This document shows positions 1 through 64,000 of a stretch of DNA of 64,000 bases, piece after piece. This DNA is from Candidatus Methanomethylicaceae archaeon (lineage in GTDB: Archaea > Thermoproteota > Methanomethylicia > Methanomethylicales > Methanomethylicaceae), in assembly GCA_015660995.1 (NCBI GenBank), contig JACTUC010000004.1, forward strand, positions 1 through 64,000, in the 5' to 3' direction. Numbering within the stretch: position 1 is the first letter of the stretch; each line of letters starts with the position of its first letter. Both the position numbers and the translations under genes were made by a program. Below the pieces are notes generated by a model, which was not told where the DNA came from, searched no databases, and worked only from the letters and a program-made list of their open reading frames with translations.

Positions 1-156
1 TTTATATATTTTGTATGGAATGGAGTGGCTTCTGATTACGCTACTGATTATTCTATCATTTTGTGGCTTGCTGTCTTTGGAGCCTTTGGACTTGCCGCTT
101 TCAAGGTAAAAAGAAAAGTAACTCCAACACCTAAGGCGTCTCATACCTTAGACTGA
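1..156 (+). CDS. C-terminal end of a membrane-anchored protein (partial)
   Basis: An open frame enters from the left edge and stops with TGA at 154-156. The visible 51 residues contain one hydrophobic stretch (about residues 20-34, core ILWLAVFGAFGLAAF) followed by a basic KVKRKV segment and a short polar tail. This is the usual shape of a C-terminal membrane anchor with a positive-inside stop-transfer signal. Whether the missing part is a surface protein or a multi-pass membrane protein cannot be told. Too short to exceed typical ORF length limits, so easily missed. Confidence 0.5.
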   Translation, partial: FIYFVWNGVASDYATDYSIILWLAVFGAFGLAAFKVKRKVTPTPKASHTLD

Positions 157-186
157 ACAGGAAGGCGCAATTTAACTTTATATCTT

Positions 187-214
187 GGGTTTGGGTTTGG
201 GGTTAAAATTTAAT
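187..214. repeat. 28-bp G/T-rich direct repeat, copy 1
   Basis: Starts GGGTTTGGGTTTGGGG and continues into a TTAAAATTTAAT tail. The same 28 bases recur at 633-660, so the two copies flank the YdhR-like gene at 237-557. Only three G-runs per copy. Confidence 0.85.
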
Positions 215-236
215 CCCACACATACGAAAACACGCA

Positions 237-557
237 TTAAACAGGACCACGAGTAATCTTTGTGTGTTCAGGCAGTATGTCCCATACCTTTATTTCTATA
301 TCGTAAGCGGAACAACCAGGGCATGTTCTCACGCCTGCGATGATTGGTCCGTTCACATACGCCTCTGCTGATGCTTCGTCTTTAAACAGGTAGATTCCAC
401 CTGCTGTTTTTTCAGCCTCATTCATAAGCCAAATCTTCCATAGAAGTCCCTTGACCTCGCCATTGGGACCGAATCTTGGGGCACCCTCCAGCCAGTGTTT
501 CTCAAGATCGGGTTTCGGATTCCTGAATTTTAAATTTAATTGAACAATCTTCGTCAT
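237..557 (-). CDS. YdhR-like monooxygenase-family protein
   Basis: 106 residues. The pattern (N-terminal strand IVQLNLKF, central W-KIWLMNEAEKTAGGIYLF, then DEASAEAYVNGP and a C-terminal strand) matches the YdhR family of dimeric ferredoxin-like alpha/beta-barrel proteins, listed as putative monooxygenases without a firm substrate. Family assignment is from the GGIYLF-D--SAEAY signature; function is inferred only. The gene is flanked by 28-bp direct repeats (187-214 and 633-660) and has no partner on its strand. The start ATG at 555-557 is followed by a typical first strand. It sits in the AT-rich accessory block next to the integrase. Confidence 0.7.
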   Translation of the reverse strand: MTKIVQLNLKFRNPKPDLEKHWLEGAPRFGPNGEVKGLLWKIWLMNEAEKTAGGIYLFKDEASAEAYVNGPIIAGVRTCPGCSAYDIEIKVWDILPEHTKITRGPV

Positions 558-632
558 TGTCTCATTACCACCTCAGAGTAATAATTGGACAAAGGCACTT
601 GTAACGTTTTAGATTTTGTCTTCAATCGTTTG

Positions 633-660
633 GGGTTTGGGTTTGGGGTTAAAATTTAAT
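633..660. repeat. 28-bp G/T-rich direct repeat, copy 2
   Basis: Identical over 28 bases to 187-214 in the same orientation. It lies directly before the first copy of a second, unrelated intergenic repeat (667-709). Confidence 0.85.
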
Positions 661-666
661 TCGATA

Positions 667-709
667 GTCAACTATACGCCAAAGGTCTTTGGGGCCATGT
701 CTTTGCCCG
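667..709. repeat. Dispersed intergenic repeat, copy 1
   Basis: Begins GTCAACTATACG and ends ATGTCTTTGCCCG. It shares its conserved blocks (GTCAACTAT-CG, AAAGGTCTT, GGGC-ATGTCTTTGCCC) with 2146-2183 and 3219-3261, all on the same strand. GGGC and GCCC can pair as a 4-bp stem over a 9-nt loop in every copy. Spacer lengths between the blocks vary by 2 nt. Confidence 0.8.
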
Positions 710-774
710 AGGTTAATTGTTCAGCATATGTGAGTCAATGTTGTCATTGAGTAAGTATCAAAAGAAGAAAAGTT

Positions 775-2013
775 TTATGAAGGTTCAATGGTTGAAAGTT
801 CTGCTCTCAGTTTGTCATCAATCAAAATGAATTCTGAGTCTAAACATATTATGTTCCAATTGGATGTCAACCCTGGGCTGAATTCTATCTGCGCTATGTC
901 TTTGGATGAGAATATACCTGTTTTAGCCTTTACACGAAAACCGGTAAATATTGAACCATTGTAAGTTACTTCCAATTTGTATTTGTCACCAAGAATTGTG
1001 TAGAGGCGCTTTTGGATAGACGGAATATCTGGGTATATCGCTTTAGCTTCATCTTCAAATGGTTTTTCTGAATAAGCATTATTTGTTTGGTCAGCAATTA
1101 TTGTGTTGCTTTCCTGTTCTGGAAATGCGCTCGCTTGCTTTCTGGACTCCATCAGCTTCCTTAATCTCGCTGATGGGGAATAATCGGGCTCCTCATTAAT
1201 TGTCTTTACATTTCTAGCAGAAAGCCATTCGAATAGATACGCCTTACCAGCTTCATCAAGGGGGTTTGACAGGGTAAACGCTTGATTCTCTCCTTTGATC
1301 TTAAAAATCAGAGACTCAGTTGCTAGTGGAGGACCACGCCCCTTTAATTGTACATTGAGATTGAGCTCTACGGTTTCTATATCAGTCAATGGGGTGTCGA
1401 GGGGTGTTCCACCTAACCTGGTTTTTGTGAAATGATCCCAATAGAAATGATAAGTCCACAAACCCTCATCACAGTGTATTGTATATATTGGAATGCTAGG
1501 GTCATCAGGTTCTTGAACCTCAACAGGTGGAGTTGGTTTCCCAATTTCTGAGACTAAATCGTCCTCAATAGTGTATAATCTATCAGGCGCAAATATCAAT
1601 AGAGACATTACTAACACTTTGGCCTCTTCATCAGTCAAACCTGGATGCTTTGTAAGGATTTTCTTTAAAATCAGTTGAACCTCTTTATCCTTGGTTGTAA
1701 AGGTCAGAGTCCCATCCATGCCATCTTCACTTGGGACATTAATTACAATCTTTAGAATGGAGTCTTTGTATAACTCAAAACATTTCTTGCCTTCAATATC
1801 TTTCACGATTTCGTCAGCGTTCTGATATTTGCTCACTTCAACCGTTGAATTTGGATCGAGAAATACTGCGTATGGCTGTTCGGAAGAACTTGCTTCAGCG
1901 CCAATGATCTTCGTAGACATGATTGCTAGTGAAAAGCCAAAATCAGATTCATATTTCAGATTCCCAGATTTGATAACACCGATTATGTCCTGTGATAACA
2001 AATTAACCACCAC
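775..2013 (-). CDS. Hypothetical protein, 412 aa
   Basis: I do not recognise this protein. It is soluble, with no signal peptide or membrane segment. The order appears to be a beta-rich N-terminal part (residues 1-130), a mid segment after a proline-rich linker (about 165-175, PTPPVEVQEPDDP), a beta-rich domain (175-275), a polar linker (280-340) and a C-terminal beta-rich domain ending in IAQIEFSPGLTSNWNIICL, which recalls PH-like or lipid-binding folds but is not diagnostic. GTG start at 2011-2013 with no clear Shine-Dalgarno; a TATA-like box on the minus strand about 40 bp upstream (around 2050) suggests a short-leader transcript. Alone on its strand, between copies 1 and 2 of the dispersed repeat. 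Confidence 0.55.
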   Translation of the reverse strand: MVVNLLSQDIIGVIKSGNLKYESDFGFSLAIMSTKIIGAEASSSEQPYAVFLDPNSTVEVSKYQNADEIVKDIEGKKCFELYKDSILKIVINVPSEDGMDGTLTFTTKDKEVQLILKKILTKHPGLTDEEAKVLVMSLLIFAPDRLYTIEDDLVSEIGKPTPPVEVQEPDDPSIPIYTIHCDEGLWTYHFYWDHFTKTRLGGTPLDTPLTDIETVELNLNVQLKGRGPPLATESLIFKIKGENQAFTLSNPLDEAGKAYLFEWLSARNVKTINEEPDYSPSARLRKLMESRKQASAFPEQESNTIIADQTNNAYSEKPFEDEAKAIYPDIPSIQKRLYTILGDKYKLEVTYNGSIFTGFRVKAKTGIFSSKDIAQIEFSPGLTSNWNIICLDSEFILIDDKLRAELSTIEPS

Positions 2014-2145
2014 AAATTGTGAGTCGAAACTATTGTGAGTATATCGATTTTATACAAAATAAGTGTTAGTTAGGAAACATGATTTACTAGGTCAAACTTC
2101 GCATCCAATTCCCGAAAAAGGGTATCAATCATATTGACGCGAGTA

Positions 2146-2183
2146 GTCAACTATCCGAAAGGTCTTGGGCTATGTCTTTGCCC
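2146..2183. repeat. Dispersed intergenic repeat, copy 2
   Basis: Shorter copy: GTCAACTATCCG then AAAGGTCTTGGGC and ATGTCTTTGCCC. Two 2-nt spacers present in the other copies are missing, while the core blocks are kept. It lies in the divergent gap between the 775-2013 and 2250-3161 genes. Confidence 0.8.
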
Positions 2184-2249
2184 TTTTGAAGAACAACTCA
2201 TTGACCAGAGTGGGAGTGTATTAATCTTTGCAGCACGAAAGAGGAAGAT

Positions 2250-3161
2250 GTGAAGCTGAAGCTTGACACCAATATAGGCACAACAGCACTTCTGCTCGCA
2301 ATTTTTTCATCAATTTTCTATATCCTTTTCTGGCTATACCTGGCAACGCCATTTTCCAAACCACCCCTTTTTTGGCTGTCCTTTTTACTATGGTTTTTAC
2401 TTGGATTCTTAGGCTTCCTTTTAGCTGATGACAATGAGCATTGGCGAAATTTAGTAGTTTTCGCCTTTTGCTTGTTGCTCATGCCGTTTGCTGCAGGGGC
2501 GACATATTCTGATTTCATGTTTACAGTTACAATAGCCAATGAGGGTTGGGCAGCAGGCTATGGAACTGTCTTGCTTATTTATTTAACAAAACGGTTGCTC
2601 GATCGTAAACGAGGTTTGCCTGCTCAACCAACTCGACCTTTATCAGAGAGAGAGAAAGACGCTTACAAACTATGTGCATACAGCGCAATATCAGTAGTTT
2701 ATCTTTTTATTGCATATCGCTTTAACGTGCTCGGGTATGGCTCATTTTGGTATTGGGTCCTTGTAATTCTCTATGTTCTTTGGTGGATTACGCTAGGTTG
2801 GTTTGCCTACAAGTATAGGTCGAGATTTATAATTCGCCTAGTGACAAAATATTCGTATAAGCAGAGAATTGTCGTAACTTTGTTCATGATTGGCATAATT
2901 CTCATCGGGACAATTATTGGCTACATGGCTGTTACTGGACAAAATATACAATTGACTACGGCTGTTGATTGGGTCTATTGGGGTCTGGTTATTGTTATTA
3001 ATGTGATGATAGGTTATGTGTTCTTTCGGGCAATAGGTAATCTGCAAAATAACAGAATGAAATTGTTTGGCATTCTTGTTATATTATTGGATATATCCCT
3101 AATGTTCCTCATTTTCCCCGTTTTCTTTTTACCCTTTCTTACAGGTTTGATCCCATGGTAA
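2250..3161 (+). CDS. Multi-pass membrane protein, unknown
   Basis: 303 residues with about eight or nine hydrophobic segments: roughly residues 10-32, 38-60, 70-85, 95-112, 140-158, 168-186, 208-228, 240-256 and 270-300. There is a short basic loop after the fourth (KRLLDRKRG) and a cluster of charged residues before the fifth. No conserved transporter or enzyme motif is visible, so no function is proposed. GTG start at 2250 preceded by GAGGAAG. Like its neighbours it is a single-gene unit in the accessory block, with dispersed repeats on both sides. Confidence 0.55.
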   Translation: MKLKLDTNIGTTALLLAIFSSIFYILFWLYLATPFSKPPLFWLSFLLWFLLGFLGFLLADDNEHWRNLVVFAFCLLLMPFAAGATYSDFMFTVTIANEGWAAGYGTVLLIYLTKRLLDRKRGLPAQPTRPLSEREKDAYKLCAYSAISVVYLFIAYRFNVLGYGSFWYWVLVILYVLWWITLGWFAYKYRSRFIIRLVTKYSYKQRIVVTLFMIGIILIGTIIGYMAVTGQNIQLTTAVDWVYWGLVIVINVMIGYVFFRAIGNLQNNRMKLFGILVILLDISLMFLIFPVFFLPFLTGLIPW

Positions 3162-3218
3162 CGTCAGTTAATATTACCTCAGCATGATTTTGGAAGCAAA
3201 GACTGACCTATAGCCCGT

Positions 3219-3261
3219 GTCAACTATACGATAAAGGTCTTCTGGGCCATGTCTTTGCCCG
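3219..3261. repeat. Dispersed intergenic repeat, copy 3
   Basis: Begins GTCAACTATACG and ends ATGTCTTTGCCCG, and matches copy 1 except in the two variable spacers. It sits 8 bp from the stop codon of the SRPBCC gene, between two converging genes. Confidence 0.8.
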
Positions 3262-3269
3262 TGATTAGC

Positions 3270-3713
3270 CTAAGACTGCGCTTCAGATTCCAGTATGCGC
3301 TTTACGTTGTAGACGGTGTCTACAACCGATTTATTCAACGTGCGGGTAACAAATGGCGCGAGCAGTTTGTAGAAGCCATTATACTTTAGGTCATTGCTCG
3401 AGGTGAATCGGGTCTTTCCTTCAATGGTCTCCATGCTGAAGGTGACTATGCTTCCCTTTGCAGGCCCAGAGGTGAACTCGAGAGAGAACTTTCGGTTGGG
3501 CTCGTATTCGATGACTCGTTGCGAAACCGTCATTTTTCCCATTACTTGAACAGTTAAGTCGCATGTCGCACCCACCCCGATTGGCCCTGCAGAAGTCCAC
3601 TTCGCTTCGGAAACAGATGTATCCCACTTAGTGAGTTTCGATAGGTCGGTTATGAGCTTCCAGGCCGCCTCCGCAGGACGGTCAATCAAAACGCTCGCCA
3701 CAATCTTCACCAT
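3270..3713 (-). CDS. SRPBCC-fold protein (CoxG/polyketide-cyclase-like)
   Basis: 147 residues with the START-like SRPBCC pattern: N-terminal IVASVLIDRPAEAAWKLITD, then DLSKLTKWDTSVSEAKW, a central SQRVIEYEPNRKFSLEF strand pair, and a long C-terminal helix (residues 110-145). The fold forms a hydrophobic ligand pocket, and members bind or transform lipids and polyketides, so the ligand cannot be predicted. Start ATG at 3711-3713. No operon partner. It differs from the typical accessory genes here only in being a recognisable family. Confidence 0.8.
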   Translation of the reverse strand: MVKIVASVLIDRPAEAAWKLITDLSKLTKWDTSVSEAKWTSAGPIGVGATCDLTVQVMGKMTVSQRVIEYEPNRKFSLEFTSGPAKGSIVTFSMETIEGKTRFTSSNDLKYNGFYKLLAPFVTRTLNKSVVDTVYNVKRILESEAQS

Positions 3714-3950
3714 ATTGACGCCTCCTAAAGGAAAATTTTGGGTATTTTTGCCGCGCTCTCCTCGGTGCTCATTGCTAAAGCATTAGATTGCAGGAAATAA
3801 TTAACAATGATCACAAAACGTTACAATGTTTTATCTCCAAGAATTTTTCCATGGGCAAAATGACTGACCTGTGGCTGTAAGAAGAAGGAAACAAATCCAT
3901 GAATAACCACACATGGGCCTGATTTATCGATTACTTTGAGCTTTTTGCGT

Positions 3951-4436
3951 TTACTTTTTTCGTTTGGTCTGTTTCAGAATAGTATTTCCTTTCCGATCTT
4001 TAAATTCAATTGATTCTTTCGGGGTCGTAAAATATTTCCTCTCCTCCTCCGGAAGCCTATCTAAAAACTCCTTACTATATTTACCAGCTAATGTAGCCGC
4101 ATCACTTTTCCAATATCTGTATTTGACTCTATATTCTTCCTTATTCCTTTCTGCTAACTCAGATTTACGAGAATCATCCTTGTAATATACACATAAAACA
4201 TATTCCGTTTGGCCTTCTTGAAGTTCATTATTAACTTTAGCTTCATGAAATCCATGGTTTTGTAATTCATTAATTCCTATGCGAATTAGCTTATCCTTAT
4301 CCTCAGAAAAAAATAGATATTTACCTGTTATTCTGTAGGTCGGTTTCTCATTTCTTAATAACCAAATCCAATAACCATCAAAAATGATTTTTACTTCTTG
4401 AGATATTTTCCATACGCCCCAAAATCTTGTACCCAT
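3951..4436 (-). CDS. Hypothetical protein downstream of HNH gene
   Basis: 161 residues, very rich in Lys, Glu and Tyr in its C-terminal half. No family recognised. The N-terminal part (YWIWLLRNEKPTYRITGKYL) looks like a compact beta-strand region that could bind nucleic acid, but this is a guess. The ATG at 4434-4436 makes it overlap the end of the upstream HNH-type gene by 46 bp; no closer ATG/GTG/TTG start exists in a suitable place, so either the overlap is real (translational coupling) or the start is non-standard. The two genes appear to form one unit. Confidence 0.5.
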   Translation of the reverse strand: MGTRFWGVWKISQEVKIIFDGYWIWLLRNEKPTYRITGKYLFFSEDKDKLIRIGINELQNHGFHEAKVNNELQEGQTEYVLCVYYKDDSRKSELAERNKEEYRVKYRYWKSDAATLAGKYSKEFLDRLPEEERKYFTTPKESIEFKDRKGNTILKQTKRKK

Positions 4437-4837
4437 TTATGTTGAGAGCGTTCTTGCCATGTTTTAAAGGCATTATCCACATGCTCTGCAAATTCTTTTT
4501 CGGAACAACCATTGACCTTGCAAAAATGTCTCTCAACTTCAGTATAATCAAGCTTTCCTTCATCAGCTAGTATCTTGGCCATACCAATATGCTTAACATG
4601 ATGACACATTGCGCATAGAAGAATAAAACCATCGAGTCTCTGAATGTGGTGCTTATCATCATAATTCCATATCTCATGGAGCTTCATTTTTCCTTCAGTT
4701 TCACTACAAATCTGACATTTCCTTCCGTTCTCTCTGATGATCTCCTCTCGCAACTTATTCCATACTTCGGTTGGTAATAGCCTATATAATGATGAATACC
4801 AGACTGTTGAAGGAACGAGCTCGGCAGTTAATTTCAT
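4391..4837 (-). CDS. HNH-endonuclease-like zinc protein
   Basis: 148 residues. A CxxC knuckle (KCQICSE), then LHEIWNYDD, then a second knuckle followed by histidines (LLCAMCHHVKH) make a treble-clef HNH-like arrangement with four zinc-binding cysteines. The KLHEIW-YDD...LLC--CHHVKH pattern is one I know from HNH-type proteins in bacterial and archaeal accessory regions, generally of unknown target. Nuclease activity is inferred from the fold, not shown. First gene of a two-gene unit with 3951-4436, and divergent from the DEDD exonuclease-like gene at 4894, so a defence or element-maintenance role is plausible. Confidence 0.6.
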   Translation of the reverse strand: MKLTAELVPSTVWYSSLYRLLPTEVWNKLREEIIRENGRKCQICSETEGKMKLHEIWNYDDKHHIQRLDGFILLCAMCHHVKHIGMAKILADEGKLDYTEVERHFCKVNGCSEKEFAEHVDNAFKTWQERSQHKWVQDFGAYGKYLKK

Positions 4838-4893
4838 GGGATCCTCAACTATTATTAGTCGTATAAAGTCATAATCTTTACGAGTCGAACAGA

Positions 4894-5541
4894 ATGTATC
4901 TTGTAATTGACATCGAAACTGAAAATTTAGGCACAGATGTCATGAAAGACAATAAACGAATTCTGTCCGTCCAAATAGGTGACAATGTTAGTCAAATCTT
5001 ATACTGGGCTGATTCTAAGGATCCTAAAAGAAATTTACAAAGCGCAAAAAAAGATATATTGTCATTATTATCTGAAGGTGTCATTTTTACTGGATATAAT
5101 ATAAAGGGATTTGATACGATTTTTCTAGCTAAGTTTTTAGGCATTGTATTACCTGAATCAAATCTTCTTGACCTTAATCACCCACAAAAACTGGCTGAGC
5201 TCACTAGCATACGTAAGCCTCGCCTTGAAGAAATTTGCTTAGCTTGTGGTATTGATGTGCGCCATAAGCAACGTATGAACGAGAGGGCACAAAAGTATGC
5301 GGTAAAAGAAGAATTCAAAAAGGCAGCATCTGCCAAAGCTAACGAATTAGTGAAAGAAAAAGGCTGGTCCTTAGATTTTGCCTATAGATATTCTTTGGAC
5401 AAAATATGCCTTGGCAATGCAATTTATTATGCTTATATAGAATTTATTGATAGTGATGAGCCAAAAAATACACTCTTCTACGAGTATGCGATTGGCGATG
5501 TTATTGTTGAATACGCTCTTCTTAAGAAGATGAGATATTAA
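4894..5541 (+). CDS. DEDD-type 3'-5' exonuclease-like protein
   Basis: 215 residues with the three exonuclease motifs of the RNase H-like DEDD fold: Exo I VIDIETENLG (D6, E8), Exo II TGYNIKGFDTIFL around residues 67-79, and Exo III YEYAIGDVIVEY near the C terminus with its Asp and Tyr. This resembles the proofreading domain of family B polymerases without the polymerase. An insertion (about residues 115-165, lysine-rich helix) separates Exo II from III. It starts 57 bp from the divergent HNH gene. Probable role: nucleolytic processing of element or target nucleic acid. The substrate is unknown. Confidence 0.65.
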   Translation: MYLVIDIETENLGTDVMKDNKRILSVQIGDNVSQILYWADSKDPKRNLQSAKKDILSLLSEGVIFTGYNIKGFDTIFLAKFLGIVLPESNLLDLNHPQKLAELTSIRKPRLEEICLACGIDVRHKQRMNERAQKYAVKEEFKKAASAKANELVKEKGWSLDFAYRYSLDKICLGNAIYYAYIEFIDSDEPKNTLFYEYAIGDVIVEYALLKKMRY

Positions 5542-5671
5542 AACATGTAACATTAAGTTTCATTGAGATCACCATCAGCCCCATGTTCCACCATTATTTA
5601 GTCTGGCTTCGAATAGTGATTTGAAAATTTCTTATTTTAAGAATAAATAAGAAAAAAGCAAAGGAAAAAAA

Positions 5672-6556
5672 TCAATAAATATTTTTTCGCATGAAGACAT
5701 TTGCCTGAGTAGTCGTCACTACATTCCATCCTTCAGTAAGCATCTTGCAGATCTCATCGACCTTCTCAATAGCAATAGCCTTAGCTTCAAAGCGATTGCT
5801 ATCAAAATTGATAATATGCGTGTAGATCTCCGTGTTCTTGATATTTCGATGACCAAGCTGAGTCTTCACAAGCACGAGATCCTTGGTCTCCCGGTAGAGC
5901 CTTGAAGCATAGAAGTGCCTGAACGTATGAAGATGAACCTTATTCGCCTCAGAAAGATTATACTTCTCAACAACCTTCTTCCGATATTTGACGATAGCTT
6001 TTCGAAGCCTATTTGCCTTCAATGGCTGATCATTCCGCATGAATAGAGGTCCAGTTGTTCTGCCTTTGACGATTATTCTATTTACCTTCTCCAGAAGCTT
6101 ATCAGAGATCTTCACTTGCCGGGTTGAGAGCCCTCCTGCCTTCGCGGTCTTTATGGTAACGACATTGTTCTTCAAATCCTCGACATTCAGTTCAATCAGT
6201 TCAATCGTCCTGCACCCAGTATCCCGAAAGAACTCAAAGATGACCGCATAGAAGACATTGGCATTGTCAATTATCTTGTTTATAACATCCTCAGACGGTA
6301 TCTCCGGGACTTTCTCGTACCTCTTCTTCAACCCACCATGAAGCTTCTGTTTAGGTCTCTGAATGTTCTGTATCTTACAATAAATTGAATACGCATTTTG
6401 AAGAGTCATCTTACGAAGATCGCCGGTGTTCTTCGTTCTGATAAAATCACAGACCAGATTCGCATTATCTAGATCTATATAATTATTAATATACAACAGG
6501 TTCTTCACATACGCATCAATGGTATACTTGCTGTATGGTGGATCTGCTCTAAGCAT
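5672..6556 (-). CDS. Tyrosine recombinase / integrase
   Basis: 294 residues from ATG 6556. The catalytic set is present: Arg I in RDTGCRTIELIEL, the beta-hairpin lysine region VVTIKTAK, HxxR in LHTFRHFYASRL, and LGHRNIKNTEIYTHI with the conserved His and nucleophilic Tyr. The N-terminal core-binding domain is recognisable (YSKYTIDAYVKNLLYINNYI). The same frame stays open upstream to a GTG at 6652, running through the 3' part of tRNA-Ser(CGA); ATG 6556 is preferred, but the longer start cannot be excluded. Its position against a tRNA 3' end is classic for site-specific integration, with the tRNA T-arm and acceptor end as the attachment core. Confidence 0.85.
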   Translation of the reverse strand: MLRADPPYSKYTIDAYVKNLLYINNYIDLDNANLVCDFIRTKNTGDLRKMTLQNAYSIYCKIQNIQRPKQKLHGGLKKRYEKVPEIPSEDVINKIIDNANVFYAVIFEFFRDTGCRTIELIELNVEDLKNNVVTIKTAKAGGLSTRQVKISDKLLEKVNRIIVKGRTTGPLFMRNDQPLKANRLRKAIVKYRKKVVEKYNLSEANKVHLHTFRHFYASRLYRETKDLVLVKTQLGHRNIKNTEIYTHIINFDSNRFEAKAIAIEKVDEICKMLTEGWNVVTTTQANVFMRKNIY

Positions 6557-6623
6557 TTCGTCTTTTACATGCAGTATCTGTGGTAGTCTTGATATTCTAG
6601 CTGGTTGGGTACCAATTATTAGG

Positions 6624-6729
6624 CGCCGGGGAAGGGATTCGAACCCTTGCACCCCCGAAGAGGCACCGGCTTGCCTGTCCCTTTTCGAAGATCTCGAGGC
6701 CGGCGCTTTAACCGCTCAGCCACCCCGGC
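6624..6729 (-). tRNA. tRNA-Ser(CGA) with one intron
   Basis: Class II tRNA on the minus strand. Acceptor GCCGGGG pairs with CCCCGGC and is followed by G73, the serine discriminator. Anticodon stem CCGGC/GCCGG; loop CT-CGA-G with the anticodon at 6694-6696. A 21-nt intron (6672-6692) interrupts after position 37, the canonical archaeal site. Long variable arm GTGCCTCTTCGGGGGTGC; T-arm AGGGTTCGAATCCCT. After G73 the genome reads CCT, so the CCA end is not fully encoded. Mature length about 85 nt. An integrase gene abuts its 3' end. Confidence 0.9.
6672..6692 (-). other. tRNA-Ser(CGA) intron
   Basis: 21-nt insertion between tRNA positions 37 and 38. Its removal restores a seven-base anticodon loop CTCGAGA over a perfect CCGGC/GCCGG stem. 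Expected substrate of the archaeal splicing endonuclease; the exons would be joined by RtcB, encoded less than 1 kb away. Confidence 0.85.
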
Positions 6730-6798
6730 TCAACTGATACTAAGTATCGGTTTTAATAATGTTTTTCCCTAGAAAGCAACAATAACCCGGGCATGCAA

Positions 6799-6814
6799 TA
6801 TCCCTATCGGGATA
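6799..6814 (+). promoter_or_regulatory. Leader hairpin before archease start
   Basis: TATCCC-TATC-GGGATA forms a perfect 6-bp stem with a tetraloop and ends 3 bases before the TTG start at 6818. The 3' arm contains GGGA, the only Shine-Dalgarno-like stretch near this start, so folding would mask it. Function inferred. Confidence 0.45.
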
Positions 6815-6817
6815 GCC

Positions 6818-7240
6818 TTGGTTTATTCATACCTGGATCATATCTCGGACGTCTACATACACATACATAACGACACGCTGGAGGGCGTATTCGAAGAGGC
6901 TGCGATCGCGTCTTTCGATGTAATTATCGAGACTTCCAAAGTGCGTATCAAGACTATAATTAATGTTGAGCTCGACGCAGATGACCTAGAGCAGCTTCTC
7001 TACAAATGGATAGACCACTTGCTCTACATCTTCGATGCAAAGAGTTTTGCAATCTCCAGAACCGAAGTCATAGTCTCTGAAAAAAAGACCAACCCCTCCC
7101 TCGTTGCGAAGATCTACGGCGAGAGCTATGATCCAAAGAAACATGGCCAGAAAGTGGCAGTAAAAGCAATGACATATTCCCTAATGCGCATATACAAGAA
7201 AGGAGACCATTGGGAAGCGTACTTTGTGCTCGACATCTAA
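6818..7240 (+). CDS. Archease, RtcB activator
   Basis: 140 residues, usual archease length. The N-terminal YLDHISDVYIHIHND corresponds to the metal-binding DHTADVxI motif, the central acidic segment is NVELDADDLEQLLYKWIDHLLYIFDA, and the C terminus VKAMTYSLMRIYKKGDHWEAYFVLDI ends in the conserved Asp. In known systems archease speeds RtcB guanylylation and multiple turnover during tRNA ligation. Start TTG 6818 gives MVYSYLDH with the motif at the expected distance. rtcB follows at 7378, transcribed in the same direction but with its own TATA-like box, so the pair is linked in location and function. Confidence 0.9.
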   Translation: MVYSYLDHISDVYIHIHNDTLEGVFEEAAIASFDVIIETSKVRIKTIINVELDADDLEQLLYKWIDHLLYIFDAKSFAISRTEVIVSEKKTNPSLVAKIYGESYDPKKHGQKVAVKAMTYSLMRIYKKGDHWEAYFVLDI

Positions 7241-7279
7241 TTTTTACCAGAGAATTGGCTTCTGGCGCAACTGACTACG

Positions 7280-7288
7280 CTTAAATAT
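7280..7288 (+). promoter_or_regulatory. Putative TATA box for rtcB
   Basis: CTTAAATAT in the 137-bp gap between the archease and rtcB genes, about 98 bp upstream of the rtcB ATG. This implies a leader of roughly 70 nt that would contain the hairpin at 7326-7343. Confidence 0.5.
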
Positions 7289-7325
7289 GCCTCAAGATTT
7301 CATTACTGTGTGGCGCAATGCGAAG

Positions 7326-7343
7326 TGCCCAATCCTTTGGGCA
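7326..7343 (+). promoter_or_regulatory. Hairpin in rtcB leader
   Basis: TGCCCAA-TCCT-TTGGGCA is a perfect 7-bp stem with a 4-nt loop, 34 bases before the rtcB start. There is no T-run after it, so it is not an obvious terminator. It may be a regulatory leader structure. Confidence 0.4.
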
Positions 7344-7377
7344 GCAATAGTGCGCTTTGTTAGAACGGGTGAATATT

Positions 7378-8844
7378 ATGAGCTCAAGCCGTAACTCGAA
7401 CATCCCCCTCAAGAGGATTGATGAGTATATTTGGGAGATTCCCCAATCTTTTAGGCAAGGCATGAACGTCCCTGGCAGGGTTTACGCTGATGAAATCCTT
7501 GTCCAGAAGATGGCCGAGGACCTAACGCTCCCTCAATGTGTAAACGTCGCGCAACTGCCTGGCATTATCAAGCACTCAATAACCATGCCCGATGGCCATC
7601 AGGGTTACGGATTCCCCATTGGAGGTGTAGCTGCCTTCGATATGGATTCTGGTGTTATCTCCCCAGGGGGGGTGGGGTATGACATAAACTGCGGCGTAAG
7701 GTTGCTTCTTACAAGTTTAGATGCAAAAGATGTCAAACCAAAACTTTCAGAATTGGTGAACACACTCTTCGATCTCGTTCCGTCTGGGCTCGGCTCTAAG
7801 GGAGGGATCCGCCTCAATCAATCACAGCTCGATGAGGTTCTCGAGCACGGTGTACAATGGGCGATAGAGAAGGGCTACGGGTGGGACGAAGACGCAAGGA
7901 GGTGCGAGGAGGGTGGCAGGATGAAGACTACTGATCCCTCCAAAGTTTCTTCCAAGGCAAAGGAGCGTGGCGGCAGCCAGCTGGGGACCCTTGGTAGCGG
8001 CAACCACTTTCTCGAAGTAGAAATGGTTGAAAAAATTTTCAATACAACAACCGCAAAAACCTTTGGTGTGGAGCACGAGGGCCAGGTCGTAGTAATGGTT
8101 CACTCCGGTAGCAGGGGTTTGGGTCACCAAGTCTGCAGCGATTACCTCTTGACTATGGAACGCGCGGTATCCAAGTATGGCATCAAGATTCCTGACAGGG
8201 AGCTTGCGTGCGCGCCTGCGTCCAGCCCCGAAGCGAATGACTACTTTGGTGCAATGAGTGCGGCCTGCAACTATGCCTGGGTAAACAGGCAGTGTATGGC
8301 ACATTGGGCGAGGGAGGCTTTCAGGAAGACCTTCAAGTCCGACCCGGAGAAGCTAGGTATGCGTCTCGTTTACGATGTGGCACACAACCTAGCCAAGCGC
8401 GAGGAGCACGACTGCGAGGGCAAGAGAAAGGTCCTCTACGTCCACAGGAAGGGCGCCACAAGATCATTCCCAGCTGGCAGGCCTGAAGTCCCTCAGGACT
8501 ACAAGAACGTCGGCCAGCCCGTGATCATCCCTGGTAGCATGGGCACAGCGTCGTACCTCCTTGTGGGGGGGCCAAAATCAATGGAGCTGAGCTGGGGATC
8601 CACAGCCCACGGCGCAGGCAGGTTCCTCAGCCGCGAGGCTGCCATAAGGAAGTACTGGGGCAGCGACGTGAAGCGCGACTTGGAGAGCAAGGGCATACTA
8701 GTCAGGGCAGCTGACATGAGGGTTATAGCAGAAGAAGCACCCGGCGCATACAAGGACGTCGACAGGGTTGCAGAGGTCTCCCACAATCTGGGCATTGCTA
8801 CCCTCGTCGCTAGGATGGTCCCGCTTGGGGTGACCAAAGGCTGA
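7378..8844 (+). CDS. rtcB: tRNA-splicing ligase RtcB
   Basis: 488 residues, no intein. RtcB joins 2',3'-cyclic phosphate and 5'-OH RNA ends, using GTP and Mn2+, and seals tRNA exons after intron removal. Visible motifs: PDGHQGYGFPIGG, GGVGYDINCGVR with the metal-binding Cys, GSGNHFLE, HSGSRGLGH, PGSMGTASYL, and the C-terminal ADMRVIAEEAPGAYKDVD with AHGAGRFLSR before it. Start ATG 7378 is preceded by GGGTGA at 7367-7372; an upstream in-frame start at 7357 lacks this. The stop overlaps the next gene's start (TGATG). Its substrates are visible in this window: two intron-bearing tRNA-Ser genes. Confidence 0.97.
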   Translation: MSSSRNSNIPLKRIDEYIWEIPQSFRQGMNVPGRVYADEILVQKMAEDLTLPQCVNVAQLPGIIKHSITMPDGHQGYGFPIGGVAAFDMDSGVISPGGVGYDINCGVRLLLTSLDAKDVKPKLSELVNTLFDLVPSGLGSKGGIRLNQSQLDEVLEHGVQWAIEKGYGWDEDARRCEEGGRMKTTDPSKVSSKAKERGGSQLGTLGSGNHFLEVEMVEKIFNTTTAKTFGVEHEGQVVVMVHSGSRGLGHQVCSDYLLTMERAVSKYGIKIPDRELACAPASSPEANDYFGAMSAACNYAWVNRQCMAHWAREAFRKTFKSDPEKLGMRLVYDVAHNLAKREEHDCEGKRKVLYVHRKGATRSFPAGRPEVPQDYKNVGQPVIIPGSMGTASYLLVGGPKSMELSWGSTAHGAGRFLSREAAIRKYWGSDVKRDLESKGILVRAADMRVIAEEAPGAYKDVDRVAEVSHNLGIATLVARMVPLGVTKG

Positions 8845-9491
8845 TGAATCCCAGTCCAATAACCTCAAGGGCAGGCAGGTTCCTCGTCATCAGTGAGGAA
8901 TCCTTCTCAAGCGTAGGCATTTCCTCGAACGTTTACGTTGCCGAGCTGGCTGGCAAGCACTACCTCTTTGACACAAGTGGGCACCCCGACCTTGTGTCCT
9001 TTCTAAAAGCCGCGAACATAGCCACGGAATCGCTTTCCGCCGCCTTCCTTACGCATGGTCACTATGATCATACAATGGGGCTCATATCCCTCTCCAAAAT
9101 TGGTGTTCCAGCTTACCTGTCGATGGAGGACGCCGATCTGCTCGAGAGCATCATCGACAAGGCGGGCGTGAGGGACATAAACAATGGCAAGAAGATCCTT
9201 CGAGAGCTGGGTCTCGAGGTCATCGTCACCCCTGGGCATTCATGCGGAAGTGTCTGCTACTATTCGGCAGATGAGAAGCTGCTCATAAGCGGCGATACAG
9301 TTTTTTCGAATGGCTTCTTTGGAAGGACCGACTTGAGTGGTGGAAGCAACTTGGAGATGAAAGCAAGCCTGAAGCTGCTTTCAGGGCTTGATGTCGAGGC
9401 AATGCTCCCTGGCCACGGTTTCTGCATTATGAGGGGTGGGAGAGACTCCATCTCTTTAGCTCTGGCAAATGCGGATTACCTCTTGGGGTAA
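8844..9491 (+). CDS. Metallo-beta-lactamase-fold hydrolase
   Basis: 215 residues. The metal ligands of the MBL fold are clear: FLTHGHYDHTMG (HxHxDH, about residues 70-78), VTPGHSCGSVCYY (second His), LISGDTVF (bridging Asp) and LPGHGF (last His). The overall pattern resembles glyoxalase II-like hydrolases, but several RNA-processing enzymes share the core and there is no beta-CASP domain. The start codon overlaps the rtcB stop by one base, so the two are translationally coupled, which weakly suggests a link to RNA repair, such as removal of phosphate ends. Substrate unknown. Confidence 0.8.
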   Translation: MNPSPITSRAGRFLVISEESFSSVGISSNVYVAELAGKHYLFDTSGHPDLVSFLKAANIATESLSAAFLTHGHYDHTMGLISLSKIGVPAYLSMEDADLLESIIDKAGVRDINNGKKILRELGLEVIVTPGHSCGSVCYYSADEKLLISGDTVFSNGFFGRTDLSGGSNLEMKASLKLLSGLDVEAMLPGHGFCIMRGGRDSISLALANADYLLG

Positions 9492-9497
9492 ATCCGC

Positions 9498-10433
9498 TCA
9501 ACCCAATGTCACTGCATGCAGGAGCCATGCCATTATTATCGAGAAGATCGGGGTCCCTGCCCATAACAGGATCAGCTTAACCGCTGTCTCCCTGCTTAGC
9601 GCCCTTGTACCCTTGCCAAGCCCCGCTCCATAAACCCCCCCGACTATCGACTGGCTTATGGACACCGGAACCGCCAGCTGCGTGAAGATGTGAACCGTCG
9701 ACGCACCCCCCACCTGGGATGAGAAGGCTGTGGCAGGACCAAGGCTGGCAACGCCTTCCCCGACAGTCCTCGAAACCCTCTGACCCACTATTATGGCTCC
9801 AGCGCTCGCGGCGATGATAGCTACTCCCAGAGCAAGCGTCACACCCAAGTCGCCTCTCACGACCCCTACAATTGTACCCAGCGTATTAGCCCCGAAAACA
9901 TATGCAGTGTAGAAGCTTGCTGCAAGGGTCATTATGCCATAAACCACAACGGTCCCTTCCAAGCTCTTGATCTTGTACTTGCGAAGCACCTTCGACAGCA
10001 CCATGGAAACTCCCGCAGCCACGAAAGGAGCCAATGCCCACGATGCAGCTACCAGGAGCAGTCCGCTTGAATTCAACGGCATCCCCAGGTAGAGGGCACT
10101 CCCTATCGACGCGCCTACAACCGCTTGGGTTATGGGCAGGGGCAGCCTCGCTGCAGTAGCTATCAATATCATGGCAAAGGTGACGCCGAGTATCACGCTT
10201 AACGAGTAGTCGCTGAAGATCCCCTCGACAATGTTGCCCTGTATGGCATTCGAAAGCTTGCTTCCCTCCAAGATCACCCCCACCGCCAGGCCTGCCACGA
10301 ATACCAAAATGCCATTCCTGTAGGAGAGGATCTTCGATCCGGCTATTGTTCCAGCTGAATTACTAGCGTTGTTCGCCCCACACATGCCTAAAGTCAACAA
10401 TGTCAAGGCGATGAGCAATGCTGCCATTAACAC
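9498..10433 (-). CDS. PitA-family inorganic phosphate transporter
   Basis: 311 residues with about ten hydrophobic segments. The PHO4/PiT signature appears near the N terminus (GANNASNSAGTIAGSKILSY, with the GxNDx-like GANNAS) and again in the second half (SLGPATAFSSQVGGASTVHI), reflecting the internal duplication of this family. PiT carriers import phosphate, usually with a metal or H+/Na+. It overlaps the end of the upstream DUF47 gene by one base; DUF47 proteins regulate or accompany Pit carriers. It is the last gene of a valS-DUF47-pit unit on the minus strand. Confidence 0.9.
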   Translation of the reverse strand: MLMAALLIALTLLTLGMCGANNASNSAGTIAGSKILSYRNGILVFVAGLAVGVILEGSKLSNAIQGNIVEGIFSDYSLSVILGVTFAMILIATAARLPLPITQAVVGASIGSALYLGMPLNSSGLLLVAASWALAPFVAAGVSMVLSKVLRKYKIKSLEGTVVVYGIMTLAASFYTAYVFGANTLGTIVGVVRGDLGVTLALGVAIIAASAGAIIVGQRVSRTVGEGVASLGPATAFSSQVGGASTVHIFTQLAVPVSISQSIVGGVYGAGLGKGTRALSRETAVKLILLWAGTPIFSIIMAWLLHAVTLG

Positions 10434-11104
10434 TATGCCCCTGACTTGACTATCATGGCCGTGATAACGTCAGAGGCAGCCTCTGCAGCGTCCGCCACCA
10501 TGTCCAACAGGAAAATAAAGTCCCTTATTTGCAAGTACGATAGGGGGGACATCTTCTTCTCGTTCCTGGTCAGGTTTTTGAGAATGTCCAACTTGATGTC
10601 GTCGAGCATCTCCTCCGTCTTCTCCACATCATGGGCGAGCTGAAGTGCTTCCTTCATATTTTTGTCCAGAAGTTCGACTGAAGTCATCAGGATCTTTACT
10701 ATCTCAACTGTTCCCTTAATCATCTTCATAATGTTGTCCTCCCCTTCGAAGAGAACAGCAACCTCTTCCCTGTCTGGCTGGCGCGAGGCAATCGCCCTGG
10801 AGGCATCCTTGGACTTGTCCGCTATATCATCTAGTGCTTCTGCCAGCTTGTAGAAGTCTTCTTTGAGCCCAACGAAGACTGTGCCGCTAAAAAGACCCAG
10901 CTCCACTTGTCTCTTGACGTCGTCCGCCTCCCTCTCCAAACGGGCTATCCTCTCCGCGACAGAGCCGACCGCTTCCCAATTATAGTCCTCACAAGCTTCA
11001 ATCAGGTTCTCCAGGAGCTCCGCCGACATGAGCACGAGGTTCATGTGAACCCTTAACTGCTCAGCGACCCCCCTCAAGGGAAAGGAGAAAATTTTTCTCC
11101 ACAT
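10433..11104 (-). CDS. DUF47 (PhoU-like) Pit accessory protein
   Basis: 223 residues, all helical, with the repeated heptad pattern of PhoU-like three-helix bundles and a central AEALDDIADKSKDASRAIASR segment typical of the family. Members sit next to Pit phosphate carriers and are thought to modulate them, possibly binding metal through acidic helices. It starts 2 bp after the valS stop and overlaps the transporter start by one base, so the three are very probably co-transcribed. Confidence 0.9.
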   Translation of the reverse strand: MWRKIFSFPLRGVAEQLRVHMNLVLMSAELLENLIEACEDYNWEAVGSVAERIARLEREADDVKRQVELGLFSGTVFVGLKEDFYKLAEALDDIADKSKDASRAIASRQPDREEVAVLFEGEDNIMKMIKGTVEIVKILMTSVELLDKNMKEALQLAHDVEKTEEMLDDIKLDILKNLTRNEKKMSPLSYLQIRDFIFLLDMVADAAEAASDVITAMIVKSGA

Positions 11105-11106
11105 GA

Positions 11107-13548
11107 CTACTCTTCCTTGATCTCTGCCTTAAACTCACCCTCTACGTATTCAAGCTCCTTTATGTGCAAGACTTCCTTTATGATCCACTCGTTCTCCCGA
11201 CAGATCCTTATGGTTTCCGCCTCTGCGTGCACCGATGCCTCCGCGATTTCTGCCGAGAGCGCCATTTTTGCCTCTACCTTCTTGGTCCTGAGTTCTGATA
11301 TAACCTTGACAATCGTGCAACCTGCCGTCCCGTCAACCTCAGGGAGATCGCCGACTTTGGGATAGGGGGTTGCATGGATGGATGCGATCCCCTCCCTGCC
11401 CTTGATGACGTTCTGGTATACCTCCTCAGCTATGTGGGGGCAGAACGGTGCAAGGAGCCTCATAAAGTTCCAGATGACCACATATAGCGTGGTCTTTGCA
11501 GCCCTCTGGCTCTCCGGAGTCTTTGGGCTGTAGAGCCGAGGCTTCACAGATTCAACGTACTGATCGCACAGATCGTGCCAGTAGAACTTTTGGAGAAGAT
11601 CCACGGCTATGTGAAACTGGTAACTTTCCATGGCTTCTGTCGTCTTCAGGACAGTCTCTCTTAACCTTGAGATTATCCACCTATCAACCTCCTCCAACTC
11701 CTCTGCGTTGAGGACATATGAAGGCTCAGCAAAGAACCCTTCTGCGAACCTTACAGAGGACCATACTTTCTGCAGGAAAGACTTGCCGTATTTCACTGGC
11801 TCCCACTTGAACGGGAAATCAGACCCGATCGTCAGCGACATTACGGCCTGCCTGATGGCGTCTGCGCCATACTCGTTGACCCCTTGGTCTGGCATTATCA
11901 CGTTGCCTCTGGACTTTGACATCCTCGAGCCATCGGGACCGAGAATGTGCCCGTTTACCAGGACCCCCCTGAACGGTGCCTTGCCAGTCAGGATTAGGCA
12001 CCTGAAGGTGCTATAGTAGAACCATGTCCTTATGATGTCGTGGCCCTGCTGGCGGAAATCAACGGGATATGCCCTTTCAAACCTACTTTTGTCGTTGAAA
12101 AAGCCGGTCACGATCAGAGGGCTTATGCTCGAGTCCACCCAGACGTCGCACACGTCTGTTGTTCCTGCCAACTCTGCCTCTCCGCACTTGGGACACTTTT
12201 CCATAGGGGGCATGTTGATCATCGTGTCCACAGGCAGTTCCTCCCTCCGCGGGGGGATTATGTTGTTGCACTTTTTGCAATACCAGAAGGGTATGGGGGT
12301 TCCGAAGACCCTCTGCCTTGATATGAGCCAGTCCCACTCAATGCTATTCACCCAATCCACCAAGCGCTGGCTCATGAATTTAGGGATCCACTTCATATTT
12401 GCGGACTCTTCGAGGATCCTTTCCTTGTAATCTTTTGTTCTTATGAACCACTGATCCTTTACAATAAACTCGATCGGGGTCATGCAGTCGGCTCTCTCCG
12501 TGTGGGTAAGCACGTTGTGGGTCATCTGATCCACTTTGGCCATGCGTCCTGCTGCCTCGAGGTCTTTTACTACCTCGTCCCTCGCGATCGCGGCCTTCAT
12601 GCCGTTATACTTCCCGGAATTGATCATTTTGCCATACTCGTCAATCGCCTTCAGTATGGGCAGGCAGTACTTCTGCTGCCATTTAATGTCCTGCTCGTCG
12701 CCATATGTGCAAACCATCACAATTCCAGTGCCGAAGTTGGGGTCGACTGCCCCATCGGATAGGATCTTCACCTTCTGCCCGAAAATGGGCACCTCTGCCT
12801 CCCTGCCATTGAGATCCAAATACCTCTCATCGCCCGGGCTTACGGCGAGGGCAACGCATGCAGGCAGAAGCTCTGGTCTCGTGGTGGCAACCTCTAGGTC
12901 CTTCTCCTCTGACCTGAACTTCAAGTAGTAGAGCCTCCCTGCCTTCTGAACGTAACCGAGCTCCGCTTGGGCAAGCGCAGTTCCACACCTTGAGCACCAG
13001 TGCACCGGGAACTCTTTGCGGTAGATGAGTCCCTTCTCGAGCATCAAGAGCAGGGACTCCTGGACAGCCTTCCAGTAACTCTTGTCCATGGTCCTGTACT
13101 CGAACTGCTCCCAGTCGGGTCTGTAACCGAGCCTGATCATGGAGTGCTTCATGCTCTTGATCATGCTGCCAGTCCACTCCATGCACTTCTCCCTGAAGAA
13201 CTTCCTATCCTCCCTCGAGACCTTCCACTTGTACTGCACCTTAAGCTCGGTTGGAAGGCCTTGGCAGTCCCATCCTTGGGGGAGAAGGACGTCAAAGCCA
13301 CACATCCTCTTGTACCTGGCAATCACGTCGTTAAGGATGTTCCAATAGGCATGTCCCATGTGGAGCTCGCCCGAGGTGAACGGGGGCGGCGTGTCAATGA
13401 CGAAGACGGGCTTGCCATCGTTCTTGAATTTGTAAACCTGATAGTACTCCTCGCTGAGCCAGCTGTTCTGCCACTTCTCCTCTACCCTCTGCGGAGAGTA
13501 GTTCTTGTCCATCTTTCTCAAAGAATCGCCTGACTCTGCCAAAACCAT
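11107..13548 (-). CDS. valS: Valyl-tRNA synthetase
   Basis: 813 residues, class I synthetase charging tRNA-Val. HIGH motif as HMGHAYWNIL (after PPPFTSGELHMGH, about residues 57-70), KMSKS as RMSKSRGNV, editing-domain ATTRPELLPACVALAV, and zinc-ribbon-like pairs WCSRCG, WYCKKCN and CPKCGE typical of archaeal ValRS. The C-terminal anticodon-binding domain is present but short, and there is no bacterial coiled coil. Start ATG 13548 has GGCGG upstream; an internal ATG at 13512 (MDKNYSPQRVEEKWQ) aligns better with the family start, so either is possible. The DUF47 gene follows at 2 bp. Confidence 0.96.
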   Translation of the reverse strand: MVLAESGDSLRKMDKNYSPQRVEEKWQNSWLSEEYYQVYKFKNDGKPVFVIDTPPPFTSGELHMGHAYWNILNDVIARYKRMCGFDVLLPQGWDCQGLPTELKVQYKWKVSREDRKFFREKCMEWTGSMIKSMKHSMIRLGYRPDWEQFEYRTMDKSYWKAVQESLLLMLEKGLIYRKEFPVHWCSRCGTALAQAELGYVQKAGRLYYLKFRSEEKDLEVATTRPELLPACVALAVSPGDERYLDLNGREAEVPIFGQKVKILSDGAVDPNFGTGIVMVCTYGDEQDIKWQQKYCLPILKAIDEYGKMINSGKYNGMKAAIARDEVVKDLEAAGRMAKVDQMTHNVLTHTERADCMTPIEFIVKDQWFIRTKDYKERILEESANMKWIPKFMSQRLVDWVNSIEWDWLISRQRVFGTPIPFWYCKKCNNIIPPRREELPVDTMINMPPMEKCPKCGEAELAGTTDVCDVWVDSSISPLIVTGFFNDKSRFERAYPVDFRQQGHDIIRTWFYYSTFRCLILTGKAPFRGVLVNGHILGPDGSRMSKSRGNVIMPDQGVNEYGADAIRQAVMSLTIGSDFPFKWEPVKYGKSFLQKVWSSVRFAEGFFAEPSYVLNAEELEEVDRWIISRLRETVLKTTEAMESYQFHIAVDLLQKFYWHDLCDQYVESVKPRLYSPKTPESQRAAKTTLYVVIWNFMRLLAPFCPHIAEEVYQNVIKGREGIASIHATPYPKVGDLPEVDGTAGCTIVKVISELRTKKVEAKMALSAEIAEASVHAEAETIRICRENEWIIKEVLHIKELEYVEGEFKAEIKEE

Positions 13549-13648
13549 TCCGCCCTACCACGCTACCTTTTGAACAGTTGATAAACCCTAACTCTTTAAT
13601 TTTACCTTGAAGTAACCTTTTCATTCAATCAAGTAACTAAAGGTAAAG

Positions 13649-14014
13649 CTACTTCGGACTCTGTTTGCTTGCTGCGCTCTTCTCGCCAAGCGCCTTTATC
13701 GCCTTTATCGCGAACTCCACTTCCATCTTTTCAATGTTATCCTCCAGCGTCTTTACTCCGCGTGAGTTGTACTCCGCAAGAACCGCCTTGATTGGTCTAC
13801 CGTGCTTCTTCTCTACCTCCTTGACTTTGGCGACGAAGTATGCCTTGGTAAACCCCTTCGTATCCTCAAAACACAATGGTGGGTCCTCGCCTAGCATCTC
13901 GCACAGATCAATCAATGCGATGCATGCTGTAGGGTCCCTATCAGCTGGACACCTGTCTTCGCAGTGGGACTTTGCGTATTTCACAATATTCGCAAGATCC
14001 TTCTCATTTGTCAT
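13649..14014 (-). CDS. Cysteine-rich hypothetical protein
   Basis: 121 residues, mostly helical, not recognised. Five cysteines lie in the first 48 residues (C18, C22, C31, C38, C48) in a CxxxC...C...C...C pattern that could hold zinc or an Fe-S cluster; the rest is a charged helical region (AKVKEVEKKHGRPIKAVL). Encoded alone between valS and the ribosomal superoperon. The ATG at 14012-14014 is the only reasonable start. A metal-binding helical protein is all the sequence supports. Confidence 0.6.
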   Translation of the reverse strand: MTNEKDLANIVKYAKSHCEDRCPADRDPTACIALIDLCEMLGEDPPLCFEDTKGFTKAYFVAKVKEVEKKHGRPIKAVLAEYNSRGVKTLEDNIEKMEVEFAIKAIKALGEKSAASKQSPK

Positions 14015-14237
14015 AAAACCACCAGATTTTTGGCCTCTGCAAAGTTGTTTCTACATCGCTTTTGGCTCTGCGAACTCGGCAAATTCATCATTGGCCATGA
14101 TCCAATATGCTTTGAGGTGAAATAAGCTTTAGGTTCGGCTCCGGACTTTCACCCCTCTTTTTGGGAACTATCCCTCAGATAAGAAAGGGATAACCTTTAT
14201 AGTGTCATGGCATTTTATCTTCTGTGAGGTGGAGATA

Positions 14238-14321
14238 ATGGGTGGTCGCCAGAAGACAACACTGCTTAACCCTGTTAACAAAGAAGAGAAGAAGAAACAG
14301 GCACAGCAGTCGAAGGAATAA
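14238..14321 (+). CDS. 27-aa mini-protein resembling S25e N terminus
   Basis: ATG 14238, stop TAA 14319-14321. The start MGGRQKTTL followed by a Lys/Gln-rich tail looks like the flexible N-terminal extension of archaeal S25e (which begins MGG-KKP and runs into Lys/Glu-rich sequence), but the winged-helix body is absent. A strong GAGGTGGAG precedes the ATG, and a TATA-like CTTTATAG lies about 45 bp upstream, so translation is likely. The methyltransferase gene starts 4 bp after its stop. It could be a real microprotein, a leader peptide or a relic of S25e. Moderate confidence that it is translated, low that it is S25e. Confidence 0.5.
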   Translation: MGGRQKTTLLNPVNKEEKKKQAQQSKE

Positions 14322-14325
14322 AATC

Positions 14326-15165
14326 ATGCCTGAGAAACGGAAGTGCAGGATCACAATTTTCATTCCTATTTCTATATTATCCGATGTCCCGAGCCTCATC
14401 GAAAAAACATTCAAGGTCGGACAGCTAGCCAGATCCGCCTCCATATTCAGGGTCGACAGAATAGTGGTCTACAAAGACTCGCCCTCTGCGAGCAGGGAAG
14501 ATGCCTTTCTAATTAGGGATCTCCTCTCCTATGCGGAGACACCCCAGTATCTGAGGCGGAGGATCTTCCCGATAATGGACAATCTGAAATACGCTGGCTT
14601 GATCCCGCCACTCCGAACGCCACATCACCCTCTGGAGAGCACTGAAGCCTCCTTCAGGGAGGGCTTGGTACTGAGTTCTGACTCCAAAGGATCAAGGGTC
14701 GACGTGGGTCTCAAGAAGCCTGTCGACTGCTCCTCGCCATTGACCGTCAATAAGAGGGTGACGATGAAGCTTGTGAACGGGGCTTGGCTTCCAGCTTCAA
14801 AGGAGGAGGTGCCACTCTACTGGGGCTATAGCTTTAGCCTTGAGTTCAAGGGAATCACCCAGCTCATTGCAGCAGGTCAGTACGATTCTGTGATTGCAAC
14901 CTCTAGGATTGGGTCGCCTCTCGCTACCATCGCCAAAGACATGAAGAGGGCATTTTCTGACTGCAAAAATCTAGCAATTCTCTTTGGGTCTCCAGGGGAA
15001 GGGCTCCACGAGATACTAAAGAGGGAGGGCACCCGTATAGAGGACGTTGCCGATTTGATCGTGAATGCAGTTCACGATCAAGGCACTGCCACAATAAGGA
15101 CCGAGGAGGCAGTGGCAATCTCGCTAGCCGCCTTCACCTCAATTGAAGATTTACAGCCTTGCTGA
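14326..15165 (+). CDS. SPOUT-type RNA methyltransferase next to L3
   Basis: 279 residues from ATG 14326. This matches the archaeal SPOUT-domain protein encoded just before L3 in many archaea and classed as a putative RNA uridine-N3 methyltransferase. Visible: FRVDRIVVYKD at the N terminus, an OB-fold-like insertion (about residues 110-175), and the SPOUT knot region with ILFGSPGEGLHEIL and AVHDQGTATIRTEEAVAISLAAF, where SAM binds. Predicted to modify rRNA. An in-frame extension to 14242 exists but would overlap the mini-ORF in another frame and lacks a ribosome site. It ends 110 bp before L3. Confidence 0.85.
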   Translation: MPEKRKCRITIFIPISILSDVPSLIEKTFKVGQLARSASIFRVDRIVVYKDSPSASREDAFLIRDLLSYAETPQYLRRRIFPIMDNLKYAGLIPPLRTPHHPLESTEASFREGLVLSSDSKGSRVDVGLKKPVDCSSPLTVNKRVTMKLVNGAWLPASKEEVPLYWGYSFSLEFKGITQLIAAGQYDSVIATSRIGSPLATIAKDMKRAFSDCKNLAILFGSPGEGLHEILKREGTRIEDVADLIVNAVHDQGTATIRTEEAVAISLAAFTSIEDLQPC

Positions 15166-15219
15166 TTTTTTCACAGGCAACCGATAAATTAAAAAATGCA
15201 TTTCGATTTGAAGGGATAG

Positions 15220-15227
15220 AAATATAT
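15220..15227 (+). promoter_or_regulatory. Putative TATA box for the L3 operon
   Basis: AAATATAT 49 bp before the L3 start, in the only sizeable gap upstream of the run of genes that starts with L3. Placement predicts a start site about 20-25 bp before the ATG. Confidence 0.5.
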
Positions 15228-15275
15228 CTGAGCAATACGGCTAATCACAAGCCAATCTAGGTTGGAGGGCTAACG

Positions 15276-16286
15276 ATGGGACATAAAAGCAAGAGCGCCC
15301 CGCGAAGAGGCTCGCTAATGTATTATCCTAGGATACGCGCTCGTCGCATCTCCGGAAGGGTTAAGACATGGCCGAAGGTAAGTGGCGCTCCAAAGCTGTT
15401 AGGTTTTGCTGGTTACAAGGTGGGAACTACTCACCTTATCATGATCGAAAACAAGCCGAAAAGCCCCCTGTTCGGCAGGGAGGTAGTAAGAGAAGTGACA
15501 GTGGTTGAGGTTCCCCCAATCCTCGTCTACGGATTCAGGGCTTACAAGAAGTCGCCAAAGGGACTAAGGGTTATTGGCCAAGCCATGGTAAAACCGTTGC
15601 CTAAGTACGCAGAGCGGACTATGACCATATCCAAGGACTACGATCCTGCACCAGCTCAGGCAGCGATCGAGGCAAAGCTCGACGACATTACAGAGCTGAG
15701 GGCACTTGCACTCACCCAACCCCACAAGACTGGTATGAACAAAAAGACTCCTGAGGTTCTCGAAATCAAGGTTAGCGGCGAGGACATAAAGTCCGCTTAC
15801 GAATACATCAAGGGAATAATGGGCAAGGAGATAAAGGCCAAGGACCTTTTCGCAGAGGGCAGCTTTGTTGACGTGACCGCCGTGACCAAGGGGAAGGGGT
15901 TCGCGGGCGCGGTCAAGAGGTTCGGCGTCAAGATCATGCCGAACTGGCACAAGCACAGAAAGGGTCACAGGGTCGTCGGCGCCATAAGCCCATCCAAGCC
16001 TCACATGATGTTCACCATTCCTAGACCAGGAAAGATGGGCTTCCACCAGAGGACTGAGTACAACAAACTTATTCTAAAGACAGGCGAGAACCCCATCGAT
16101 ATCAATGTGGCGGGTGGTTTTCTGCATTACGGTCTAGTCCAGGGTGACTATGTGCTGGTAAATGGAACGCTCCCAGGACCGACCAAGAGGCTTGTTAGGT
16201 TCAGGTATCCTGTAAGAGCCAAGGTTGCAAAGATCGAACCGCCCAAAGTTGTGTCAGTGAACTTGGCATCGAAACAGGGGGTCTAG
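15276..16286 (+). CDS. rpl3: Ribosomal protein uL3
   Basis: 336 residues, normal for archaeal/eukaryotic L3. The N terminus MGHKSKSAPRRGSLMYYPR, the central GKGFAGAVKRFGVK, the basic WHKHRKGHR stretch and PRPGKMGFHQRTEYNK (the finger that reaches the peptidyl-transferase centre) are all present. It helps nucleate the large subunit. First gene of the long ribosomal run, with L4 3 bp behind it. ATG 15276 follows GTTGGAGGGC. Confidence 0.98.
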   Translation: MGHKSKSAPRRGSLMYYPRIRARRISGRVKTWPKVSGAPKLLGFAGYKVGTTHLIMIENKPKSPLFGREVVREVTVVEVPPILVYGFRAYKKSPKGLRVIGQAMVKPLPKYAERTMTISKDYDPAPAQAAIEAKLDDITELRALALTQPHKTGMNKKTPEVLEIKVSGEDIKSAYEYIKGIMGKEIKAKDLFAEGSFVDVTAVTKGKGFAGAVKRFGVKIMPNWHKHRKGHRVVGAISPSKPHMMFTIPRPGKMGFHQRTEYNKLILKTGENPIDINVAGGFLHYGLVQGDYVLVNGTLPGPTKRLVRFRYPVRAKVAKIEPPKVVSVNLASKQGV

Positions 16287-16289
16287 TAT

Positions 16290-17081
16290 ATGTCACAGCA
16301 GGTAACAAAAACGAGGACCGTCCGCGTCTATTCCTTGGATGGCAGCGTGAAGGAAGAGCTCAAGCTTCCTTTGGTGTTCGCCAACGAGGTCAGACCGGAT
16401 CTCATCCAGAGGGCAGTAAATTCATCGCTCACAGCCAGGATTCAACCCAAGACTAGGGACCCGATGGCAGGCAAGAGAACTAGCGCCATAAGCCTCGGCG
16501 TGGGACTTGACCTTGCAAGGGTGCCCCGCGTCAAGGGAGGCGGACCAGCAGCCCTCGTTCCGAACGTCATTGGAGGAAGGAGAGCCTTCCCGGAGCGGCT
16601 CGAGAAGATATACCACGAGCGGATAAACGACAAGGAGCGGCTGCTCGCGCTCAAGTCCGCCATTGCAGCCACAGGAATCAAGGACACCGTTTCAAAGAGA
16701 GGCCACGCCGTGAAGGGAGACATGGAGATGCCATTTGTTGTCTCTGACGATCTCAAAGCCATAAGCAAGGCCGCAGAGTTCCGCGAGGTTCTCAAAAAAC
16801 TTTCCCTATGGGATGACGCCGTGCGCGCCAAGGATGGGATAAAAGAAAGAGCGGGAAGGGGCAAGACGCGCGGTAGGCGCTGGATCAGGCCAAGGTCAAT
16901 CTTACTCGTCACAGATGAGCTCAATCCACCAGTCAGGCTCGCTTCAAGGAACTTCCCAGGCTTCGATTACTCTGAGATCAAATCACTGAACGCTGAGAAG
17001 CTTGCGCCAGGAGGTCACCCGGGAAGGCTGACTGTATGGACTGAATCGGCGTTCAAGAAGCTGGACGAGATATTTGGATAG
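16290..17081 (+). CDS. rpl4: Ribosomal protein uL4
   Basis: 263 residues. Archaeal L4 with the extended internal loop (MAGKRTSAISLGVGLDLARVPRVKGGG) that lines the exit tunnel and the C-terminal RPRSILLVTD block. Initial strand VRVYSLDGSVKEELKLP. ATG 16290 sits 3 bp after the L3 stop; L23 follows at 12 bp. Confidence 0.98.
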   Translation: MSQQVTKTRTVRVYSLDGSVKEELKLPLVFANEVRPDLIQRAVNSSLTARIQPKTRDPMAGKRTSAISLGVGLDLARVPRVKGGGPAALVPNVIGGRRAFPERLEKIYHERINDKERLLALKSAIAATGIKDTVSKRGHAVKGDMEMPFVVSDDLKAISKAAEFREVLKKLSLWDDAVRAKDGIKERAGRGKTRGRRWIRPRSILLVTDELNPPVRLASRNFPGFDYSEIKSLNAEKLAPGGHPGRLTVWTESAFKKLDEIFG

Positions 17082-17093
17082 TGGTGAAAGAAA

Positions 17094-17354
17094 ATGGAAC
17101 CCAGCGATCTGATATTGAGACCAGTATCCTCCGAGTCCGCGCTGGAGCGGCTTGAGAAGGACAACAAGCTAACATTCATAGTGGATCTCAAGGCAAACAA
17201 GAACGAGATCAAGAATGCTGTTGAGAAGCTCTACAGCGTCAAGGTGAGATCTGTCAATACCATGATTACTACTGCAGGCGAGAAGAAGGCATTCGTCGGG
17301 CTTGAGAAGGAGTTCAGCGCCGCCGAGCTTGCAACAAGGATAGGCTTAATGTAG
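17094..17354 (+). CDS. rpl23: Ribosomal protein uL23
   Basis: 86 residues. L23 sits beside the tunnel exit and contacts SRP. The pattern ILRPVSSESALERLEKDNKLTF, then VDLKANKNEIKNAVEKLYSVKV and VNTM--GEKKAFVGL is diagnostic; the loop is the short archaeal type. L2 begins 9 bp downstream. Confidence 0.97.
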   Translation: MEPSDLILRPVSSESALERLEKDNKLTFIVDLKANKNEIKNAVEKLYSVKVRSVNTMITTAGEKKAFVGLEKEFSAAELATRIGLM

Positions 17355-17363
17355 GTGTGACAC

Positions 17364-18080
17364 ATGGGAAAGCGACAAGTTCTTCAGAGAAGAGGCCGTG
17401 GAGGATCAGTCTTCCTTTCACCGTCGTGGAACAGGGTCGGGAAGGTAAAGTACCACCATACCCTGGCCAAGGAGTCTTCCTCCATAGCGTTCGTGATCAA
17501 GGATATAGTTCATGATTCTGGCAGAGGCGCCCCTGTAGCCATAGTCAAGGGTGAGGGCATTACATCTTTGATGATCGCCCCAGAGGGCACATACGTAGGC
17601 CAGAAGATATTCTTCGGCAACGAAGCCTTCGTAGACGTTGGCAACGTCCTGCCGCTTGCAAAGATCCCAGAAGGCACCCTGATATGCAATATCGAGGGCA
17701 TGCCGAGCGATGGTGGCAAATTTGTCAGGGCAGCCGGCGGTTACGCGACCTTAGTCTCACACTCCACCGATAGCGTTCTGGTGCAGTTCCCTTCAGGGCA
17801 GGTGAAGTCACTTGATCCGAAGTGCAGGGCGACCGTTGGCATAGTCGCCTCAGGAGGCATGACGGAGAAGCCAATGCTCAAGGCTGGAGCAAACTACCAC
17901 AAGTTCCAGGCAAGGTCTATTAAGTTCCCGAGGGTCCGCGGGAAGGCCATGAGTCCATATGCCCATCCACACGGAGGCGGAAACCATCCGACCGGAGGCA
18001 GACCCGTCTCAAGGAACGCTCCTCCTGGCCAGAAGGTAGGTATAATAGCCTCAAGGCGAACTGGAAGGAGAAAGAAGTGA
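17364..18080 (+). CDS. rpl2: Ribosomal protein uL2
   Basis: 238 residues. The conserved C-terminal block [17 protein letters not shown] contains the His required for peptidyl transfer in this family, preceded by [10 protein letters not shown] terminus [17 protein letters not shown] is archaeal type. Compact archaeal form. S19 follows about 20 bp on. Confidence 0.98.
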
Positions 18081-18102
18081 CCCGCACACCGGAGTAATGA
18101 AA

Positions 18103-18507
18103 ATGTCTAGAGAGTTCACATACCGCGGATACACGACAGCGCAGCTGATGGGTATGCCGATGGATGAGTTCATCAGACTCCTTCCAAGCAGGCAGAGGAG
18201 ATCCCTACTTAGGGGACTCACCCCAGAGCAGAGGTCGCTCTTTGAAAGGATCAGGAAGGCAAAGACATCCCAGGCAAAGGGCAAGAAGCTCGTTGTTAGG
18301 ACCCACTGCAGAGACATGATAATCCTCCCCGAGATGATCGGCCTCACAATATCGGTTCACAACGGCAAGGAGTTCATACCGACCGAGATTCTCCCCGAGA
18401 TGATAGGCAGGTACCTAGGCGAGTTCGCTATCACCTGCGGCAAGGTCCAGCACGGCGCTCCGGGCTTAAAAGCCACGAGGAGTTCAATGTTCATTCCATT
18501 GAAGTAA
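18103..18507 (+). CDS. rps19: Ribosomal protein uS19
   Basis: 134 residues from ATG 18103 (a second ATG at 18097 is too close to the GGAG at 18091-18094). Motifs [28 protein letters not shown] and the C-terminal [18 protein letters not shown] are those of archaeal S19/eukaryotic S15. The N-terminal [17 protein letters not shown] extension is the archaeal one. A T-rich tract and a new TATA-like box follow. Confidence 0.97.
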
Positions 18508-18534
18508 ACCTTTTTTTTGTTTCTCTCCTTTTAA
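18508..18534 (+). terminator. Poly-T tract after S19
   Basis: ACCTTTTTTTTGTTTCTCTC right after the S19 stop, followed by another CCTTTT. T-rich tracts without a hairpin are the usual archaeal termination signal. It is followed at once by a TATA-like box. Confidence 0.45.
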
Positions 18535-18544
18535 CGTGAAAAGA

Positions 18545-18552
18545 TTTTTATA
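18545..18552 (+). promoter_or_regulatory. Internal TATA box before L22
   Basis: TTTTTATA about 60 bp before the L22 ATG. Together with the T-tract it suggests the superoperon is divided into two transcripts at S19/L22. Confidence 0.5.
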
Positions 18553-18611
18553 GCCCTCCCAAGTTTTAAACTTGCGATTCAATAGGTCATTGAAAGTTGG
18601 AAGTGCACTAA

Positions 18612-19088
18612 ATGCCTGAGTGGGGATATTCGACGGCACATATGGACCCTGAAAGGATGGCTAGGGCAAGTGGCAGAGACCTTCACATCTCGCCCAAGGA
18701 AGCCAGGGAGATATGCGAAGCAATAAGGGACATGCAGCTCGACACTGCGATGAAATACCTCGAGCGAGTGACCCAGAAGAAGGAGGGTGTTCCATACAGA
18801 AGGTTCAAGAAGAATGTCCCCCACCACCCCGAGATCGCCGACAGGTTCGGAATTCCCTCGGGCAGGTATCCGGTAAAAGCATCCTCTGAAATCCTCAATG
18901 TGCTCAAGAATGCCAAGGCTAACGCCGAGAACAAGGGTCTTGACACGGAGCGCCTGAAGATAAGCCACGCATGCGCCCAAGCTGCTATGCGCATGAAAAA
19001 CTATGTCCAGAGGGCATTTGGTAGATCCACGCCATACAATCACCCGCTTACACATGTAGAGATTATTGTTGAGGAGATCGGAGCATGA
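18612..19088 (+). CDS. rpl22: Ribosomal protein uL22
   Basis: 158 residues, archaeal/eukaryotic L22 (L17 in eukaryotes). Initial WGYST plus ARASGRDLHISPKEAREICEAI, the hook region that extends along the tunnel, and the C-terminal HVEIIVEE. It overlaps the S3 start by 4 bp. First gene after the putative internal promoter. Confidence 0.97.
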   Translation: MPEWGYSTAHMDPERMARASGRDLHISPKEAREICEAIRDMQLDTAMKYLERVTQKKEGVPYRRFKKNVPHHPEIADRFGIPSGRYPVKASSEILNVLKNAKANAENKGLDTERLKISHACAQAAMRMKNYVQRAFGRSTPYNHPLTHVEIIVEEIGA

Positions 19089-19696
19089 GCGTTCAGAAAT
19101 TCTTCATTAATAAAGCAACAAAGAATATGATTATCGACAATTACCTGAGGAACGAGTTGAAGAGGGCCGGCTACGCCGGTGTGGAATTCCAGAAGACCCC
19201 ACTTGGGAACAGGGTTGTGATCTACGCCGAGCGGCCTGGTCTGGTCATCGGTAGACAGGGCGCAACAATAAGGGATCTAGCCCATGTCATGGAAACCAAG
19301 TACAACCTCGAAAACCCGCAGATAGCTGTTATCCCGGTCCAGACCCCAGAGCTGAACGCGAGGATCATGGCTGGAAGGGTCGCATCTGCTCTGGAAAGGG
19401 GCATACACTTCAGAAGGGCCGCGTTCATTGCACTCAGGCAGATCAATGAGGCTGGCGCAAGGGGTGCGGAGATAGTGATCAGGGGGAAGCTATCCACCGA
19501 GAGATCTCGCTACGAAAAGTTCAAGTCAGGAGCGATCCTGAAAGCTGGTCAGCCGAGGAGATATGCCGTGGATACGGCGGTTACCTATGTGCTGATGAAA
19601 CCCGGTTCATTCGGAATCAAGGTCAACATTTACCTCCCAGTCAAGACCATTGACGACATCAGCATTGTCGAGTCTGCGCCGAAGGCAGCGGAGTGA
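19085..19696 (+). CDS. rps3: Ribosomal protein uS3
   Basis: 203 residues. The KH-domain motif appears as GLVIGRQGATIRDLAHVM (GxxG loop) with the S3 C-terminal domain after it (GAEIVIRGKLSTERSRYEKF). It sits at the mRNA entry. The start overlaps the L22 stop (ATGA). It lacks the long acidic tail seen in some archaea. Confidence 0.98.
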   Translation: MSVQKFFINKATKNMIIDNYLRNELKRAGYAGVEFQKTPLGNRVVIYAERPGLVIGRQGATIRDLAHVMETKYNLENPQIAVIPVQTPELNARIMAGRVASALERGIHFRRAAFIALRQINEAGARGAEIVIRGKLSTERSRYEKFKSGAILKAGQPRRYAVDTAVTYVLMKPGSFGIKVNIYLPVKTIDDISIVESAPKAAE

Positions 19697-19702
19697 TGAG
19701 CG

Positions 19703-20071
19703 ATGGCAATCCTAAGAGTCGATGAAATAAGAAAGATGAGAAAAGAGGAACGGGGCAAAAAGATCACAGAGCTCAAAGCGGAGCTTTCTAAGCTAATGTC
19801 CACTAGAGCCATGGGCGGATCCATGGAGAACCCTGCAAGGATCGGGCTCATCAAGAGGACGATCGCACAGTTCTACACAATACAGCGCGAGGAAGAGCTC
19901 GGCATAAGGAAAGTTGAGGCTCCAAAGGAAGAAAAGCCCAAAACGAAGGGGCGGAAGGAGAAGGAAGCGGAGCCTGCCGAGAAAGAAGCGAAGCCGAGAG
20001 CAACTAGGAAGAGGGCCAAGAAGGAGACAGTTGACGAGGAAGAAACAGAAGAAAAAGTCACGGAGGAATGA
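19703..20071 (+). CDS. rpl29: Ribosomal protein uL29 with charged C-terminal tail
   Basis: 122 residues, against about 65-75 for the usual protein. The core (residues 1-72: LRVDEIRKMRKEERGKKITELKAELSKL, then ENPARIGLIKRTIAQFYTI) is a standard helical hairpin. From about residue 73 onward it is a low-complexity Lys/Glu/Pro/Ala tail ending EEEETEEKVTEE-like. The extension is in frame and continuous, with the next gene (RNase P subunit) overlapping its stop by 4 bp, so it is not a misread downstream gene. Confidence 0.95.
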   Translation: MAILRVDEIRKMRKEERGKKITELKAELSKLMSTRAMGGSMENPARIGLIKRTIAQFYTIQREEELGIRKVEAPKEEKPKTKGRKEKEAEPAEKEAKPRATRKRAKKETVDEEETEEKVTEE

Positions 20072-20355
20072 ATAGAATGATGCTTACAGCTTCTAACTTG
20101 ATCTACCACAACCTTGTCGGCTTATATGTCAAGATCGCCCACTCCACCGACCCGACTCAGACGGGCCTGGAGGGGAGGGTAATTGACGAGACCTCCCGGA
20201 CCCTCACTCTGTCAACCAGCGTGGGCAACAAGATAGTGCCTAAGATCCATTCGCGGTTCGCCTTCTACCTGCCCAGCGAGGTCGTGGTGGAGGGCAGTGA
20301 CATCATGCTCAGTCCAGAGGAGAGATTGAAAAAACTTCAGAGGAGGAGACGCTAA
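20068..20355 (+). CDS. rnp1: RNase P protein Rnp1 (Pop4/Rpp29)
   Basis: 95 residues. Sm-like barrel of archaeal RNase P subunit 1: LVGLYVKIAHSTDP, GLEGRVIDETSRTLTL, then KIHSRFAFYLPSEVVVEGSDIM and a basic tail LKKLQRRRR. It helps 5'-end processing of tRNA. Embedded between L29 and S17 as in many archaea. The start ATG overlaps the L29 stop; the S17 start follows immediately after its own stop. Confidence 0.95.
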   Translation: MNRMMLTASNLIYHNLVGLYVKIAHSTDPTQTGLEGRVIDETSRTLTLSTSVGNKIVPKIHSRFAFYLPSEVVVEGSDIMLSPEERLKKLQRRRR

Positions 20356-20676
20356 ATGGCTCAAGCAACTAAAGAGGCAAAACCAAGCTCATGCGACGAC
20401 GTGAATTGTCCATTCCACGGCTCCCTTTCAACGAGGGGCAATGTTATCACGGGAAAAGTTGTAAGCGACAAGATGCACAAGACTGTTGTGGTCCAGATAG
20501 ACTTCCTTGAACACTTCCCGAAGTACAAGAGATTTGGCAAAAAACGATCGAAGATCCACGCTCACAACCCGTCCTGCGTTAGCGCTGTAAAGGGGAACAT
20601 TGTGAAGATTGCAGAGTGCAGGCACCTGAGCAAGACCGTCTCATTCGTAGTCATTGAGAAGACCGGTGGTGCCTAG
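20356..20676 (+). CDS. rps17: Ribosomal protein uS17
   Basis: 106 residues. [16 protein letters not shown] at the N terminus is the archaeal S17 signature, then the OB fold [37 protein letters not shown] and [28 protein letters not shown]. It begins the base after the rnp1 stop and ends 2 bp before L14. Confidence 0.97.
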
Positions 20677-20678
20677 GC

Positions 20679-21107
20679 ATGGCGAAGAGAGGGAAGGGTC
20701 TAGGTGGAGGCATTACCTACCGCCCGGGCTTGAGTTCAGGCCTGCATCACGAGTCGCTTCTAAAGTGCGCTGACAACAGTGGCGCAAAGGTAGTCATGAT
20801 CATTGGAGTACCCATGATAAAAACAAGGATCAGAAGGATTGCAAGCGCAGCGGTGGGCGATAAGGTGATTGTCTCAGTAAAGAAGGGAACGCCCGAGGTG
20901 AGGCGGCAGATATTCCACGCAGTAGTGGTTCGGCAGAGGAAGCCCTTCAGAAGGATGGACGGCACCTGGATCCAGTTCGAGGATAATGCCTGCGTGATCG
21001 TCACAGAAGATGGAGACTGCAAGGGTACCGAGATCAGAGGACCTGTAGCAAAGGAGGCCGCCGAGAGGTGGCCCAAGGTGGCAGGTCTCTCGTCCATGAT
21101 TATGTGA
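20679..21107 (+). CDS. rpl14: Ribosomal protein uL14
   Basis: 142 residues, including the archaeal N-terminal extension MAKRGKGLGGGITYRPGLS. The core L14 blocks LLKCADNSGAKVVMIIGV and VVVRQRKPFRRMDGTWIQFEDNACVIV are present; it forms an inter-subunit bridge. The cluster continues with L24 11 bp downstream. Confidence 0.97.
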   Translation: MAKRGKGLGGGITYRPGLSSGLHHESLLKCADNSGAKVVMIIGVPMIKTRIRRIASAAVGDKVIVSVKKGTPEVRRQIFHAVVVRQRKPFRRMDGTWIQFEDNACVIVTEDGDCKGTEIRGPVAKEAAERWPKVAGLSSMIM

Positions 21108-21117
21108 GGTGTTATGA

Positions 21118-21486
21118 TTGACTAGCACAAAACCAAGAGTCCAGCGCCTAATAGGCTCATCTAGGGAGAAGGGGGCAAGCCTCATGCGCTCACCACTCTC
21201 TAAAGACCTAAGCTCTGAGTACGGCTTTGGCACGATATCGGTAAGGAAGGGCGACACCGTTATCGTAACTAGGGGCGATTACGAGGGCCATGAGGGCAAG
21301 ATAAGCTCGGTAGTGCCCTCTCGGCTGAAGATCACAATCGAGGGAATCAGCACGAAGAAGCAGGATGGCACGACCAAGCCCGTCTTCATCTCGACGTCAA
21401 AAGTAAAGGTAACCAAGCTGGAACTCTCAGACAAAAGGCGGAAGAACTTCTTGGAAGAGAGCTCAAGGTCAAAAAAATCCAAATAG
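21118..21486 (+). CDS. rpl24: Ribosomal protein uL24
   Basis: 122 residues, TTG start at 21118 after AGGTGTTATGA. KOW motif VRKGDTVIVTRGDYEGHEGKI around residues 42-62, archaeal N-terminal STKPRVQR and C-terminal basic tail SSRSKKSK. One of the two proteins that initiate large-subunit assembly. S4e follows 12 bp on. Confidence 0.96.
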   Translation: MTSTKPRVQRLIGSSREKGASLMRSPLSKDLSSEYGFGTISVRKGDTVIVTRGDYEGHEGKISSVVPSRLKITIEGISTKKQDGTTKPVFISTSKVKVTKLELSDKRRKNFLEESSRSKKSK

Positions 21487-21498
21487 GAGATTGATTCT

Positions 21499-22233
21499 TT
21501 GAAGAGACATCTAAAGACATATCCGGCGCCAAGATTCTGGCCTGTAATGATTAAGGAACACGAGTTTACCATACGCCCGGCGTCTGGGCCACATCCCATT
21601 GCCTCCTGCATGCCCTTGGGGATAATACTCAGGGACGTATTGCGGTATGCCAAGACTGTGAGCGAGGCAAAGAGAATGCTGATAGAGGATAAGGTCCTGA
21701 TCGACGGTGTGGTAAGGCACGACTACAAATTCCCAGTCGGCTTGATGGATGTCATCGGCCTCAAGTCTGCGGATACATATTACAGGGTATTGCCTGATAA
21801 GACAAACAAGTTATGCTTGCTCAAGATCACCCCAGAGGAAGCTGCGTTCAAGCTGGTCCAGCTGACCGGGAAGCGCCTCCTCAAGGACAAGAAGATGCAG
21901 CTCAATACCCACGACGGAAGGTCATTTGCCATAAAGGTCGACGATCCATTCAACGTAGACGTTGGCTACAAGATATTTGATGCCCTCAAGATCTCTCTGC
22001 CGGACGGCGAGGTGACTGAGCACATACCGCTGGAGTCCGAAGCCTTCGTCTCAATTATAGGCGGTAGCAATATAGGCAAATACGGTACCTTGAAAGAGAC
22101 ACCCGCGAAGAGAGGCGCGAATGACCTCGCCAAGGTCACGATCGGCGAGCGCGAGAACACCGTTACGCTTAAGTATCTATTCCCAATAGGTAAGGGGAGT
22201 CCAATCATAAGCATAAATGGAGAAGTGGCATAG
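21499..22233 (+). CDS. rps4e: Ribosomal protein eS4
   Basis: 244 residues, archaeal/eukaryotic only. N-terminal KRHLKTYPAPRFWPV, S4-like RNA-binding segment AKRMLIEDKVLIDGVVRHDYKFPVGLMDV, and the KOW-like C-terminal part with IGGSNIGKYGTL. TTG start 21499. Its last codons overlap the possible upstream start of L5. Confidence 0.97.
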   Translation: MKRHLKTYPAPRFWPVMIKEHEFTIRPASGPHPIASCMPLGIILRDVLRYAKTVSEAKRMLIEDKVLIDGVVRHDYKFPVGLMDVIGLKSADTYYRVLPDKTNKLCLLKITPEEAAFKLVQLTGKRLLKDKKMQLNTHDGRSFAIKVDDPFNVDVGYKIFDALKISLPDGEVTEHIPLESEAFVSIIGGSNIGKYGTLKETPAKRGANDLAKVTIGERENTVTLKYLFPIGKGSPIISINGEVA

Positions 22234-22234
22234 G

Positions 22235-22792
22235 TTGTCCGAGGGTGCTAAAGCCGCCACAAGCGGCCAATCGAACCCCATGCGCGACATAAGGATAGGC
22301 AAAGTCGTCGTAAACATGGGCGTTGGCGAGGGCGGAGAAAAACTGGAAAAAGCAATGGCCGTACTCAAGTCTTTGACTGGAGCAAAGCCATGCCCAAGAA
22401 AGGCGAAAAAGTCCATTAGGGATTTTGGGTTGAGAAAGGGAGAGAATATCGGGTGCGTTGTCACCCTCAGGGGATCTTCTATAGACGAATTCTTGAAGCG
22501 CGCCTTTGATTCCAACAAGAACAAGATCAAGCAGAGTTGCTTCGATGAATACGGTAATGTCTCCTTTGGCATCACGGAGCACATCAACATCCCAGGCACA
22601 AAATACGACCCGTCTCTTGGTATCTTTGGCATGAACGTCTGCATAGTCCTCGAGAGACCCGGCTACAGGGTAGCCAGAAGGATGGAGCGACCTGGCAAGA
22701 TAGGACACGACCACAGGGTCGGAAAGGATGAAGCAGTTGCTTTCATCACACAGCACTACGGACTTACACTAAAGAAGGAGAAGGAGAGTTAG
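22235..22792 (+). CDS. rpl5: Ribosomal protein uL5
   Basis: 185 residues if started at TTG 22235; an in-frame ATG at 22217 lies inside S4e with no ribosome site, and a later ATG at 22280 begins the conserved [16 protein letters not shown]. The L5 signatures [32 protein letters not shown] and [23 protein letters not shown] are present. It binds 5S rRNA. The N-terminal start is therefore the uncertain part. Confidence 0.95.
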
Positions 22793-22796
22793 AAAA

Positions 22797-22964
22797 ATGG
22801 GAAAGTATCGAAAGCCAAAGGATAGAAAATTTGGTAAAGGCAGCAGGCGCTGCAAGCGCTGCGGATCAAAGGGTAGCTCGATCATCAGGAGATACGGCCT
22901 TAACCTCTGCAGGCAGTGCTTCCGCGAGTCGGCAGAGAACCTTGGCTTCAGGAAGTACATGTAG
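22797..22964 (+). CDS. rps14: Ribosomal protein uS14, zinc-binding
   Basis: 55 residues. Too short for most ORF cut-offs but certain: [19 protein letters not shown], CxxC at 19/22 and CxxC at 38/41 bind zinc, ending LGFRKYM. Located between L5 and S8 as in every archaeal cluster. ATG 22797 follows GGAGAGTTAG. Confidence 0.97.
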
Positions 22965-22976
22965 GAGGAACAACAT

Positions 22977-23369
22977 GTGTGGGTTCAAGATCCGCTTGCA
23001 AACGCGCTCATCAACATTATGAACAGCGAGGAGAGGGGGAGGAGCGAGTGCATAGTTACGCCCGCCCCCAAACTTATAGCTAATGTGCTGAGGGTCCTCC
23101 AAAAGTCCGGGTATGTAGGTGAATTTGAGTTCATCGACGATGGCAGACTCGGGAAGCTTAGAATTCAGCTGCTTGGCAGGATAAACAAGTGCGGCGTCAT
23201 CAAGCCATACTTCTCGGTCTCCTACAAGGAACTCGAGGACTGGACGCACCAGTACCTCCCTGCTAAAGACCTCGGCATGTTGATACTGACCACGCCAAAG
23301 GGTATAATCACCCACAAGGAAGCCATCGCCAATAAGGTTGGCGGAAGGCTCATGGCGTACGTCTACTAA
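22977..23369 (+). CDS. rps8: Ribosomal protein uS8
   Basis: 130 residues, GTG start at 22977 with AGGAGG at 22963-22968; an ATG two bases earlier is out of frame. DPLANALINIMNSEERG at the N terminus and the C-terminal AKDLGMLILTTPKGIITHKEA are the S8 signatures. Binds the central domain of 16S rRNA. Confidence 0.97.
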   Translation: MWVQDPLANALINIMNSEERGRSECIVTPAPKLIANVLRVLQKSGYVGEFEFIDDGRLGKLRIQLLGRINKCGVIKPYFSVSYKELEDWTHQYLPAKDLGMLILTTPKGIITHKEAIANKVGGRLMAYVY

Positions 23370-23382
23370 GGAGAATGCAAGA

Positions 23383-23913
23383 ATGCCAGCTAATGCTTCT
23401 CAGTTAATAAAGGTCCCCGAAGGGGTTCAGGTGACCATCGATGGCATGTTGGTCTCCGTAACTGGGCCGAAGGGGAAGATCTCGAGGGACTTCGCCCACA
23501 CCATGCTCAAGCTCTCAATGAACAACGGCGAGATCCTCATAGAGGCTCCTAGAAAGGGCAAGAGGTTTAACGCCATGGTTGGGACGCTCGCTGCTCACTT
23601 GAAGAATATGTTCAAGGGAGTCTCAGATGGCCATGTCTATAACATGAAGGTCATCTATGCCCATTTCCCAATAACTGTCAAAGTAGCGGGTAAAAATGTG
23701 CTTATAGAGAACTTCATGGGCGAAAGGTCAAAAAGGGTCGCCAACATCGTGGGAAACTCCAAAGTCACAGTGCAAGGCGAAGAACTCACGATTGTGGGAA
23801 TAGACAAGGAGGAAGTGGGTCAGACAGCAGCCAATATACACAGGGCAGCTCATGTGAAGAAGATGGATCCGAGAGTCTTCCAGGACGGGGTCTATCTGTC
23901 CGAGAGGAGGTAA
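23383..23913 (+). CDS. rpl6: Ribosomal protein uL6
   Basis: 176 residues from ATG 23383 (the frame is open upstream into S8, without a ribosome site). Two-domain L6: VPEGVQVTIDGMLVSVTGPKG in the first repeat, VAGKNVLIENFMGERSKR and the C-terminal KKMDPRVFQDGVYLSER in the second. L32e starts 4 bp downstream. Confidence 0.97.
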   Translation: MPANASQLIKVPEGVQVTIDGMLVSVTGPKGKISRDFAHTMLKLSMNNGEILIEAPRKGKRFNAMVGTLAAHLKNMFKGVSDGHVYNMKVIYAHFPITVKVAGKNVLIENFMGERSKRVANIVGNSKVTVQGEELTIVGIDKEEVGQTAANIHRAAHVKKMDPRVFQDGVYLSERR

Positions 23914-23917
23914 AACT

Positions 23918-24430
23918 ATGAGAAAGACAGAGAAGGTCGCAAAGGCAGTCAGACTCAGGGACAAGATCTCATCGGAGAGGCCCGACTTCAACAGGTCTGA
24001 GACTCACAGGTTCCCGCGCCTAGGCGAGAAATGGCGGAGCAGCAAAGGCATAAGGTCCAAGATGCGCCTCAAGAAGAGGAGCAGGGCAGCGATCGTCGAG
24101 ACCGGTTACAGAGGTCCGACCGCGGCCAGAGGACTACGATCGGACGGCAAATCCGAGATCCTGGTGAGCAACGTTAAGGATCTCACCAAGGTTAATTTGG
24201 AATCACAGGTCGCGAGGATTGATGCCGCCGTCGGAAAGAGAAAGCGCCTTGAGATCATTGACAGGGCAAAGGAGCTCAAGATTAAAATAGTGAATATCCA
24301 CAGGTCTGAGAAGCCTACTTCCTTTGCTGAGAAGCCAGCGGAGGCGTCGAAGAAAGCTGAGAAAAAGGTGGAACAGGCACCTGAAGAAGAGAAGGAAGAG
24401 GCTAAGACTATCGAGGAGGAAGAAGAGTGA
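23918..24430 (+). CDS. rpl32e: Ribosomal protein eL32 with acidic tail
   Basis: 170 residues. The core FNRSETHRFPRLGEKWRSSKGIRSKMRLK, then VETGYRGPTAARGLR, is eL32. Residues from about 130 onward form a Lys/Glu/Ala-rich tail ending in a run of glutamates. The usual archaeal protein is about 125-145 residues; part of the excess is this tail. Stop overlaps the L19e start. Confidence 0.95.
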   Translation: MRKTEKVAKAVRLRDKISSERPDFNRSETHRFPRLGEKWRSSKGIRSKMRLKKRSRAAIVETGYRGPTAARGLRSDGKSEILVSNVKDLTKVNLESQVARIDAAVGKRKRLEIIDRAKELKIKIVNIHRSEKPTSFAEKPAEASKKAEKKVEQAPEEEKEEAKTIEEEEE

Positions 24431-24861
24431 GTCTCAGGATCCAGAAAAGGCTTGCTGCAGACGTTCTGAATGTCGGCCAGAGCAGGGTATGGATAGATCC
24501 TGAACGGTTCGAGGACGTCAGCATGGCAATAACAAGGGGCGACGTGCGTGCCCTCGTCAATGACGGAGCTATAAAGGCGCGTCCGGAAGTCGGGGTCAGC
24601 AGGGGGAGGTGCAGGAGAAACCGCCTTCAGAAGAAGAAGGGTTTGAGGAAGGGTCCCGGCACCCGAAAGGGTCCAGTGATCGGCGACAAGTGGGAGGATA
24701 GGATACGCTCCATGAGGGAGTTTCTACGGCTCATGCGCAGAAGGAAGATCATCACACCTTCGGTCTACAGGGTACTTTACCTGAAAGCAAAGGGTGGAGC
24801 CTTCCACGACAAGAGGCAACTCAAGGTTTACATAGAGGAGCACGAGTTGGCAAGGAGGTAA
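24427..24861 (+). CDS. rpl19e: Ribosomal protein eL19
   Basis: 144 residues, GTG start at 24427 overlapping the L32e stop by 4 bp. RIQKRLAADVLNVGQSRVWIDPER, the basic GRCRRNRLQKKKGLRKGPG loop and the helix MREFLRLMRRRKIITPSVYR identify it. Contributes an inter-subunit bridge. Confidence 0.97.
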   Translation: MSLRIQKRLAADVLNVGQSRVWIDPERFEDVSMAITRGDVRALVNDGAIKARPEVGVSRGRCRRNRLQKKKGLRKGPGTRKGPVIGDKWEDRIRSMREFLRLMRRRKIITPSVYRVLYLKAKGGAFHDKRQLKVYIEEHELARR

Positions 24862-24865
24862 AAAA

Positions 24866-25456
24866 ATGGCGAGAGGCACAATCTACAAGGTTACTTTCCG
24901 CAGAAGGCGAGAAGGCAGAACTGATTATCACCTCAGAAAGCGGCTGATCTCCAGTCGGAAGTTTAGGCTAGTGGTAAGAAAAACAAACTCCCACGTTAGC
25001 CTGCAGCTGGTGGAATCCAAGATCGAAGGAGATAGGGCCCTGTCCCATGCAAGCACAAATGAATTGAAGAAGTATGGTTGGAAGGCCGGAACAGGAAACC
25101 TCCCAGCATCCTACCTAGCAGGATTCCTGCTCGGCAAGAGGGCAGTAGCCAAGGGCTACAAATACGCCATACTCGATCTCAACCGCTACAAGATCACCAA
25201 GGAGAACAGGCTCTTGGCAGCTATGAAAGGTGCCATTGATGCAGGTCTTGAGGTACCCCACGACGAGAAGGTTCTTCCAAAGGACGAGCGCGTGACAGGG
25301 GCTCATATAGTTAAGCATGCTGAAAAGCTCTCCAGAGAGGATCCAAACAAGTATCAGGCTTACTTCTCCAGGTATGTATCCGCTGGCATCGCTCCAGAGA
25401 GGCTGCAGGAACACTTCAAGGCTGTTAAGGGCCAGATAGAGAAAGAGGTAATGTAG
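24866..25456 (+). CDS. rpl18: Ribosomal protein uL18
   Basis: 196 residues, archaeal form of 5S rRNA-binding L18 (eukaryotic L5). RRRREGRTDYHLRKRLISS, TNSHVSLQLVESK and AYLAGFLLGKRAVAKGYKYAILDLN-like blocks are present, with the archaeal C-terminal helical extension after the core. S5 begins 1 bp later. Confidence 0.97.
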   Translation: MARGTIYKVTFRRRREGRTDYHLRKRLISSRKFRLVVRKTNSHVSLQLVESKIEGDRALSHASTNELKKYGWKAGTGNLPASYLAGFLLGKRAVAKGYKYAILDLNRYKITKENRLLAAMKGAIDAGLEVPHDEKVLPKDERVTGAHIVKHAEKLSREDPNKYQAYFSRYVSAGIAPERLQEHFKAVKGQIEKEVM

Positions 25457-25457
25457 A

Positions 25458-26063
25458 GTGGCATACAAAGAAACCCAATGGATACCGAGGACAACTCTAG
25501 GGAAGCAAGTCCTAGAGGGGAAGATTACGAGCATCAGGGATGTGTTCGAACAGAATGTCCCCATCAAGGAGCCGGAGATAGTGGATGCTCTAATCCCGGA
25601 GATCAAGAATGAGGTTCTTGACGTCAACATCGTACAGAAGCAGACAGACGCCGGCGAAATCACAAAGTTCAAGATCGGCGTCGTTGTCGGCAATGGCGAC
25701 GGCTTCATAGGTATCGGAATAGGCAAGTCAAAGCAGATGCGCTTTGCAATAGACAAGGCTGTAGCTGACGGAAAGCTCAACCTCACACCGGTTAAGAGGG
25801 GGTGCGGCAACTGGGGATGCCAGTGCGGCAACCCACACAGCCTGCCATACACTGTCACGGGCAAGAGCGGCAGCGTCACCGTAACACTGATACCTGCTCC
25901 CAAGGGAATCGGCTTGGTGGGGGCAGCAGTTGCCAAAACAATATTGACTTTCGCAGGGATAAAAGACGCCTGGGTGGTTTCGAGAGGCGAGACCCGCACC
26001 ACAATCAACTTCGCGGGGGCAGTCTACGAAGCCCTGAAAAACACATACAGGTACAAACGATGA
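25458..26063 (+). CDS. rps5: Ribosomal protein uS5
   Basis: 201 residues, GTG start at 25458. The S5 signature VGNGDGFIGIGIGKSK (dsRNA-binding-like domain) and GCGNWGCQCGNPHSLPYTVTG, the archaeal/eukaryotic variant with cysteines, are present. C-terminal domain AGIKDAWVVSRGETRTTINF. At the mRNA entry with S3. Confidence 0.97.
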   Translation: MAYKETQWIPRTTLGKQVLEGKITSIRDVFEQNVPIKEPEIVDALIPEIKNEVLDVNIVQKQTDAGEITKFKIGVVVGNGDGFIGIGIGKSKQMRFAIDKAVADGKLNLTPVKRGCGNWGCQCGNPHSLPYTVTGKSGSVTVTLIPAPKGIGLVGAAVAKTILTFAGIKDAWVVSRGETRTTINFAGAVYEALKNTYRYKR

Positions 26064-26073
26064 GGTTCAAAAA

Positions 26074-26532
26074 ATGAAGACATTCATTGTAGTCAGGTTG
26101 AGGGGGAACATCGGATTAGCTCCCGAGGTGTTGGACACCTTGAACAGGATGAACATGCCGACCAAGCACAGCGCGACTCTAATAATCGACACGCCATCAT
26201 ACAAGGGCATGCTAAACAAGGTGACTGACTATGTCACTTGGGGCGAAATAGATCAACCAACGCTTGAAGCCCTGATCGCCAAGAGGGGAAGGCTCGCTGG
26301 AGACAAGAGGATCACCACAGAGGCTCTCAGGAAGGAGAGCTTGGGTTCAATCAAGGAGATCGCTGAACATGCGCTTGCAAATGGCGAGATGCCGGAAAAG
26401 ATCAAAAAAACCTTCAGGCTCACGCCTCCGAGTGGCGGATACAAGAGATCCATCAAGAGGCACGTGGGATCTGGAGGGGAGCTTGGCTACCGTGGGGCTG
26501 TCATCAACGAGCTCATCCTCAAGATGATCTGA
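26074..26532 (+). CDS. rpl30: Ribosomal protein uL30
   Basis: 152 residues, the longer archaeal/eukaryotic type (L7 in eukaryotes). IVVRLRGNIGLAPEVLDTLNRMNM at the start, then KVTDYVTWGEID and the C-terminal TFRLTPPSGGYKRSIK. A 180-bp gap with a TATA-like box separates it from L15. Confidence 0.96.
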   Translation: MKTFIVVRLRGNIGLAPEVLDTLNRMNMPTKHSATLIIDTPSYKGMLNKVTDYVTWGEIDQPTLEALIAKRGRLAGDKRITTEALRKESLGSIKEIAEHALANGEMPEKIKKTFRLTPPSGGYKRSIKRHVGSGGELGYRGAVINELILKMI

Positions 26533-26660
26533 ACCCCTTTTTCCAATAACCAGAGGGTTCTTCCTCCTCCTCAAGTTCTAGCGACTAAACAATACACCCA
26601 GGAGAAAGCCACGGTGCGACCGGGGAAGCTGTTCACGTCGAATGAGAGGGAGCAATAGGT

Positions 26661-26670
26661 AAAAATATAT
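26661..26670 (+). promoter_or_regulatory. TATA-like box before L15
   Basis: AAAAATATAT about 45 bp before the L15 ATG, in the 182-bp gap after L30 that otherwise holds nothing recognisable. Suggests a further internal promoter driving L15-secY-adk. Confidence 0.5.
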
Positions 26671-26714
26671 TAGATACCCGCCTTTTTCTATCGCTAATCA
26701 TAGTGGTGTTAGAC

Positions 26715-27149
26715 ATGGTTGTCAGGCGTGAGCGCAAGGTTCGCAGGCAGCGCGGCTCAAGGTTGTACGGCTGGGGTACTGTGGGCCAGCACAGGAAATC
26801 TGGTATGAGAGGCGGCTTTGGTGCGGCTGGTCTTCACAAGCATAAGTGGAGCTGGACCGTGAAGTACGGCAAAGATCACTTCGGAAAGGATGGCTTTGTG
26901 AGACCCGATGCAGTCACACACGACGTTAAGGCAATCAATGTAGGAGCACTTTCATCCTTGATTCAGGGGAAGGTCTTAGAGCAGGACGACAAAGGCAGGA
27001 CTATCTTGGATCTATCGACCCTTGGGTTCGATAAGCTGCTCGGCGGCGGGAAGATTGACTTCCCGATTACTATTAAGGCAAGTCACGCTACTGAATCTGC
27101 AAAGAAGAAGATCTCGGAAGCAGGCGGAGAGACGATAGCAGCAGAGTGA
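26715..27149 (+). CDS. rpl15: Ribosomal protein uL15
   Basis: 144 residues from ATG 26715 (in-frame GTG at 26703 is closer to the TATA box and less likely). RKVRRQRGSRLYGWG, GQHRKSGMRGGFGAAGLHKHKWSWTVKYG and the C-terminal KIDFPITIKASHATESAKKKI fit archaeal L15. It precedes secY by 8 bp, the conserved order. Confidence 0.96.
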   Translation: MVVRRERKVRRQRGSRLYGWGTVGQHRKSGMRGGFGAAGLHKHKWSWTVKYGKDHFGKDGFVRPDAVTHDVKAINVGALSSLIQGKVLEQDDKGRTILDLSTLGFDKLLGGGKIDFPITIKASHATESAKKKISEAGGETIAAE

Positions 27150-27157
27150 GATGCTAA

Positions 27158-28576
27158 ATGTCCCGCTTCCTGGATCTAATGGAACCCATAACGAAGTATC
27201 TGCCCGAGATACCAAAACCGATACGGAAGCTGAGCCTCAGGGAGAAGGTTCTATGGACAGGCATCGTTCTCGCCATCTACTTGGTGATGGCCCAGATACC
27301 TCTGTTCGGAGTCCCTTTCACTTCGTCGGGCATTGGTGAAACATATTATGTGTACCGAGTCATCTTCGCATCTAAGAAAGGGACCCTCATGGACCTGGGC
27401 ATCGGGCCCATAGTCACCGCAGGACTGATAATGCAGATCCTCGCAGGCTCGAAGTTACTTAACGTGGATATGTCCAAACCAGGTGACAGAGGCCTATTCA
27501 CTGGAACCCAGAAAATCATGGCGATAGTCATGACCCTCTTTGAGGGCATGGCCTTCCTGCTCGGGGGTTCTTACGGGAGTCCGAGTTTAATAGTCTCGGT
27601 CTTGATTATTGCCCAGCTGCTAGTTGTAGGCCTACTTGTACTTCTTATGGATGAACTTGTGCAAAAGGGATGGGGTCTCGGAAGCGGCGTGAGCCTCTTC
27701 ATTCTCGCCGGCGTGGCACAGACGATCATGTGGAGTATCTTCTCGCCGATCGGGCCAATGCCTGACGGCAATTCCCTGGGTGCGATAATCGCCTTCTTCC
27801 AGACACTTTTCAGCGGTAAACCGATACTCACCGCCTTCAGCAGGTATCCATATCCGGACATGACCGGCCTCATAGCCATGATAGCTGTATTCCTTGTCGC
27901 AGTCTACATGGAGGGCATGAAGATCGAGATCCCCGTCGCTTATGCAAAGTACGGAGGCATGAGGGCGAAGATCCCTCTTAAACTAATGTACGTATCAAAC
28001 ATACCTATCATTCTGGCTTCAGCATTGTTTGCAAACTTCGACTTCTTGGGTCAGTTCCTATGGAAATCCTTCAATTCCCTTAATACCAACGCCTGGATGA
28101 ACTGGTTCGTCATGTACAACTCCAACTCCACTTTGGAGCCCGGGTGCGCATTGTACTACCTTCAGGCTCCAAATAGCATCTCTACTACGCTGAAAGATCC
28201 ATTACATGCTGTGGTGTACGTTCTCATATTGGTAGGCTTCTCAGTAGTATTTGCAAAGCTATGGGTCGAAGTCGCTGGCATGAGTGCCAAGGCTCAAGCT
28301 GATCAGCTGGTCAACGCGGGCATGCAGATACCTGGCTTCAGGAGATCGCCAGCAATAATCGAACAGATCCTCAACAGGTACATCCCCGCTCTCACACTGA
28401 TAAGCGGAATCTTGATAGGTCTCCTTGCAGGCATTGCAGATATGCTGGGGGCAATAGGCACCGGCATAGGAATATTGTTGTCCGTTGGTATAATCTACCA
28501 GTATTACCAGATCCTAGCCAAGGAGCAACTTGCCGAGCAATATCCAGGTCTGGGCAGGTTCCTGGGGCAGGAGTAA
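27158..28576 (+). CDS. secY: Preprotein translocase SecY
   Basis: 472 residues with ten membrane segments. It forms the SecYEG channel for export and membrane insertion. The plug region and TM2 (DLGIGPIVTAGLIMQIL, residues about 84-100), the cytosolic VEVAGMSAKAQADQLVNAGMQIPGFRRSPAIIEQIL loop and the last helices MLGAIGTGIGILLSVGIIYQYY match archaeal SecY/Sec61-alpha. Codon 1 is ATG 27158. Adenylate kinase follows, as in many archaea. Confidence 0.98.
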   Translation: MSRFLDLMEPITKYLPEIPKPIRKLSLREKVLWTGIVLAIYLVMAQIPLFGVPFTSSGIGETYYVYRVIFASKKGTLMDLGIGPIVTAGLIMQILAGSKLLNVDMSKPGDRGLFTGTQKIMAIVMTLFEGMAFLLGGSYGSPSLIVSVLIIAQLLVVGLLVLLMDELVQKGWGLGSGVSLFILAGVAQTIMWSIFSPIGPMPDGNSLGAIIAFFQTLFSGKPILTAFSRYPYPDMTGLIAMIAVFLVAVYMEGMKIEIPVAYAKYGGMRAKIPLKLMYVSNIPIILASALFANFDFLGQFLWKSFNSLNTNAWMNWFVMYNSNSTLEPGCALYYLQAPNSISTTLKDPLHAVVYVLILVGFSVVFAKLWVEVAGMSAKAQADQLVNAGMQIPGFRRSPAIIEQILNRYIPALTLISGILIGLLAGIADMLGAIGTGIGILLSVGIIYQYYQILAKEQLAEQYPGLGRFLGQE

Positions 28577-28594
28577 TCCTTAGGAGTGAGGTCT

Positions 28595-29203
28595 TTGGCA
28601 AAAAAGGCAGAGCGAAAGGGAAAACTGGTCATAGTCACAGGAGTACCGGGCGTTGGCAAGACTACTGTGCTCACCGCCGTAATTGCTGAGTGCAAGAACC
28701 GCGGCTTAAGAGTGAGCTACGTGAACTACGGCGATGTCATGTTCAAGAGTGCAAAAGCAAAAGGACTAGTAAAAGAAAGGGACCAGATGAGGAGGCTTCC
28801 AATCACATTGCAATTAGAACTTCAGCTAGCTGCTGCCAAGAAGATCAGATCAATGGCAGAGGATGGCAACGTGATCCTCGATACCCACATGTTCATCAGA
28901 ACCCCTGGCGGTTACATGCCCGGTATACCCTCATGGGTTGCCAAGTCACTCGCTCCAGACTCAATTGTCCTCCTAGAGGCCAACACCGCGGAGATCTCCC
29001 TAAGGAGACAGAAGGACGCTGCCTTAAGGTTAAGGGAGGCAGATTCCGCAACAAAGGTCGCAGAGCACCAACTGATGGGCAGAGCAGGCGCTGCTGCGCT
29101 GGCAGTGATGATAGGATGCACGGTCGCCATTGCCGAGAACCGTGAGGGTGACCACTTAGCCGCAGCTGTTGCAATCGTTGACCTGTTCAGCAAGGGGTCC
29201 TAG
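28595..29203 (+). CDS. adkA: Archaeal adenylate kinase
   Basis: 202 residues from TTG 28595, which has GGAGTGAGG just upstream (an in-frame GTG at 28586 lies inside that site). P-loop IVTGVPGVGKTTVL, archaeal AdkA features YGDVMF and RTPGGYMPGIP. Converts ATP + AMP to 2 ADP. The family is trimeric and distinct from bacterial Adk. It follows secY and precedes the EMC3-like gene. Confidence 0.93.
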   Translation: MAKKAERKGKLVIVTGVPGVGKTTVLTAVIAECKNRGLRVSYVNYGDVMFKSAKAKGLVKERDQMRRLPITLQLELQLAAAKKIRSMAEDGNVILDTHMFIRTPGGYMPGIPSWVAKSLAPDSIVLLEANTAEISLRRQKDAALRLREADSATKVAEHQLMGRAGAAALAVMIGCTVAIAENREGDHLAAAVAIVDLFSKGS

Positions 29204-29205
29204 CC

Positions 29206-29736
29206 TTGGTAGACATCATTACCATGCTCGCACAGATGTGGGGCAGCATGATAACTTCAATAGCAAACGCTATGGGGCCTTGGAATCACTATCCGCTGTC
29301 CGCTGTAACTGTCCTCCTGATAACCATGGGCATGGCATCGCTTTCCTCTTTGGCGACAAGGGCTCTTGTTGATGTTGAATTGATGCGCAGAAGGTCGGCC
29401 GAGATAAAGGAGTGGCAAAGCGCATACACCAAGGCTGTCAGGGCAAAAGACCAGAAGCAGATAGACAAACTGAAGAAGAAGCAGCAATCCATAACCGGCC
29501 TGCAGACTGCGATGTCCAAGGACCAGATGAAGCCAACTTTACTTACCCTTGTTCCGTTCGCGATCTTTTATTACATATTCTTCGGTGTGTTTGGCCCCGG
29601 AATCGTCGTATATACACCCATCGCCCTTCCATTCTTGGGCAGCAAGCTGAGCTTCTGGTGGTGGTACCTCATCAGCTCATTCAGCGTCTCTGCCCTAATC
29701 CAGAGAATATTCAGGATGCCAATGGTTTCAGATTAG
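29206..29736 (+). CDS. EMC3/TMCO1-family membrane protein (DUF106)
   Basis: 176 residues, TTG start at 29206. Three membrane segments (about residues 22-44, 105-128 and 142-162) with a charged coiled region (RRSAEIKEWQSAYTKAVRAKDQKQIDKLKKKQQ) between the first and second. This matches archaeal DUF106, homologous to eukaryotic EMC3/TMCO1 and YidC-like insertases, thought to insert membrane proteins. Its place after secY and adk is conserved and supports a link to SecY. Confidence 0.88.
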   Translation: MVDIITMLAQMWGSMITSIANAMGPWNHYPLSAVTVLLITMGMASLSSLATRALVDVELMRRRSAEIKEWQSAYTKAVRAKDQKQIDKLKKKQQSITGLQTAMSKDQMKPTLLTLVPFAIFYYIFFGVFGPGIVVYTPIALPFLGSKLSFWWWYLISSFSVSALIQRIFRMPMVSD

Positions 29737-29793
29737 CGTTGCAAAACCTTTTTCTTTCTTCTCATGACAGATACCTAGAATGAGGCGACTTGA

Positions 29794-30366
29794 TTGGCTC
29801 CAGATATACTCGCGAAGCAACTTCTCATCACCATTAGTGGACCTGCGGGCTCGGGCAAGTCCCATTGCGCTGCAGCCTTGGCAAAGCACTTCGGCATCCC
29901 GCACTATTCCGCGGGTTCAATCTTTAGGGACTATGCTACAGAGAAGGGCCTGTCCATAGAGGCGCTTGCAAAACTGGCCAAGAACGATCCTGAGATAGAC
30001 AGGACAATAGACAGTCGAACTGGAGAACTGGCAAAGGCTGGCGGGGCCATCCTTGAGGGCAGACTGGTTGCATTCTTCTCGGCTACCTCATCGCCAAAGA
30101 TCAGCTTTTACCTTACCGCCCCATTTGAGGAGCGGGTCAAGAGGATTGCAGAAAGAGAGGAGATCGCGATCAAAGAAGCCACGGCCAAGACTGTGTTGAG
30201 GGAGGGCAGCGAGCGCCGTCGATACAAGAGCATATACGGGTTGAACCTCAACGATCTTTCCAAGTACGATTTCGTGATCAACACCCAGATCTGGGATAAG
30301 GATGGCATAGTCACTCTCCTGACGGGCATCGTTCAGATGTACTTGTCCTTGGGCATAAAGACATAA
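29794..30366 (+). CDS. cmk: Cytidylate kinase (archaeal type)
   Basis: 190 residues, TTG start at 29794. P-loop ITISGPAGSGKSHCAAALAKHFG, CMP-site ILEGRLVAFF, LID-like KRIAEREEIAIKEA and ERRRYKSIYGLNLNDLSKYDFVINT. Phosphorylates (d)CMP. Placed before Cbf5 as in other archaea; the L14e and L34e genes often found nearby are not here. Confidence 0.93.
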   Translation: MAPDILAKQLLITISGPAGSGKSHCAAALAKHFGIPHYSAGSIFRDYATEKGLSIEALAKLAKNDPEIDRTIDSRTGELAKAGGAILEGRLVAFFSATSSPKISFYLTAPFEERVKRIAEREEIAIKEATAKTVLREGSERRRYKSIYGLNLNDLSKYDFVINTQIWDKDGIVTLLTGIVQMYLSLGIKT

Positions 30367-30436
30367 CGTTCCCTTTTTAAGAAAGGAATTGAACTAAGAC
30401 ATAATAAAGCAAAGTCACTGGGTATGGTGCATACTT

Positions 30437-31417
30437 TTGTCGGAGAAGCCACTTGTTAGGGACGAGGAGCAAACCAGTCCTAGGCACGGCTGGGCTCCTG
30501 CGGCGAGACCCCTCAAGGAGTATCTTGAAACCGGCGTAATCAACTTGGATAAGCCGCCGGGTCCAAGCAGCCATGAGGTCGTTGCATGGGTCAAGAGGTT
30601 GCTTGCTATTGAGAGGGCTGGCCACGGTGGAACCCTTGACCCGAAAGTCAGCGGGGTCCTACCCGTAACACTTGGCAGGTCCACAAGGATCATCTCGTTC
30701 ATAATGAAGTCTGGCAAGGAGTACGTGTGCCTGATGGAGCTTCACGACGATGTCCGCAGGGAGGATCTCGATAAAACCATCAAGGAATTCGTGGGCCCTG
30801 TCTACCAACTCCCCCCAGTGAGGTCCGCTGTCAAAAGAGCCCTGAGAGTGCGCACTATTTACTCGATAAGAATACTGGAGGTGAGCAAGAGGTTCGTCCT
30901 GATGAGAGTTGATTGCGAGGCGGGCACTTACATAAGGAAACTCTGCCATGACATCGGCGAGGTACTGGGTTGCGGGGCTCATATGAGGGAACTGCGGAGG
31001 ATTAGAGCGGGACCCTTCAAAGAGGATTCATGCGTCACCCTGCACGACCTGCTCGACTCTATTACCTACATGAAGGGAACAGGAGACGAGTCAATGCTAA
31101 GGCAAATAGTAGTCCCGATAGAAGACGCCCTAAAAGGCTACCCCAAAATCCAGGTTAGGGACTCTGCGGTCGATGCCCTATGCCATGGGGCGAGCCTCGC
31201 CTCCCCCGGCGTACTCAAAATTGACAGGGGCATAAAGTCCGGCGACACTGTCTCCATGATGACGCTTAAAGGCGAACTCGTTGGCTTCGGTAGGGCAATG
31301 CTTTCGAGCGAGGAGATGCTAAAGTCTGACCATGGCATCGTTGCAAAGACGGAACGCACTGTAATGGATCCCGGAACATATCCAAAGGGCTGGAAGGCAA
31401 ATGACTCCCGGGGATAG
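30437..31417 (+). CDS. cbf5: Cbf5/TruB rRNA pseudouridine synthase with PUA domain
   Basis: 326 residues, TTG start at 30437. Catalytic Asp in AGHGGTLDPKVSGVLPVTLG; RRIRAGPFKED closes the catalytic part. The C-terminal PUA domain (GASLASPGVLKIDRGIKSGD, VGFGRAMLSSEEM) binds H/ACA guide RNA. Catalytic subunit of H/ACA RNP with Nop10, Gar1 and L7Ae (rpl7ae is in this window). It overlaps the next gene by 17 bp. Confidence 0.96.
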   Translation: MSEKPLVRDEEQTSPRHGWAPAARPLKEYLETGVINLDKPPGPSSHEVVAWVKRLLAIERAGHGGTLDPKVSGVLPVTLGRSTRIISFIMKSGKEYVCLMELHDDVRREDLDKTIKEFVGPVYQLPPVRSAVKRALRVRTIYSIRILEVSKRFVLMRVDCEAGTYIRKLCHDIGEVLGCGAHMRELRRIRAGPFKEDSCVTLHDLLDSITYMKGTGDESMLRQIVVPIEDALKGYPKIQVRDSAVDALCHGASLASPGVLKIDRGIKSGDTVSMMTLKGELVGFGRAMLSSEEMLKSDHGIVAKTERTVMDPGTYPKGWKANDSRG

Positions 31418-32021
31418 GAAAGAACGCGCCTCGCACTATTACTCGAAGAACCCCCCGCGGGACCAGCGAAGGTTCTCGCTTAGGCTGGATATAAAAGGAA
31501 AACGCATCGAACTGGCTAGCTCTGGCGGAATATTCTCAAAATCGAAAGTCGACCGTGGCACTATCGTCCTTCTCGAGAGCATGATCCTCCCCGAGGAGGG
31601 TGAGGTTCTCGACATGGGCTGCGGCTGCGGCGTTATAGGGATCGCAGTCTCAAAGTTCAGGCCCAAGCTGAAGGTTACCATGGTCGATGTGAACCCCTTG
31701 GCCGTAAGGCTTTCGAAGGAGAACGCTGAGAGCAACAACATCTCTAATTCCACCGTTATGCAGAGCGATCTCTACGCCAGCTTGGAAGGGAGACAGTTCG
31801 ACCTGATACTCTCCAACCCCCCCTTGGCAGCAGGCTACAAGGTTATATTCCCGCTGATAGAGGGGGCAAAGTCGCGCCTGAAAGAAGGGTGTTCCCTCCA
31901 GATCGTTCTCCGGAAGGGCGTGAACGCGATCCCAAAGAAGATGGCCAATGTATTTGGCAACGTGGACCTCATATCCAAGAAGAGTGGCTATAGGGTCTTC
32001 AGATCCATTAGGCAAGCATAA
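31401..32021 (+). CDS. RsmC-like SAM-dependent methyltransferase
   Basis: 206 residues. Motif I VLDMGCGCGVIGIAVSKF, then motif II VDVNPLAVRLSKENAE and the NPPx-type SNPPLAAG that implies a base amino or ring-N target in nucleic acid. The arrangement is that of the MTS domain of RsmC-like enzymes (16S rRNA G methylation) without their N-terminal duplicate. Start ATG 31401 overlaps cbf5; co-expression with an rRNA modification enzyme suits the assignment. Exact target unknown. Confidence 0.85.
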   Translation: MTPGDRKERASHYYSKNPPRDQRRFSLRLDIKGKRIELASSGGIFSKSKVDRGTIVLLESMILPEEGEVLDMGCGCGVIGIAVSKFRPKLKVTMVDVNPLAVRLSKENAESNNISNSTVMQSDLYASLEGRQFDLILSNPPLAAGYKVIFPLIEGAKSRLKEGCSLQIVLRKGVNAIPKKMANVFGNVDLISKKSGYRVFRSIRQA

Positions 32022-32148
32022 CATATGTGCAGCTGCAGCCGCGAGGCAACAAACGAAACGAGCACGGAAAACCATAACACAAAATAACTAGTACTAAAAA
32101 GCTAGATGATAGGCTTCAGCCGAGGTATCCTAGCCTGGTAAGGAGCAA

Positions 32149-32162
32149 ACAAAGAGGCTCAT
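32149..32162 (+). other. Non-canonical intron at position 29/30 of tRNA-Ser(GGA)
   Basis: ACAAAGAGGCTCAT. Its removal joins CAA to GC and creates the five-base anticodon-stem strand CAAGC that pairs perfectly with GCTTG. An alternative single-intron reading needs a mismatched stem. Splicing probably follows removal of the downstream intron. Confidence 0.7.
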
Positions 32163-32170
32163 GCCTGGAA

Positions 32171-32188
32171 AACAGGTTAGGTCCTGAG
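32171..32188 (+). other. Canonical intron at position 37/38 of tRNA-Ser(GGA)
   Basis: AACAGGTTAGGTCCTGAG. Splicing leaves A37 joined to A38 in the loop CTGGAAA. Confidence 0.75.
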
Positions 32189-32324
32189 AGCTTGTGACTC
32201 TTAGGGGTCTCGGGGGTTCAAATCCCCCCCTCGGCGCCATTATCTTTGTAAACCAGTACAGTTCGGGCAAACCGTTAACATTACCCCATCCTGACATCCA
32301 CCAGACGCCCCACGAAAGAAATTC

Positions 32325-32333
32325 TTAAATACT
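32325..32333 (+). promoter_or_regulatory. TATA-like box for S13 operon
   Basis: TTAAATACT about 50 bp before the S13 GTG start, downstream of the tRNA gene. First promoter candidate for S13-S4-S11. Confidence 0.5.
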
Positions 32334-32375
32334 ATCATATGTTTCTTAATTTGCCTCAAAGTAGGGGTGCGTTTA

Positions 32376-32876
32376 GTGAGTTCATCATATAGGCATATAG
32401 TCAGAATAGTCGACGCTGATCTGAAGGGAGAGGACAAGGTAGTGTACGCCTTAACCAAAATCCGGGGGATCGGCATCAATATGTCCTACGCCATTCTAAG
32501 GAACTGTGGCGTGGACCCAGAGGGTCGCGTCGGTACGCTTCAGGACAGCGACATAAAGAGGATAGAAGAGGCTTTAACGACTATCCCTGACAAGTTCCCA
32601 AGTTACATGCTAAACCGAAGGAAGGATCCGTTCACAGGCAAGGATTCGCATTTAATTGGTTCCGACCTTGTGGTCGGCATGAAGTCGGACATCGACCTAA
32701 TGCGTAAGATGAAATGCTGGAGGGGCGTAAGGCACTCCCTGGGTCTGAAGGTCCGCGGTCAATGCACGAGGACTACTGGCAGGTTTGGAGCAGCCGTGGG
32801 TGTCGCGAGGAAGGCAGTGTTGCAGCAGCAACAGGCTGCAGCCCAGCAGGCACCGGCAGCTGCGGAGAAGAAATGA
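32376..32876 (+). CDS. rps13: Ribosomal protein uS13
   Basis: 166 residues from GTG 32376, preceded by GTAGGGGTG; an in-frame GTG at 32367 lies within that ribosome site. YRHIVRIVDADLKGEDKVVYALTKIRGIG is the S13 start, and GVRHSLGLKVRGQCTRTTGR the conserved C-terminal block. The last 25 residues are an Ala/Gln-rich tail. Confidence 0.97.
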   Translation: MSSSYRHIVRIVDADLKGEDKVVYALTKIRGIGINMSYAILRNCGVDPEGRVGTLQDSDIKRIEEALTTIPDKFPSYMLNRRKDPFTGKDSHLIGSDLVVGMKSDIDLMRKMKCWRGVRHSLGLKVRGQCTRTTGRFGAAVGVARKAVLQQQQAAAQQAPAAAEKK

Positions 32877-32887
32877 GGTGTTGATCA

Positions 32888-33400
32888 ATGGGGGATCCAA
32901 AGAAAAGCAGGAAGCGTTGGCAAGGCCCTCGCCATCCTTGGAAGAAAGACAATCTGATTAAGGAACTTTCACTTGTTGGTAAGTTCGGCCTAAGGAACAA
33001 AAGGGAGCTGTGGTGCTCCAACTCGGTCCTCAAGTCATACAGGAAGCAGGCGGGAGCAATCCTGGCTCTGGAGGAGAGCGAGAGGGCTATCAAGGAAAAG
33101 GACCTCATAAACAAGCTCTCAAAGCTTGGCTTGCTAAACGAAGACGCCGTTCTCGACAGCATTCTGGGACTCAGTGTCGAGGACATACTGGAGAGGCGAC
33201 TGCAGACCATCCTTATCAAGAACAACAAGGCAACGACTCCCTATCAGGCGAGGCAGATGATCGTCCACGGGCACGTCCGTATAGCAAACAGGCGCGTGTC
33301 GTCCCCCGGTTACCTGGTGAGCAGGGCAGAGGAGTCGCAGATCAGTTGCGCCCTCGATTTCGGGTTAAAGCCAGAGCAAACTACAGCGAAGGAGGCATAG
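32888..33400 (+). CDS. rps4: Ribosomal protein uS4
   Basis: 170 residues. N-terminal [21 protein letters not shown] is the archaeal signature; the S4 RNA-binding motif [42 protein letters not shown] lies at 104-146. Early binder of 16S rRNA. S11 starts 4 bp after its stop. Confidence 0.98.
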
Positions 33401-33404
33401 CCGA

Positions 33405-33806
33405 ATGTCAAAGATGGACAAGGGCATGAAGTGGGGCGTAGCCAACATCTACAGCTCCTACAACAATACAATAGTCCATATTACAGACCTCACGGGCGCG
33501 GAGACGGTCGCCTTCCAGTCAGGAGGAAGAATAGTCAAATCCGATCGCGAAAAACCCTCCCCCTATGCTGCCATGGTCTCAGCAACAAGAGCAGCGCAGG
33601 CAGCGTTGGAGAAGGGGATTACTGGGATCCACATCAGGGTCCGGGCTCCAGGCGGCCACAAGAGTAAGACTCCAGGTCCAGGGGCTCAGGCGGCAATCAG
33701 AGCTCTGGCCAGAGCCGGAATGTTGATCGGAAGGATCGAGGACGTCACGCCCATTCCGCATGATACCACTAGAAGGCCTGGTGGCAGGAGGGGAAGAAGG
33801 GTCTAA
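33405..33806 (+). CDS. rps11: Ribosomal protein uS11
   Basis: 133 residues. [26 protein letters not shown] near the start and the C-terminal [18 protein letters not shown] are conserved. Sits on the platform at the mRNA exit. The end of the gene takes part in a 10-bp inverted repeat with the rpoD leader. Confidence 0.98.
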
Positions 33807-33830
33807 CCGAAGGCTTTAATACCCTTCTTC
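33793..33830. repeat. 10-bp inverted repeat across S11 stop and rpoD promoter
   Basis: GAAGAAGGGT (33793-33802) and ACCCTTCTTC (33821-33830) are perfect complements around an 18-nt spacer that contains the S11 stop and a GCTTTAATA TATA-like box. In RNA it would form a stem at the end of the S11 message. Confidence 0.6.
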
Positions 33831-33864
33831 AAGTTTCAATGACAACTTTTGGGGGTCAAATTTC

Positions 33865-34671
33865 ATGGACGTCAAGGTTCTCAGCAATTCTGACGGGCAG
33901 CTCAAGTTCGTTGCAAAGGACGCGGATCCTACTTTTATGAACGCCATCAGGCGGATCATAATGGCTGAAGTCGCTATACCTGCCATCGAAAAGGTTTACA
34001 TTGCTGAAAATACAAGCGTCCTCTACGATGATATTATCGCCCACAGACTGGGTCTGATCCCACTGAAGGGCGGAGAGATCTTAACTCTTACTGAGAAGTG
34101 CGATTGCGACAAGAAGGGCTGTCCCAAGTGCGAGTCAATACTCACGCTCGAGGTTGAGGCGGCTGAAGACAACTTCCTAGTTTACTCGGGCCGCATGAAG
34201 GCCGAGGGCTCTGTCTTCCCGGCCAACAACAACATCCCGATCGCCGAGATGAACGCTGGCCAGAAGCTGACTCTCGAAGCCCACGCGCGTCTCGGTCTCG
34301 GGAAGAACCACGCCAAGTGGCAGCCCGTTTCTGCTTGCGCAGTCAAGTATGAGCCGATAATCGAAATAGACTCAAAGAAGTGCGACCTATGTGGCGCTTG
34401 TATCGAGGAGTGCCCAAAGAAGATCCTTAAGGAGAAGGACAACGCAATCGTCGTTACTTCACTGTGGGACTGCACTCTCTGCAAGCTTTGTGAGGAGGCA
34501 TGCCCTCCAGCGGCCATCAAGATCTCCTACGACGACAGGAACTCAGTGCTAATTGTAGAGACAACGGGCTCCCTTACCAACGACGAGCTTGTCCTAGCAG
34601 CTTGCGACGTGATGCTTCAGAAATGCGAGGAATTGAAAAGTTCAATTAAAAGTCTGCCAGAGGCCTTCTAA
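33865..34671 (+). CDS. rpoD: RNA polymerase subunit D with two 4Fe-4S sites
   Basis: 268 residues, archaeal counterpart of bacterial alpha/eukaryotic Rpb3. N-terminal dimerisation part (TFMNAIRRIIMAEVAIPAIEKVYI) forms the D-L platform. The inserted domain at about residues 170-217 has CDLCGACIEECP and CTLCKLCEEACP: two complete ferredoxin-like Cys quartets, so both clusters could form. Many archaea have lost one or both. Between S11 and L18e as usual. Confidence 0.97.
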   Translation: MDVKVLSNSDGQLKFVAKDADPTFMNAIRRIIMAEVAIPAIEKVYIAENTSVLYDDIIAHRLGLIPLKGGEILTLTEKCDCDKKGCPKCESILTLEVEAAEDNFLVYSGRMKAEGSVFPANNNIPIAEMNAGQKLTLEAHARLGLGKNHAKWQPVSACAVKYEPIIEIDSKKCDLCGACIEECPKKILKEKDNAIVVTSLWDCTLCKLCEEACPPAAIKISYDDRNSVLIVETTGSLTNDELVLAACDVMLQKCEELKSSIKSLPEAF

Positions 34672-35037
34672 ATGGTCAAAAGAACACTGCCTACCAATCC
34701 AAGGACTAGACGACTGATAAAATTGCTGAGAAAGGCATCAAGATCGAACAACTCCGATATCTGGAGGAGCTTATCCGACTCTCTCTGTGCACCGGCAAGG
34801 CAGAGCGTATCAATAAATTTAGGAAAGATTGACAAACTTACCGAAGAGGGGGAGTTCGTTGCTGTGCCGGGGAAGGTCCTCGGGTTTGGCTCTCTCTCTA
34901 AGAAGGTCGATGTTGCGGCACTGTCTTTCAGCCAAGCCGCGAGGGAGAAGATCGTTCAATCAGGAGGAAGGGCGGTTCCGCTCGATGTCCTCGTGAACCT
35001 TAACCCGCGAGGCCGCGGAGTAAAGATATTGAGGTAA
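34672..35037 (+). CDS. rpl18e: Ribosomal protein eL18
   Basis: 121 residues. LPTNPRTRRLIKLLRKASRS at the start and VAVPGKVLGFGSLSKKVDVAALSFSQAAREKI in the middle identify L18e. ATG is the base after the rpoD stop codon, implying tight coupling. Confidence 0.96.
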   Translation: MVKRTLPTNPRTRRLIKLLRKASRSNNSDIWRSLSDSLCAPARQSVSINLGKIDKLTEEGEFVAVPGKVLGFGSLSKKVDVAALSFSQAAREKIVQSGGRAVPLDVLVNLNPRGRGVKILR

Positions 35038-35042
35038 TTGCG

Positions 35043-35480
35043 ATGTCTGAGACGTTATATATCGATGGAACAAGAATGCGGCTTGGGCGCCTATGTACAA
35101 GCGTCGCAAAGCAGCTGATCAACGGGAACAGCGTTGTAATAGTAAATGTCGAGAACATTGTAGTCTCTGGAAGCAGGGCATCCGTGATGAGCAAATACAA
35201 GAGATGGATGGGGCTGAGAACATTCAAGAACCCCGAGGAAGTAGGGCCTAAGCATCACCGCACGCCTGACCGGCTTACCCATTACGCAGTTAGGAATATG
35301 CTTCCGAAGTCCCCGACAGGCAAGGACGCCCTAAAGAGGCTCAAGGTCTACATCAGCGTTCCTGACGAGCTTAAATCAAAATCATTCCAGAAGATTGATG
35401 ATGCTGACGTCAAGTACCTCCGAGGCAAATACTTGAGCCTCGGCGAGGTATCCAAAAGCTTAGGGTGGGCAGGACAATGA
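35043..35480 (+). CDS. rpl13: Ribosomal protein uL13
   Basis: 145 residues, archaeal type without the bacterial N-terminal extension. IDGTRMRLGRLCTSVAKQLINGNSVVIVN and the C-terminal LRGKYLSLGEVSKSLGW are conserved. The stop overlaps the S9 start (ATGA). Confidence 0.97.
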   Translation: MSETLYIDGTRMRLGRLCTSVAKQLINGNSVVIVNVENIVVSGSRASVMSKYKRWMGLRTFKNPEEVGPKHHRTPDRLTHYAVRNMLPKSPTGKDALKRLKVYISVPDELKSKSFQKIDDADVKYLRGKYLSLGEVSKSLGWAGQ

Positions 35481-35881
35481 GTGGTAAGATAGTTGTTGCA
35501 ACAGGAAAGAGAAAGACCGCCGTCGCAAGGGCCGTTGGCTACGGCGGAAACGGTAAAGTTTTCGTAAATGACATTCCCGCCGAACTCATGACGCCAGAAG
35601 TGGTGAAGCTGAAGGTAATGGAACCCATTGCAATCGTCGGCACCGACGTTGCTGACAAGGTCGACATCCATATCAGAGTGCAGGGCGGTGGCATAATGGG
35701 CCAGGCTGAAGCTACAAGAGTCGTGATCTCGAATGTCCTCTCGGAATTCGGCGGAGAAGGGGCGCACAAGCGGCTCCTGGCGTACGACAGGAGGATGTTG
35801 GTAAGCGACGCTAGGCGCACCGAGCCCAAGAAGTTCGGTGGGCACAGCGCAAGGAGAAGGAAGCAAAAGTCCTACAGGTGA
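35477..35881 (+). CDS. rps9: Ribosomal protein uS9
   Basis: 134 residues from ATG 35477, preceded by GGGTGGG; an in-frame ATG at 35465 lies inside L13 before that site. [32 protein letters not shown] and the C-terminal [27 protein letters not shown] (tail that touches P-site tRNA) are clear. Confidence 0.97.
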
Positions 35882-35885
35882 TATT

Positions 35886-36104
35886 ATGATAATCCCAGTA
35901 CGTTGTTTCACGTGCGGCAAGGTCATCGCAGACAAGTGGGATGAGTTCAAAAAAGAAGTGGCGAAGGGGGAGAACCCCTCCAAGGTCTTGGACTCGCTCG
36001 GGATCAAGAGATACTGTTGCAGAAGGATGTTCCTCTCCAACGTAGAGCTGATCGAGGAATCGCTCAAGTTCTACGTGCGTCCAAAGGAAGAGGGAAAAAC
36101 ATAA
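35886..36104 (+). CDS. rpoN: RNA polymerase subunit N
   Basis: 72 residues from ATG 35886. Zinc-binding CFTCGK (C7, C10) and RYCCRRM (C44, C45) match archaeal RpoN/eukaryotic Rpb10. Start chosen 4 bp after S9; an upstream in-frame ATG would overlap S9 by 44 bp. RpoK and enolase genes that often follow are missing here; S2 follows directly. Confidence 0.96.
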
Positions 36105-36153
36105 AAGGTATTGTTAGGTTCAACAAAGTTACCATTTACAAGGTGGAAACTCG

Positions 36154-36807
36154 ATGGCTACGCTCGAAACTGCCGACCTTCTGATTCCGCTGGAGGTATA
36201 CCTAGCAGCAGGCATACACATCGGGACACATGTGAAGACCAATGACATGCGCCCTTTCATATATAGGGTCAGACCCGACGGTCTGTACGTCCTTGACGTA
36301 AGGAAGACGGACGAAAGGATCAGGACTGCATCGAAGTTCGTTGCCCGCTTCAAGAGTGAGAAGGTTTTCTCCTCCTCAGCAAGGCAGTACGGCTTCAAGC
36401 CCGTCGAGAAATTCTCCTCAATCATAGGTGGGAAGCCGCTCACAGGCAGATTCATACCTGGTACTTTCACTAACCCCAAGCTCCCCAACTTTGCCGAGCC
36501 CGAGTTGCTGATCGTCACCGATCCGCGCGCAGATTGGCAGGCCATAGTCGAGGCTGCTGAAGTAGGAATCCCGACGATTGGTTTCTGCGACACTGACAAC
36601 AGGTCTCAGCTCATCGATCTCGTGATACCGATCAACAACAAGGGTAGAAAATCTCTCGCTTTGGCTTACTGGCTGATGGCAAGGCAGGTCCTCAGGGAGA
36701 GGGGCGAACTAGCCCCGACGGCAGAGCTGCCGGCTTCTCTCGACGACTTCGAATCGAAGGTTCTGGTCGCTGAGGAGGAGTATGGAGGATATGATCTTGA
36801 GGGATAG
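36154..36807 (+). CDS. rps2: Ribosomal protein uS2
   Basis: 217 residues, archaeal/eukaryotic Sa/S2 type. AAGIHIGTHVKTNDMRPFIY, DVRKTDERIRTASKFVAR, GGKPLTGRFIPGTFTNP and LIVTDPRADWQAIVEA are diagnostic. ATG follows AAGGTGGAAAC. It overlaps the Memo gene. Confidence 0.97.
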   Translation: MATLETADLLIPLEVYLAAGIHIGTHVKTNDMRPFIYRVRPDGLYVLDVRKTDERIRTASKFVARFKSEKVFSSSARQYGFKPVEKFSSIIGGKPLTGRFIPGTFTNPKLPNFAEPELLIVTDPRADWQAIVEAAEVGIPTIGFCDTDNRSQLIDLVIPINNKGRKSLALAYWLMARQVLRERGELAPTAELPASLDDFESKVLVAEEEYGGYDLEG

Positions 36808-37642
36808 ATCCCCCTCCGTTGCAGGAACTTTCTACGAATCAACACCTTCCACCATTAAAGAAAGGCTGAACTGGTGCTTCCTTCACAAAGTCGGGCCGGG
36901 GAAGCTTCCCGAGAAGCCGATCTCAAGTAGCAGGACCATACTCGCTGCAATATCACCACATGCCGGATATGCCTATTCCGGACCTGTGGCAGCGCATGGC
37001 TACTACCAGCTTTCCACAGAGCCGCAGCCCGAGATTGTGGTGATCATTGGACCGAATCATACTGGGCTAGGCGCTGGCGTATCGGCATGGGACGGCGGGG
37101 ACTGGTCCACACCCCTAGGCAAGGTTCCAGTGGATCACGAGCTGGCGAAGGCGGTGTCCCAGAGCGGGATAGCAGAGCTGGACAGCGAGGCGCACCTCCA
37201 CGAGCACTCGATAGAAGTGCAGCTTCCATTCCTCCAGTATGTCTACACCGAAGGTTTCAAGATCCTCCCCATATGCATGATGCTCCAAGACTATGTGACT
37301 GCAAAAGAACTAGGAGGCGCACTAGCTAAAGCTCTCAATGGCAGATCAAGCCTGATCATCGCTAGCACTGACTTCTCCCATTATGAGCCTTATGCGATCG
37401 CTTACCGAAAAGACGCAAAAGTCTCAGATGCCATCATTGCCATGGACTCCTTTATGGTGGGCAAGATTGTCGAGAAGGAGGACGTCAGCATGTGCGGCCC
37501 GGGTCCTGTGATGACAGCGATAATTGCTTCCAAGGAACTCGGCGCACTGACTTGCACTAAGCTCTGCTACGCAACCTCTGGTGACACCTCAGGGCCGAAG
37601 AACGAGGTAGTAGGATACGGCTCCTTCATCATGAGGTCATGA
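36782..37642 (+). CDS. Memo-family protein (AmmeMemoRadiSam-type fold)
   Basis: 286 residues. The metal-site residues of the Memo/class III extradiol dioxygenase fold are present: ISPHAGYAYSGPVAAHGYY, IGPNHTG, LHEHSIEVQLPFLQY, STDFSHYEPY and CGPGPVM. The family's biochemical role in archaea is unsettled; it is always in this position, between S2 and the isoprenoid kinases. Start ATG 36782 overlaps S2 by 26 bp. Confidence 0.9.
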   Translation: MEDMILRDRSPSVAGTFYESTPSTIKERLNWCFLHKVGPGKLPEKPISSSRTILAAISPHAGYAYSGPVAAHGYYQLSTEPQPEIVVIIGPNHTGLGAGVSAWDGGDWSTPLGKVPVDHELAKAVSQSGIAELDSEAHLHEHSIEVQLPFLQYVYTEGFKILPICMMLQDYVTAKELGGALAKALNGRSSLIIASTDFSHYEPYAIAYRKDAKVSDAIIAMDSFMVGKIVEKEDVSMCGPGPVMTAIIASKELGALTCTKLCYATSGDTSGPKNEVVGYGSFIMRS

Positions 37643-37676
37643 GGGCATAAGGTTTATTCGATCAACAACCAGATAG

Positions 37677-38519
37677 ATGATCTGTATGGTGGATGTTCAA
37701 CTTGGGATACCATTCACGATCCCAATTTTCGGCGAGGCGTTCATAAGCCTCAACAACCCCGTGGCTTTCGCCACCTTGGATTTTTGCACGCAAGTCAGGG
37801 TAAAAAACGAGAGGGCTAATCATCTGGAGCTGGTATTGAAATCACCCGCCCTGACGCGCGTCTTGATAAATCTACTCAGAAAAGAAGGGCTCAGCGGCAA
37901 GTTCAGCATCGCCTCTCAGGTCATGGACCAGCGTGAGTCGGATTTCCTTGCAACGGCCGCCCTGCTCTACATTGTAGACCCCGACAGGATTGAACCAGAG
38001 GTCCCGACTATCATGAGCAAGTTGCAGGACAGGGACTTCATCACCTTTGCGAGGGCTCTGACGTCCCTTTCTGGGGGATTCGTTGTCTGCAGAAAAGGGG
38101 AGGGCTTGGTATCACTCGAAGGCAAGATGGACGCCTTTGTACACGTCAGGCTGAGCGGCAAGCACAGGGGAGTAAAGGAGGCTCTGGCGCGGTTCTCCAA
38201 GGCTTTCCCGGAGCTGATCGGTTCGTTCTGGCATCTTATGGGTCATTTGGTACTTGATGGCGGGTCGGCGATCAGGGAGGGGAATTCTGAAAAGATGGGC
38301 AAGCTCTTGACCCTCGAGTCGGATCTGCTGTACTCTTTGGGACTTGCAGATCTGAATGATCTCCGAAGGCTGTCGCAATTGAATCCAAACTATGGTGGAA
38401 AGATCATCTGCTCGGAGGCGATGAGTGGAGCAGTTATCCTGACGCCAAAGGAAACGCTTTCCCCGCCTCATTATAACAGGTTCAAATTCTCTGCGGATGG
38501 TGTAAAGGAAATTGGATAG
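37677..38519 (+). CDS. Degenerate GHMP-kinase-like protein at the mevalonate kinase position
   Basis: 280 residues. In other archaea the gene between Memo and IPK is mevalonate kinase. Here the first motif is only partly kept (IPIFGEAFISLNNPVAFATL, residues 15-34, compare PGKVILFGEH-VVYG), the glycine/serine ATP-binding loop (PxxxGLGSSA) is absent at the equivalent region (about 80-105, IASQVMDQRESDFLATAALLY), and the C-terminal motif is altered to GGKIICSEAMSGAVILTP. I infer a GHMP-fold protein that has probably lost ATP binding. Its frame is intact, and it overlaps ipk by 8 bp. Possible roles: pseudokinase, repurposed binding protein, or an unusual mevalonate enzyme. Confidence 0.6.
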   Translation: MICMVDVQLGIPFTIPIFGEAFISLNNPVAFATLDFCTQVRVKNERANHLELVLKSPALTRVLINLLRKEGLSGKFSIASQVMDQRESDFLATAALLYIVDPDRIEPEVPTIMSKLQDRDFITFARALTSLSGGFVVCRKGEGLVSLEGKMDAFVHVRLSGKHRGVKEALARFSKAFPELIGSFWHLMGHLVLDGGSAIREGNSEKMGKLLTLESDLLYSLGLADLNDLRRLSQLNPNYGGKIICSEAMSGAVILTPKETLSPPHYNRFKFSADGVKEIG

Positions 38520-39303
38520 AATCGATTACGTGATAAAACTGGGTGGCAGCGCTATCACCAACAAGGATACCCCGCTATCCCCCAACACTGAGGTCATTGA
38601 GAGCATTGCAAAAGAGCTGGCAAGTCTCCAATGCCGCAAAAGGATCGCTCTTGTGTATGGAGGAGGTTCATACGGGCACTTCATAGCTAGAAGGTACTTG
38701 GAAAACGGGAAAATCTCGAGTCCCCAGGGGATAGCTGAGACTAGGTCTGCCATGCTCTCCCTTACGAAGAAGCTCACTGATGTCTTTCTTTCACAAGGGA
38801 TACCTATCTTCTGCATCAACCCTTCGAGCTGTTTCATCCTTAAATATGGCGAGCCTGAACCGAAGGCTTTCTTTCTGAAGCTGATTTTGAAGGCTCTTGG
38901 GGCCGGTCTAGTTCCGGCGATTGGAGGCGACATCGTCCTCAACAAAGAATGCACTGCCCGGGTACTCTCTGGCGATACCATAGCCCGCATGCTGGCTACC
39001 GAGCTGAATGCCAAAGCTCTTCTCTTCGGGAGCGATGTTGACGGTATCCTCTACAATAATAAGGTCATCAAGGAGATCAGCAAGGAAGAAATGAAGCGGA
39101 TGCAAAGCAAAGTCAGCGGTCGCAACGGAGACGTGACCGGTGGCATGGCAGGAAAACTTAAGGAAGTTGACAAATACCTCTCGCAGGGAGGCGAACTTTC
39201 AGTGATATTCAATCTGACCAAGCTTGGGGTGCTTACAAAGATCCTCAAAGGGCAGGAAGTCGAAGCCACATATATTCGGTCGCACCATAAGGGAGTTGGA
39301 TGA
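38512..39303 (+). CDS. ipk: Isopentenyl phosphate kinase
   Basis: 263 residues, TTG start at 38512. Amino-acid-kinase fold: IKLGGSAITNKD, VYGGGSYGHFIARRYL with the substrate His, and AIGGDIVLNKE. It converts isopentenyl phosphate to IPP in the archaeal mevalonate pathway that uses decarboxylation before the second phosphorylation. The RNGDVTGGMAGKLKEV end is conserved. IDI gene follows 3 bp on. Confidence 0.93.
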   Translation: MDRIDYVIKLGGSAITNKDTPLSPNTEVIESIAKELASLQCRKRIALVYGGGSYGHFIARRYLENGKISSPQGIAETRSAMLSLTKKLTDVFLSQGIPIFCINPSSCFILKYGEPEPKAFFLKLILKALGAGLVPAIGGDIVLNKECTARVLSGDTIARMLATELNAKALLFGSDVDGILYNNKVIKEISKEEMKRMQSKVSGRNGDVTGGMAGKLKEVDKYLSQGGELSVIFNLTKLGVLTKILKGQEVEATYIRSHHKGVG

Positions 39304-39306
39304 AAA

Positions 39307-40407
39307 TTGACCTCAGAAAGGAAACTCGCTCACCTTGCAATATGCAGAGACAAAGACGTGACCTGCAAGTTCAAGCCAACCCATTTCAACGATGTTGAAC
39401 TCGTTCACGTGGCAATCCCCGAGATGGACCTTAGGGACGTTGATCTCTCTGTAAAAGCATTCGGGAAGACGCTCTCTGTACCGTTGCTGATATCTGCTAT
39501 GACCGGTGGCCATCCCGAGGCGAAGAAGATCAACGAGAACCTCGCCATAGCTGCAAAGGACTTAGGCATAGGCATGTGCGTGGGCAGCCAGAGAGCTGCT
39601 CTTGAGGACCCATCCCTCGAGGACACCTTCGCCATAGTCAGGGCAGTGTCAAAAGAAATCTTGGTAGTTGGTAACATCGGAGCGCCCCAGCTCCTCTTAC
39701 CCAAAGGCTCTGAACTTGCCAAGAGAGCTGTGAATATGATCGATGCAGATGCCCTCGCGTTGCACCTTAACCCGCTACAAGAGCTTGTGCAGCCAGGTGG
39801 CGATACCAACTACAAGGGGGTGCTCAAGGCAATACGCGAACTGTCGCGGTCATTGGGGGTGCCGGTAATAGTTAAGGAGACTGGATGCGGCATATCCAAA
39901 GAAGTCGCAAAGGAACTCGTTGATACCGGAGCATACGCCATCGACGTATCTGGAGCGGGCGGAACAAGCTGGGCAGCTGTCGAATATTATAACGCGATAA
40001 TGCAGGGCAACAACTTTAATGCCGACGTAGCAGAGTCCCTTTGGGACTGGGGTATTCCTACAGCAATGAGCATCTGCGAAGTAGTCTCCCTACCCACCCC
40101 GCCCCGCGCCATTATCGCCTCGGGCGGTATTAGTGATGGTCTGGATATGGCCAAAGCCATAGCCTTAGGGGCGGACCTAGTTGGCATCGCTCGCCCCCTC
40201 CTCGTTCCAGCTTTTGCTGGCCCAGAAGAGGTGAAGGCATTGCTTCAGAGGATGATATATGAACTTAAGGCCATCTCGATGCTCACGGGTTCTAAGAAAC
40301 TTGGCGACTTAAAGCGCGCCAAGTTTGTGATCAAGGGGGAGCTTCTCAACTGGGTTGTTCAGAGAGACATTGGGGTGAAGAACGACGCTCAAAGACGAAA
40401 TAAATGA
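39307..40407 (+). CDS. fni: Type 2 isopentenyl-diphosphate delta-isomerase
   Basis: 366 residues, TTG start at 39307. FMN-dependent TIM-barrel enzyme that interconverts IPP and DMAPP. LLISAMTGGHPEAKKINENLA, HLNPLQELVQPGGDTNYKG, VIVKETGCGISKEVAKEL, SGAGGTSWAAVE and the phosphate-site IASGGISDGLDMAKAIALGA are clear. Placed between IPK and the prenyl synthase. Confidence 0.95.
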   Translation: MTSERKLAHLAICRDKDVTCKFKPTHFNDVELVHVAIPEMDLRDVDLSVKAFGKTLSVPLLISAMTGGHPEAKKINENLAIAAKDLGIGMCVGSQRAALEDPSLEDTFAIVRAVSKEILVVGNIGAPQLLLPKGSELAKRAVNMIDADALALHLNPLQELVQPGGDTNYKGVLKAIRELSRSLGVPVIVKETGCGISKEVAKELVDTGAYAIDVSGAGGTSWAAVEYYNAIMQGNNFNADVAESLWDWGIPTAMSICEVVSLPTPPRAIIASGGISDGLDMAKAIALGADLVGIARPLLVPAFAGPEEVKALLQRMIYELKAISMLTGSKKLGDLKRAKFVIKGELLNWVVQRDIGVKNDAQRRNK

Positions 40408-40444
40408 GATCGCCCAGCTCGTCGGCGAGAACATCAGAACCACC

Positions 40445-41353
40445 TTGAAGGGTAATGGTAGCCCGCTCTATAAAGCGGCCGCGCACCTGCCAATTCAGGG
40501 TGGCAAGAGGATGCGCCCCTTTCTGGTTATCAAGGCATGCCAAGCAGTCGGTGGGAAAGTTGAGGACGCGGTTCCAGCTGCCAGTGCGATAGAGCTTCTA
40601 CACAGCTTCACGCTTATCCACGACGACATAATGGACAACGATCTCCTCAGGAGGGGGGTTCCAACTGTTCATACCCTTTGGGGGGTGCCAATGGCAATTC
40701 TAGCGGGCGATCTCCTCTTCGCAGAGTCCCTCCATGTGCTGTTATCAGGCAATGGCTATCCAGAGCGGCTTAGGAGATCCGCCGAAATCCTAACAAGATC
40801 CACAATAGTGCTCTCTGAAGGTCAGTACATGGACATGTCCTTCGAATTCAGGGCCGACGTCTCGGAGGAAGAGTACCTCGATATGGTTTATAGAAAGACG
40901 GGCGCCCTATTCCAGGCAGCTGGCGAGATGGGCGGTATCATGGGTGGGGGAGATGAGCGCTCCGTAGAGCTTCTGGGCACATACGGCAGAAACATGGGGA
41001 TCGGCTTCCAAATATTCGACGATTATTTGGGCATGACATCATCTGAGAATATCTTGGGCAAGTCCGTCGGCAATGACATCAGGGAAGGCAAGAAAACTCT
41101 GATAGTCATAAGGGCGATGCAGACACCCGCGAGGGACCATCTTTTAGATATTCTGGGCAAGAGGGATGCCCCCGACTTAGAGATTGCATCCCTGCTCGAA
41201 TTGATGAAGGAGCATGGCGTGCTAGACTATGTTTTCAGCAAAGCCAAGAATTATGTTGACAAAGCCCGAACCGCAATTGCAGAGCTCCCGCAGTCTCCTA
41301 CGAGAGCGACCCTCTTGGAATTAGCGGATTACGCAATCTCCAGAGAGAAATAA
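40445..41353 (+). CDS. idsA: Geranylgeranyl/farnesyl diphosphate synthase
   Basis: 302 residues from TTG 40445. First aspartate-rich motif TLIHDDIMDNDLLRRGVPTVH, second FQIFDDYLGM, plus GGKRMRPFLVIKACQAVGG. Builds the C15/C20 chains for ether lipids. The same frame stays open back to about 40379, and the extra residues (LKDEINEIAQLVGENIRTTLK) resemble the family's normal first helix, but there is no ATG, GTG or TTG there. So the TTG start is probably too short, and the true start is non-standard or hidden by a sequence error. Confidence 0.92.
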   Translation: MKGNGSPLYKAAAHLPIQGGKRMRPFLVIKACQAVGGKVEDAVPAASAIELLHSFTLIHDDIMDNDLLRRGVPTVHTLWGVPMAILAGDLLFAESLHVLLSGNGYPERLRRSAEILTRSTIVLSEGQYMDMSFEFRADVSEEEYLDMVYRKTGALFQAAGEMGGIMGGGDERSVELLGTYGRNMGIGFQIFDDYLGMTSSENILGKSVGNDIREGKKTLIVIRAMQTPARDHLLDILGKRDAPDLEIASLLELMKEHGVLDYVFSKAKNYVDKARTAIAELPQSPTRATLLELADYAISREK

Positions 41354-41465
41354 TATTTCCTCACTTTTTCGAAGACCCTCTTTCCCGACGGGATCAATAA
41401 TCATAAGAACCAGAATTATGATACTCTCACCAGTCCTGCTAATCTCTTTCAATGAGGTGTAGCTT

Positions 41466-43187
41466 ATGGGAGATAAAGATCTGGCCCAAATTAGAGCGTT
41501 GCTCAAGAGGCACGCCCTGCTCAACGCAGTGAAATTCGGCGGAAAAGCAAACCCGAGGGCAGTGGCTGGAAAGGCCTTCTCCGAGGACCAATCGCTCAAG
41601 GCGCTTACTGCGGAAGTATTCCACCTTGCCAACGAGGTGGTCTCCGAGGTAAACTCGATGAGCGCGGACGCGCAGAAGTCAATGGCAGAATCCCTAGGTC
41701 TCTCTCTGGTAAAAGAGAAGGTAAAGCAGCCAGAGCGCACACTCCCTCCACTGCCAAACCTAGAGAAGCACGGCAGGGTCCACGTGAGGTTTGCTCCCAA
41801 TCCCGACTCTGTGATCCACCTCGGCAACACCCGTGCAGCCATACTCAGCGACGAGTACGCCAAGATGTACAAGGGACTCTTCACCCTGCGGTTCGAGGAC
41901 ACATCCCCCTCCATAAAGCCCCCAGTGCCGGAGGCATACGAGATCATCAGGCAGGACCTTAGGTGGCTGGGGATACACTGGGACGAAGAGTTCATCCAGT
42001 CCGACAGGCTACCCATCTACTACGAGTACGCCGTCAAACTCATCACGCTTGGGGGAGCGTACATCTGCAAGTGCACGTCAGAGTCATTCCGGAAGCGCGT
42101 CACCAAGAAGAAGCCCTGCCCATGCAGGGACTTGGCCGTGGAGGAACACCTCCACAGGTGGGAAAATATGCTGAATGGCAAGACGCGGATGGGCGGTGCG
42201 GTAATGCGAGTCAAGACCGACTTAGCGCATCCGAACCCCGCCCTCAGGGACTGGCCCGCCATGCGCATCGACACGAAAGCACACCCGCGGATTGGGAAGA
42301 AGTACCGGGTCTGGCCACTCTACAACTTCGCCTCCGCCATCGACGATCACCTTATGGGAATAACCCACATCCTCCGCGGCAAGGAGCATGAGGTGAATAT
42401 GCTTAGGCAAATCTACATGTACAAGTACTTCGGATGGTCATACCCGGACGCCATCCACTACGGTAGACTCAAGATCGAGGGGACCGTCCTGAGCAAGTCC
42501 AAAATCCGCCAGGGCATTGAGGACGGCGTGTACAAGGACTGGAGCGATCCTCGCCTCGGGACGATTGCGGCTCTGAGGAAGAGGGGTTTCCTTCCTGAGA
42601 CCATCAGGCGCCTCATACTTGAGGTAGGTGTGAAGCCCTCTGAGGCTATGATCAGCTGGGACAACCTTGAGTCAATCAACAGGAAGATACTTGACCCCAT
42701 CGTTAAGAGGTTTATCTTCATAAAAGATCCGATGGAGTTCGAGATAAGTGGTCTGGATAAGAAGTATGTGGCGAAGATCCCCTTCCACCCCGATCACTGC
42801 GATTGGGGGAGCAGGGACTTAACCATCGATCCAAAGAACAATAAGATCCTGATCCAGTCTGCAGACAATGCCAACTTCAACGAGTGCTCACACTTCCGCC
42901 TCATGAACCTATTCAACGTCAAGGTTGACTGTGCCGGTAAGGGGCACCTTGTCAGCAATAGCGTTGCCGACGCGAAGGCGCTTCGTGCTCCGATCATCCA
43001 GTGGCTTCCAACTGGGCTAAGCATGCCTCTGCGCATAATAATGCCTGACGCAAAAATGGCTCTTGGGGCAGTAGACCCTATGACATCCAAGGAAGAACTT
43101 CCAAGTACATTCCAGTTCTACCGATTCGGTTTTGTTCGGGTTTACCGGGAGAAGAGAAGGCTGATAGGCTACTACGCGCACGCGTGA
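41466..43187 (+). CDS. gltX: Glutamyl-tRNA synthetase (archaeal type)
   Basis: 573 residues, class Ib. HIGH as VRFAPNPDSVIHLGNTRAA; KMSKS as VLSKSKIRQGI. Archaeal/eukaryotic type: class-specific N-terminal region of about 100 residues and beta-barrel anticodon domain related to GlnRS (from about residue 420). Charges tRNA-Glu, and in archaea also tRNA-Gln for transamidation. ATG 41466 follows GAGGTGTAGCTT. It starts a unit separated by 112 bp from idsA. Confidence 0.97.
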   Translation: MGDKDLAQIRALLKRHALLNAVKFGGKANPRAVAGKAFSEDQSLKALTAEVFHLANEVVSEVNSMSADAQKSMAESLGLSLVKEKVKQPERTLPPLPNLEKHGRVHVRFAPNPDSVIHLGNTRAAILSDEYAKMYKGLFTLRFEDTSPSIKPPVPEAYEIIRQDLRWLGIHWDEEFIQSDRLPIYYEYAVKLITLGGAYICKCTSESFRKRVTKKKPCPCRDLAVEEHLHRWENMLNGKTRMGGAVMRVKTDLAHPNPALRDWPAMRIDTKAHPRIGKKYRVWPLYNFASAIDDHLMGITHILRGKEHEVNMLRQIYMYKYFGWSYPDAIHYGRLKIEGTVLSKSKIRQGIEDGVYKDWSDPRLGTIAALRKRGFLPETIRRLILEVGVKPSEAMISWDNLESINRKILDPIVKRFIFIKDPMEFEISGLDKKYVAKIPFHPDHCDWGSRDLTIDPKNNKILIQSADNANFNECSHFRLMNLFNVKVDCAGKGHLVSNSVADAKALRAPIIQWLPTGLSMPLRIIMPDAKMALGAVDPMTSKEELPSTFQFYRFGFVRVYREKRRLIGYYAHA

Positions 43188-43259
43188 CCAAAAAGCTCAT
43201 AAATCACTTCCACTTCCCATTATCCAAATGAACGATGAAGCAATCTGAGGGATTGTAAA

Positions 43260-43808
43260 ATGTCAAAGAAAGCAATGTTTGTAAGGTTTGAAGTGACTCC
43301 AGAGATAATGGAGAGAGCCTACGAGACCGTAAAGCTCGCAAAGGAAGACGGCAAGCTCAGGAAAGGTGCAAACGAAGCCACGAAAGCCGTTGAAAGGGGC
43401 ATCGCGAAGCTTCTCGTAATCGCAGTAGACGTTGATCCGCCAGAGATCGTCGCGCACCTGCCTCTACTCTCCGAGGACAAGAAAATAACATATGTCTATG
43501 TCGACTCGAAGAAGAAGCTAGGCGAAGCTGCTGGGATTGATGTGCCGACTTCTGCAGTTGCGGTGGTCGACGCCGGGAAGGGCAAGCCGTTGCTGGAGGA
43601 GGTACTTACCAAGGTTGCAGCCTTGAGATTGAAGGGTGCACCAGAGACCGTAAAAGAAGAGTCAAAGGTAAAAGAACCTCCAAAGGAAGAGACTCCAAAG
43701 AAAGTTGAAGAACCTCCAAAGGAGAAGCCTAAGAAGGAGAAGAAGGCTCCAAAGAAAGTTGAAGAATCTCCAAAGGAGAAGCCTAAGAAGGAGAAGAAGG
43801 CTGAATAA
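43260..43808 (+). CDS. rpl7ae: Ribosomal protein eL8/L7Ae with repeat tail
   Basis: 182 residues, the standard protein being about 120-130. The core has [42 protein letters not shown], the k-turn-binding motif; it is shared by the ribosome, H/ACA and C/D RNPs and RNase P. After about residue 125 comes a Pro/Lys/Glu tail, built partly from a 54-bp tandem duplication (43693-43800, one mismatch), i.e. an 18-residue repeat. ATG 43260 follows GAGGGATTGTAAA. Confidence 0.95.
43693..43800 (+). repeat. 54-bp tandem duplication in the L7Ae tail
   Basis: Units 43693-43746 and 43747-43800 are identical except one base (AACCTCC against AATCTCC, Pro to Ser). The unit is a multiple of three and encodes a Pro/Lys/Glu-rich 18-residue stretch containing APKKVEE-type sequence. 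Confidence 0.9.
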
Positions 43809-43843
43809 GCCTTATCCCTACCTTTTTTTTGGTGGTATACAAA

Positions 43844-44062
43844 ATGAGCCGTGATCAAAGCGATGCCTCACCAGCAGAAGTAATTCAGATAGTCGGCCGC
43901 ACAGGTGTTACTGGAGAGGTAATACAAGTCAGGGTGCGCATCATTGAGGGGAATGATAAGGGCCGCATTCTGACGAGGAACGTCAAGGGTCCAATAAGGG
44001 TGGGGGACGTTTTGATGCTTAGGGAGACAGAGCGCGAAGCAAAGAAGCTCATCCCCAGATAA
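43844..44062 (+). CDS. rps28e: Ribosomal protein eS28
   Basis: 72 residues from ATG 43844 with GGTGGT at 43831-43836. [40 protein letters not shown] and the C-terminal [10 protein letters not shown] mark S28e. An OB-fold protein at the mRNA exit. Order L7Ae-S28e-L24e-Ndk is conserved in archaea. Confidence 0.96.
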
Positions 44063-44122
44063 GTAGTAATAAAAGTTTATTAAATCCCCAAACTTTTACC
44101 TCAATGGATTGGAGCTGTTGAT

Positions 44123-44302
44123 ATGCCAAGGACCTTTAAGTGTTCTTTTTGCGGGACCGAGATTGGCGCAGGAACTGGACTCATGCACGTGAAGAACGAT
44201 GGTACGATCCTGCGATTCTGCTCAAGCAAATGCCGGAAGAATATGCTCAAGCTGAAGAGGGTCTCACGCCACATCAAGTGGTCGTCGTCCAAGGTGACAT
44301 GA
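44123..44302 (+). CDS. rpl24e: Ribosomal protein eL24, zinc-binding
   Basis: 59 residues, below the usual ORF cut-off. CSFCG (C7, C10) and FCSSKC (C33, C37) form the zinc site; RKNMLKLKR is the conserved basic helix. ATG 44123 in the gap between S28e and ndk, with the next gene starting 1 bp after the stop. Confidence 0.96.
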
Positions 44303-44303
44303 G

Positions 44304-44753
44304 ATGATCGAGAGAACCTTCGTCATGATTAAGCCCGACTCCGTCGTAAGGGGTTTGATTGGCGAGGTGCTCTCCAGGCTAGAGCGGAAAGGGTTGAAAA
44401 TTGTGGGGCTCAGACTAATCCACATGTCCGCGGACGAGGCGAACTCACTCTACGCCGTCCACAAGGGCAAACCCTTCTTCAATGACCTTACCGCTTTCAT
44501 AAGATCCGCCCCCGTTGTGGTAATGGCTGTCGAGGGCGAGAGCGCTGTTGCAGTGGTAAGGAGGCTCATAGGCTCCACAGACGCGAAGGAAGCCACGCCA
44601 GGCACAGTGAGAGGTGACTTATCTTGCTCCAAGAGCATGAACGTTATCCATGCCTCGGACTCGGTGGACAATGCCAAGATGGAACTGTCTCTCTTCTTCC
44701 GAGACTCTGACATAATTAAGTACAAGCGGCTTGACGAGTCCCACGTCTGCTAG
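44304..44753 (+). CDS. ndk: Nucleoside diphosphate kinase
   Basis: 149 residues. ERTFVMIKPDSVVRG start, active-site His in NVIHASDS, KPFFNDLTAFIRSAPVV and GSTDAKEATPGTVRGD. Equilibrates NTP pools, forming GTP for the translation factors encoded downstream. ATG 44304 directly after L24e; coupled. Confidence 0.96.
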   Translation: MIERTFVMIKPDSVVRGLIGEVLSRLERKGLKIVGLRLIHMSADEANSLYAVHKGKPFFNDLTAFIRSAPVVVMAVEGESAVAVVRRLIGSTDAKEATPGTVRGDLSCSKSMNVIHASDSVDNAKMELSLFFRDSDIIKYKRLDESHVC

Positions 44754-44862
44754 ACAGCCTACAAGTCATTCCATCTCTCTATTCTTGCAGAACCGCAGCA
44801 TGCAATTATCCCCCAGAAGATTAAAAGGGGGGTGCTTGACTACGATTCTCAAGTGATGGACC

Positions 44863-46638
44863 ATGCCCGTCCGCCAGCCGATCGTTACTATTCTTGGTCA
44901 TGTTGATGTGGGCAAGACGCTTCTTCTAGACAAGATTCGTGGATCGGCGGTCATGTCCCGCGAGGTTGGTGCAATGACCCAACATATCGGCGCCAGCTTT
45001 CTGCCGCTGAACACCATTGAGACTTATTGTAGCTCAGTCCTAAAGGGTTTCCAGACAAAGATATCAATCCCCGGCATCTTGGTGATAGACACGCCAGGTC
45101 ACGAGGTATTCTCCAACCTCAGAGTCAGGGGAGGCTCTGTCTCGGACATCTCCATTCTCGTAATCGACATTTTGGAGGGGGTGGAGAAGCAGACAGAGGA
45201 GTGCATCGAGATACTGAAGAACAGGAAGACGCCATTTATTGTTGCAGCGAACAAGGTTGACAAGATCACCGGGTGGAAGTCCAACCCCAATAAGTCCTTT
45301 GCCGAATCCTTCAACCTCCAATCCCCCGCCATTCAGAAGAAGGTCGAAGAAAAACTGTACACCATAGTAGGGGAGCTGGCTAGGTTTGGTTTCTCGTCAG
45401 ACAGGTTCGACCGCATCCATGACTACACCAAGTCTGTGGCTATAGTCCCCACAAGCGCTACGACCGGCGAAGGCATTCCCGAACTGCTGGCGCTAATATG
45501 CGGGCTGGTTCAACAGTACCTCATGAAGAGACTCTCAATCACCGATGGCCCTGGCAAGGGCGTTGTGCTTGAGTCCAAAGAGGAACCAGGCCTCGGAACT
45601 ACTATCGATGTAATACTTTATGACGGCATCCTGAACAAGGGCGACAGGGTGGTCGTTGGTGGTTACGACGCCCCTCTGGTAACTAGAGTGAGGGCAATAC
45701 TGCTTCCGAAGCCCCTCAACGAGATAAGGGACCCTGAAGACAAGTTCCTGTCTGTCGATTCTGTTGTTGCTGCTGCAGGCCTCAAGATCGTGGCGTCGGA
45801 TCTCGGGGGTGCAGTCGCTGGTTCGCCTGTAATGGTCGCAAATGACGACCAGAACCTGGAAGAAGTCACCAAGAAGATAAAGGACGAGCTATCGGAGTTC
45901 AGGTTCACAAGCGAAACTGAGGGCGTTGTAGTCAAGGCTGACACCTTGGGTTCCCTGGAGGCACTCGTGAAGTTCCTGCAGGGCATGAAAATTCCTGTCA
46001 GGGTCTCCGATATTGGCCCAATCGGCAGGCGCGAGATCATCGAAGCTACGATTGTGAAGAGGAGCAAGCCCGAACTGGCTGCAATTGTGGGTTTCAACAT
46101 CAAGATCACCCCCGAAGCTGAGGCGGACGCAAAGGAACATGACATTCCAGTATTCACGAGCAACGTAATCTACCATATCGTCGATGAATTCAAGGCATGG
46201 TCTGCAAAGACCGTGGAAGATATCCGTAGCAAGGAGTTCGGCCAGCTTGTCCTCCCGGGCGAGGTTCGCATAATCCCCGGGTGCGTCTTCAGGAAGAACT
46301 CGCCTGCGATAGTCGGGGTAGAGGTCCTTGCGGGCACGATAAAGCCTGGTAACCAGTTGATGCGCAAGGATGGCGAAATCCTCGGGAGCATCATGCAGAT
46401 CCAAGACGCTGGCAAGAACCTTGACAGCGCCAAGAGGGGCGATAAGATAGCGATCTCGATTAAAGGTGACATCACTGTAGGCAGGCAGGTGCAGGAGGGT
46501 GACATCCTTACCGTTTACATGCCTGACGATGATATATTCCTACTGAAGGGGAAATTCCAGTCCGAGATGAGCGAGGAAGAGCTCAAAGTGATCGACAAGG
46601 TCATCCGGCTTCGCTACAAAGATGGCCAACTCATCTAG
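44863..46638 (+). CDS. infB: Translation initiation factor aIF5B
   Basis: 591 residues, archaeal IF2/eIF5B. G1 ILGHVDVGKTLLLDKI, G3 VIDTPGHEVF, G4 AANKVDKITGW. The domains after the GTPase match archaeal IF5B, including the SETEGVVVKADTLGSLEAL segment. No intein. Subunit-joining GTPase. Preceded by a 109-bp gap after ndk; ATG 44863. Confidence 0.97.
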   Translation: MPVRQPIVTILGHVDVGKTLLLDKIRGSAVMSREVGAMTQHIGASFLPLNTIETYCSSVLKGFQTKISIPGILVIDTPGHEVFSNLRVRGGSVSDISILVIDILEGVEKQTEECIEILKNRKTPFIVAANKVDKITGWKSNPNKSFAESFNLQSPAIQKKVEEKLYTIVGELARFGFSSDRFDRIHDYTKSVAIVPTSATTGEGIPELLALICGLVQQYLMKRLSITDGPGKGVVLESKEEPGLGTTIDVILYDGILNKGDRVVVGGYDAPLVTRVRAILLPKPLNEIRDPEDKFLSVDSVVAAAGLKIVASDLGGAVAGSPVMVANDDQNLEEVTKKIKDELSEFRFTSETEGVVVKADTLGSLEALVKFLQGMKIPVRVSDIGPIGRREIIEATIVKRSKPELAAIVGFNIKITPEAEADAKEHDIPVFTSNVIYHIVDEFKAWSAKTVEDIRSKEFGQLVLPGEVRIIPGCVFRKNSPAIVGVEVLAGTIKPGNQLMRKDGEILGSIMQIQDAGKNLDSAKRGDKIAISIKGDITVGRQVQEGDILTVYMPDDDIFLLKGKFQSEMSEEELKVIDKVIRLRYKDGQLI

Positions 46639-46746
46639 CCAGACTATCATGCGCTGCCTGATTAGGCTGCCGTCATGGCTCGGCGAAAGGAATATAAACG
46701 TTCTTTGCCTTCGACCTATCAACAACATCAGTATCGGTGATTAAGA

Positions 46747-47115
46747 TTGGTCGAGTTTAAGGTTGTTATATCTAACCCTGTTGATGGAAAGTCAAAGACC
46801 GTCACCGTGCCGGAAGCCCAGGCACAGTCCCTAGTAGGCATGAAGGTAGGGGATACCCTAAATGGGGAGGCATTCGGCTTCCCAGGCCAGGAGGTAGTGA
46901 TCACTGGAGGAAGCGATAAGAGCGGCATTCCGCTGAGAACTGACATTGCGGGTGGAGGAAAAAGAAGGATACTCCTCTCTGGCCCGCCTGGTTATCACCC
47001 GAAGAAGCCTGGCCAGAGGAAGAGGAAGCTGGTAAGAGGAAACATGATCACAGAGGACATGGTCCAGATTAATGCCATACTCAAGAACCCTGAGGAGGCA
47101 GATAAGAAGAAGTGA
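46747..47115 (+). CDS. rps6e: Ribosomal protein eS6
   Basis: 122 residues, the short archaeal form without the phosphorylated eukaryotic tail. VVISNPVDGKSKTVTVPEAQAQ and GGSDKSGIPLRTDIAGGGKRRILLSGPPGYHPKKPGQRKRKLVRG are diagnostic. TTG start at 46747. It overlaps the aIF2-gamma start by 4 bp. Confidence 0.96.
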   Translation: MVEFKVVISNPVDGKSKTVTVPEAQAQSLVGMKVGDTLNGEAFGFPGQEVVITGGSDKSGIPLRTDIAGGGKRRILLSGPPGYHPKKPGQRKRKLVRGNMITEDMVQINAILKNPEEADKKK

Positions 47116-48347
47116 GTGAGGCGAAGAAGCAGCCCGAGTGCAACATCGGCTTGACCGGCCACGTAGATCATGGCAAGACGACGGTTGTCGCCGCTTTGAG
47201 CGGCGTATGGGCTGCTCACCACAGCGAGGAACTGAAGAGAGGCATCACAATAAAATTAGGATATGCTGATGCTGCTTTCCGGAAGTGCCGGAAGGAGCCC
47301 GAGCCCGACTGCTACATGACTGCGAAGGTCTGTCCCAAGGACGGCACAGAGACCGAGTTCCTTAGGAAAGTCTCGTTTGTAGACGCCCCTGGACACGAAA
47401 GCCTAATGGCAACCATGCTCTCCGGGGCTGCCCTCATGGACGGTGCAATGCTGGTTATTTCTGCTGTTGAGGAATGCCCCCAACCGCAAACCCGGGAGCA
47501 CCTTGTTGCCCTCGAGATCATCGGCGTCAAGAACATTGTTGTCGTGCAGAATAAGATTGATGCGGTCGATAGGGAGAAGGTTGTTGAGAACTATAAACAG
47601 ATCCTAGCCTTCACTAAGGGAACAATCGCCGAGGGCGCACCGATAGTGCCAATATCCGCCCTTCACGGCTCAAATATCGATTACCTGATCCAGACCTTGG
47701 AGGAGAGGATTAAGACCCCCCCAAGGGATTCCACCAAGCCTGCCAGGATGAATGTCGCCCGATCTTTTGATGTGAACAAGCCTGGCACTACCCCCGAGAA
47801 ACTTAATGGTGGCGTATTGGGAGGCTCCCTGATCCAGGGCAAATTCAAGGTCGGCGACGAGATAGAGATCCGCCCCGGCACGAAGATCGAACAGGGCGGC
47901 AAAGTAAGCTACGAGCCAGTTTTCACTTATATCTCGAGCCTCATGGCCGGGAGTGCCTCAACCGAGGAGGTAAGTCCAGGTGGCCTCGTTGGGGTCGGTA
48001 CCCTGTTGGATCCATCGCTGACCAAAGCTGACAACTTGGTTGGAAGCATTGTTGGGAAGCCGAAGACACTACCACCCACGAAAACGGAGCTGAGGCTGAA
48101 GGTCACCCTGCTTGATAGGGTCGTGGGCACCAAGGAAATGCAGAAGGTGGAGCATCTGAAGGCGAGGGAGAGCCTCATGCTCGTTGCAGGCTCATCAGTG
48201 ACAGTCGGTGCTGTCTCCGCTGCCTACAGGGACGATGCCCAGCTGGCTCTCAAGCGCCCTGTCTGTGTGGACAATGGGGCAAGGATAGCCATAAGCAGGA
48301 TGCTAGCTGGAAGGTGGCGTCTGATAGGTTATGGCTTCGTTCAGTAA
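47112..48347 (+). CDS. eif2g: Translation initiation factor aIF2 gamma
   Basis: 411 residues, GTG start at 47112. G1 GLTGHVDHGKTTVVAAL, G3 VDAPGHESLMATML, G4 VVQNKIDAVDREK and zinc-knuckle cysteines between (CRKEPEPDCYMTAKVC). Brings Met-tRNAi to the small subunit. The conserved S6e-aIF2-gamma-PIN order is kept. Confidence 0.97.
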   Translation: MSEAKKQPECNIGLTGHVDHGKTTVVAALSGVWAAHHSEELKRGITIKLGYADAAFRKCRKEPEPDCYMTAKVCPKDGTETEFLRKVSFVDAPGHESLMATMLSGAALMDGAMLVISAVEECPQPQTREHLVALEIIGVKNIVVVQNKIDAVDREKVVENYKQILAFTKGTIAEGAPIVPISALHGSNIDYLIQTLEERIKTPPRDSTKPARMNVARSFDVNKPGTTPEKLNGGVLGGSLIQGKFKVGDEIEIRPGTKIEQGGKVSYEPVFTYISSLMAGSASTEEVSPGGLVGVGTLLDPSLTKADNLVGSIVGKPKTLPPTKTELRLKVTLLDRVVGTKEMQKVEHLKARESLMLVAGSSVTVGAVSAAYRDDAQLALKRPVCVDNGARIAISRMLAGRWRLIGYGFVQ

Positions 48348-48756
48348 AGACCTGACGACAACGGTTCTTCTTGACACAAACGTCTTGATCTATTCTGCTA
48401 AAAAGCCCTTCGACATAGCCCACCAGCTCCGCCGATTTGGGTTTACTAACATCAGCGTACCAAACGAAGTCTTAGCCGAGCTGAGGTGGCTCTCATCAAA
48501 AGGGGGGAGCAAATCCAAAAGGTTCGCTACCCTTGCGACGCAGATCGCGTTAGGTTTTGGAACGATCGCACTTGGATACTCCACACGTTCTGTCGACGAT
48601 CAGCTCCTCATGGCGGCAAAGGAGAAGGGGTACATCGTAGCTACGACCGATTCTGCCCTTAGGCGCCAGTTGAGGGATGAGGGGCTTTCCGTGATCTACC
48701 TCAAGCGCGGTCGCCTCATTCCGGAGACCGACCTTCTCACAAAAAGCGATTACTGA
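48331..48756 (+). CDS. PIN-domain protein (Fcf1-like/VapC9)
   Basis: 141 residues. Acidic PIN residues in LLDTNVLIYSAKKPFD, NEVLAELRWLSSKG, RSVDDQLLMAAKEKG and IVATTDSALRRQLRDEGLSVIYLK. Archaeal proteins here resemble eukaryotic Fcf1/Utp24, the nuclease that cuts pre-rRNA. Start overlaps eif2g by 17 bp. Stable chromosomal placement beside a translation factor argues for rRNA processing rather than toxin function. Confidence 0.85.
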   Translation: MASFSKDLTTTVLLDTNVLIYSAKKPFDIAHQLRRFGFTNISVPNEVLAELRWLSSKGGSKSKRFATLATQIALGFGTIALGYSTRSVDDQLLMAAKEKGYIVATTDSALRRQLRDEGLSVIYLKRGRLIPETDLLTKSDY

Positions 48757-48816
48757 AACCGTCAATACCAATCCTGCTCTAAAAGAGCGACGGATATTTC
48801 GAAGTTTATAAGCAAG

Positions 48817-48825
48817 TTTTTATAT
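48817..48825 (+). promoter_or_regulatory. TATA-like box before rpoE
   Basis: TTTTTATAT about 40 bp upstream of the rpoE ATG, in the 108-bp gap after the PIN gene. Confidence 0.55.
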
Positions 48826-48864
48826 CCCTTTGAGTAGCTTATCAAGAAATCTTAGGTGAGATTC

Positions 48865-49470
48865 ATGTATAAGCTTCTCCACATGAATGACGTTGTAAGG
48901 ATTCCACCGGAGAAGTTTGGATCACCGCTCGAGCAGGTGGCAGCAGAAGTTCTTAGGTCCACCTTCGAGGGCGTGGTGATGCGCGAGTTTGGTGCAGTTC
49001 TCGCAGTCTTTAATGTCCAAGTTTCAAACGTCGGCAAGATCTTAGCTGGCGATGGCGGGATATTCCACAGGACTTCCTTCTCCCTCTTGGTCTATACGCC
49101 TATGATTCAGGAAGTAGTGGACGGCGAGGTTGTCGAGGTGACCGATTTCGGGGTATTCGTGAGGATCGGTCCAATGGACGGGCTCGTCCACGTCTCCCAG
49201 ATAATCGACGACTTCATAACTTACGACGCCAAGAGGGGGGCTCTCATCGGAAAGGAGTCGCAGAGGGTGCTCGAGAAGGGCGTGTCTGTAAGGGCAAGGA
49301 TAATTACTGTCAGCCTCAGCGGCGGTGCATCCCGCGGCAGCAAGATAGGCATGACGATGAGGCAACCGTATTTGGGTGCTCTCTCATGGATAGATGACGA
49401 CGTGAAGAAGTCAAGGGGCGAGAAGGTCGGGCCGCAGCCTCGGAAAGATGATAAGAAGGCAGAAAAATGA
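48865..49470 (+). CDS. rpoE: RNA polymerase subunit E (Rpb7-like)
   Basis: 201 residues from ATG 48865, preceded by AGGTGA (48855-48860). S1/OB domain: EVVEVTDFGVFVRIGPMDGLVHVSQI, GVSVRARIITVSL; RNP-like N terminus YKLLHMNDVVRIPPEKF. With RpoF it forms the RNAP stalk. The lysine-rich tail is short. Followed by Spt4 with 4-bp overlap. Confidence 0.96.
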   Translation: MYKLLHMNDVVRIPPEKFGSPLEQVAAEVLRSTFEGVVMREFGAVLAVFNVQVSNVGKILAGDGGIFHRTSFSLLVYTPMIQEVVDGEVVEVTDFGVFVRIGPMDGLVHVSQIIDDFITYDAKRGALIGKESQRVLEKGVSVRARIITVSLSGGASRGSKIGMTMRQPYLGALSWIDDDVKKSRGEKVGPQPRKDDKKAEK

Positions 49471-49685
49471 GCAGGGAGATCAAAGATTCCTCATCCTCGA
49501 TAAAGTTCGCCTGCAGAAAGTGCAAATACATACTAGGTGAGGACGAGACGAAGTGCCCACATTGCGGCGGGAGCGAATTCTCTGATGAATGGAGCGGCAT
49601 TGTCATAATCCTCGATACCACATCTGAACTTGCGCAGATCATCGGTGCCAAGAAAGCAGGGAGATACGCAATTAAGGTGCGGTAA
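49467..49685 (+). CDS. spt4: Transcription elongation factor Spt4 (RpoE'')
   Basis: 72 residues. Zinc-binding CRKCKY (C16, C19) and CPHCGG (C30, C33), then EWSGIVIILDTTSELAQIIG. Spt4 pairs with Spt5 on RNAP. Overlaps rpoE by 4 bp; the DPCK gene starts 3 bp downstream. Confidence 0.95.
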   Translation: MSREIKDSSSSIKFACRKCKYILGEDETKCPHCGGSEFSDEWSGIVIILDTTSELAQIIGAKKAGRYAIKVR

Positions 49686-49688
49686 AAA

Positions 49689-50204
49689 TTGGCTCCGCTG
49701 AGGATGCCCGAGCGCCTCAGAATCGAGCTCTCCTCAAAGTCCTTTGGGACAATTTTTTCGGGCGATCCCAAGGCCAACGCAGAGCACGTTCTCAAGCTGA
49801 TAAAGAGTCGACATCCCCCAAAGGTAATAATTGTGGGGGACTTCACACTGAAGGTCTTTTCCGACTCTGGGTTCCACCCTGACCTCGGCATTTTCGACAA
49901 AAGGACCAAGAGATCAGCATTTGTAGGGCCAAATGACTTCAATGAAAAGATATCAAATCCTGCTGGTCAGATAACCGATGAGGCGGTTGCGGCAATCAGA
50001 AGGCTTCTCTCTGCGCCTCTCCCTTCAACCCTCTTCGTCGAGGGGGAAGAGGATCTCCTTGCGCTTCCAGCCATTGTGCAAGCGCCTAAGGGGTCGTTCA
50101 TAATATACGGCCTCCCTGGCGAAGGGATCGTTGTCGTCACGGCTGACAAAAAGACCAAAGAAAAAATAAATGATTTGATCAGCCAGTTTGAGCGAACCAG
50201 CTGA
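49689..50204 (+). CDS. GTP-dependent dephospho-CoA kinase (DUF359)
   Basis: 171 residues, TTG start at 49689. VIIVGDFTLKVFSDSGFHPDLGIFD, NPAGQITDEAVAAIRRLL, FVEGEEDLLALPAIVQAPKGSFIIYGLPGEGIVVV are the conserved blocks of the archaeal DUF359 family, shown to make the last step of CoA synthesis with GTP. The association with Spt4 is common in archaea. Confidence 0.92.
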   Translation: MAPLRMPERLRIELSSKSFGTIFSGDPKANAEHVLKLIKSRHPPKVIIVGDFTLKVFSDSGFHPDLGIFDKRTKRSAFVGPNDFNEKISNPAGQITDEAVAAIRRLLSAPLPSTLFVEGEEDLLALPAIVQAPKGSFIIYGLPGEGIVVVTADKKTKEKINDLISQFERTS

Positions 50205-50216
50205 TCTTTCGTTCTT

Positions 50217-51458
50217 TCAGCGCCATCCTCTTAGTTTCATAGCCTCGGTCACGCGGTTGATGGCGCAGATGTAGGCCGCCATCCTCATGTCGACCTTATA
50301 TTTCAGGTATGTATCGTAGACGTTGTTGAACGCCTTCACCAGCAGCCTGTCCAACTTGTCGTTGACCTCCTCCTTTGTCCAGTAGTAGTTCTGCAGGTTC
50401 TGCACCCACTCGAAGTAGGACACGCTTACTCCGCCCGCGTTGGCCAAGATGTCCGGCACAACCATTATACCGCTGTGGTGGAGGATCTCGTCGGCTTCAG
50501 GCGTTGTCGGACCATTCGCGCCCTCTAGGACAAGCCTTGCTTTTATCCTGTGCGCGTTCTTTGCGGTTATCTGGTTCTCCAGCGCCGACGGTATGAGCAC
50601 ATCGCACTTTAGCTCCAGCAGTTCTTCATTAGTTATCTGCTTGGTGTCAGGGAAACCAGCGACCGAACCAGTCTTCTCCTTAAACTGGACTACGTGGTCG
50701 ATGTTCAGGCCGTTGGGGTTGTAGATGCCACCTTTCGAATCGCTCATTGCAGTGATCTTGCAGCCATACTCGGACATGCACTTCGCTGACCAGTAGCCAA
50801 CGTTACCTGCGCCTTGTACAACAATGTCTGCCTTCCTCAACTCTATGCCGAGCTTCTTTGCCGCCTCCCTTCCAGAAATCGAAACGCCCTTTCCAGTCGC
50901 CTCTATCCTCCCCTCCGAGCCACCTATCGCCACTGGCTTACCTGTCACCGTGCCTGGGACATTGAACCCCTTGAGCTTGCTGTACTCGTCCATAAACCAA
51001 GCCATCTCCCTGCCCGAAGTGTTGACATCGCCAGCCGGTATGTCCCTTTCCGGCCCTATGATTCCAGATATAGCGGCGAAGTAGCCCCTTGAAAGCCTCT
51101 CGATCTCACCAATGCTCATCTCCTTTGGGTTGCAGATCACTCCGCCCTTCGCTCCTCCGTAGGGCAGGTTTGCGACCGAGCATTTCCACGTCATCCAGAT
51201 TGAGAGCGCCATGACCTCCTCAATGGATACATTGGGGTGGTACCTTATCCCTCCCTTGAATGGTCCCAGCGCGTCGTTGTGCTGGGATCTGAAACCCTTG
51301 AAAACCTTCACAGAGCCATCATCCATCCTGACTGGAACAAAAACACTCAGGACTCTCTTCGGATACTTCAGCATCTCGTGAAGGTTTGGATCCAAATTCA
51401 ATATTCTTGCACTTTTATTCAGCTGTTCTAGAGCCATCTCATATGGATTCTCTGCCAA
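50217..51458 (-). CDS. gdhA: Glutamate dehydrogenase
   Basis: 413 residues on the minus strand, TTG start at 51458 with GGAGGGG upstream. PYGGAKGGVICNPKEM contains the catalytic-site lysines; the Rossmann motif is VVQGAGNVGYWSAKCMSEYG and the C-terminal part NAGGVSVSYFEWVQNLQNYYW is conserved. Reversible oxidative deamination of glutamate. It is the one catabolic/assimilatory gene between translation genes; oriented against its neighbours. Confidence 0.97.
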   Translation of the reverse strand: MAENPYEMALEQLNKSARILNLDPNLHEMLKYPKRVLSVFVPVRMDDGSVKVFKGFRSQHNDALGPFKGGIRYHPNVSIEEVMALSIWMTWKCSVANLPYGGAKGGVICNPKEMSIGEIERLSRGYFAAISGIIGPERDIPAGDVNTSGREMAWFMDEYSKLKGFNVPGTVTGKPVAIGGSEGRIEATGKGVSISGREAAKKLGIELRKADIVVQGAGNVGYWSAKCMSEYGCKITAMSDSKGGIYNPNGLNIDHVVQFKEKTGSVAGFPDTKQITNEELLELKCDVLIPSALENQITAKNAHRIKARLVLEGANGPTTPEADEILHHSGIMVVPDILANAGGVSVSYFEWVQNLQNYYWTKEEVNDKLDRLLVKAFNNVYDTYLKYKVDMRMAAYICAINRVTEAMKLRGWR

Positions 51459-51590
51459 TGTTTTCCCCTCCTTAGGGTATTTGAGAGTAATTTGGCATCC
51501 CCTAATATTCTTTTTAGTCCATGTAGGACTGCTAACAGGAAAGCTAAAAAAGGAGTGCTTCTTTCTTCTACCCGAAATGGATGTGGCACG

Positions 51591-51980
51591 ATGTCAGCCC
51601 AAGAGGTAGAATATCAGATATCGATCATCGAAGATAGGGTTAACCCGCTTATGGAACGGAGGGAGCTAAAGTTCGAGGTAGCCTCCAAATCCACACCGAA
51701 GAGGGATCAGCTCAGGAAGGCAGTGGCCTCCTCGCTGAAGGTCCCGATTGAAAGGGTCTTCGTGAGGAACACGCTGTCTTCATACGGCACGAACACTTCA
51801 ATATGCAAGGTCCACGTTTACAATGACGACAAGCGCGGGAAGAACGTCGAGCCGCAGTACATCCAGATGAGGAATCTCTCGAGGGACGATAGGAAAAATG
51901 CTCTAAGCGCTGCATCAAGCGCCAAGGCTGCAGCCTCGAAGACGGAGGAGAAGGCTCAGACTGGCACGAAAGTCACGTAG
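51591..51980 (+). CDS. rps24e: Ribosomal protein eS24
   Basis: 129 residues from ATG 51591 (an earlier in-frame start at 51492 would add 33 unlike residues). NPLMERRELKFEVASKSTPKRDQLRKAVAS and the middle IERVFVRNTLSSYGTNTSICKVHVYND fit S24e. The C-terminal 25 residues are Ala/Lys-rich. S27ae follows 10 bp on. Confidence 0.95.
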   Translation: MSAQEVEYQISIIEDRVNPLMERRELKFEVASKSTPKRDQLRKAVASSLKVPIERVFVRNTLSSYGTNTSICKVHVYNDDKRGKNVEPQYIQMRNLSRDDRKNALSAASSAKAAASKTEEKAQTGTKVT

Positions 51981-51990
51981 GCGATAAACC

Positions 51991-52155
51991 ATGGTAAAGT
52001 CCTCCACTCTCTATGAAATAGATTACAACCAGGGGACAATAAAGGCGAAGAACAAGAAGTGCTCGCGATGCGGAAGGATGATGGCTAAGCACATGAAGCC
52101 CAGTCCCCGCTGGGCTTGCGGATACTGCGGGTACACTGAATTTATCCGGTCATAA
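51991..52155 (+). CDS. rps27ae: Ribosomal protein eS31 (S27ae)
   Basis: 54 residues, shorter than usual cut-offs but clear. Zinc site CSRCG (C24, C27) and CGYCG (C43, C46), with the flanking YEIDYN and MAKHMKPSPRWACGYCG. In eukaryotes this is fused to ubiquitin; here it stands alone after S24e. Confidence 0.95.
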   Translation: MVKSSTLYEIDYNQGTIKAKNKKCSRCGRMMAKHMKPSPRWACGYCGYTEFIRS

Positions 52156-52169
52156 AGGCCGTAGCGGCA

Positions 52170-53162
52170 ATGAGCTCAGTGCGTTACGTGCTGGGCATAG
52201 AGAGCACAGCCCACACCTTCGGGTGTGGCGTGGTCTCCTCAGAGGGGGTAGTGCTCTCAAACTCCAAATCCGAGTACGTTCCCAAGGCGGGGGGAATACA
52301 CCCTAGGGAGGCCAGCCAGTTCCACGCAGCAAACGCCTCTGCAACCATAAGGGACTCTCTCAGCGTAGCGAAGATGGATCTCTCCCAGATCGACGCCGTA
52401 GCCTTCTCTGCCGGCCCCGGGCTGGGTCCGTGCCTGAGGACTGGAGCAACGGCCGCGCGGATGCTCTCTCTTATGGCGGGTGTGCCCCTTATACCCGTCA
52501 ACCACTGCATCGCCCACATCGAGATCGGGCGCGTTGCGTGCAAGGAGGACGATCCCCTCATAGTATATGTATCGGGCGGGAACACTATAGTCTCCGCCTT
52601 CTCTGACGGCAGGTACAGGATCTTCGGGGAGACTCTCGACATAGCGCTGGGCAACTGCCTGGACACCTTCGCAAGGGCCCTAGGCTTGGGACACCCAGGC
52701 GTTCCCAAGATCGAGTCCTTGGCTGACGAGGGCAAGGTGTTCATCCCCCTCCCTTATGTTGTGAAGGGGCAGGACGTATCGTACTCTGGGCTGTTGACAA
52801 TGGCCATCAGGAAGTCCAAAGAATCCGATCCTAATGACCTGAGCCTAAGCCTGCTGGAGGTCGCATACGGCATGCTAGCCGAGGTCACTGAGAGGGCTCT
52901 GGCACACACCGAGAAACCTTCACTCCTCCTCACAGGCGGTGTCGCTAGGAGCCAGCGCCTGCAGAGGATGCTGGAGTCGGTATGCAGGGAGCACGCTGCG
53001 AGGTTCCACGTCGTGGCGCCTGAGGTTGCCGGCGACAACGGCGCAATGATCGCATGGGCAGGCTACCTCGGCCTTCTGAAGGGGCAGGAGATCCAAGTCG
53101 AGAAGAGCTTCATCAAACCAAAGTGGAGATTGGACCAGGTGGAAGTGCCGTGGCGGACCTGA
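52170..53162 (+). CDS. kae1: KEOPS subunit Kae1 (tRNA t6A synthesis)
   Basis: 330 residues. ASKHA-fold catalytic subunit that transfers threonylcarbamoyl to A37. GIESTAHTFGCGVV start, HxxxH metal ligands NHCIAHIEIG with HPREASQFHA, VYVSGGNTIVSAF, and LTGGVARSQRLQRMLES. It overlaps Bud32 by 13 bp, as expected for a pair that is fused in some archaea. Pcc1, a third subunit, is at 62943, separated by the transposon. Confidence 0.97.
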   Translation: MSSVRYVLGIESTAHTFGCGVVSSEGVVLSNSKSEYVPKAGGIHPREASQFHAANASATIRDSLSVAKMDLSQIDAVAFSAGPGLGPCLRTGATAARMLSLMAGVPLIPVNHCIAHIEIGRVACKEDDPLIVYVSGGNTIVSAFSDGRYRIFGETLDIALGNCLDTFARALGLGHPGVPKIESLADEGKVFIPLPYVVKGQDVSYSGLLTMAIRKSKESDPNDLSLSLLEVAYGMLAEVTERALAHTEKPSLLLTGGVARSQRLQRMLESVCREHAARFHVVAPEVAGDNGAMIAWAGYLGLLKGQEIQVEKSFIKPKWRLDQVEVPWRT

Positions 53163-53803
53163 AGCTAATCAAGAGAGGGGCTGAAGCCGAGCTCTATAGA
53201 GGCGAGTGGCTTGGTTTCGATGCGATCTTCAAGAGGAGGGTGAGAAAGGCTTACAGGAATGCCGACCTGGACCGCTTGATCAGAAGCACCAGGACATCAC
53301 TTGAGGCGAAGCTGCTCAGTGGGGCCAAACGCATCGGCGTGCCGACGCCTGTGATCTACTCTGTCGATCTGCACAAGACAGAGATAGTGATGAGCTACAT
53401 CGATGGGACGACACTAAAGAAGCTTCTCCCAGACATGGGTGACGCTGAAATAAATGTTATCTTTTCGGTAGTGGGTGACTGCGTGGCTAAGCTCCATCGT
53501 GGAGGGATCGTGCATGGTGACCTCACCACCTCGAACATCCTAGTAATAAATGGAAAGATCTTCTTCATTGATTTTGGACTGGGGGAGTACACCGAATCGC
53601 TGGAGGCGCGTGGAGTGGACATACACCTTATGAGGAGAGCGCTAGAAAGCTCTCACTACCAGTCCTCGAGGCTCGCCTACCAGAGTTTCGCGGAGGCGTA
53701 CTCGAAGACGCTAGGCGATGGCGCGGAGGAGGTCCTCCGACGCGTGGGCGAGATCCGAAGGAGAGGTCGCTACGTAGATGGTGGAAGATGCATGGTGGAT
53801 TAA
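53150..53803 (+). CDS. bud32: KEOPS kinase Bud32
   Basis: 217 residues from GTG 53150 (the frame is open back to 53054 inside kae1). RIO-like small kinase/ATPase: LIKRGAEAELYRGEWLGFDAIFKRRVRKAYR, catalytic loop GGIVHGDLTTSNILV and DFGLGEYT. Regulates Kae1. The stop is 1 bp before the ITPase start. Confidence 0.95.
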   Translation: MADLKLIKRGAEAELYRGEWLGFDAIFKRRVRKAYRNADLDRLIRSTRTSLEAKLLSGAKRIGVPTPVIYSVDLHKTEIVMSYIDGTTLKKLLPDMGDAEINVIFSVVGDCVAKLHRGGIVHGDLTTSNILVINGKIFFIDFGLGEYTESLEARGVDIHLMRRALESSHYQSSRLAYQSFAEAYSKTLGDGAEEVLRRVGEIRRRGRYVDGGRCMVD

Positions 53804-53804
53804 A

Positions 53805-54383
53805 ATGGCTGAAATAATATTTGTGACGGGAAACAGGCACAAGGTGGAGGAGGCCAGCCTGACCCTCTCTAAGTATGGGATCAGAGTGAAGATGACCGAA
53901 TTCAAAAAAGTTGAGATTCAGTCTGAATCGCTGGAGGAGATAGCTGGCAACGCCGCCCAAACGGCCGCGAATGCGCTCAGCGCGTCCGTCATCTCGGAAG
54001 ACTCTGGACTCTTCATTAGCGCATTGGCTGGTTTCCCAGGTCCATATTCATCATACGTATTCATGACCATCGGCTGCATGGGAATCCTACGGCTAATGTC
54101 CTCCCAACCTGACAAGAGAGCTCAATTCAGGTGCGTGGTAGCATACTGCGCGCCGGGCGCCAAACCCATACTGTTTGCCGGAACATCTTTGGGCACAGTA
54201 TCAAACTCGATGAGAGGACACTGGGGATTCGGCTTCGATCCCATCTTTGTGCCCTCAGGGAAAGACGCAAGGACTTTTGCTGAAATGACCACATCTGAGA
54301 AGGAGTTCCTCTCTCACAGGGGCGCTGCCTTCAGAAGCTTCGGACAATGGTACGAAAAGACCAATCCCTCGTCAGGCGTTTAG
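53805..54383 (+). CDS. XTP/dITP pyrophosphatase (HAM1/RdgB)
   Basis: 192 residues from ATG 53805. IIFVTGNRHKVEEASLTL, ISEDSGLFISALAGFPGPYSSYV, GHWGFGFDPIFVPSG and TTSEKEFLSHRGAAF are the motifs. It removes non-canonical purine nucleotides. An upstream in-frame ATG at 53778 would overlap Bud32 and is unlikely. The transposon begins 10 bp after its stop, so the gene is intact but separated from S15. Confidence 0.95.
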   Translation: MAEIIFVTGNRHKVEEASLTLSKYGIRVKMTEFKKVEIQSESLEEIAGNAAQTAANALSASVISEDSGLFISALAGFPGPYSSYVFMTIGCMGILRLMSSQPDKRAQFRCVVAYCAPGAKPILFAGTSLGTVSNSMRGHWGFGFDPIFVPSGKDARTFAEMTTSEKEFLSHRGAAFRSFGQWYEKTNPSSGV

Positions 54384-54385
54384 AA

Positions 54386-54393
54386 CGAATAGC
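54386..54393. repeat. Left target-site duplication
   Basis: CGAATAGC directly before the left terminal repeat, matched exactly at 60986-60993. Eight bases, the length typical of IS6-type DDE transposition. Confidence 0.95.
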
Positions 54394-54444
54394 GGTTCTG
54401 GTCAACCTCGGGGTGGTCAATCAGGATTGGTCAAATAGGGTTGG
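54394..54444. repeat. Left terminal inverted repeat, 51 bp
   Basis: Identical, when reversed and complemented, to 60935-60985 at every one of 51 positions. It begins GGTTCTGG and ends AGGGTTGG, with GGTCAA repeated three times at about 15-bp spacing. The hsdS-like stop is 12 bp inside it. Confidence 0.98.
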
Positions 54445-54456
54445 TAAAGCTGGGCT

Positions 54457-55821
54457 CTACGGCAATAGCTCAATTTTATTGTTAGTCTCTATGGCTTTTT
54501 CTAGGGTCTCAATAGCTTCTACGATTAACCCCTTTGATTTTGCTCTAGCTTCATAACAATGATTAACAAGAGGCACAAACTCTTTCAAAACATCATCTGG
54601 AGGAATTGGGATTTGCACTCTCTCAACGTCCACATCATCTATTGTCGGATAAGATGTTCCCGTTGTTGGTTTCTTCATCTGAAGTTTTCCGACAACAGAC
54701 CTCATCACAACATAGATATATTCTTTCCATGGTGATGATGCTTCAAACACAGAGAATGCAGAACTACATATTGCGTCTTTGTTGAATTCTTTCGGGATTA
54801 TTCCTATAGCACCACGAGTCGGCCTAACTTTAGAAATAATTAGCTCCCCCCCTCTTATGGGTACACGAGCATTGGGGGGCAATTCTTTCCCTAATCTTTC
54901 GGTGTAATGAACCTCCCCCACATCGGTTGAGACATCACCTATTTCTATGTACTTGTAGGTTTTTTCTGGGTCTGGTTTGATCTTGGTAATTCTTCTTTGA
55001 GCTAATCTTTCCAAACTTCTCAATTCAGACTTTGAGGACAACGTTTTTAGAAGCTTCTCGTAAAATGGTTGGAAATACTCAGCATCCATCCTGTTCGCTT
55101 TTCTTAGTTCGGATAGTGACTTTTGATAGGATAAGCTCTGAGTGAATTTTGCATTTTCTATCCCGCTTTTTTCAAGAAATAGGTTTTCTGCTTTTTGCAA
55201 AATCTGAACCGAGTCTATTCTTTGAATATAAGCATCATGTACTAACTTTCTGATTGCTTCAACAGTCTTCCTATCTGCACTAATCACGAATACTTTCTTC
55301 AAATCAGGAAGAATGAGTCCTTTTTGAACTGTCCCTCTGATATTTCGCCTTATCTGAGCTTGACCATACTTGGAAGCCAGATATATGAAGAGATATTCTG
55401 GTTCAATGGTTTTTGACCGAATTATTGCCAATTTGCAATTAGCAGTAAGCCGTTCTTCTCTATCTGTAGCTAACGCAATATTGCCGATAGTTCCCACAAT
55501 GGATAGCAAGATGTCATTGTTTTTGACATGTGAACGTTTCAGTTTCAAATAAACGCTTTCTGGAATAAAAATGGGGTTGCTATCATCTATGAAAAATTCT
55601 ATTACATCTTGACCTCTCAGGTATCTAACTCCTTTTTCAACAAATTCTTCAGCAATTGAGAGATGATTTCCATCGGTTACATCTGCGACTTTGCATAGTT
55701 GTTCACTATTTATTCTTAATAGATTAGAATACAGTGCAATATACTCTGGGCTGAAGTATTCAGAATCGCAGCGAGCGTTTTTAACTATTTCCTCTTTATT
55801 AACGATCGACACTTTAGGCAT
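54457..55821 (-). CDS. Restriction-modification specificity subunit (HsdS-like)
   Basis: 454 residues. Two similar halves, each with a target-recognition domain followed by a conserved helical spacer. The start of each is visible as ARCDSEYFSPEYIALY (about residue 17) and NRMDAEYFQPFYEKLL (about 237), and each ends in a helix rich in Glu/Lys (ETLEKAIETNNKIE in the second). Two TRDs imply a bipartite recognition sequence. It follows the methyltransferase gene by 2 bp. It is therefore the DNA-reading subunit of the complex. Confidence 0.88.
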   Translation of the reverse strand: MPKVSIVNKEEIVKNARCDSEYFSPEYIALYSNLLRINSEQLCKVADVTDGNHLSIAEEFVEKGVRYLRGQDVIEFFIDDSNPIFIPESVYLKLKRSHVKNNDILLSIVGTIGNIALATDREERLTANCKLAIIRSKTIEPEYLFIYLASKYGQAQIRRNIRGTVQKGLILPDLKKVFVISADRKTVEAIRKLVHDAYIQRIDSVQILQKAENLFLEKSGIENAKFTQSLSYQKSLSELRKANRMDAEYFQPFYEKLLKTLSSKSELRSLERLAQRRITKIKPDPEKTYKYIEIGDVSTDVGEVHYTERLGKELPPNARVPIRGGELIISKVRPTRGAIGIIPKEFNKDAICSSAFSVFEASSPWKEYIYVVMRSVVGKLQMKKPTTGTSYPTIDDVDVERVQIPIPPDDVLKEFVPLVNHCYEARAKSKGLIVEAIETLEKAIETNNKIELLP

Positions 55822-55823
55822 TT

Positions 55824-57746
55824 TTACGTCTTCCAGAAACTTAATTCTTCTTTCTTGGCAAACTCAATGAAATTTTCTGCTATTTTATCGAGATCATGCT
55901 CAACGATCAGATGACCGTGTTTATCAATTTCAGGTTCACCTAATTCATTCTTTTTAAAGACATATTCGCCTGAACTGGCTTTTCCTGACTTCTCGGAAAT
56001 CGCTAAAAAGATTGGATAGTCTTCTTTCTTTGGGCATAGCTTGTCATCCCATTTTTGTAAGAATAAAACAGATGTTTTGGTTCCTGCGTGCGGTCTAAAT
56101 GTGTTGTCGCCTAGACTTACGACGGCGAGTATTCTCGCTTTTTCCATAATGTATTCTCTAACGTATTCATCCATTATATTGTTGAAGCGTCCTTGAGGCA
56201 AGACTATAGCCATTCGTCCTCCACTTTTTAGAAAGTCAATGCATCTTTCTATAAATAATACATCCCTGCTCATTCTTTGACTTTGTTTTCCATTCTTTTG
56301 AGCCAAATCATAATTCTTCAAGATTTGTTTTTCTCTAATATCCCCTGCAAAAGGGGGATTTGTCATCAGAATGTCGAAGCCAAAGTAGCGAAAATTCTCT
56401 TGGTTATCTTTATCTAATTCTTGATCATCTGGAAATCTTGTCAAGAAAGTTCTCAGTGCAGCTTTGCCTTCTTCGTTCCAAGATTTTGGGTCAAGGGAGT
56501 TAAGTTTGTAAACATTTTGTTTTCCATCCCCCGCAATAAGGTTAAGAGCCTTGGCAATCTTGACGGCTCTATCGTCGAAATCAATTCCGTAAACCATTGT
56601 CGATGCGTATTCTGCCTGTTCTCTAGTAGGTGCGCTTATGGAGTCTTCGCCCCATATCCAGAAGAAGGTATGAACAGTGAAGCCACAAGAACCTGCAGCC
56701 GGATCTATTACATATTCAGGTTCTTTGGGGTTGAACATTTTTACGCACATGTCTATGACATAGCGAGGCGTAAAGTATTGCCCTTTAGACCCTTTTGCGA
56801 CTTGAGTGACCAGATATTCGAATGCTTCATCAATAATCTGTAGGTTAGCATTGAAAAGCTTGATGTCTTGCAGAAAAGAAATGCAGGTGTACAAATGAGA
56901 TGGGCTTAACTCAATCTTATCAAGTGGCCTGAAAACTCCCCGCCATTTTTCGTTAGCTTGGTTAAATAACCCATTTATCTTTTGATAGAGTTCTAATGGG
57001 GATTCACCATAGATTCTGAAATAAATTCGCCTGTTTCGATCTCGTAAATTCTTAGCTGCCCATTCATCAAATAATTTAGCATAGATTAATTTGAAGACCT
57101 CATCAAAAGCATCAACTCCAGCATTTGCCAAAACCAAGTTTTCCAAATCAAGGATGACACTTTTTAAGGAAAGCCTCTCTTTAGCAAGTTTATTCTCTTG
57201 AGCAAGTTTGTCGATAGTCCAAGGTTCTTTTATGACATCTATGAGGGATTGATCAACTGATGGAATGCTGGAAAGCTGTGAAAAAATGTTTGGTTCCTCT
57301 CTATGTAAAATAACCAAAGCTTCGCCATTAGTCCAAACGCCGATTGGGGAGCCTTCCGCATTGCAATACGATTTCAACTGTTGAATGCCATCAGCTCTGT
57401 TAGGTTTTTTGGCTTCAACTATGATATAGGGATGTTCCATATCTTTTTGATAAACAATGATGTCTGCTGCTTTTTCGTGAACCCCAGAACCAAACCAAAC
57501 TTCTTTTTCAACACCTATTCTTTCTTTTGGATAACCGTATTCCGTCATCAATTTCTTTATGAAAAGTTGCCGCACAATCTCTTCTGGTTTTGCTGGCCTT
57601 TCAATATCAGAAGCAAAACATTTCAAATATGGCTTACCATTTTTTTCGAAAAGCATCATTGACTCAATATCGCTTTGTTTGAATAGCCTTAATTTATGTT
57701 TGACATTAGGGTCTTTGAAGATCAAGTCAACCGTAACTTTGCTCAT
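55824..57746 (-). CDS. Fused restriction nuclease / N6-adenine methyltransferase (BcgI-like)
   Basis: 640 residues from ATG 57746, which has GGGGTGGG just upstream (a longer ATG at 57797 does not). N-terminal PD-(D/E)xK domain: AADIIVYQ (D95) and IIVEAKK (E111, K113), as in HsdR N-terminal domains. Helical linker 180-300. Methylase: GQYFTPRYV (322-330), motif I DPAAGSCGF (348-356), motif IV TNPPF (462-466). With a separate HsdS-like subunit and no helicase this fits type IIB (BcgI-like) organisation, which cuts and methylates with the same complex. Type I would need a translocase subunit, not seen in this window. Confidence 0.88.
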   Translation of the reverse strand: MSKVTVDLIFKDPNVKHKLRLFKQSDIESMMLFEKNGKPYLKCFASDIERPAKPEEIVRQLFIKKLMTEYGYPKERIGVEKEVWFGSGVHEKAADIIVYQKDMEHPYIIVEAKKPNRADGIQQLKSYCNAEGSPIGVWTNGEALVILHREEPNIFSQLSSIPSVDQSLIDVIKEPWTIDKLAQENKLAKERLSLKSVILDLENLVLANAGVDAFDEVFKLIYAKLFDEWAAKNLRDRNRRIYFRIYGESPLELYQKINGLFNQANEKWRGVFRPLDKIELSPSHLYTCISFLQDIKLFNANLQIIDEAFEYLVTQVAKGSKGQYFTPRYVIDMCVKMFNPKEPEYVIDPAAGSCGFTVHTFFWIWGEDSISAPTREQAEYASTMVYGIDFDDRAVKIAKALNLIAGDGKQNVYKLNSLDPKSWNEEGKAALRTFLTRFPDDQELDKDNQENFRYFGFDILMTNPPFAGDIREKQILKNYDLAQKNGKQSQRMSRDVLFIERCIDFLKSGGRMAIVLPQGRFNNIMDEYVREYIMEKARILAVVSLGDNTFRPHAGTKTSVLFLQKWDDKLCPKKEDYPIFLAISEKSGKASSGEYVFKKNELGEPEIDKHGHLIVEHDLDKIAENFIEFAKKEELSFWKT

Positions 57747-57892
57747 GTTTTCCCACCCCTTGTCGCTCGTGGCGTATCCCAATAGGGGCTTTTGCACTTG
57801 GGGCAGACCTTGGGTGCATTGATTTTATTTCTTGGCAACCATTCATGCCCACAACGTTCACAGCGATAACCCCATAATTGCACTTTACTCAT
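57743..57892 (-). CDS. 49-aa zinc-ribbon protein leading the RM operon
   Basis: MSKVQLWGYRCERCGHEW start; CxxC (C11, C14) and CPKCKSPYWD (C30, C33) make a rubredoxin-like zinc ribbon. ATG at 57892, stop within the ATGA that starts the methyltransferase, so the two are coupled. Too short for most predictions. Such ribbons are common in archaea and often act as regulators or adapters; here its position as first gene suggests control of RM expression, as a C protein would. The latter is inference. Confidence 0.7.
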   Translation of the reverse strand: MSKVQLWGYRCERCGHEWLPRNKINAPKVCPKCKSPYWDTPRATRGGKT

Positions 57893-57897
57893 ATATA

Positions 57898-57921
57898 AAT
57901 TGTATATTACGAATTGTATAT
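57898..57921 (-). promoter_or_regulatory. Direct repeat AATTGTATAT x2 upstream of the zinc-ribbon/RM operon
   Basis: Copies at 57898-57907 and 57912-57921 (14-bp spacing), 6-30 bp before the zinc-ribbon ATG and overlapping TATA-like sequence on the minus strand. Probable promoter with repeated operator-like sites. Confidence 0.5.
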
Positions 57922-57952
57922 AAGACTTGCTATTATACCAATAATTATATAT

Positions 57953-57983
57953 ATTACCTCCTAGTATATTACTATTAGGTAAT
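57953..57983 (+). promoter_or_regulatory. 31-bp palindrome before the transposase gene
   Basis: Arms ATTACCTCCTAGTA (57953-57966) and TACTATTAGGTAAT (57970-57983) around TAT; 12 of 14 pairs match. It ends 4 bp before the transposase ATG and contains its AGGT ribosome-site candidate. Either an operator or an mRNA hairpin limiting transposase translation. Confidence 0.6.
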
Positions 57984-57987
57984 TAAA

Positions 57988-59127
57988 ATGATGAGTATGA
58001 CAGAAATGATGGAAACAAGGGCTTTAAGAGCTTATTCAATCGTTGATAGCTCATCAATAACCCCGCTTGACAAAGACTCATTTTTAGTTCCTTCCCAATC
58101 GAAGAATGGCAACAAATACCGAGTAGAGAGAATTAATGATAACGCATGGTCATGCGAATGCGCCGACCATCAATTTAGAAGGATGATCTGCAAGCATATT
58201 CTTAGTGTCCAACTCTGGCTTAACCTAACCAAGAATCTCAAGCCAAAAGCGATCAAGCCAGAGTACTCAGAAGTTCATGAGTGTAAGTTCTGCGGCTCGA
58301 CCGAGCTGATGAAGTATGGCAAGAAAACCAAGCAGTTCAAGCAACGCTACTATTGCAAGTCATGCCAGAGAACCTTTGTGCCAGATTCCATCACAAGAAA
58401 GATGTGGTTCAGACCTGAAGTCGTGACGAGTGTTTTAGACCTCTATTACAAGGGTGTTAGTCTAAGGAACATTCAGGATCACCTAAGCCAAATATGCGGA
58501 GTACAACTTAACAGCCATGCCACGATTTTAAACTGGATTAAGAAGTACGAGTCACTGATAGGCGATTACGTCAAGACCCTCAAGCCAGAGATAGGAAAAC
58601 AGTGGCACGTCGATGAGATGAAAGTAAAATTTGGCGGTTCTTGGAAGTGGCTCTGGAATGTCATGGACAAGGACACCCGATTCCTTCTGGCATCCAACAT
58701 AACTGAAAGCAGGGATGTTGATGATGCAAGGGAAGTATTCGCTCTGGCTAAGGAAATAGCCAAGGGCCAGAAGCCAGAGAGGATAATCTCGGATGGACTG
58801 CCAGCCTATAAGAAAGCTGTAATCAAGGAGTTCTTCACCATTAGGAAACCGAGGACTGAGCATGTCAGCCACATCCACCTGACGGGTGACATTAACAACA
58901 ACCTCATAGAGAGGCTTCACGGAACTAAGAGGGATAGGGAAAAGGTCTTCAGGGGATTGAAGAAAGAAGAAACACCTATCATACCGATGCAAGACATCTA
59001 TTACAACTTTGTAAAGCCACACCAAGCATTACAAGGCAAGACCCCTGCCGAGAAGTCTGGCATAGGCATAGAAGATAGAAACAAGTGGCAAGGGTTAATT
59101 GAGAAATCCACTGCCTTAAAATCTTAA
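57988..59127 (+). CDS. DDE transposase with N-terminal SWIM zinc finger
   Basis: 379 residues. SWIM finger WSCECADHQFRRMICKH (C56, C58, C68, H70), zinc ribbon C99/C102 and C123/C126, helix-turn-helix about 140-180, then an RNase H-like catalytic core with D209 (WHVDEMKVKF), D269 (IISDGLPAYKKA) and E308 (NNNLIERLHGTKRDREKVFRG). The C-terminal YYNFVKPHQALQGKTPAE closes the core. The catalytic part resembles the IS6/IS240 type, whose 8-bp target duplication matches. No closer inverted repeats flank the gene alone, so it probably mobilises the whole element. Confidence 0.92.
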   Translation: MMSMTEMMETRALRAYSIVDSSSITPLDKDSFLVPSQSKNGNKYRVERINDNAWSCECADHQFRRMICKHILSVQLWLNLTKNLKPKAIKPEYSEVHECKFCGSTELMKYGKKTKQFKQRYYCKSCQRTFVPDSITRKMWFRPEVVTSVLDLYYKGVSLRNIQDHLSQICGVQLNSHATILNWIKKYESLIGDYVKTLKPEIGKQWHVDEMKVKFGGSWKWLWNVMDKDTRFLLASNITESRDVDDAREVFALAKEIAKGQKPERIISDGLPAYKKAVIKEFFTIRKPRTEHVSHIHLTGDINNNLIERLHGTKRDREKVFRGLKKEETPIIPMQDIYYNFVKPHQALQGKTPAEKSGIGIEDRNKWQGLIEKSTALKS

Positions 59128-59247
59128 TTTTTTATTGATTCCCAATTAGTATTTAAGCAAATTTAATAAACTAATAAGCTAAGAGAAACAAGAGGAGCAT
59201 ATTTTTAAGGTGGGCATTATTGTTGAGCCTAATAAAAGGTGAATTGC

Positions 59248-60009
59248 GTGCCGATTACTGAGATTTTTCCTAATCCCACCGTGAAACAAGTGATATTTGA
59301 AATAAGGTATCCTAATTTGTTTTTCTTGGAAAATAAAATCGGTGATTTGCAACAAAAGATAATGGGGGAATTTCCTAAATCTGCTCTTCTTTTTAGAAGA
59401 CAAATTGTTTTAGCTGATGTTGGTCCACAGGGCAAATTAGAGGAAATCTCTGGTAAATTTGATGAAATGGGGAGCAAGAAGATTTGGCAATTTCAATCGA
59501 ATAAGGGCTACAAATTGAACATTTCTACCAACTCCCTAGATATAACATCAGAATACCACAAGACCTACAATTTAGGTAGTGGCGATAGATTCAGAGAAGT
59601 AATTAAAAATGCGTTAGATAATTTTTTTGAATTAACTATGATACCGACAGTTACACGAATTGGCCTAAGATATGTTGATGAGTGCCCAATTCCAAACAAG
59701 ACTAATAGAACATTTAAGAGATATTATAAGTCAGTTTTCCCTATTGAAAGATTTAACTTGGCGCAATCTGAGGAAATGTTCTTTAGAACTGTAACAACCA
59801 AAGATAACCTTGGATTAATATACATGGAAACCTTGGCAAAAGTGCAGGATAAATATAAATTGGTTTTAGATTTTGATGGTTTTGCAACTAATGTTTCTTC
59901 CCCAGAATGTTTAGCGACTACTGATAAGTTACATGATTTAATAGTAAAGGAATATGAAAACACGATAAAGGAACCAGTTTATGAATATATGCGACAACGA
60001 AGGGATTGA
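59248..60009 (+). CDS. TIGR04255-like protein of unknown function
   Basis: 253 residues from GTG 59248 (AGGTGA 5 bp before; an earlier GTG at 59239 overlaps that site). Start VPITEIFPNPTVKQVIFEIRYPNLF, middle SNKGYKLNISTNSLDITSEYHKTY, then FFELTMIPTVTRIGLRYVDECPI and C-terminal LDFDGFA... HDLIVKEYENTIKEPVYEYM. This is the pattern of the sporadic TIGR04255 family (strand-helix N terminus and R-GLRY-D), which has no known activity. First of three consecutive cargo genes. Family call moderate, function unknown. Confidence 0.65.
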   Translation: MPITEIFPNPTVKQVIFEIRYPNLFFLENKIGDLQQKIMGEFPKSALLFRRQIVLADVGPQGKLEEISGKFDEMGSKKIWQFQSNKGYKLNISTNSLDITSEYHKTYNLGSGDRFREVIKNALDNFFELTMIPTVTRIGLRYVDECPIPNKTNRTFKRYYKSVFPIERFNLAQSEEMFFRTVTTKDNLGLIYMETLAKVQDKYKLVLDFDGFATNVSSPECLATTDKLHDLIVKEYENTIKEPVYEYMRQRRD

Positions 60010-60011
60010 TA

Positions 60012-60281
60012 ATGGACAATGATCTGAAAGAAGTTGGTTATGAACCACCTGAAAATGATTACAAATCGTTTAAATCGCAAGGTACTGGAGGACACTCAAT
60101 ATCACAAGAGTATAAGACAATTGTTTTTCCTTTTGACAAATATGAGATTACAGTCAAATTGACATTAAATAATGAATTTGTCAACATTGAAGGAGTGAAA
60201 ATAAATAAAGATTTCACGTCTTACAAACAAAAGATAACGTCTAACGGCTTCCATGATGTAGAAAAATTCTACAAAGAGTAA
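60012..60281 (+). CDS. Small hypothetical protein, 89 aa
   Basis: ATG 60012, 2 bp after the preceding stop. A soluble, acidic N-terminal half (DNDLKEVGYEPPENDYKSFK) and a beta-rich C-terminal half (TIVFPFDKYEITVKLTLNNEFVNIEGVKI). No family recognised. The pairing of one small and two mid-sized genes is a pattern of toxin-antitoxin or defence modules, but no toxin fold is evident. Confidence 0.55.
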   Translation: MDNDLKEVGYEPPENDYKSFKSQGTGGHSISQEYKTIVFPFDKYEITVKLTLNNEFVNIEGVKINKDFTSYKQKITSNGFHDVEKFYKE

Positions 60282-60288
60282 CAGGTAT

Positions 60289-60918
60289 ATGTTCTATACC
60301 GAAAAGGTAGACACCGATCTCAGATTTGGTGATGTTGTTAGAGGTTTTTTTGCAGTTACGCCAAATATCAACGAGCCATTTGTTAATGGTGCCAATAAAA
60401 ATTATAATATCGATGTTGTTTTTCCAGTATATTCGGTTATCATAGATCCATGTTGCCAGATAGGATCTAAACAAATCTCATTAACGCCATTAATTGAGAT
60501 CTGGCGATCTTTTTTTGATAATCCTTACTTGGTTGAAGACTTAACACGTATTAACAAACAAATGAAAGCTCAACAAGCAACCCCTCCAAATGATTGGAAC
60601 AACTATCCTGAAGAAAAGAAGGCAACAGAACTAAGAGAAGGACTACGTTATGCCTTCATTAGCCTTTTTGTTTATGAAAAACACTCGCCACTCCCTGAGT
60701 ATACTATTGATATGAAAGGATGTAAAAAAACAACAGGGTATTATATGATCGATTTTAGAAATATCCATAAAGTTTCATGTGATAAAATTCGAAAACCATC
60801 TGATGCAATAGAAACTAAAGTGCTGGAATTGTCTATTGTAACAAGAAATCAACTAAGGGATAAGATCGCAAGTTATTATGGGACTCGTATAAAAGAAGAT
60901 TTAACTGCTGAGGATTGA
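60289..60918 (+). CDS. Hypothetical protein, 209 aa
   Basis: ATG 60289, 7 bp after the previous stop. RFGDVVRGFFAVTPNI then PVYSVIIDPCCQIGSKQISLTPL recalls a loose group of accessory-island proteins with a GD-V...S-DC-I pattern near a beta-barrel; the match is weak and gives no function. The rest is helical (KKATELREGLRYAFISLF) with a Cys near 163 (KVSCDKIRK). Ends 16 bp before the right terminal repeat; a T-run follows. Confidence 0.55.
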   Translation: MFYTEKVDTDLRFGDVVRGFFAVTPNINEPFVNGANKNYNIDVVFPVYSVIIDPCCQIGSKQISLTPLIEIWRSFFDNPYLVEDLTRINKQMKAQQATPPNDWNNYPEEKKATELREGLRYAFISLFVYEKHSPLPEYTIDMKGCKKTTGYYMIDFRNIHKVSCDKIRKPSDAIETKVLELSIVTRNQLRDKIASYYGTRIKEDLTAED

Positions 60919-60928
60919 ATTTTTTTGA
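60919..60928 (+). terminator. T-run after the last cargo gene
   Basis: ATTTTTTTGA directly after the stop at 60918 and before the right inverted repeat. Likely limits read-through into the host S15 promoter. Confidence 0.4.
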
Positions 60929-60934
60929 TAGCTT

Positions 60935-60985
60935 CCAACCCTATTTGACCAATCCTGATTGACCACCCCGAGGTTGACCAGAACC
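60935..60985. repeat. Right terminal inverted repeat, 51 bp
   Basis: Perfect inverse complement of 54394-54444; begins CCAACCCT and ends CCAGAACC. Identity for all 51 bases marks the element edge. Confidence 0.98.
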
Positions 60986-60993
60986 CGAATAGC
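60986..60993. repeat. Right target-site duplication
   Basis: CGAATAGC, same as 54386-54393. The S15 TATA box begins 5 bp further on. Confidence 0.95.
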
Positions 60994-60997
60994 TAAG

Positions 60998-61006
60998 GCT
61001 TAAATA
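60998..61006 (+). promoter_or_regulatory. TATA box for S15
   Basis: GCTTAAATA, about 40 bp before the S15 start, just outside the element edge. It explains how S15 stays expressed after insertion. Confidence 0.6.
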
Positions 61007-61044
61007 ATGGTTTTTTATTTTATGCTTTGCTTAGGGTGGCATCA

Positions 61045-61494
61045 TTGAGGAAGAGCAAGATCAAAGGAAGTTCACATTCGATCAGACCGATTGAGAGCGG
61101 CGCCCCAAAATGGGTTAAGTTATCCAACGATGAAGTGGAGTCCACCATATTGGACTTAGCCAAGAAGGGCGTCCCGCAGTCACAGATCGGCGTCCTGCTA
61201 AGGGACCAATACGGCGTCCCGCTGGCGAAGCAGGTGACCAGCAAGAAGGTAGGCAAAGTGCTTTCCGAGAGGGGCGAGGCATCCAAGATACCCGAGGACA
61301 TGTTCAACCTTATCAAGCACGCAGGCGCCATACGTGGTCATCTGGAGGAGCACCCAAAGGACATGAGCTCCAAGCATGGGCTCCAGCTTCTCGAGTCCAA
61401 GATAAACCGCCTTGCGAAATATTATAGATCCATGGGAAAAATCCCTAGGGACTGGAAGTACTCCCCAGAGAAGGCATCCATTCTAGTACGATAG
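61045..61494 (+). CDS. rps15: Ribosomal protein uS15
   Basis: 149 residues from TTG 61045, which follows GGTGG at 61034-61038; earlier in-frame TTG/GTG codons would put extra residues before the usual basic start. GAPKWVKLSNDEVESTILDLAKKGVPQSQIGVLLRDQYG is the archaeal N-terminal domain, and LLESKINRLAKYYRSMGKIPRDWKYSPEKA the S15 core. RecJ-like gene follows 12 bp on. Confidence 0.95.
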   Translation: MRKSKIKGSSHSIRPIESGAPKWVKLSNDEVESTILDLAKKGVPQSQIGVLLRDQYGVPLAKQVTSKKVGKVLSERGEASKIPEDMFNLIKHAGAIRGHLEEHPKDMSSKHGLQLLESKINRLAKYYRSMGKIPRDWKYSPEKASILVR

Positions 61495-61506
61495 AGGAGT
61501 AAAAAC

Positions 61507-62946
61507 TTGTCCCTTCCCGGGGGATCCCTGCAGTCTTTCTACGAGAGAGCGGAAAGCATTGCAAAATCCCTGTCGTCAATCTCAGAAGAGGACGGCGTTC
61601 TGGTCATATCCCATTTGGACGCCGACGGTCTCTCTGCCGGCAGCATCATGCTCCAAGCCCTTTTGAACAGGGGCATTTCGCCGATGATGAGGATCGTGAA
61701 GCAGCTGGACGGGGACGTCGTCGAAGAGATCTTGAAATGCAGCCACAGATTCATAATATTCACCGATCTCGGTAGCGGCCAGAAGTCCCTCCTAAAGAGG
61801 ATCGAGGGCAAGGAGCTTATCGTGGTTGACCACCACCAGCCGGAGCAGGTCGAGCTGAAGATGCTGGAGCTCAACCCGCACCTCTTCGGTTTTGACGGAT
61901 CGTCTGAGCTCTCGGCGGCAGGTACCGCCTACATACTCGCCGTGAAAATGGACGAGCGGAATAAATATCTGGCAAACCTAGCGATAGTGGGTGCCCTCGG
62001 GGATATCCAAGACAAGGGCGAACGTAGCACGCTTGTAGGCATCAACGCGAAGATAGCCGAAGACGCTGAGAAAGCCGGCATCCTAACGGTCAAGAAGGGG
62101 CTGAAGCTCTACGGCTTTGAATCTAGGCCCTTGGTGCAGTGCATGGAATACACGCTCGAACCATTCCTGCCAGGGCTCAGCGGCGACGAGGGCGCGTGCT
62201 ACAAGTTCATAAAAGACCTCGGAATCGATCCCAGGAGACCGGACGGGAGCTGGAAGTCAATTGCCGACCTTACAAGGGAAGACCAGAGGACGGTCATCAA
62301 TGGAGTGATAAAGTACCTCATATCCCACGGGCTTACCAGTAGAGAGGCCGAGAGTATAGTCGGCGCAATATACATCTTCCCCAGCGAGAGCCCTGACGGA
62401 CCCCTAAGAGACGCCAGGGAGTTCTCTTCGTCGATCAACGCGTGCGGGAGACTGGGCCGTTACGGCTTGGGAATATCCATATGCTTGGGGGATAGGGAAC
62501 GGGCACTCGCCGAACTTAAAGAGGTGGCCCAGGAGTACAAACGCGCCATATCCGGCTGCCTCAAATGGATCGGAGACAACAAGGGTGCGATAAGGATACT
62601 CCCACATGTTCAGGCAATATACGGCGGGACTCAGATAGACGACAAGATGATCGGGACAATCGTTTCGATAGCATTCAACACGAAGCCATTCACTACTGAC
62701 AGGCCCATCGTCGGCTTTGCAAGCACGGCAGGCGTCGTAAAGGTATCGGCCAGGGGGACCCCGGACCTCGTGAAGAGGGGCCTGAACCTCGGAAAAGTGA
62801 TGAAGGAAGCCTCGGAGAAACTCGGAGGCACAGGTGGCGGGCATAACATCGCCGCCGGGGCCCAAATACCGGCTGGAAAGGAGGACGAGTTCCTCGATAG
62901 CGCGGACGAGATCTTTGCAAAAACCATTCTGGGCGTCAAGCTATGA
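61507..62946 (+). CDS. DHH-family RecJ-like phosphoesterase/exonuclease
   Basis: 479 residues, TTG start at 61507. Motif I ISHLDADGLSAGSI, FTDLGSG, motif III VVDHHQPEQ (DHH), archaeal linker ALGDIQDKGER, and DHHA1 LGGTGGGHNIAAGAQIP near the C terminus. Archaeal homologues associate with the CMG replisome or act as nucleases on ssDNA/RNA. Between S15 and Pcc1, overlapping Pcc1 by 4 bp. Confidence 0.9.
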   Translation: MSLPGGSLQSFYERAESIAKSLSSISEEDGVLVISHLDADGLSAGSIMLQALLNRGISPMMRIVKQLDGDVVEEILKCSHRFIIFTDLGSGQKSLLKRIEGKELIVVDHHQPEQVELKMLELNPHLFGFDGSSELSAAGTAYILAVKMDERNKYLANLAIVGALGDIQDKGERSTLVGINAKIAEDAEKAGILTVKKGLKLYGFESRPLVQCMEYTLEPFLPGLSGDEGACYKFIKDLGIDPRRPDGSWKSIADLTREDQRTVINGVIKYLISHGLTSREAESIVGAIYIFPSESPDGPLRDAREFSSSINACGRLGRYGLGISICLGDRERALAELKEVAQEYKRAISGCLKWIGDNKGAIRILPHVQAIYGGTQIDDKMIGTIVSIAFNTKPFTTDRPIVGFASTAGVVKVSARGTPDLVKRGLNLGKVMKEASEKLGGTGGGHNIAAGAQIPAGKEDEFLDSADEIFAKTILGVKL

Positions 62947-63188
62947 GATCCAGCATAACGATAAAGCGGGATTATGGCAATAATGCCCTCGCAAAGAAGG
63001 TCCTGAAAGCCCTCCAGCCTGATAACAGAGAGGTCCCTGCAAACACGACCATCAGCATGAACGTTACAGGTGGCTCCCTCCTCATCGATGTAAAGTCCAC
63101 GGGCAATCTGCCGTCGTTCCTCAGGACGATCGACGATCTCCTCCTCTGCCTTCAGACAGCTGAAGGGGCGGCAAAGGGCGCTGGCTGA
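62943..63188 (+). CDS. pcc1: KEOPS subunit Pcc1
   Basis: 81 residues, normal for Pcc1, the dimerising subunit that binds Kae1. ALAKKVLKALQPDNREVPANTTISMNVTGGSLLIDV and SFLRTIDDLLLCLQTAE match. ATG overlaps the RecJ-like stop. With Kae1 and Bud32 it shows KEOPS genes on both sides of the transposon. Confidence 0.88.
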   Translation: MRSSITIKRDYGNNALAKKVLKALQPDNREVPANTTISMNVTGGSLLIDVKSTGNLPSFLRTIDDLLLCLQTAEGAAKGAG

Positions 63189-63335
63189 GAGCCACTCTCG
63201 GTGTCTGCCGCAAGCGATGGTTGCACCTGCAAAGAGGTGTGAAAATACGACAGTGCGAAGGCTTCCCAGGAAAAGCCAAACCAAAGTTTATATTGCTGTT
63301 TCCCTTTTTGCTCTTACGTTACTGCGGTGAGATCA

Positions 63336-63962
63336 ATGTCCGAACAAAAGACACCGACTAAACTGAAGGATAAATGGCGCCAAAAGAAATGGTACGTCGT
63401 TATAGCGCCAGCTGCCTTCGGGAATGTTGAGCTCGGCAAGACCCTATCTGAGGACCCGCAGAAGCTCGTTGGACGGGTTCTGGAATCGACGCTTTATAAT
63501 ATCACTGAGGACTTTTCGCAACTCCACGTCAAGCTGTTCTTCAGGATTACAAAAGTTGAGGGGGACAAGGCCCATACAATGTTCAAGGGCCACGACCTCG
63601 CAAGAGACTATCTGAGAAGCTTGGTAAGGAGGGGAAGCTCAAGGATCGATGGGATATATCCAATAACCACCAAGGATGGTTACAGGATGAGAGTGGGCGT
63701 GATCGCCCTCTCCGCGGTCAGGACCAAGAGCTCGCAGAAGCACTCTATCAGGCACTTGATGGAAGACACTATCAGCAAGAAGAATGGGCTGCTCATGTAC
63801 GACGAACTCATCCAGCAGCTTGTGCTGGGCAAGATTGCCTCGGAGATATACAACGCTGCGAAGTCAGTCTACCCGCTGAGGAAGATCGAGGTAAGGAAGA
63901 GCGAGCTTGTCGTTATTGGCGGCACCAAGCCTGAAGTGGCTGAGCCAGCGCCCTCCCAATAA
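63336..63962 (+). CDS. rps3ae: Ribosomal protein eS1 (S3ae)
   Basis: 208 residues from ATG 63336 (GGTGAGATCA just before). KDKWRQKKWYVVIAPAAFGNVELGKTLSEDP, VLESTLYNITEDFSQLHVKLFFRI and SIRHLMEDTISKKN are diagnostic. Binds the 3' end of 16S rRNA at the platform. A T-rich tract follows the stop. Confidence 0.96.
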   Translation: MSEQKTPTKLKDKWRQKKWYVVIAPAAFGNVELGKTLSEDPQKLVGRVLESTLYNITEDFSQLHVKLFFRITKVEGDKAHTMFKGHDLARDYLRSLVRRGSSRIDGIYPITTKDGYRMRVGVIALSAVRTKSSQKHSIRHLMEDTISKKNGLLMYDELIQQLVLGKIASEIYNAAKSVYPLRKIEVRKSELVVIGGTKPEVAEPAPSQ

Positions 63963-63985
63963 AAGCTTTTTTTATATCTCCCTCT
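63963..63985 (+). terminator. T-rich tract after S3ae
   Basis: AAAGCTTTTTTTATATCTCC directly after the stop; typical archaeal termination context. Nothing else is visible to the end of the window. Confidence 0.5.
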
Positions 63986-64000
63986 CTATTCTCGTATTGG

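Follow-up and report, generated by a model that had tools for sequence, protein, structure and literature searches.

The window analysed here, a 64,000-nt stretch of archaeal DNA, carries the gene order rpoD-rpl18e-rpl13-rps9-rpoN-rps2-Memo-X-IPK-IDI2-prenyl synthase-gltX. Memo, isopentenyl phosphate kinase (IPK), type 2 isopentenyl-diphosphate isomerase (IDI2) and the polyprenyl synthase were named by profiles, and the names of the other flanking genes are our own reading. The first-pass annotation had placed X in the order Memo-X-IPK-IDI-prenyl synthase, and the Pfam and NCBIfam assignments bear this out:

36782..37642, + strand: Memo-family protein (PF01875, E 5.3e-79)
37677..38519, + strand: X, a degenerate protein of predicted mevalonate kinase (MVK) fold, 280 aa (ORF, predicted structure, family conservation, dN/dS)
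38512..38519, + strand: overlap between the end of X and the start of IPK, which has a TTG start (ORFs, start-codon scan)
38512..39303, + strand: IPK (NF040647, 170 bits against a cut-off of 120)
39307..40407, + strand: IDI2 (TIGR02151, 407 bits)
40445..41353, + strand: polyprenyl diphosphate synthase (PF00348, E 1.1e-71)

Judging from the family alignment, X may start at Met4 (37686), not Met1. Further upstream, the rpoD-like gene (33865-34671) encodes two ferredoxin-like CxxCxxCxxxCP motifs.

We refer to the place between Memo and IPK as the slot, and to families by codes (f1, f2 and so on), f1 being the family of the window genome. A search of f1 with X found matches in 19 of 22 genomes, 18 of them intact and one split into two frames. 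Memo lies before X and IPK after it in all 18 intact copies, and this retention argues that the order of X, IPK and their neighbours is not due to chance. In 17 of the 18, a start codon for IPK is found 7-19 bases ahead of where the X stop codon ends; in L068 the frame continues, yet our script found no start upstream of the match. One locus, L077 (G090), has a gap of 1.6 kb between Memo, which ends at about 3394, and X, which starts at 4983, unlike the other f1 members. The sole split copy, L083 (G193:C75:6178-6989), consists of two overlapping frames, owing to either a frameshift or faulty assembly of this metagenome genome. Genomes G145, G157 and G163 are not evidence for loss of X, Memo being cut by the contig end (G157, G163) or not found (G145). 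Among named records, all 15 loci with relatives of X belong to Ca. Methanomethylicota (Verstraetearchaeota), including Methanosuratincola and Methanomethylicus, and this is the lineage that carries X; the window genome belongs with them in f1. One metagenome genome in which X is found (L136) is that of Methanosuratincola petrocarbonis, a species with a cultured strain, LWZ-6 (PMC12244365).

X itself matches no Pfam family, and none of the 18 f1 members matches any at E 0.1. The NCBIfam MVK models match only residues 129-243 of X, in its C-terminal half, at E 6e-6. The scores are 26.1 bits against the TIGR00549 cut-off of 163.05 and 25.5 against the NF003036 cut-off of 403, the latter reached by no canonical MVK of the class either. 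Placed against the kinase motifs, the sequence of X reads as follows:

37710..37739, + strand: remnant of GHMP motif 1, PFTIPIFGEA, residues 12-21; it still has Gly-Glu but no longer Lys or His (hhalign with operon MVKs)
37908..37952, + strand: site of the absent ATP-binding GLGSSA loop, residues 78-92 (hhalign gap)
38046..38078, + strand: site of the absent catalytic Asp motif, residues 124-134, FARALTSLSGG; GG kept, Arg126 invariant
38091..38105, + strand: R-K-G-E-G hairpin turn, residues 139-143, fixed in f1, f2 and f5 slot proteins
38394..38429, + strand: remnant of the C-terminal motif, GGKIICSEAMSG, residues 240-251; G-x-K is retained and the glycine-rich loop is gone

From MVK to X, according to residue pairs read off the hhalign alignment, Lys becomes Thr, the His of GEH becomes Ala, and GAGGGG becomes SEAMSG; the ATP loop has dropped out, and where the catalytic Asp would lie there is either a deletion or an invariant Arg126 as replacement. 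Three of these features had been described beforehand and hold up: a weak first motif (IPFTIPIFGEA, without Lys and without His), a missing GLGSSA loop (a gap in the alignment with operon MVKs) and a glycine-poor C-terminal motif (SEAMSG in place of the glycine-rich one). Loss of the catalytic Asp motif is an addition to that list.

The same losses extend across the slot proteins. In pattern searches, the catalytic Lys pattern (P-G/A-K...GEH), the ATP loop (G-x-G-S/T-S/T-A) and the glycine-rich C-terminal pattern were each found in 33/33 canonical MVKs and in 0/34 intact slot proteins. The catalytic Asp before GG is present in all 33 canonical MVKs; slot proteins from f1, f2 and f5 lack it in every case (0/25), and those from f31, f68 and f24 show it in 1/9, by a loose pattern. 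Conversely, an R-x-G/N/S-E turn occurs in 25/25, 2/9 and only 7/33 of the f1/f2/f5 proteins, the f31/f68/f24 proteins and the canonical MVKs, respectively. In X this hairpin turn sits on the strand that follows GG. The strand of Leishmania MVK that bears Tyr167 and Arg169 contacts the mevalonate carboxylate (PMC6283576), and the turn of X lies near the equivalent strand; by our own count from the Asp, Cys138 of X, not Arg139, falls at the position of Tyr167. Across the 18 f1 sequences of X, 27 residues are invariant, among them P12, F13, P16, G19 and E20, and conservation peaks in the N-terminal strand, helix 118-132, the hairpin and helix 178-200.

The AlphaFold model of X (pLDDT 91, pTM 0.90) matches Methanosarcina MVK over residues 5-279 (Foldseek E 1.6e-13), with the best Z-score, 20.6, to 6mde (rmsd 3.9, 264 residues aligned). 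When the PDB was searched with a profile of X, all four matches below E 1e-3 were MVKs. X is predicted to have a complete GHMP/MVK fold, and the earlier view of it as a degenerate GHMP-like protein is upheld by this predicted structure. A place for the model outside the GHMP fold is ruled out by its Foldseek and Z-score matches to MVKs.

The first-pass annotation had raised two alternatives: that the kinase lies elsewhere and X has a new role, or that phosphorylation is done by X in an unusual way. The window genome has five GHMP_kinases_N matches, namely an MVK, a homoserine kinase, an archaeal shikimate kinase, an HddA-like sugar kinase and a pantoate kinase. The MVK, which is the second GHMP kinase that the annotation had envisaged, lies at C2:105537-106547, has all motifs and scores 276 bits against the TIGR00549 cut-off of 163. 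Also adjacent to one another in this genome are genes for UbiD, AcnX and AcnX-swivel; in the archaeal pathway, their products convert phosphomevalonate into isopentenyl phosphate, the substrate of IPK. Given a second MVK and genes for phosphomevalonate dehydratase and decarboxylase elsewhere in the genome, the pathway closes without X, and X is thus not needed as a kinase. All 40 genomes of the class have some match to the MVK model. Within f1, a full-length MVK is found in 19/22 genomes (the three without it are 59-78% complete), and X and a full MVK occur together in 17/22; the remaining five, 59-87% complete, are without at least one of the two.

These observations rule out X as the only mevalonate kinase. 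The operon position and the MVK fold would suit a protein that is still a mevalonate kinase with an unusual mechanism. Arguing against this, X has no counterpart of Lys9, His16, Ser135 and Asp138, through which Methanosarcina MVK binds or activates mevalonate (PMC6283576), and most f1 genomes encode a complete MVK besides. We consider continued kinase activity the least probable of the readings weighed here. Judging by the gene content, unusual phosphorylation by X appears not to be needed, and the alternative of a kinase elsewhere is supported, with the new role of X a putative one.

Beyond f1, the sister family f2 has one diverged copy of X in the same slot. An intact MVK occupies the slot in f3 (four genomes read, G252 being left out), f7 (one genome) and f9 (one genome), and for these families no second MVK-model match above 90 bits is among the matches listed. 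All six f5 genomes have a different degenerate slot protein of 269-277 residues, and five of the six have a full MVK elsewhere. The slot gene and IPK are mostly non-overlapping in f5 and in the families with intact MVK; in f5 they are a few bases apart, or about 180 bases or more in L109. By eye, a helix-helix-hairpin at residues about 105-145 of the f5 proteins (L106-L111) resembles a winged helix. Searches of the f5 proteins returned Rrf2 at E 0.025 in 1/6 (Pfam) and a histidine kinase at 0.082 in 1/6 only (NCBIfam), and X has no winged-helix domain match. In f8, represented by one genome that is 62% complete, an MVK-like slot gene is split over two contigs, lying across their ends, and a full MVK is found elsewhere. 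In this gene APLS replaces APGK and the ATP loop is broken, and it is apparently followed by gltX, not IPK. No X was seen in the three genomes of f4 and f6, where Memo is followed by IDI2 and IPK has moved away, so the function of X can be lost. Between rps2 and Memo in one f6 genome (G103) lies a 430-residue frame (L124:5347-6636, - strand) that looks by eye to be of homing-endonuclease type.

Is X a working gene? In 13 close pairs its dN/dS is 0.09-0.29 (Nei-Gojobori, our own script), compared with 0.05-0.21 for Memo and 0.10-0.25 for IPK (12 pairs, one pair being without an open IPK stretch). The widest pair, the window against L066, gives 0.286 for X with dS near saturation. X is under purifying selection and is constrained about as much as the working kinase beside it, IPK. 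Failed gene calling and a pseudogene are ruled out by these values and by open frames in 18 of the 19 f1 copies. The split copy in G193, the failure to see X in f4 and f6, and the quick change of sequence between families are what might be expected of a decaying relic heading for loss. Counter to this, the frame is open in nearly every f1 copy, dN/dS is like that of working neighbours and the predicted fold is well formed, which makes decay improbable. Alternatively, X could be a spacer or a translation-coupling device for IPK, the protein being irrelevant, as the overlap with the IPK start in 17/18 copies might suggest. Selection acts on the amino-acid sequence, however, and the 27 residues invariant over 18 sequences argue in the same direction; we find this reading more improbable still.

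Based on profile comparisons, X appears to be more like the intact operon MVK of its relatives than like the MVK of its own genome. The f1 alignment of X scored 122.5 in hhalign with the intact operon MVKs (f3, f7, f9) and 68.1 with the MVK type of its own genome, compared with at most 23.3 when columns were shuffled (40 times in these controls); such scores come from alignments of different depth and are not strictly comparable. For f5, the score with slot MVKs was 52.1 and that with the other MVK type 24.6, the latter inside the shuffle range (maximum 28.9). Given the higher scores with slot MVKs than with the other type, the slot proteins of both f1 and f5 look derived from a slot-type MVK. 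A tree of 59 rows, made by a quick method with some rows left open, splits the MVKs into two types with support of 89 and 90. A second tree included seven X rows and omitted the outgroup and five MVK rows that were long or doubled. In it the second MVK type is set apart by a branch with support of 100, and X groups with the slot-type MVKs (99). Long branches meet here, and an AU test did not reject the joining of X to the other MVK side (p 0.43).

The MVK type used by f1, f2 and f5 is also found in f30, f31, f36, f45 and f68 of the phylum, and slot proteins occur at this distance as well. In f31, the protein encoded between Memo and IPK is unrecognisable and about 256 residues long. One such protein, searched against the 59 genomes of its order (that of G052, different from the order of f1), gave nine matches, all between Memo and IPK: seven in f31, one in f68 and one in f24. 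A full MVK is found elsewhere in eight of these nine genomes, and the ninth is 71% complete. The slot proteins of f31, f68 and f24 match no Pfam or NCBIfam family beyond one chance-level match, and only M1 and R18 are invariant among the nine. The model of an f31 protein (pLDDT 90) nonetheless has MVKs as its best structural matches (Z 16.6, 249 residues aligned). The same search gave no match in the f24 genomes G020, G208, G226 and G419 or in the f68 genomes G402 and G406. In f30, IPK lies away from Memo; in f45 (G200), the locus is cut by the contig start; in f36, IPK lies beside other genes and no slot protein was seen. At L212 and L230 (G232, f31) the putative pseudo-kinase is present in the slot, and the full MVK groups with slot-type MVKs on a long branch, unlike the type of its relatives.

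Between sets of slot proteins, hhalign scores were 66.7 (f1 with f5), 50.9 (f1 with f31/f68/f24) and 83.6 (f5 with f31/f68/f24), compared with shuffled-column maxima of 21.3, 22.4 and 19.7. The f31/f68/f24 set scored 22.6 with the intact operon MVKs, no better than shuffles (to 21.4). As between a single origin of the slot proteins and repeated decay, the joined f1, f5 and f31 scores might suit the former, but f3, f7 and f9, of the same class as f1, keep an intact operon MVK. With a single origin, the slot proteins might form one old Thermoproteota family that predates the split of f1, f5 and f31. Such a family could be a dedicated allosteric partner in the use of isopentenyl phosphate, a sensor of isoprenoid intermediates in that use, or a new enzyme with a rebuilt cleft. 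We regard this broader scenario as doubtful.

Looking across the entire analysis, we favour the interpretation that X descends from an operon MVK that was retired when a second MVK took its place, and that it persists in a non-catalytic capacity, as partner or sensor of the IPK or MVK steps; we give this a probability of roughly 0.55. In this scenario, an MVK that once stood in the operon would be the ancestor of X. A different, second MVK would have arrived and taken over catalysis, freeing X, which would have been retained for a non-catalytic role that it already held or later acquired. X may act by stabilising, by tuning, or by sensing a pathway intermediate via its remodelled active-site cleft, and translational coupling would ensure that it is made in step with IPK. 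That X is a pseudoenzyme derived from MVK is very probable. Its partnership with the IPK or MVK steps, suggested circumstantially by co-translation and retention, is a more tentative proposal, at slightly less than even odds. MVKs are homodimers with a helical interface (PMC6283576), and pairing of X with MVK is therefore conceivable; the reading-frame overlap speaks instead for IPK.

Alternatively, X could be a new enzyme, with the former kinase cleft remodelled to catalyse something else, ForT being a parallel. F13, P16, D89, R126, S132 and E214 are invariant in X and, by our own reading, are without counterpart among the invariant residues of operon MVKs. The R-x-G-E turn is fixed across the f1, f2 and f5 slots (25/25), and ForT structures are among the fold matches of the f31 relative. 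Counter to this, the surrounding pathway looks complete without X, and few residues are common across the slot proteins of the different families (M1 and R18 in f31, f68 and f24), which would be unusual for an enzyme. We consider a new catalytic function unlikely.

Should X prove to be a retained partner of IPK or MVK, the synthesis of archaeal membrane lipids, for which little regulation is known, would gain a control element. If the slot proteins are an old family of partners or sensors, or a new enzyme, archaeal isoprenoid flux would have a control component that has not been described. The families also provide a natural series of loss of catalysis, from intact (f3, f7, f9) through loop traces (f8) and motifs gone (f1) to hardly recognisable (f31). 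By gene order alone X would be called a mevalonate kinase, and reconstructions based on neighbourhood could mislabel it; gene neighbourhood has been used in pathway reconstruction (PMC11052028). We found no earlier description of a degenerate MVK at the Memo-IPK slot in the open-licence literature, including passages of PMC11052028 and PMC3533463. GHMP-fold proteins that are not kinases are already known; one derived from MVK, at a mevalonate operon, was not found in print.

Compared with archaeal MVK (TIGR00549/NF003036; Methanosarcina mazei 6mde, 4hac), X has in common the whole predicted fold, the GE of motif 1, the GG after the Asp loop, the G-x-K of the last motif and, as in f3, f7 and f9, the gene position between Memo and IPK. 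It differs in being about 40-60 residues shorter than the MVKs compared with it and in the loss of four kinase motifs: catalytic Lys, ATP loop, Asp motif and glycine-rich C-terminal loop. XOL-1 of Caenorhabditis elegans is a GHMP-fold protein without ATP-binding features that acts in sex determination and has no operon or pathway link. ForT (8aoz, 8ap0, 6yqq), a GHMP-fold phosphoribosyl transferase that acts in formycin-type biosynthesis, is likewise not an ordinary kinase, and X is likened to it by fold alone. Gal3p, the yeast sensor derived from galactokinase (structures 3v2u and 3v5r), also has a GHMP fold and a non-kinase role, beside a working paralogue. Gal3p belongs to a sugar pathway and has lost far less of its active site than X; for X a regulatory role is putative.

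Follow-up and report, generated by a model that had tools for sequence, protein, structure and literature searches.

We propose that positions 54,394–60,985 of the window, by which we mean the whole 64,000-nucleotide stretch of archaeal DNA that was analysed, hold an intact DNA transposon belonging to an IS6-related, SWIM-containing archaeal lineage with exchangeable cargo, and we put the probability of this reading at roughly 85%. More broadly, we consider it probable that this lineage constitutes an undescribed, phylum-wide family of archaeal cargo transposons, which would combine an IS6-related transposase of the SWIM type, long ends in which binding words recur, a tiny, swappable regulator in a fixed divergent slot, and swapped cargo that includes recurring restriction-modification (RM) and conflict genes. 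Such a family would be the archaeal equivalent of the unit transposons of bacteria and could carry defence genes from one archaeon to another.

Between its outer tips the element proper measures 6,592 bp; the span given in the first-pass annotation, 54,386–60,993, includes both target-site duplications. The left terminal inverted repeat (54,394–54,444, + strand, tip GGTTCTG) and the right one (60,935–60,985, − strand) are each 51 bp long, are 100% complementary, and form the sole inverted pair of such size in the region. Directly outside them lies the 8-bp sequence CGAATAGC, exact at both 54,386–54,393 and 60,986–60,993 (+ strand) and absent elsewhere in the 64-kb window, which confirms the earlier claim of two perfect 51-base inverted repeats with an 8-bp duplication abutting them. 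Any 8-mer found twice in 64 kb would be unremarkable alone (1.5 are expected); this pair is unusual because its copies abut exactly the two outer tips of perfect 51-bp inverted repeats, and the same search gave 0 matches with IS6-like tips in 558 mismatched-flank controls. Three copies of the word TGGTCAA sit within the left repeat (positions 6, 21, and 35 of the repeat). The GC content of the element is 38.0%, against 50.6% in the left flank and 53.2% in the right, and seven genes fill the space between the ends with little spare DNA: the S subunit, the RM fusion, and a 49-aa zinc ribbon run leftward, and the transposase, a TIGR04255 protein, an 89-aa ORF, and a 209-aa ORF run rightward. The transposase, RM operon, and three unknown genes listed at first reading are all present; that list, with six genes instead of seven, had missed the zinc ribbon. 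The perfect ends and the duplication likewise support the view, taken at the same time, of a complete element with one transposase, RM cargo, and ends that look recent. No RNA family was found in or around the element, and there is no tRNA gene in the 64-kb window; therefore, this is not a tRNA-targeting integrated element. A search for other copies of the 51-bp repeat, which had been suggested as a check, yielded none elsewhere in the 1.63-Mb genome; the repeats of relatives are built alike and differ from this one. That the genome holds just one copy, and that no movement is on record, speaks against the transposon reading. The element may still be able to move, and by analogy it could do so either through a replicative cointegrate, as for IS26-type elements, or by excision.

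What did the target look like before insertion? The neighbours are an ITPase (Ham1) gene upstream and the gene for ribosomal protein S15 downstream. ITPase was present in 39 of the 41 genomes searched, and S15 was also found in all 29 fetched relative loci, 28 of which have ITPase followed by S15 on one strand. The locus in relatives usually reads Bud32-ITPase-S15-RecJ, contiguously, with no element between ITPase and S15, and the gap between these two genes is mostly about 48–72 bp (at one locus it is 271 bp, with no comparable element present); the gap in the window, once the element is subtracted, is 61 bp. Nucleotide alignment has the relatives reading straight across the junction, for example ATAGCTAAACCTTAAATAATAG in locus L041 versus ...GAATAGC / TAAGGCTTAAATAATGG in the window, and the uninterrupted L041 junction, ATAGCTAAACCTTAAATAAT, contains the target once. 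Since the relatives run straight through the junction, the target is single in the empty site. The first-pass annotation had made its proposal depend on finding empty sites in which a single target joins the ITPase and S15 flanks, and such element-free junctions do exist in relatives. A conserved TATA-like sequence ahead of S15, CTTAAATAAT, stays intact in the alignment just downstream of the insertion and may act as a promoter; the element, inserted just upstream of it, parts ITPase from S15 without removing the box. Within the host's own family, elements of this kind occur in 2 of 22 genomes, a rarity that fits horizontal arrival.

The element has many sisters. A transposase profile (A1) was positive in 48 of 398 genomes of the phylum, the survey being confined to this one phylum, and 57 loci (the fetched regions, with L064 and the window included) were searched, on either side of the transposase, for inverted repeats with a precise 8-bp repeat directly outside them. 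IS6-like tips bordered by an exact 8-bp duplication were found at 32 of the 57 loci, which had been chosen for good transposase matches, such that the proportion is not an estimate of prevalence; the count was 0 among the 558 controls, each of which paired the left flank of one locus with the right flank of another. Other duplication lengths (5, 6, 7, 9, and 10 bp) gave at most two tip matches in the same test. The 37 elements that were annotated, namely those with the 8-bp duplication together with L067, L078, and L080 (good ends, no exact duplication) and the weak L107, range from 578 to 7,119 bp, with a median of 3,322. Three more family members with 8-bp duplications (L134, L135, and L136) come from viral-contig records; the contigs are classed as viral by IMG/VR, and the elements may reside in proviruses or the contigs may be misclassified. 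A search of GTDB contigs by peptide pattern returned one distant transposase match only, without a detectable target duplication. The host genome itself carries a second, different member of the family (L065; contig C24, 5,099–10,063; 4,965 bp) flanked by the duplication AGATTTCG, the cargo of which comprises an aspartyl-protease-like protein and other unknown genes. At L079 (7,818–8,395), a 578-bp MITE-like deletion form has kept perfect ends of 52 bp together with the final third of the transposase.

The ends differ in sequence from one element to another and share a layout in which GGTTCTG is followed by a word that reappears deeper inside. Copies of this tip word, alike in 7 or more of 8 bases, lie at +28/29 or +37/38, above 200 shuffles, and the mean similarity to the tip word at +28 is 3.45 of 8, compared with 3.03 for the largest of 200 shuffled sets. 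Terminal repeats reach 81 bp among the sister elements, and L135, which also has a zinc ribbon gene, bears a similar series of GGTGAAA words. We regard the repeated words as candidate tandem binding sites for the transposase. In the mechanism that we propose, one DDE transposase would recognise the long ends by the GGTTCTG tip and the further copies of the tip word, insert the whole 6.6-kb unit, and duplicate 8 bp of target.

That transposase (379 aa; 57,988–59,127, + strand) has a SWIM-like Cys/His site, a CxxC zinc ribbon, and a DDE domain (D209, D269, E308). It matches PF13610 (DDE_Tnp_IS240) at 5e-18 and 66 bits (cut-off 27) and the NCBIfam IS6 model NF033587 at 121 bits, 4 below the cut-off of 125; the Pfam SWIM model alone is sub-threshold, at 15.0 versus 19.6 bits. 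Across 11 full-length transposases, the SWIM-type residues C56, C58, C68, and H70, the ribbon cysteines C99, C102, C123, and C126, and the catalytic D209, D269, and E308 are all invariant. Bacterial plasmid IS6 proteins align with the transposase only over the ribbon, the helix-turn-helix, and the catalytic parts, with 27–31% identity. A structure model is confident only for the first 80 residues and is poor outside the N-terminal domain. Judged by its domains and conserved residues, the transposase is IS6-related, with a predicted additional SWIM-like zinc finger at its N-terminus; a word search of two papers on the IS6 family turned up no mention of SWIM. A PADLOC PD-DExK match to the transposase (0.018) was too weak and was set aside.

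Divergent from the transposase, the first gene of the leftward operon encodes the 49-aa zinc-ribbon protein (57,743–57,892, − strand), the stop codon of which overlaps the start of the RM fusion gene (ATGA) and which matches Zn_ribbon_8 at 1.7e-6, below the family cut-off. Between the two divergent genes, an imperfect inverted repeat, ACCTCCTAGTA-TAT-TACTATTAGGT (57,956–57,980, no strand assigned), can be read from the sequence and is a candidate operator. With the MITE-like form excluded, 33 of 36 elements have a tiny gene on the strand opposite to the transposase, directly upstream of it. By inspection, the occupants of this slot are 16 RHH-like proteins, 14 AbrB/MazE-like proteins, and 3 zinc ribbons; Pfam backs MazE in 9, plus several RHH families and zinc ribbons. 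Leave-one-out profiles recover the slot gene in 32 of 36 elements; their remaining matches are 2 elsewhere within elements and 6 across 490 kb of outside sequence. The window's zinc ribbon is 65% identical to the same-slot gene of L071, whereas the two transposases are only 38% identical, and the type of small gene does not track the transposase tree (16 changes versus a shuffled mean of 14.2); thus, the slot is conserved and its occupant is swapped. In our working model, the core of the transposon would consist of the two ends, the transposase, and the tiny divergent DNA-binding gene, everything else being exchangeable cargo, and the tiny protein is probably a repressor that acts on the promoter region common to the divergent genes and on the cargo operon. 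Might the small gene instead be a toxin-antitoxin remnant, or plain cargo, with no regulatory part in the transposon? In favour of this are the AbrB/MazE and RHH folds, which antitoxins typically have, and the independence of gene type from the transposase tree; however, a nearly invariant position with a variable type (32 of 36) is what one would expect of a single role open to any small DNA-binding protein, and we consider the toxin-antitoxin or plain-cargo explanation unlikely, while giving it appreciable weight. L088 and L090, with transposases 57% identical, share the same RHH gene with a partner of 164–169 aa, possibly a two-gene toxin-antitoxin-like unit.

Downstream of the zinc ribbon lies the RM module. 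The fusion protein (55,824–57,746, − strand; 640 aa from the ATG at 57,746) has an HSDR_N_2 nuclease-type domain (PF13588, 1.7e-25) followed by an N6-adenine methyltransferase (PF02384, 2.2e-33; PADLOC MTase_I, 7e-218), at residues 71–179 and 321–638, respectively, in the numbering of the 657-aa ORF. Motifs are readable in both parts: D...(E)AK in the nuclease-type domain and DPAAGS and NPPF in the methyltransferase. The S (specificity) subunit (454 aa; 54,457–55,821, − strand) matches PF01420 at 8.6e-10 and PADLOC Specificity_I / mad5, has two target-recognition stretches, and counts the solved S subunits 5ybb and 3okg among its relatives. The best solved relative of the fusion protein is the type IIB enzyme RM.BsaXI (1.7e-28), with sequence similarity restricted to the methyltransferase part, residues 372–566; RM.BsaXI has been described as (RM)2S (PMC11997821). 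Like the type IIB systems BsaXI and BcgI, the module pairs a single-chain fusion of nuclease and methyltransferase with a separate S subunit that has two recognition domains. Predicted from these domains, the module is probably a type IIB-like enzyme, which is the best reading and is one in which the earlier description of defence-like cargo holds for this part of the element. The S subunit would pick a two-part site at which the fusion protein methylates or cuts, and the enzyme could both shield the cell from foreign DNA and penalise loss of the element.

A type I filing was rejected, as the element is without HsdR, the translocase subunit of type I systems. A MADS filing was rejected as well: the MAD2 model matches the M protein (4.7e-88, 296 bits, 720 needed) and the MAD5 model matches the S protein (7.6e-42, 144 bits, 400 needed) end to end, far below their cut-offs, and the remaining MAD genes are absent from the element. 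These two sub-threshold matches nonetheless suggest a partial type I or MADS-like system, one that only methylates or that borrows the host's type I nuclease, and the type I HsdR encoded by the host, which has its own S subunits, could in principle work with the element's subunits. Such a partial system would leave unaccounted for the HSDR_N_2 nuclease-type domain of the fusion, and it sits poorly with some plasmid relatives of the fusion: those in Klebsiella and Trichormus pair the fusion with S, and their listed neighbourhood shows no HsdR. Taken with the lack of any further MADS gene in the element, this makes a partial system unlikely, and we retain the type IIB-like assignment. The plasmid relative in Picosynechococcus is a single chain of 1,180 aa; identity is 46–49% for the best two plasmid relatives. 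On the host chromosome, contig C27 carries at ∼13.8–19.7 kb a type I restriction locus with one HsdR and two S genes.

On the other side of the transposase, the rightward operon encodes a TIGR04255-family protein (256 aa; 59,239–60,009, + strand; TIGR04255 at 6.7e-23 and 81.8 bits, cut-off 30), an 89-aa ORF (60,012–60,281, + strand, ATG at 60,012) with no family match, and a 209-aa ORF (60,289–60,918, + strand). No relative of the 209-aa protein was found in 300 genomes of the phylum, plasmids, phages, viral contigs, or the PDB, and its single-sequence structure model, with a pLDDT of 33, is uninformative. The TIGR04255 protein has two very weak relatives in the same 300 genomes and no plasmid relative, and a literature search found no paper naming its family; a PADLOC PDC-M24A match to it (0.0014) was too weak to keep. 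We suggest that this trio could form a second cargo module. A role in defence or stability is plausible, and no more than that, because the operon adjoins the RM module.

How fixed is the cargo? The first-pass annotation had described the RM module as fixed cargo, a description that does not survive the comparison with sister elements: no relative carries the same gene set, and near-identical transposases bear unrelated cargo. For example, the transposases of L089, L090, and L091 are 85–90% identical, those of L069 and L070 86%, and those of L086 and L088 83%, and these groups share no cargo save one weak match between L069 and L070. RM genes are found in 5–6 elements of the family, the window's included: L078 has an N6_Mtase and an S gene; L087 has HSDR_N_2, N6_Mtase, and Methylase_S in one chain that is 27.7% identical to the window's RM protein; L112 has a 976-aa Eco57I-type protein; L067 has an M.Eco57I-like protein; and L080 has a fragment. 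Further cargo includes a ParB-like protein in L067, Fic in L105, PIN and an RNase H-like nuclease in L068, NYN in L104, a ParB-like protein in L086, and elsewhere two HEPN_AbiV proteins and one SocA/Panacea antitoxin domain. Proteasome-like (Ntn hydrolase) proteins are encoded by L073, L091, L100, and L122, that of L100 falling below the Pfam cut-off, and most cargo genes of the family have no family match. Conflict-type genes thus recur, and the cargo is not confined to defence. By eye, L136 has proteasome-like cargo as well.

Where should such elements be filed? Like IS6 family members (IS26, IS240, and the archaeal clades Ai–Aiv of Varani 2021), the window element has a DDE_Tnp_IS240 domain, GG..CTG tips, and an 8-bp duplication; unlike them, it has an N-terminal SWIM finger and zinc ribbon, 51-bp repeats as opposed to 15–20, 5 kb of cargo, and a divergent regulator gene. 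The IS6 review gives terminal repeats of 15–20 bp and transposase genes of about 0.7–1.8 kb, with a maximum of about 1.76 kb (PMC7986276). Measured against the family definition, the 8-bp duplication and the IS240/IS6-type DDE domain are present; the repeats, which do show the GG tip and CTG, are 51 bp and not short, and the element is not compact and passenger-free, at 6,592 bp with six non-transposase genes. It is an IS6-related transposon and not a strict member of the IS6 family, because short ends and an absence of cargo are both lacking. Harmer and Hall (2019) argued that archaeal elements are distant, should not sit in the IS6/IS26 family, and perhaps form a separate family. IS6 clades h and i (Clostridia, Halanaerobia, and Thermoanaerobacter) also have an N-terminal zinc finger, to which clade i adds a further N-terminal domain; in the parts of the literature at hand, these clades are described as bacterial, with no mention of SWIM and no cargo reported.

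A simpler account would make the window element a passenger-carrying IS6 insertion sequence (a "tIS"), the product of a one-off capture of neighbouring genes. There is a precedent, since the IS6 review lists one passenger-carrying member, the single-copy ISDsp3 of Dehalococcoides, which holds one hypothetical passenger gene inside one pair of IS ends (Varani 2021, PMC7986276), and the window transposase is itself IS6-related. In contrast to this sole listed case, the window family has multi-gene, exchangeable cargo in many archaeal elements; more than 30 sisters with varied cargo, SWIM throughout, and a conserved regulator slot point to an established cargo lineage, which makes a one-off capture improbable. 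The first-pass description of an undescribed system is accordingly apt for the transposon family, in which no fewer than 32 other elements are laid out in this way, set against one named passenger carrier, and not for this lone element. A search of the open literature, with subscription papers and ISfinder outside its scope, found no description of the family.

Bacterial unit transposons of the Tn3- and Tn7-like kinds have their own transposase, long ends with repeated binding motifs, and variable cargo. The window element would work alike with a single IS6-related transposase, there being no resolvase and no Tns proteins in the element. A casposon was rejected, no Cas1-type integrase or PolB being present in the element. 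That the element is merely what is left, dead or non-autonomous, of a larger virus or conjugative element ending in IS6-like repeats, as its lack of a second copy in the genome and the occurrence of some relatives in contigs classed as viral might suggest, is very improbable given the perfect ends and duplication, the intact transposase with all catalytic residues, and the finding of no capsid, integrase, or conjugation gene inside it.

Transposons with diverse passengers are common in bacteria and had gone undetected in archaea (Krupovic 2019, PMC6563490); a family of over 30 such elements in archaea, clearly bounded, flanked by duplications, and variable in cargo, would close this gap. It would also account for one way in which genes for restriction and abortive infection pass among archaea, and it would offer a minimal system, with one transposase and defined ends, that could be tried out for archaeal genetics. 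Additionally, a fixed slot occupied by unrelated DNA-binding folds raises the testable question of how such elements control themselves.

At the far end of the window, positions 1–7,000 are AT-rich (GC 0.35–0.44 versus about 0.52) and include a phage-type integrase gene (5,672–6,652, − strand) as well as genes for an RNase_H_2-like protein (4,894–5,541) and an SRPBCC-type protein (3,270–3,713); this region is probably another integrated element.
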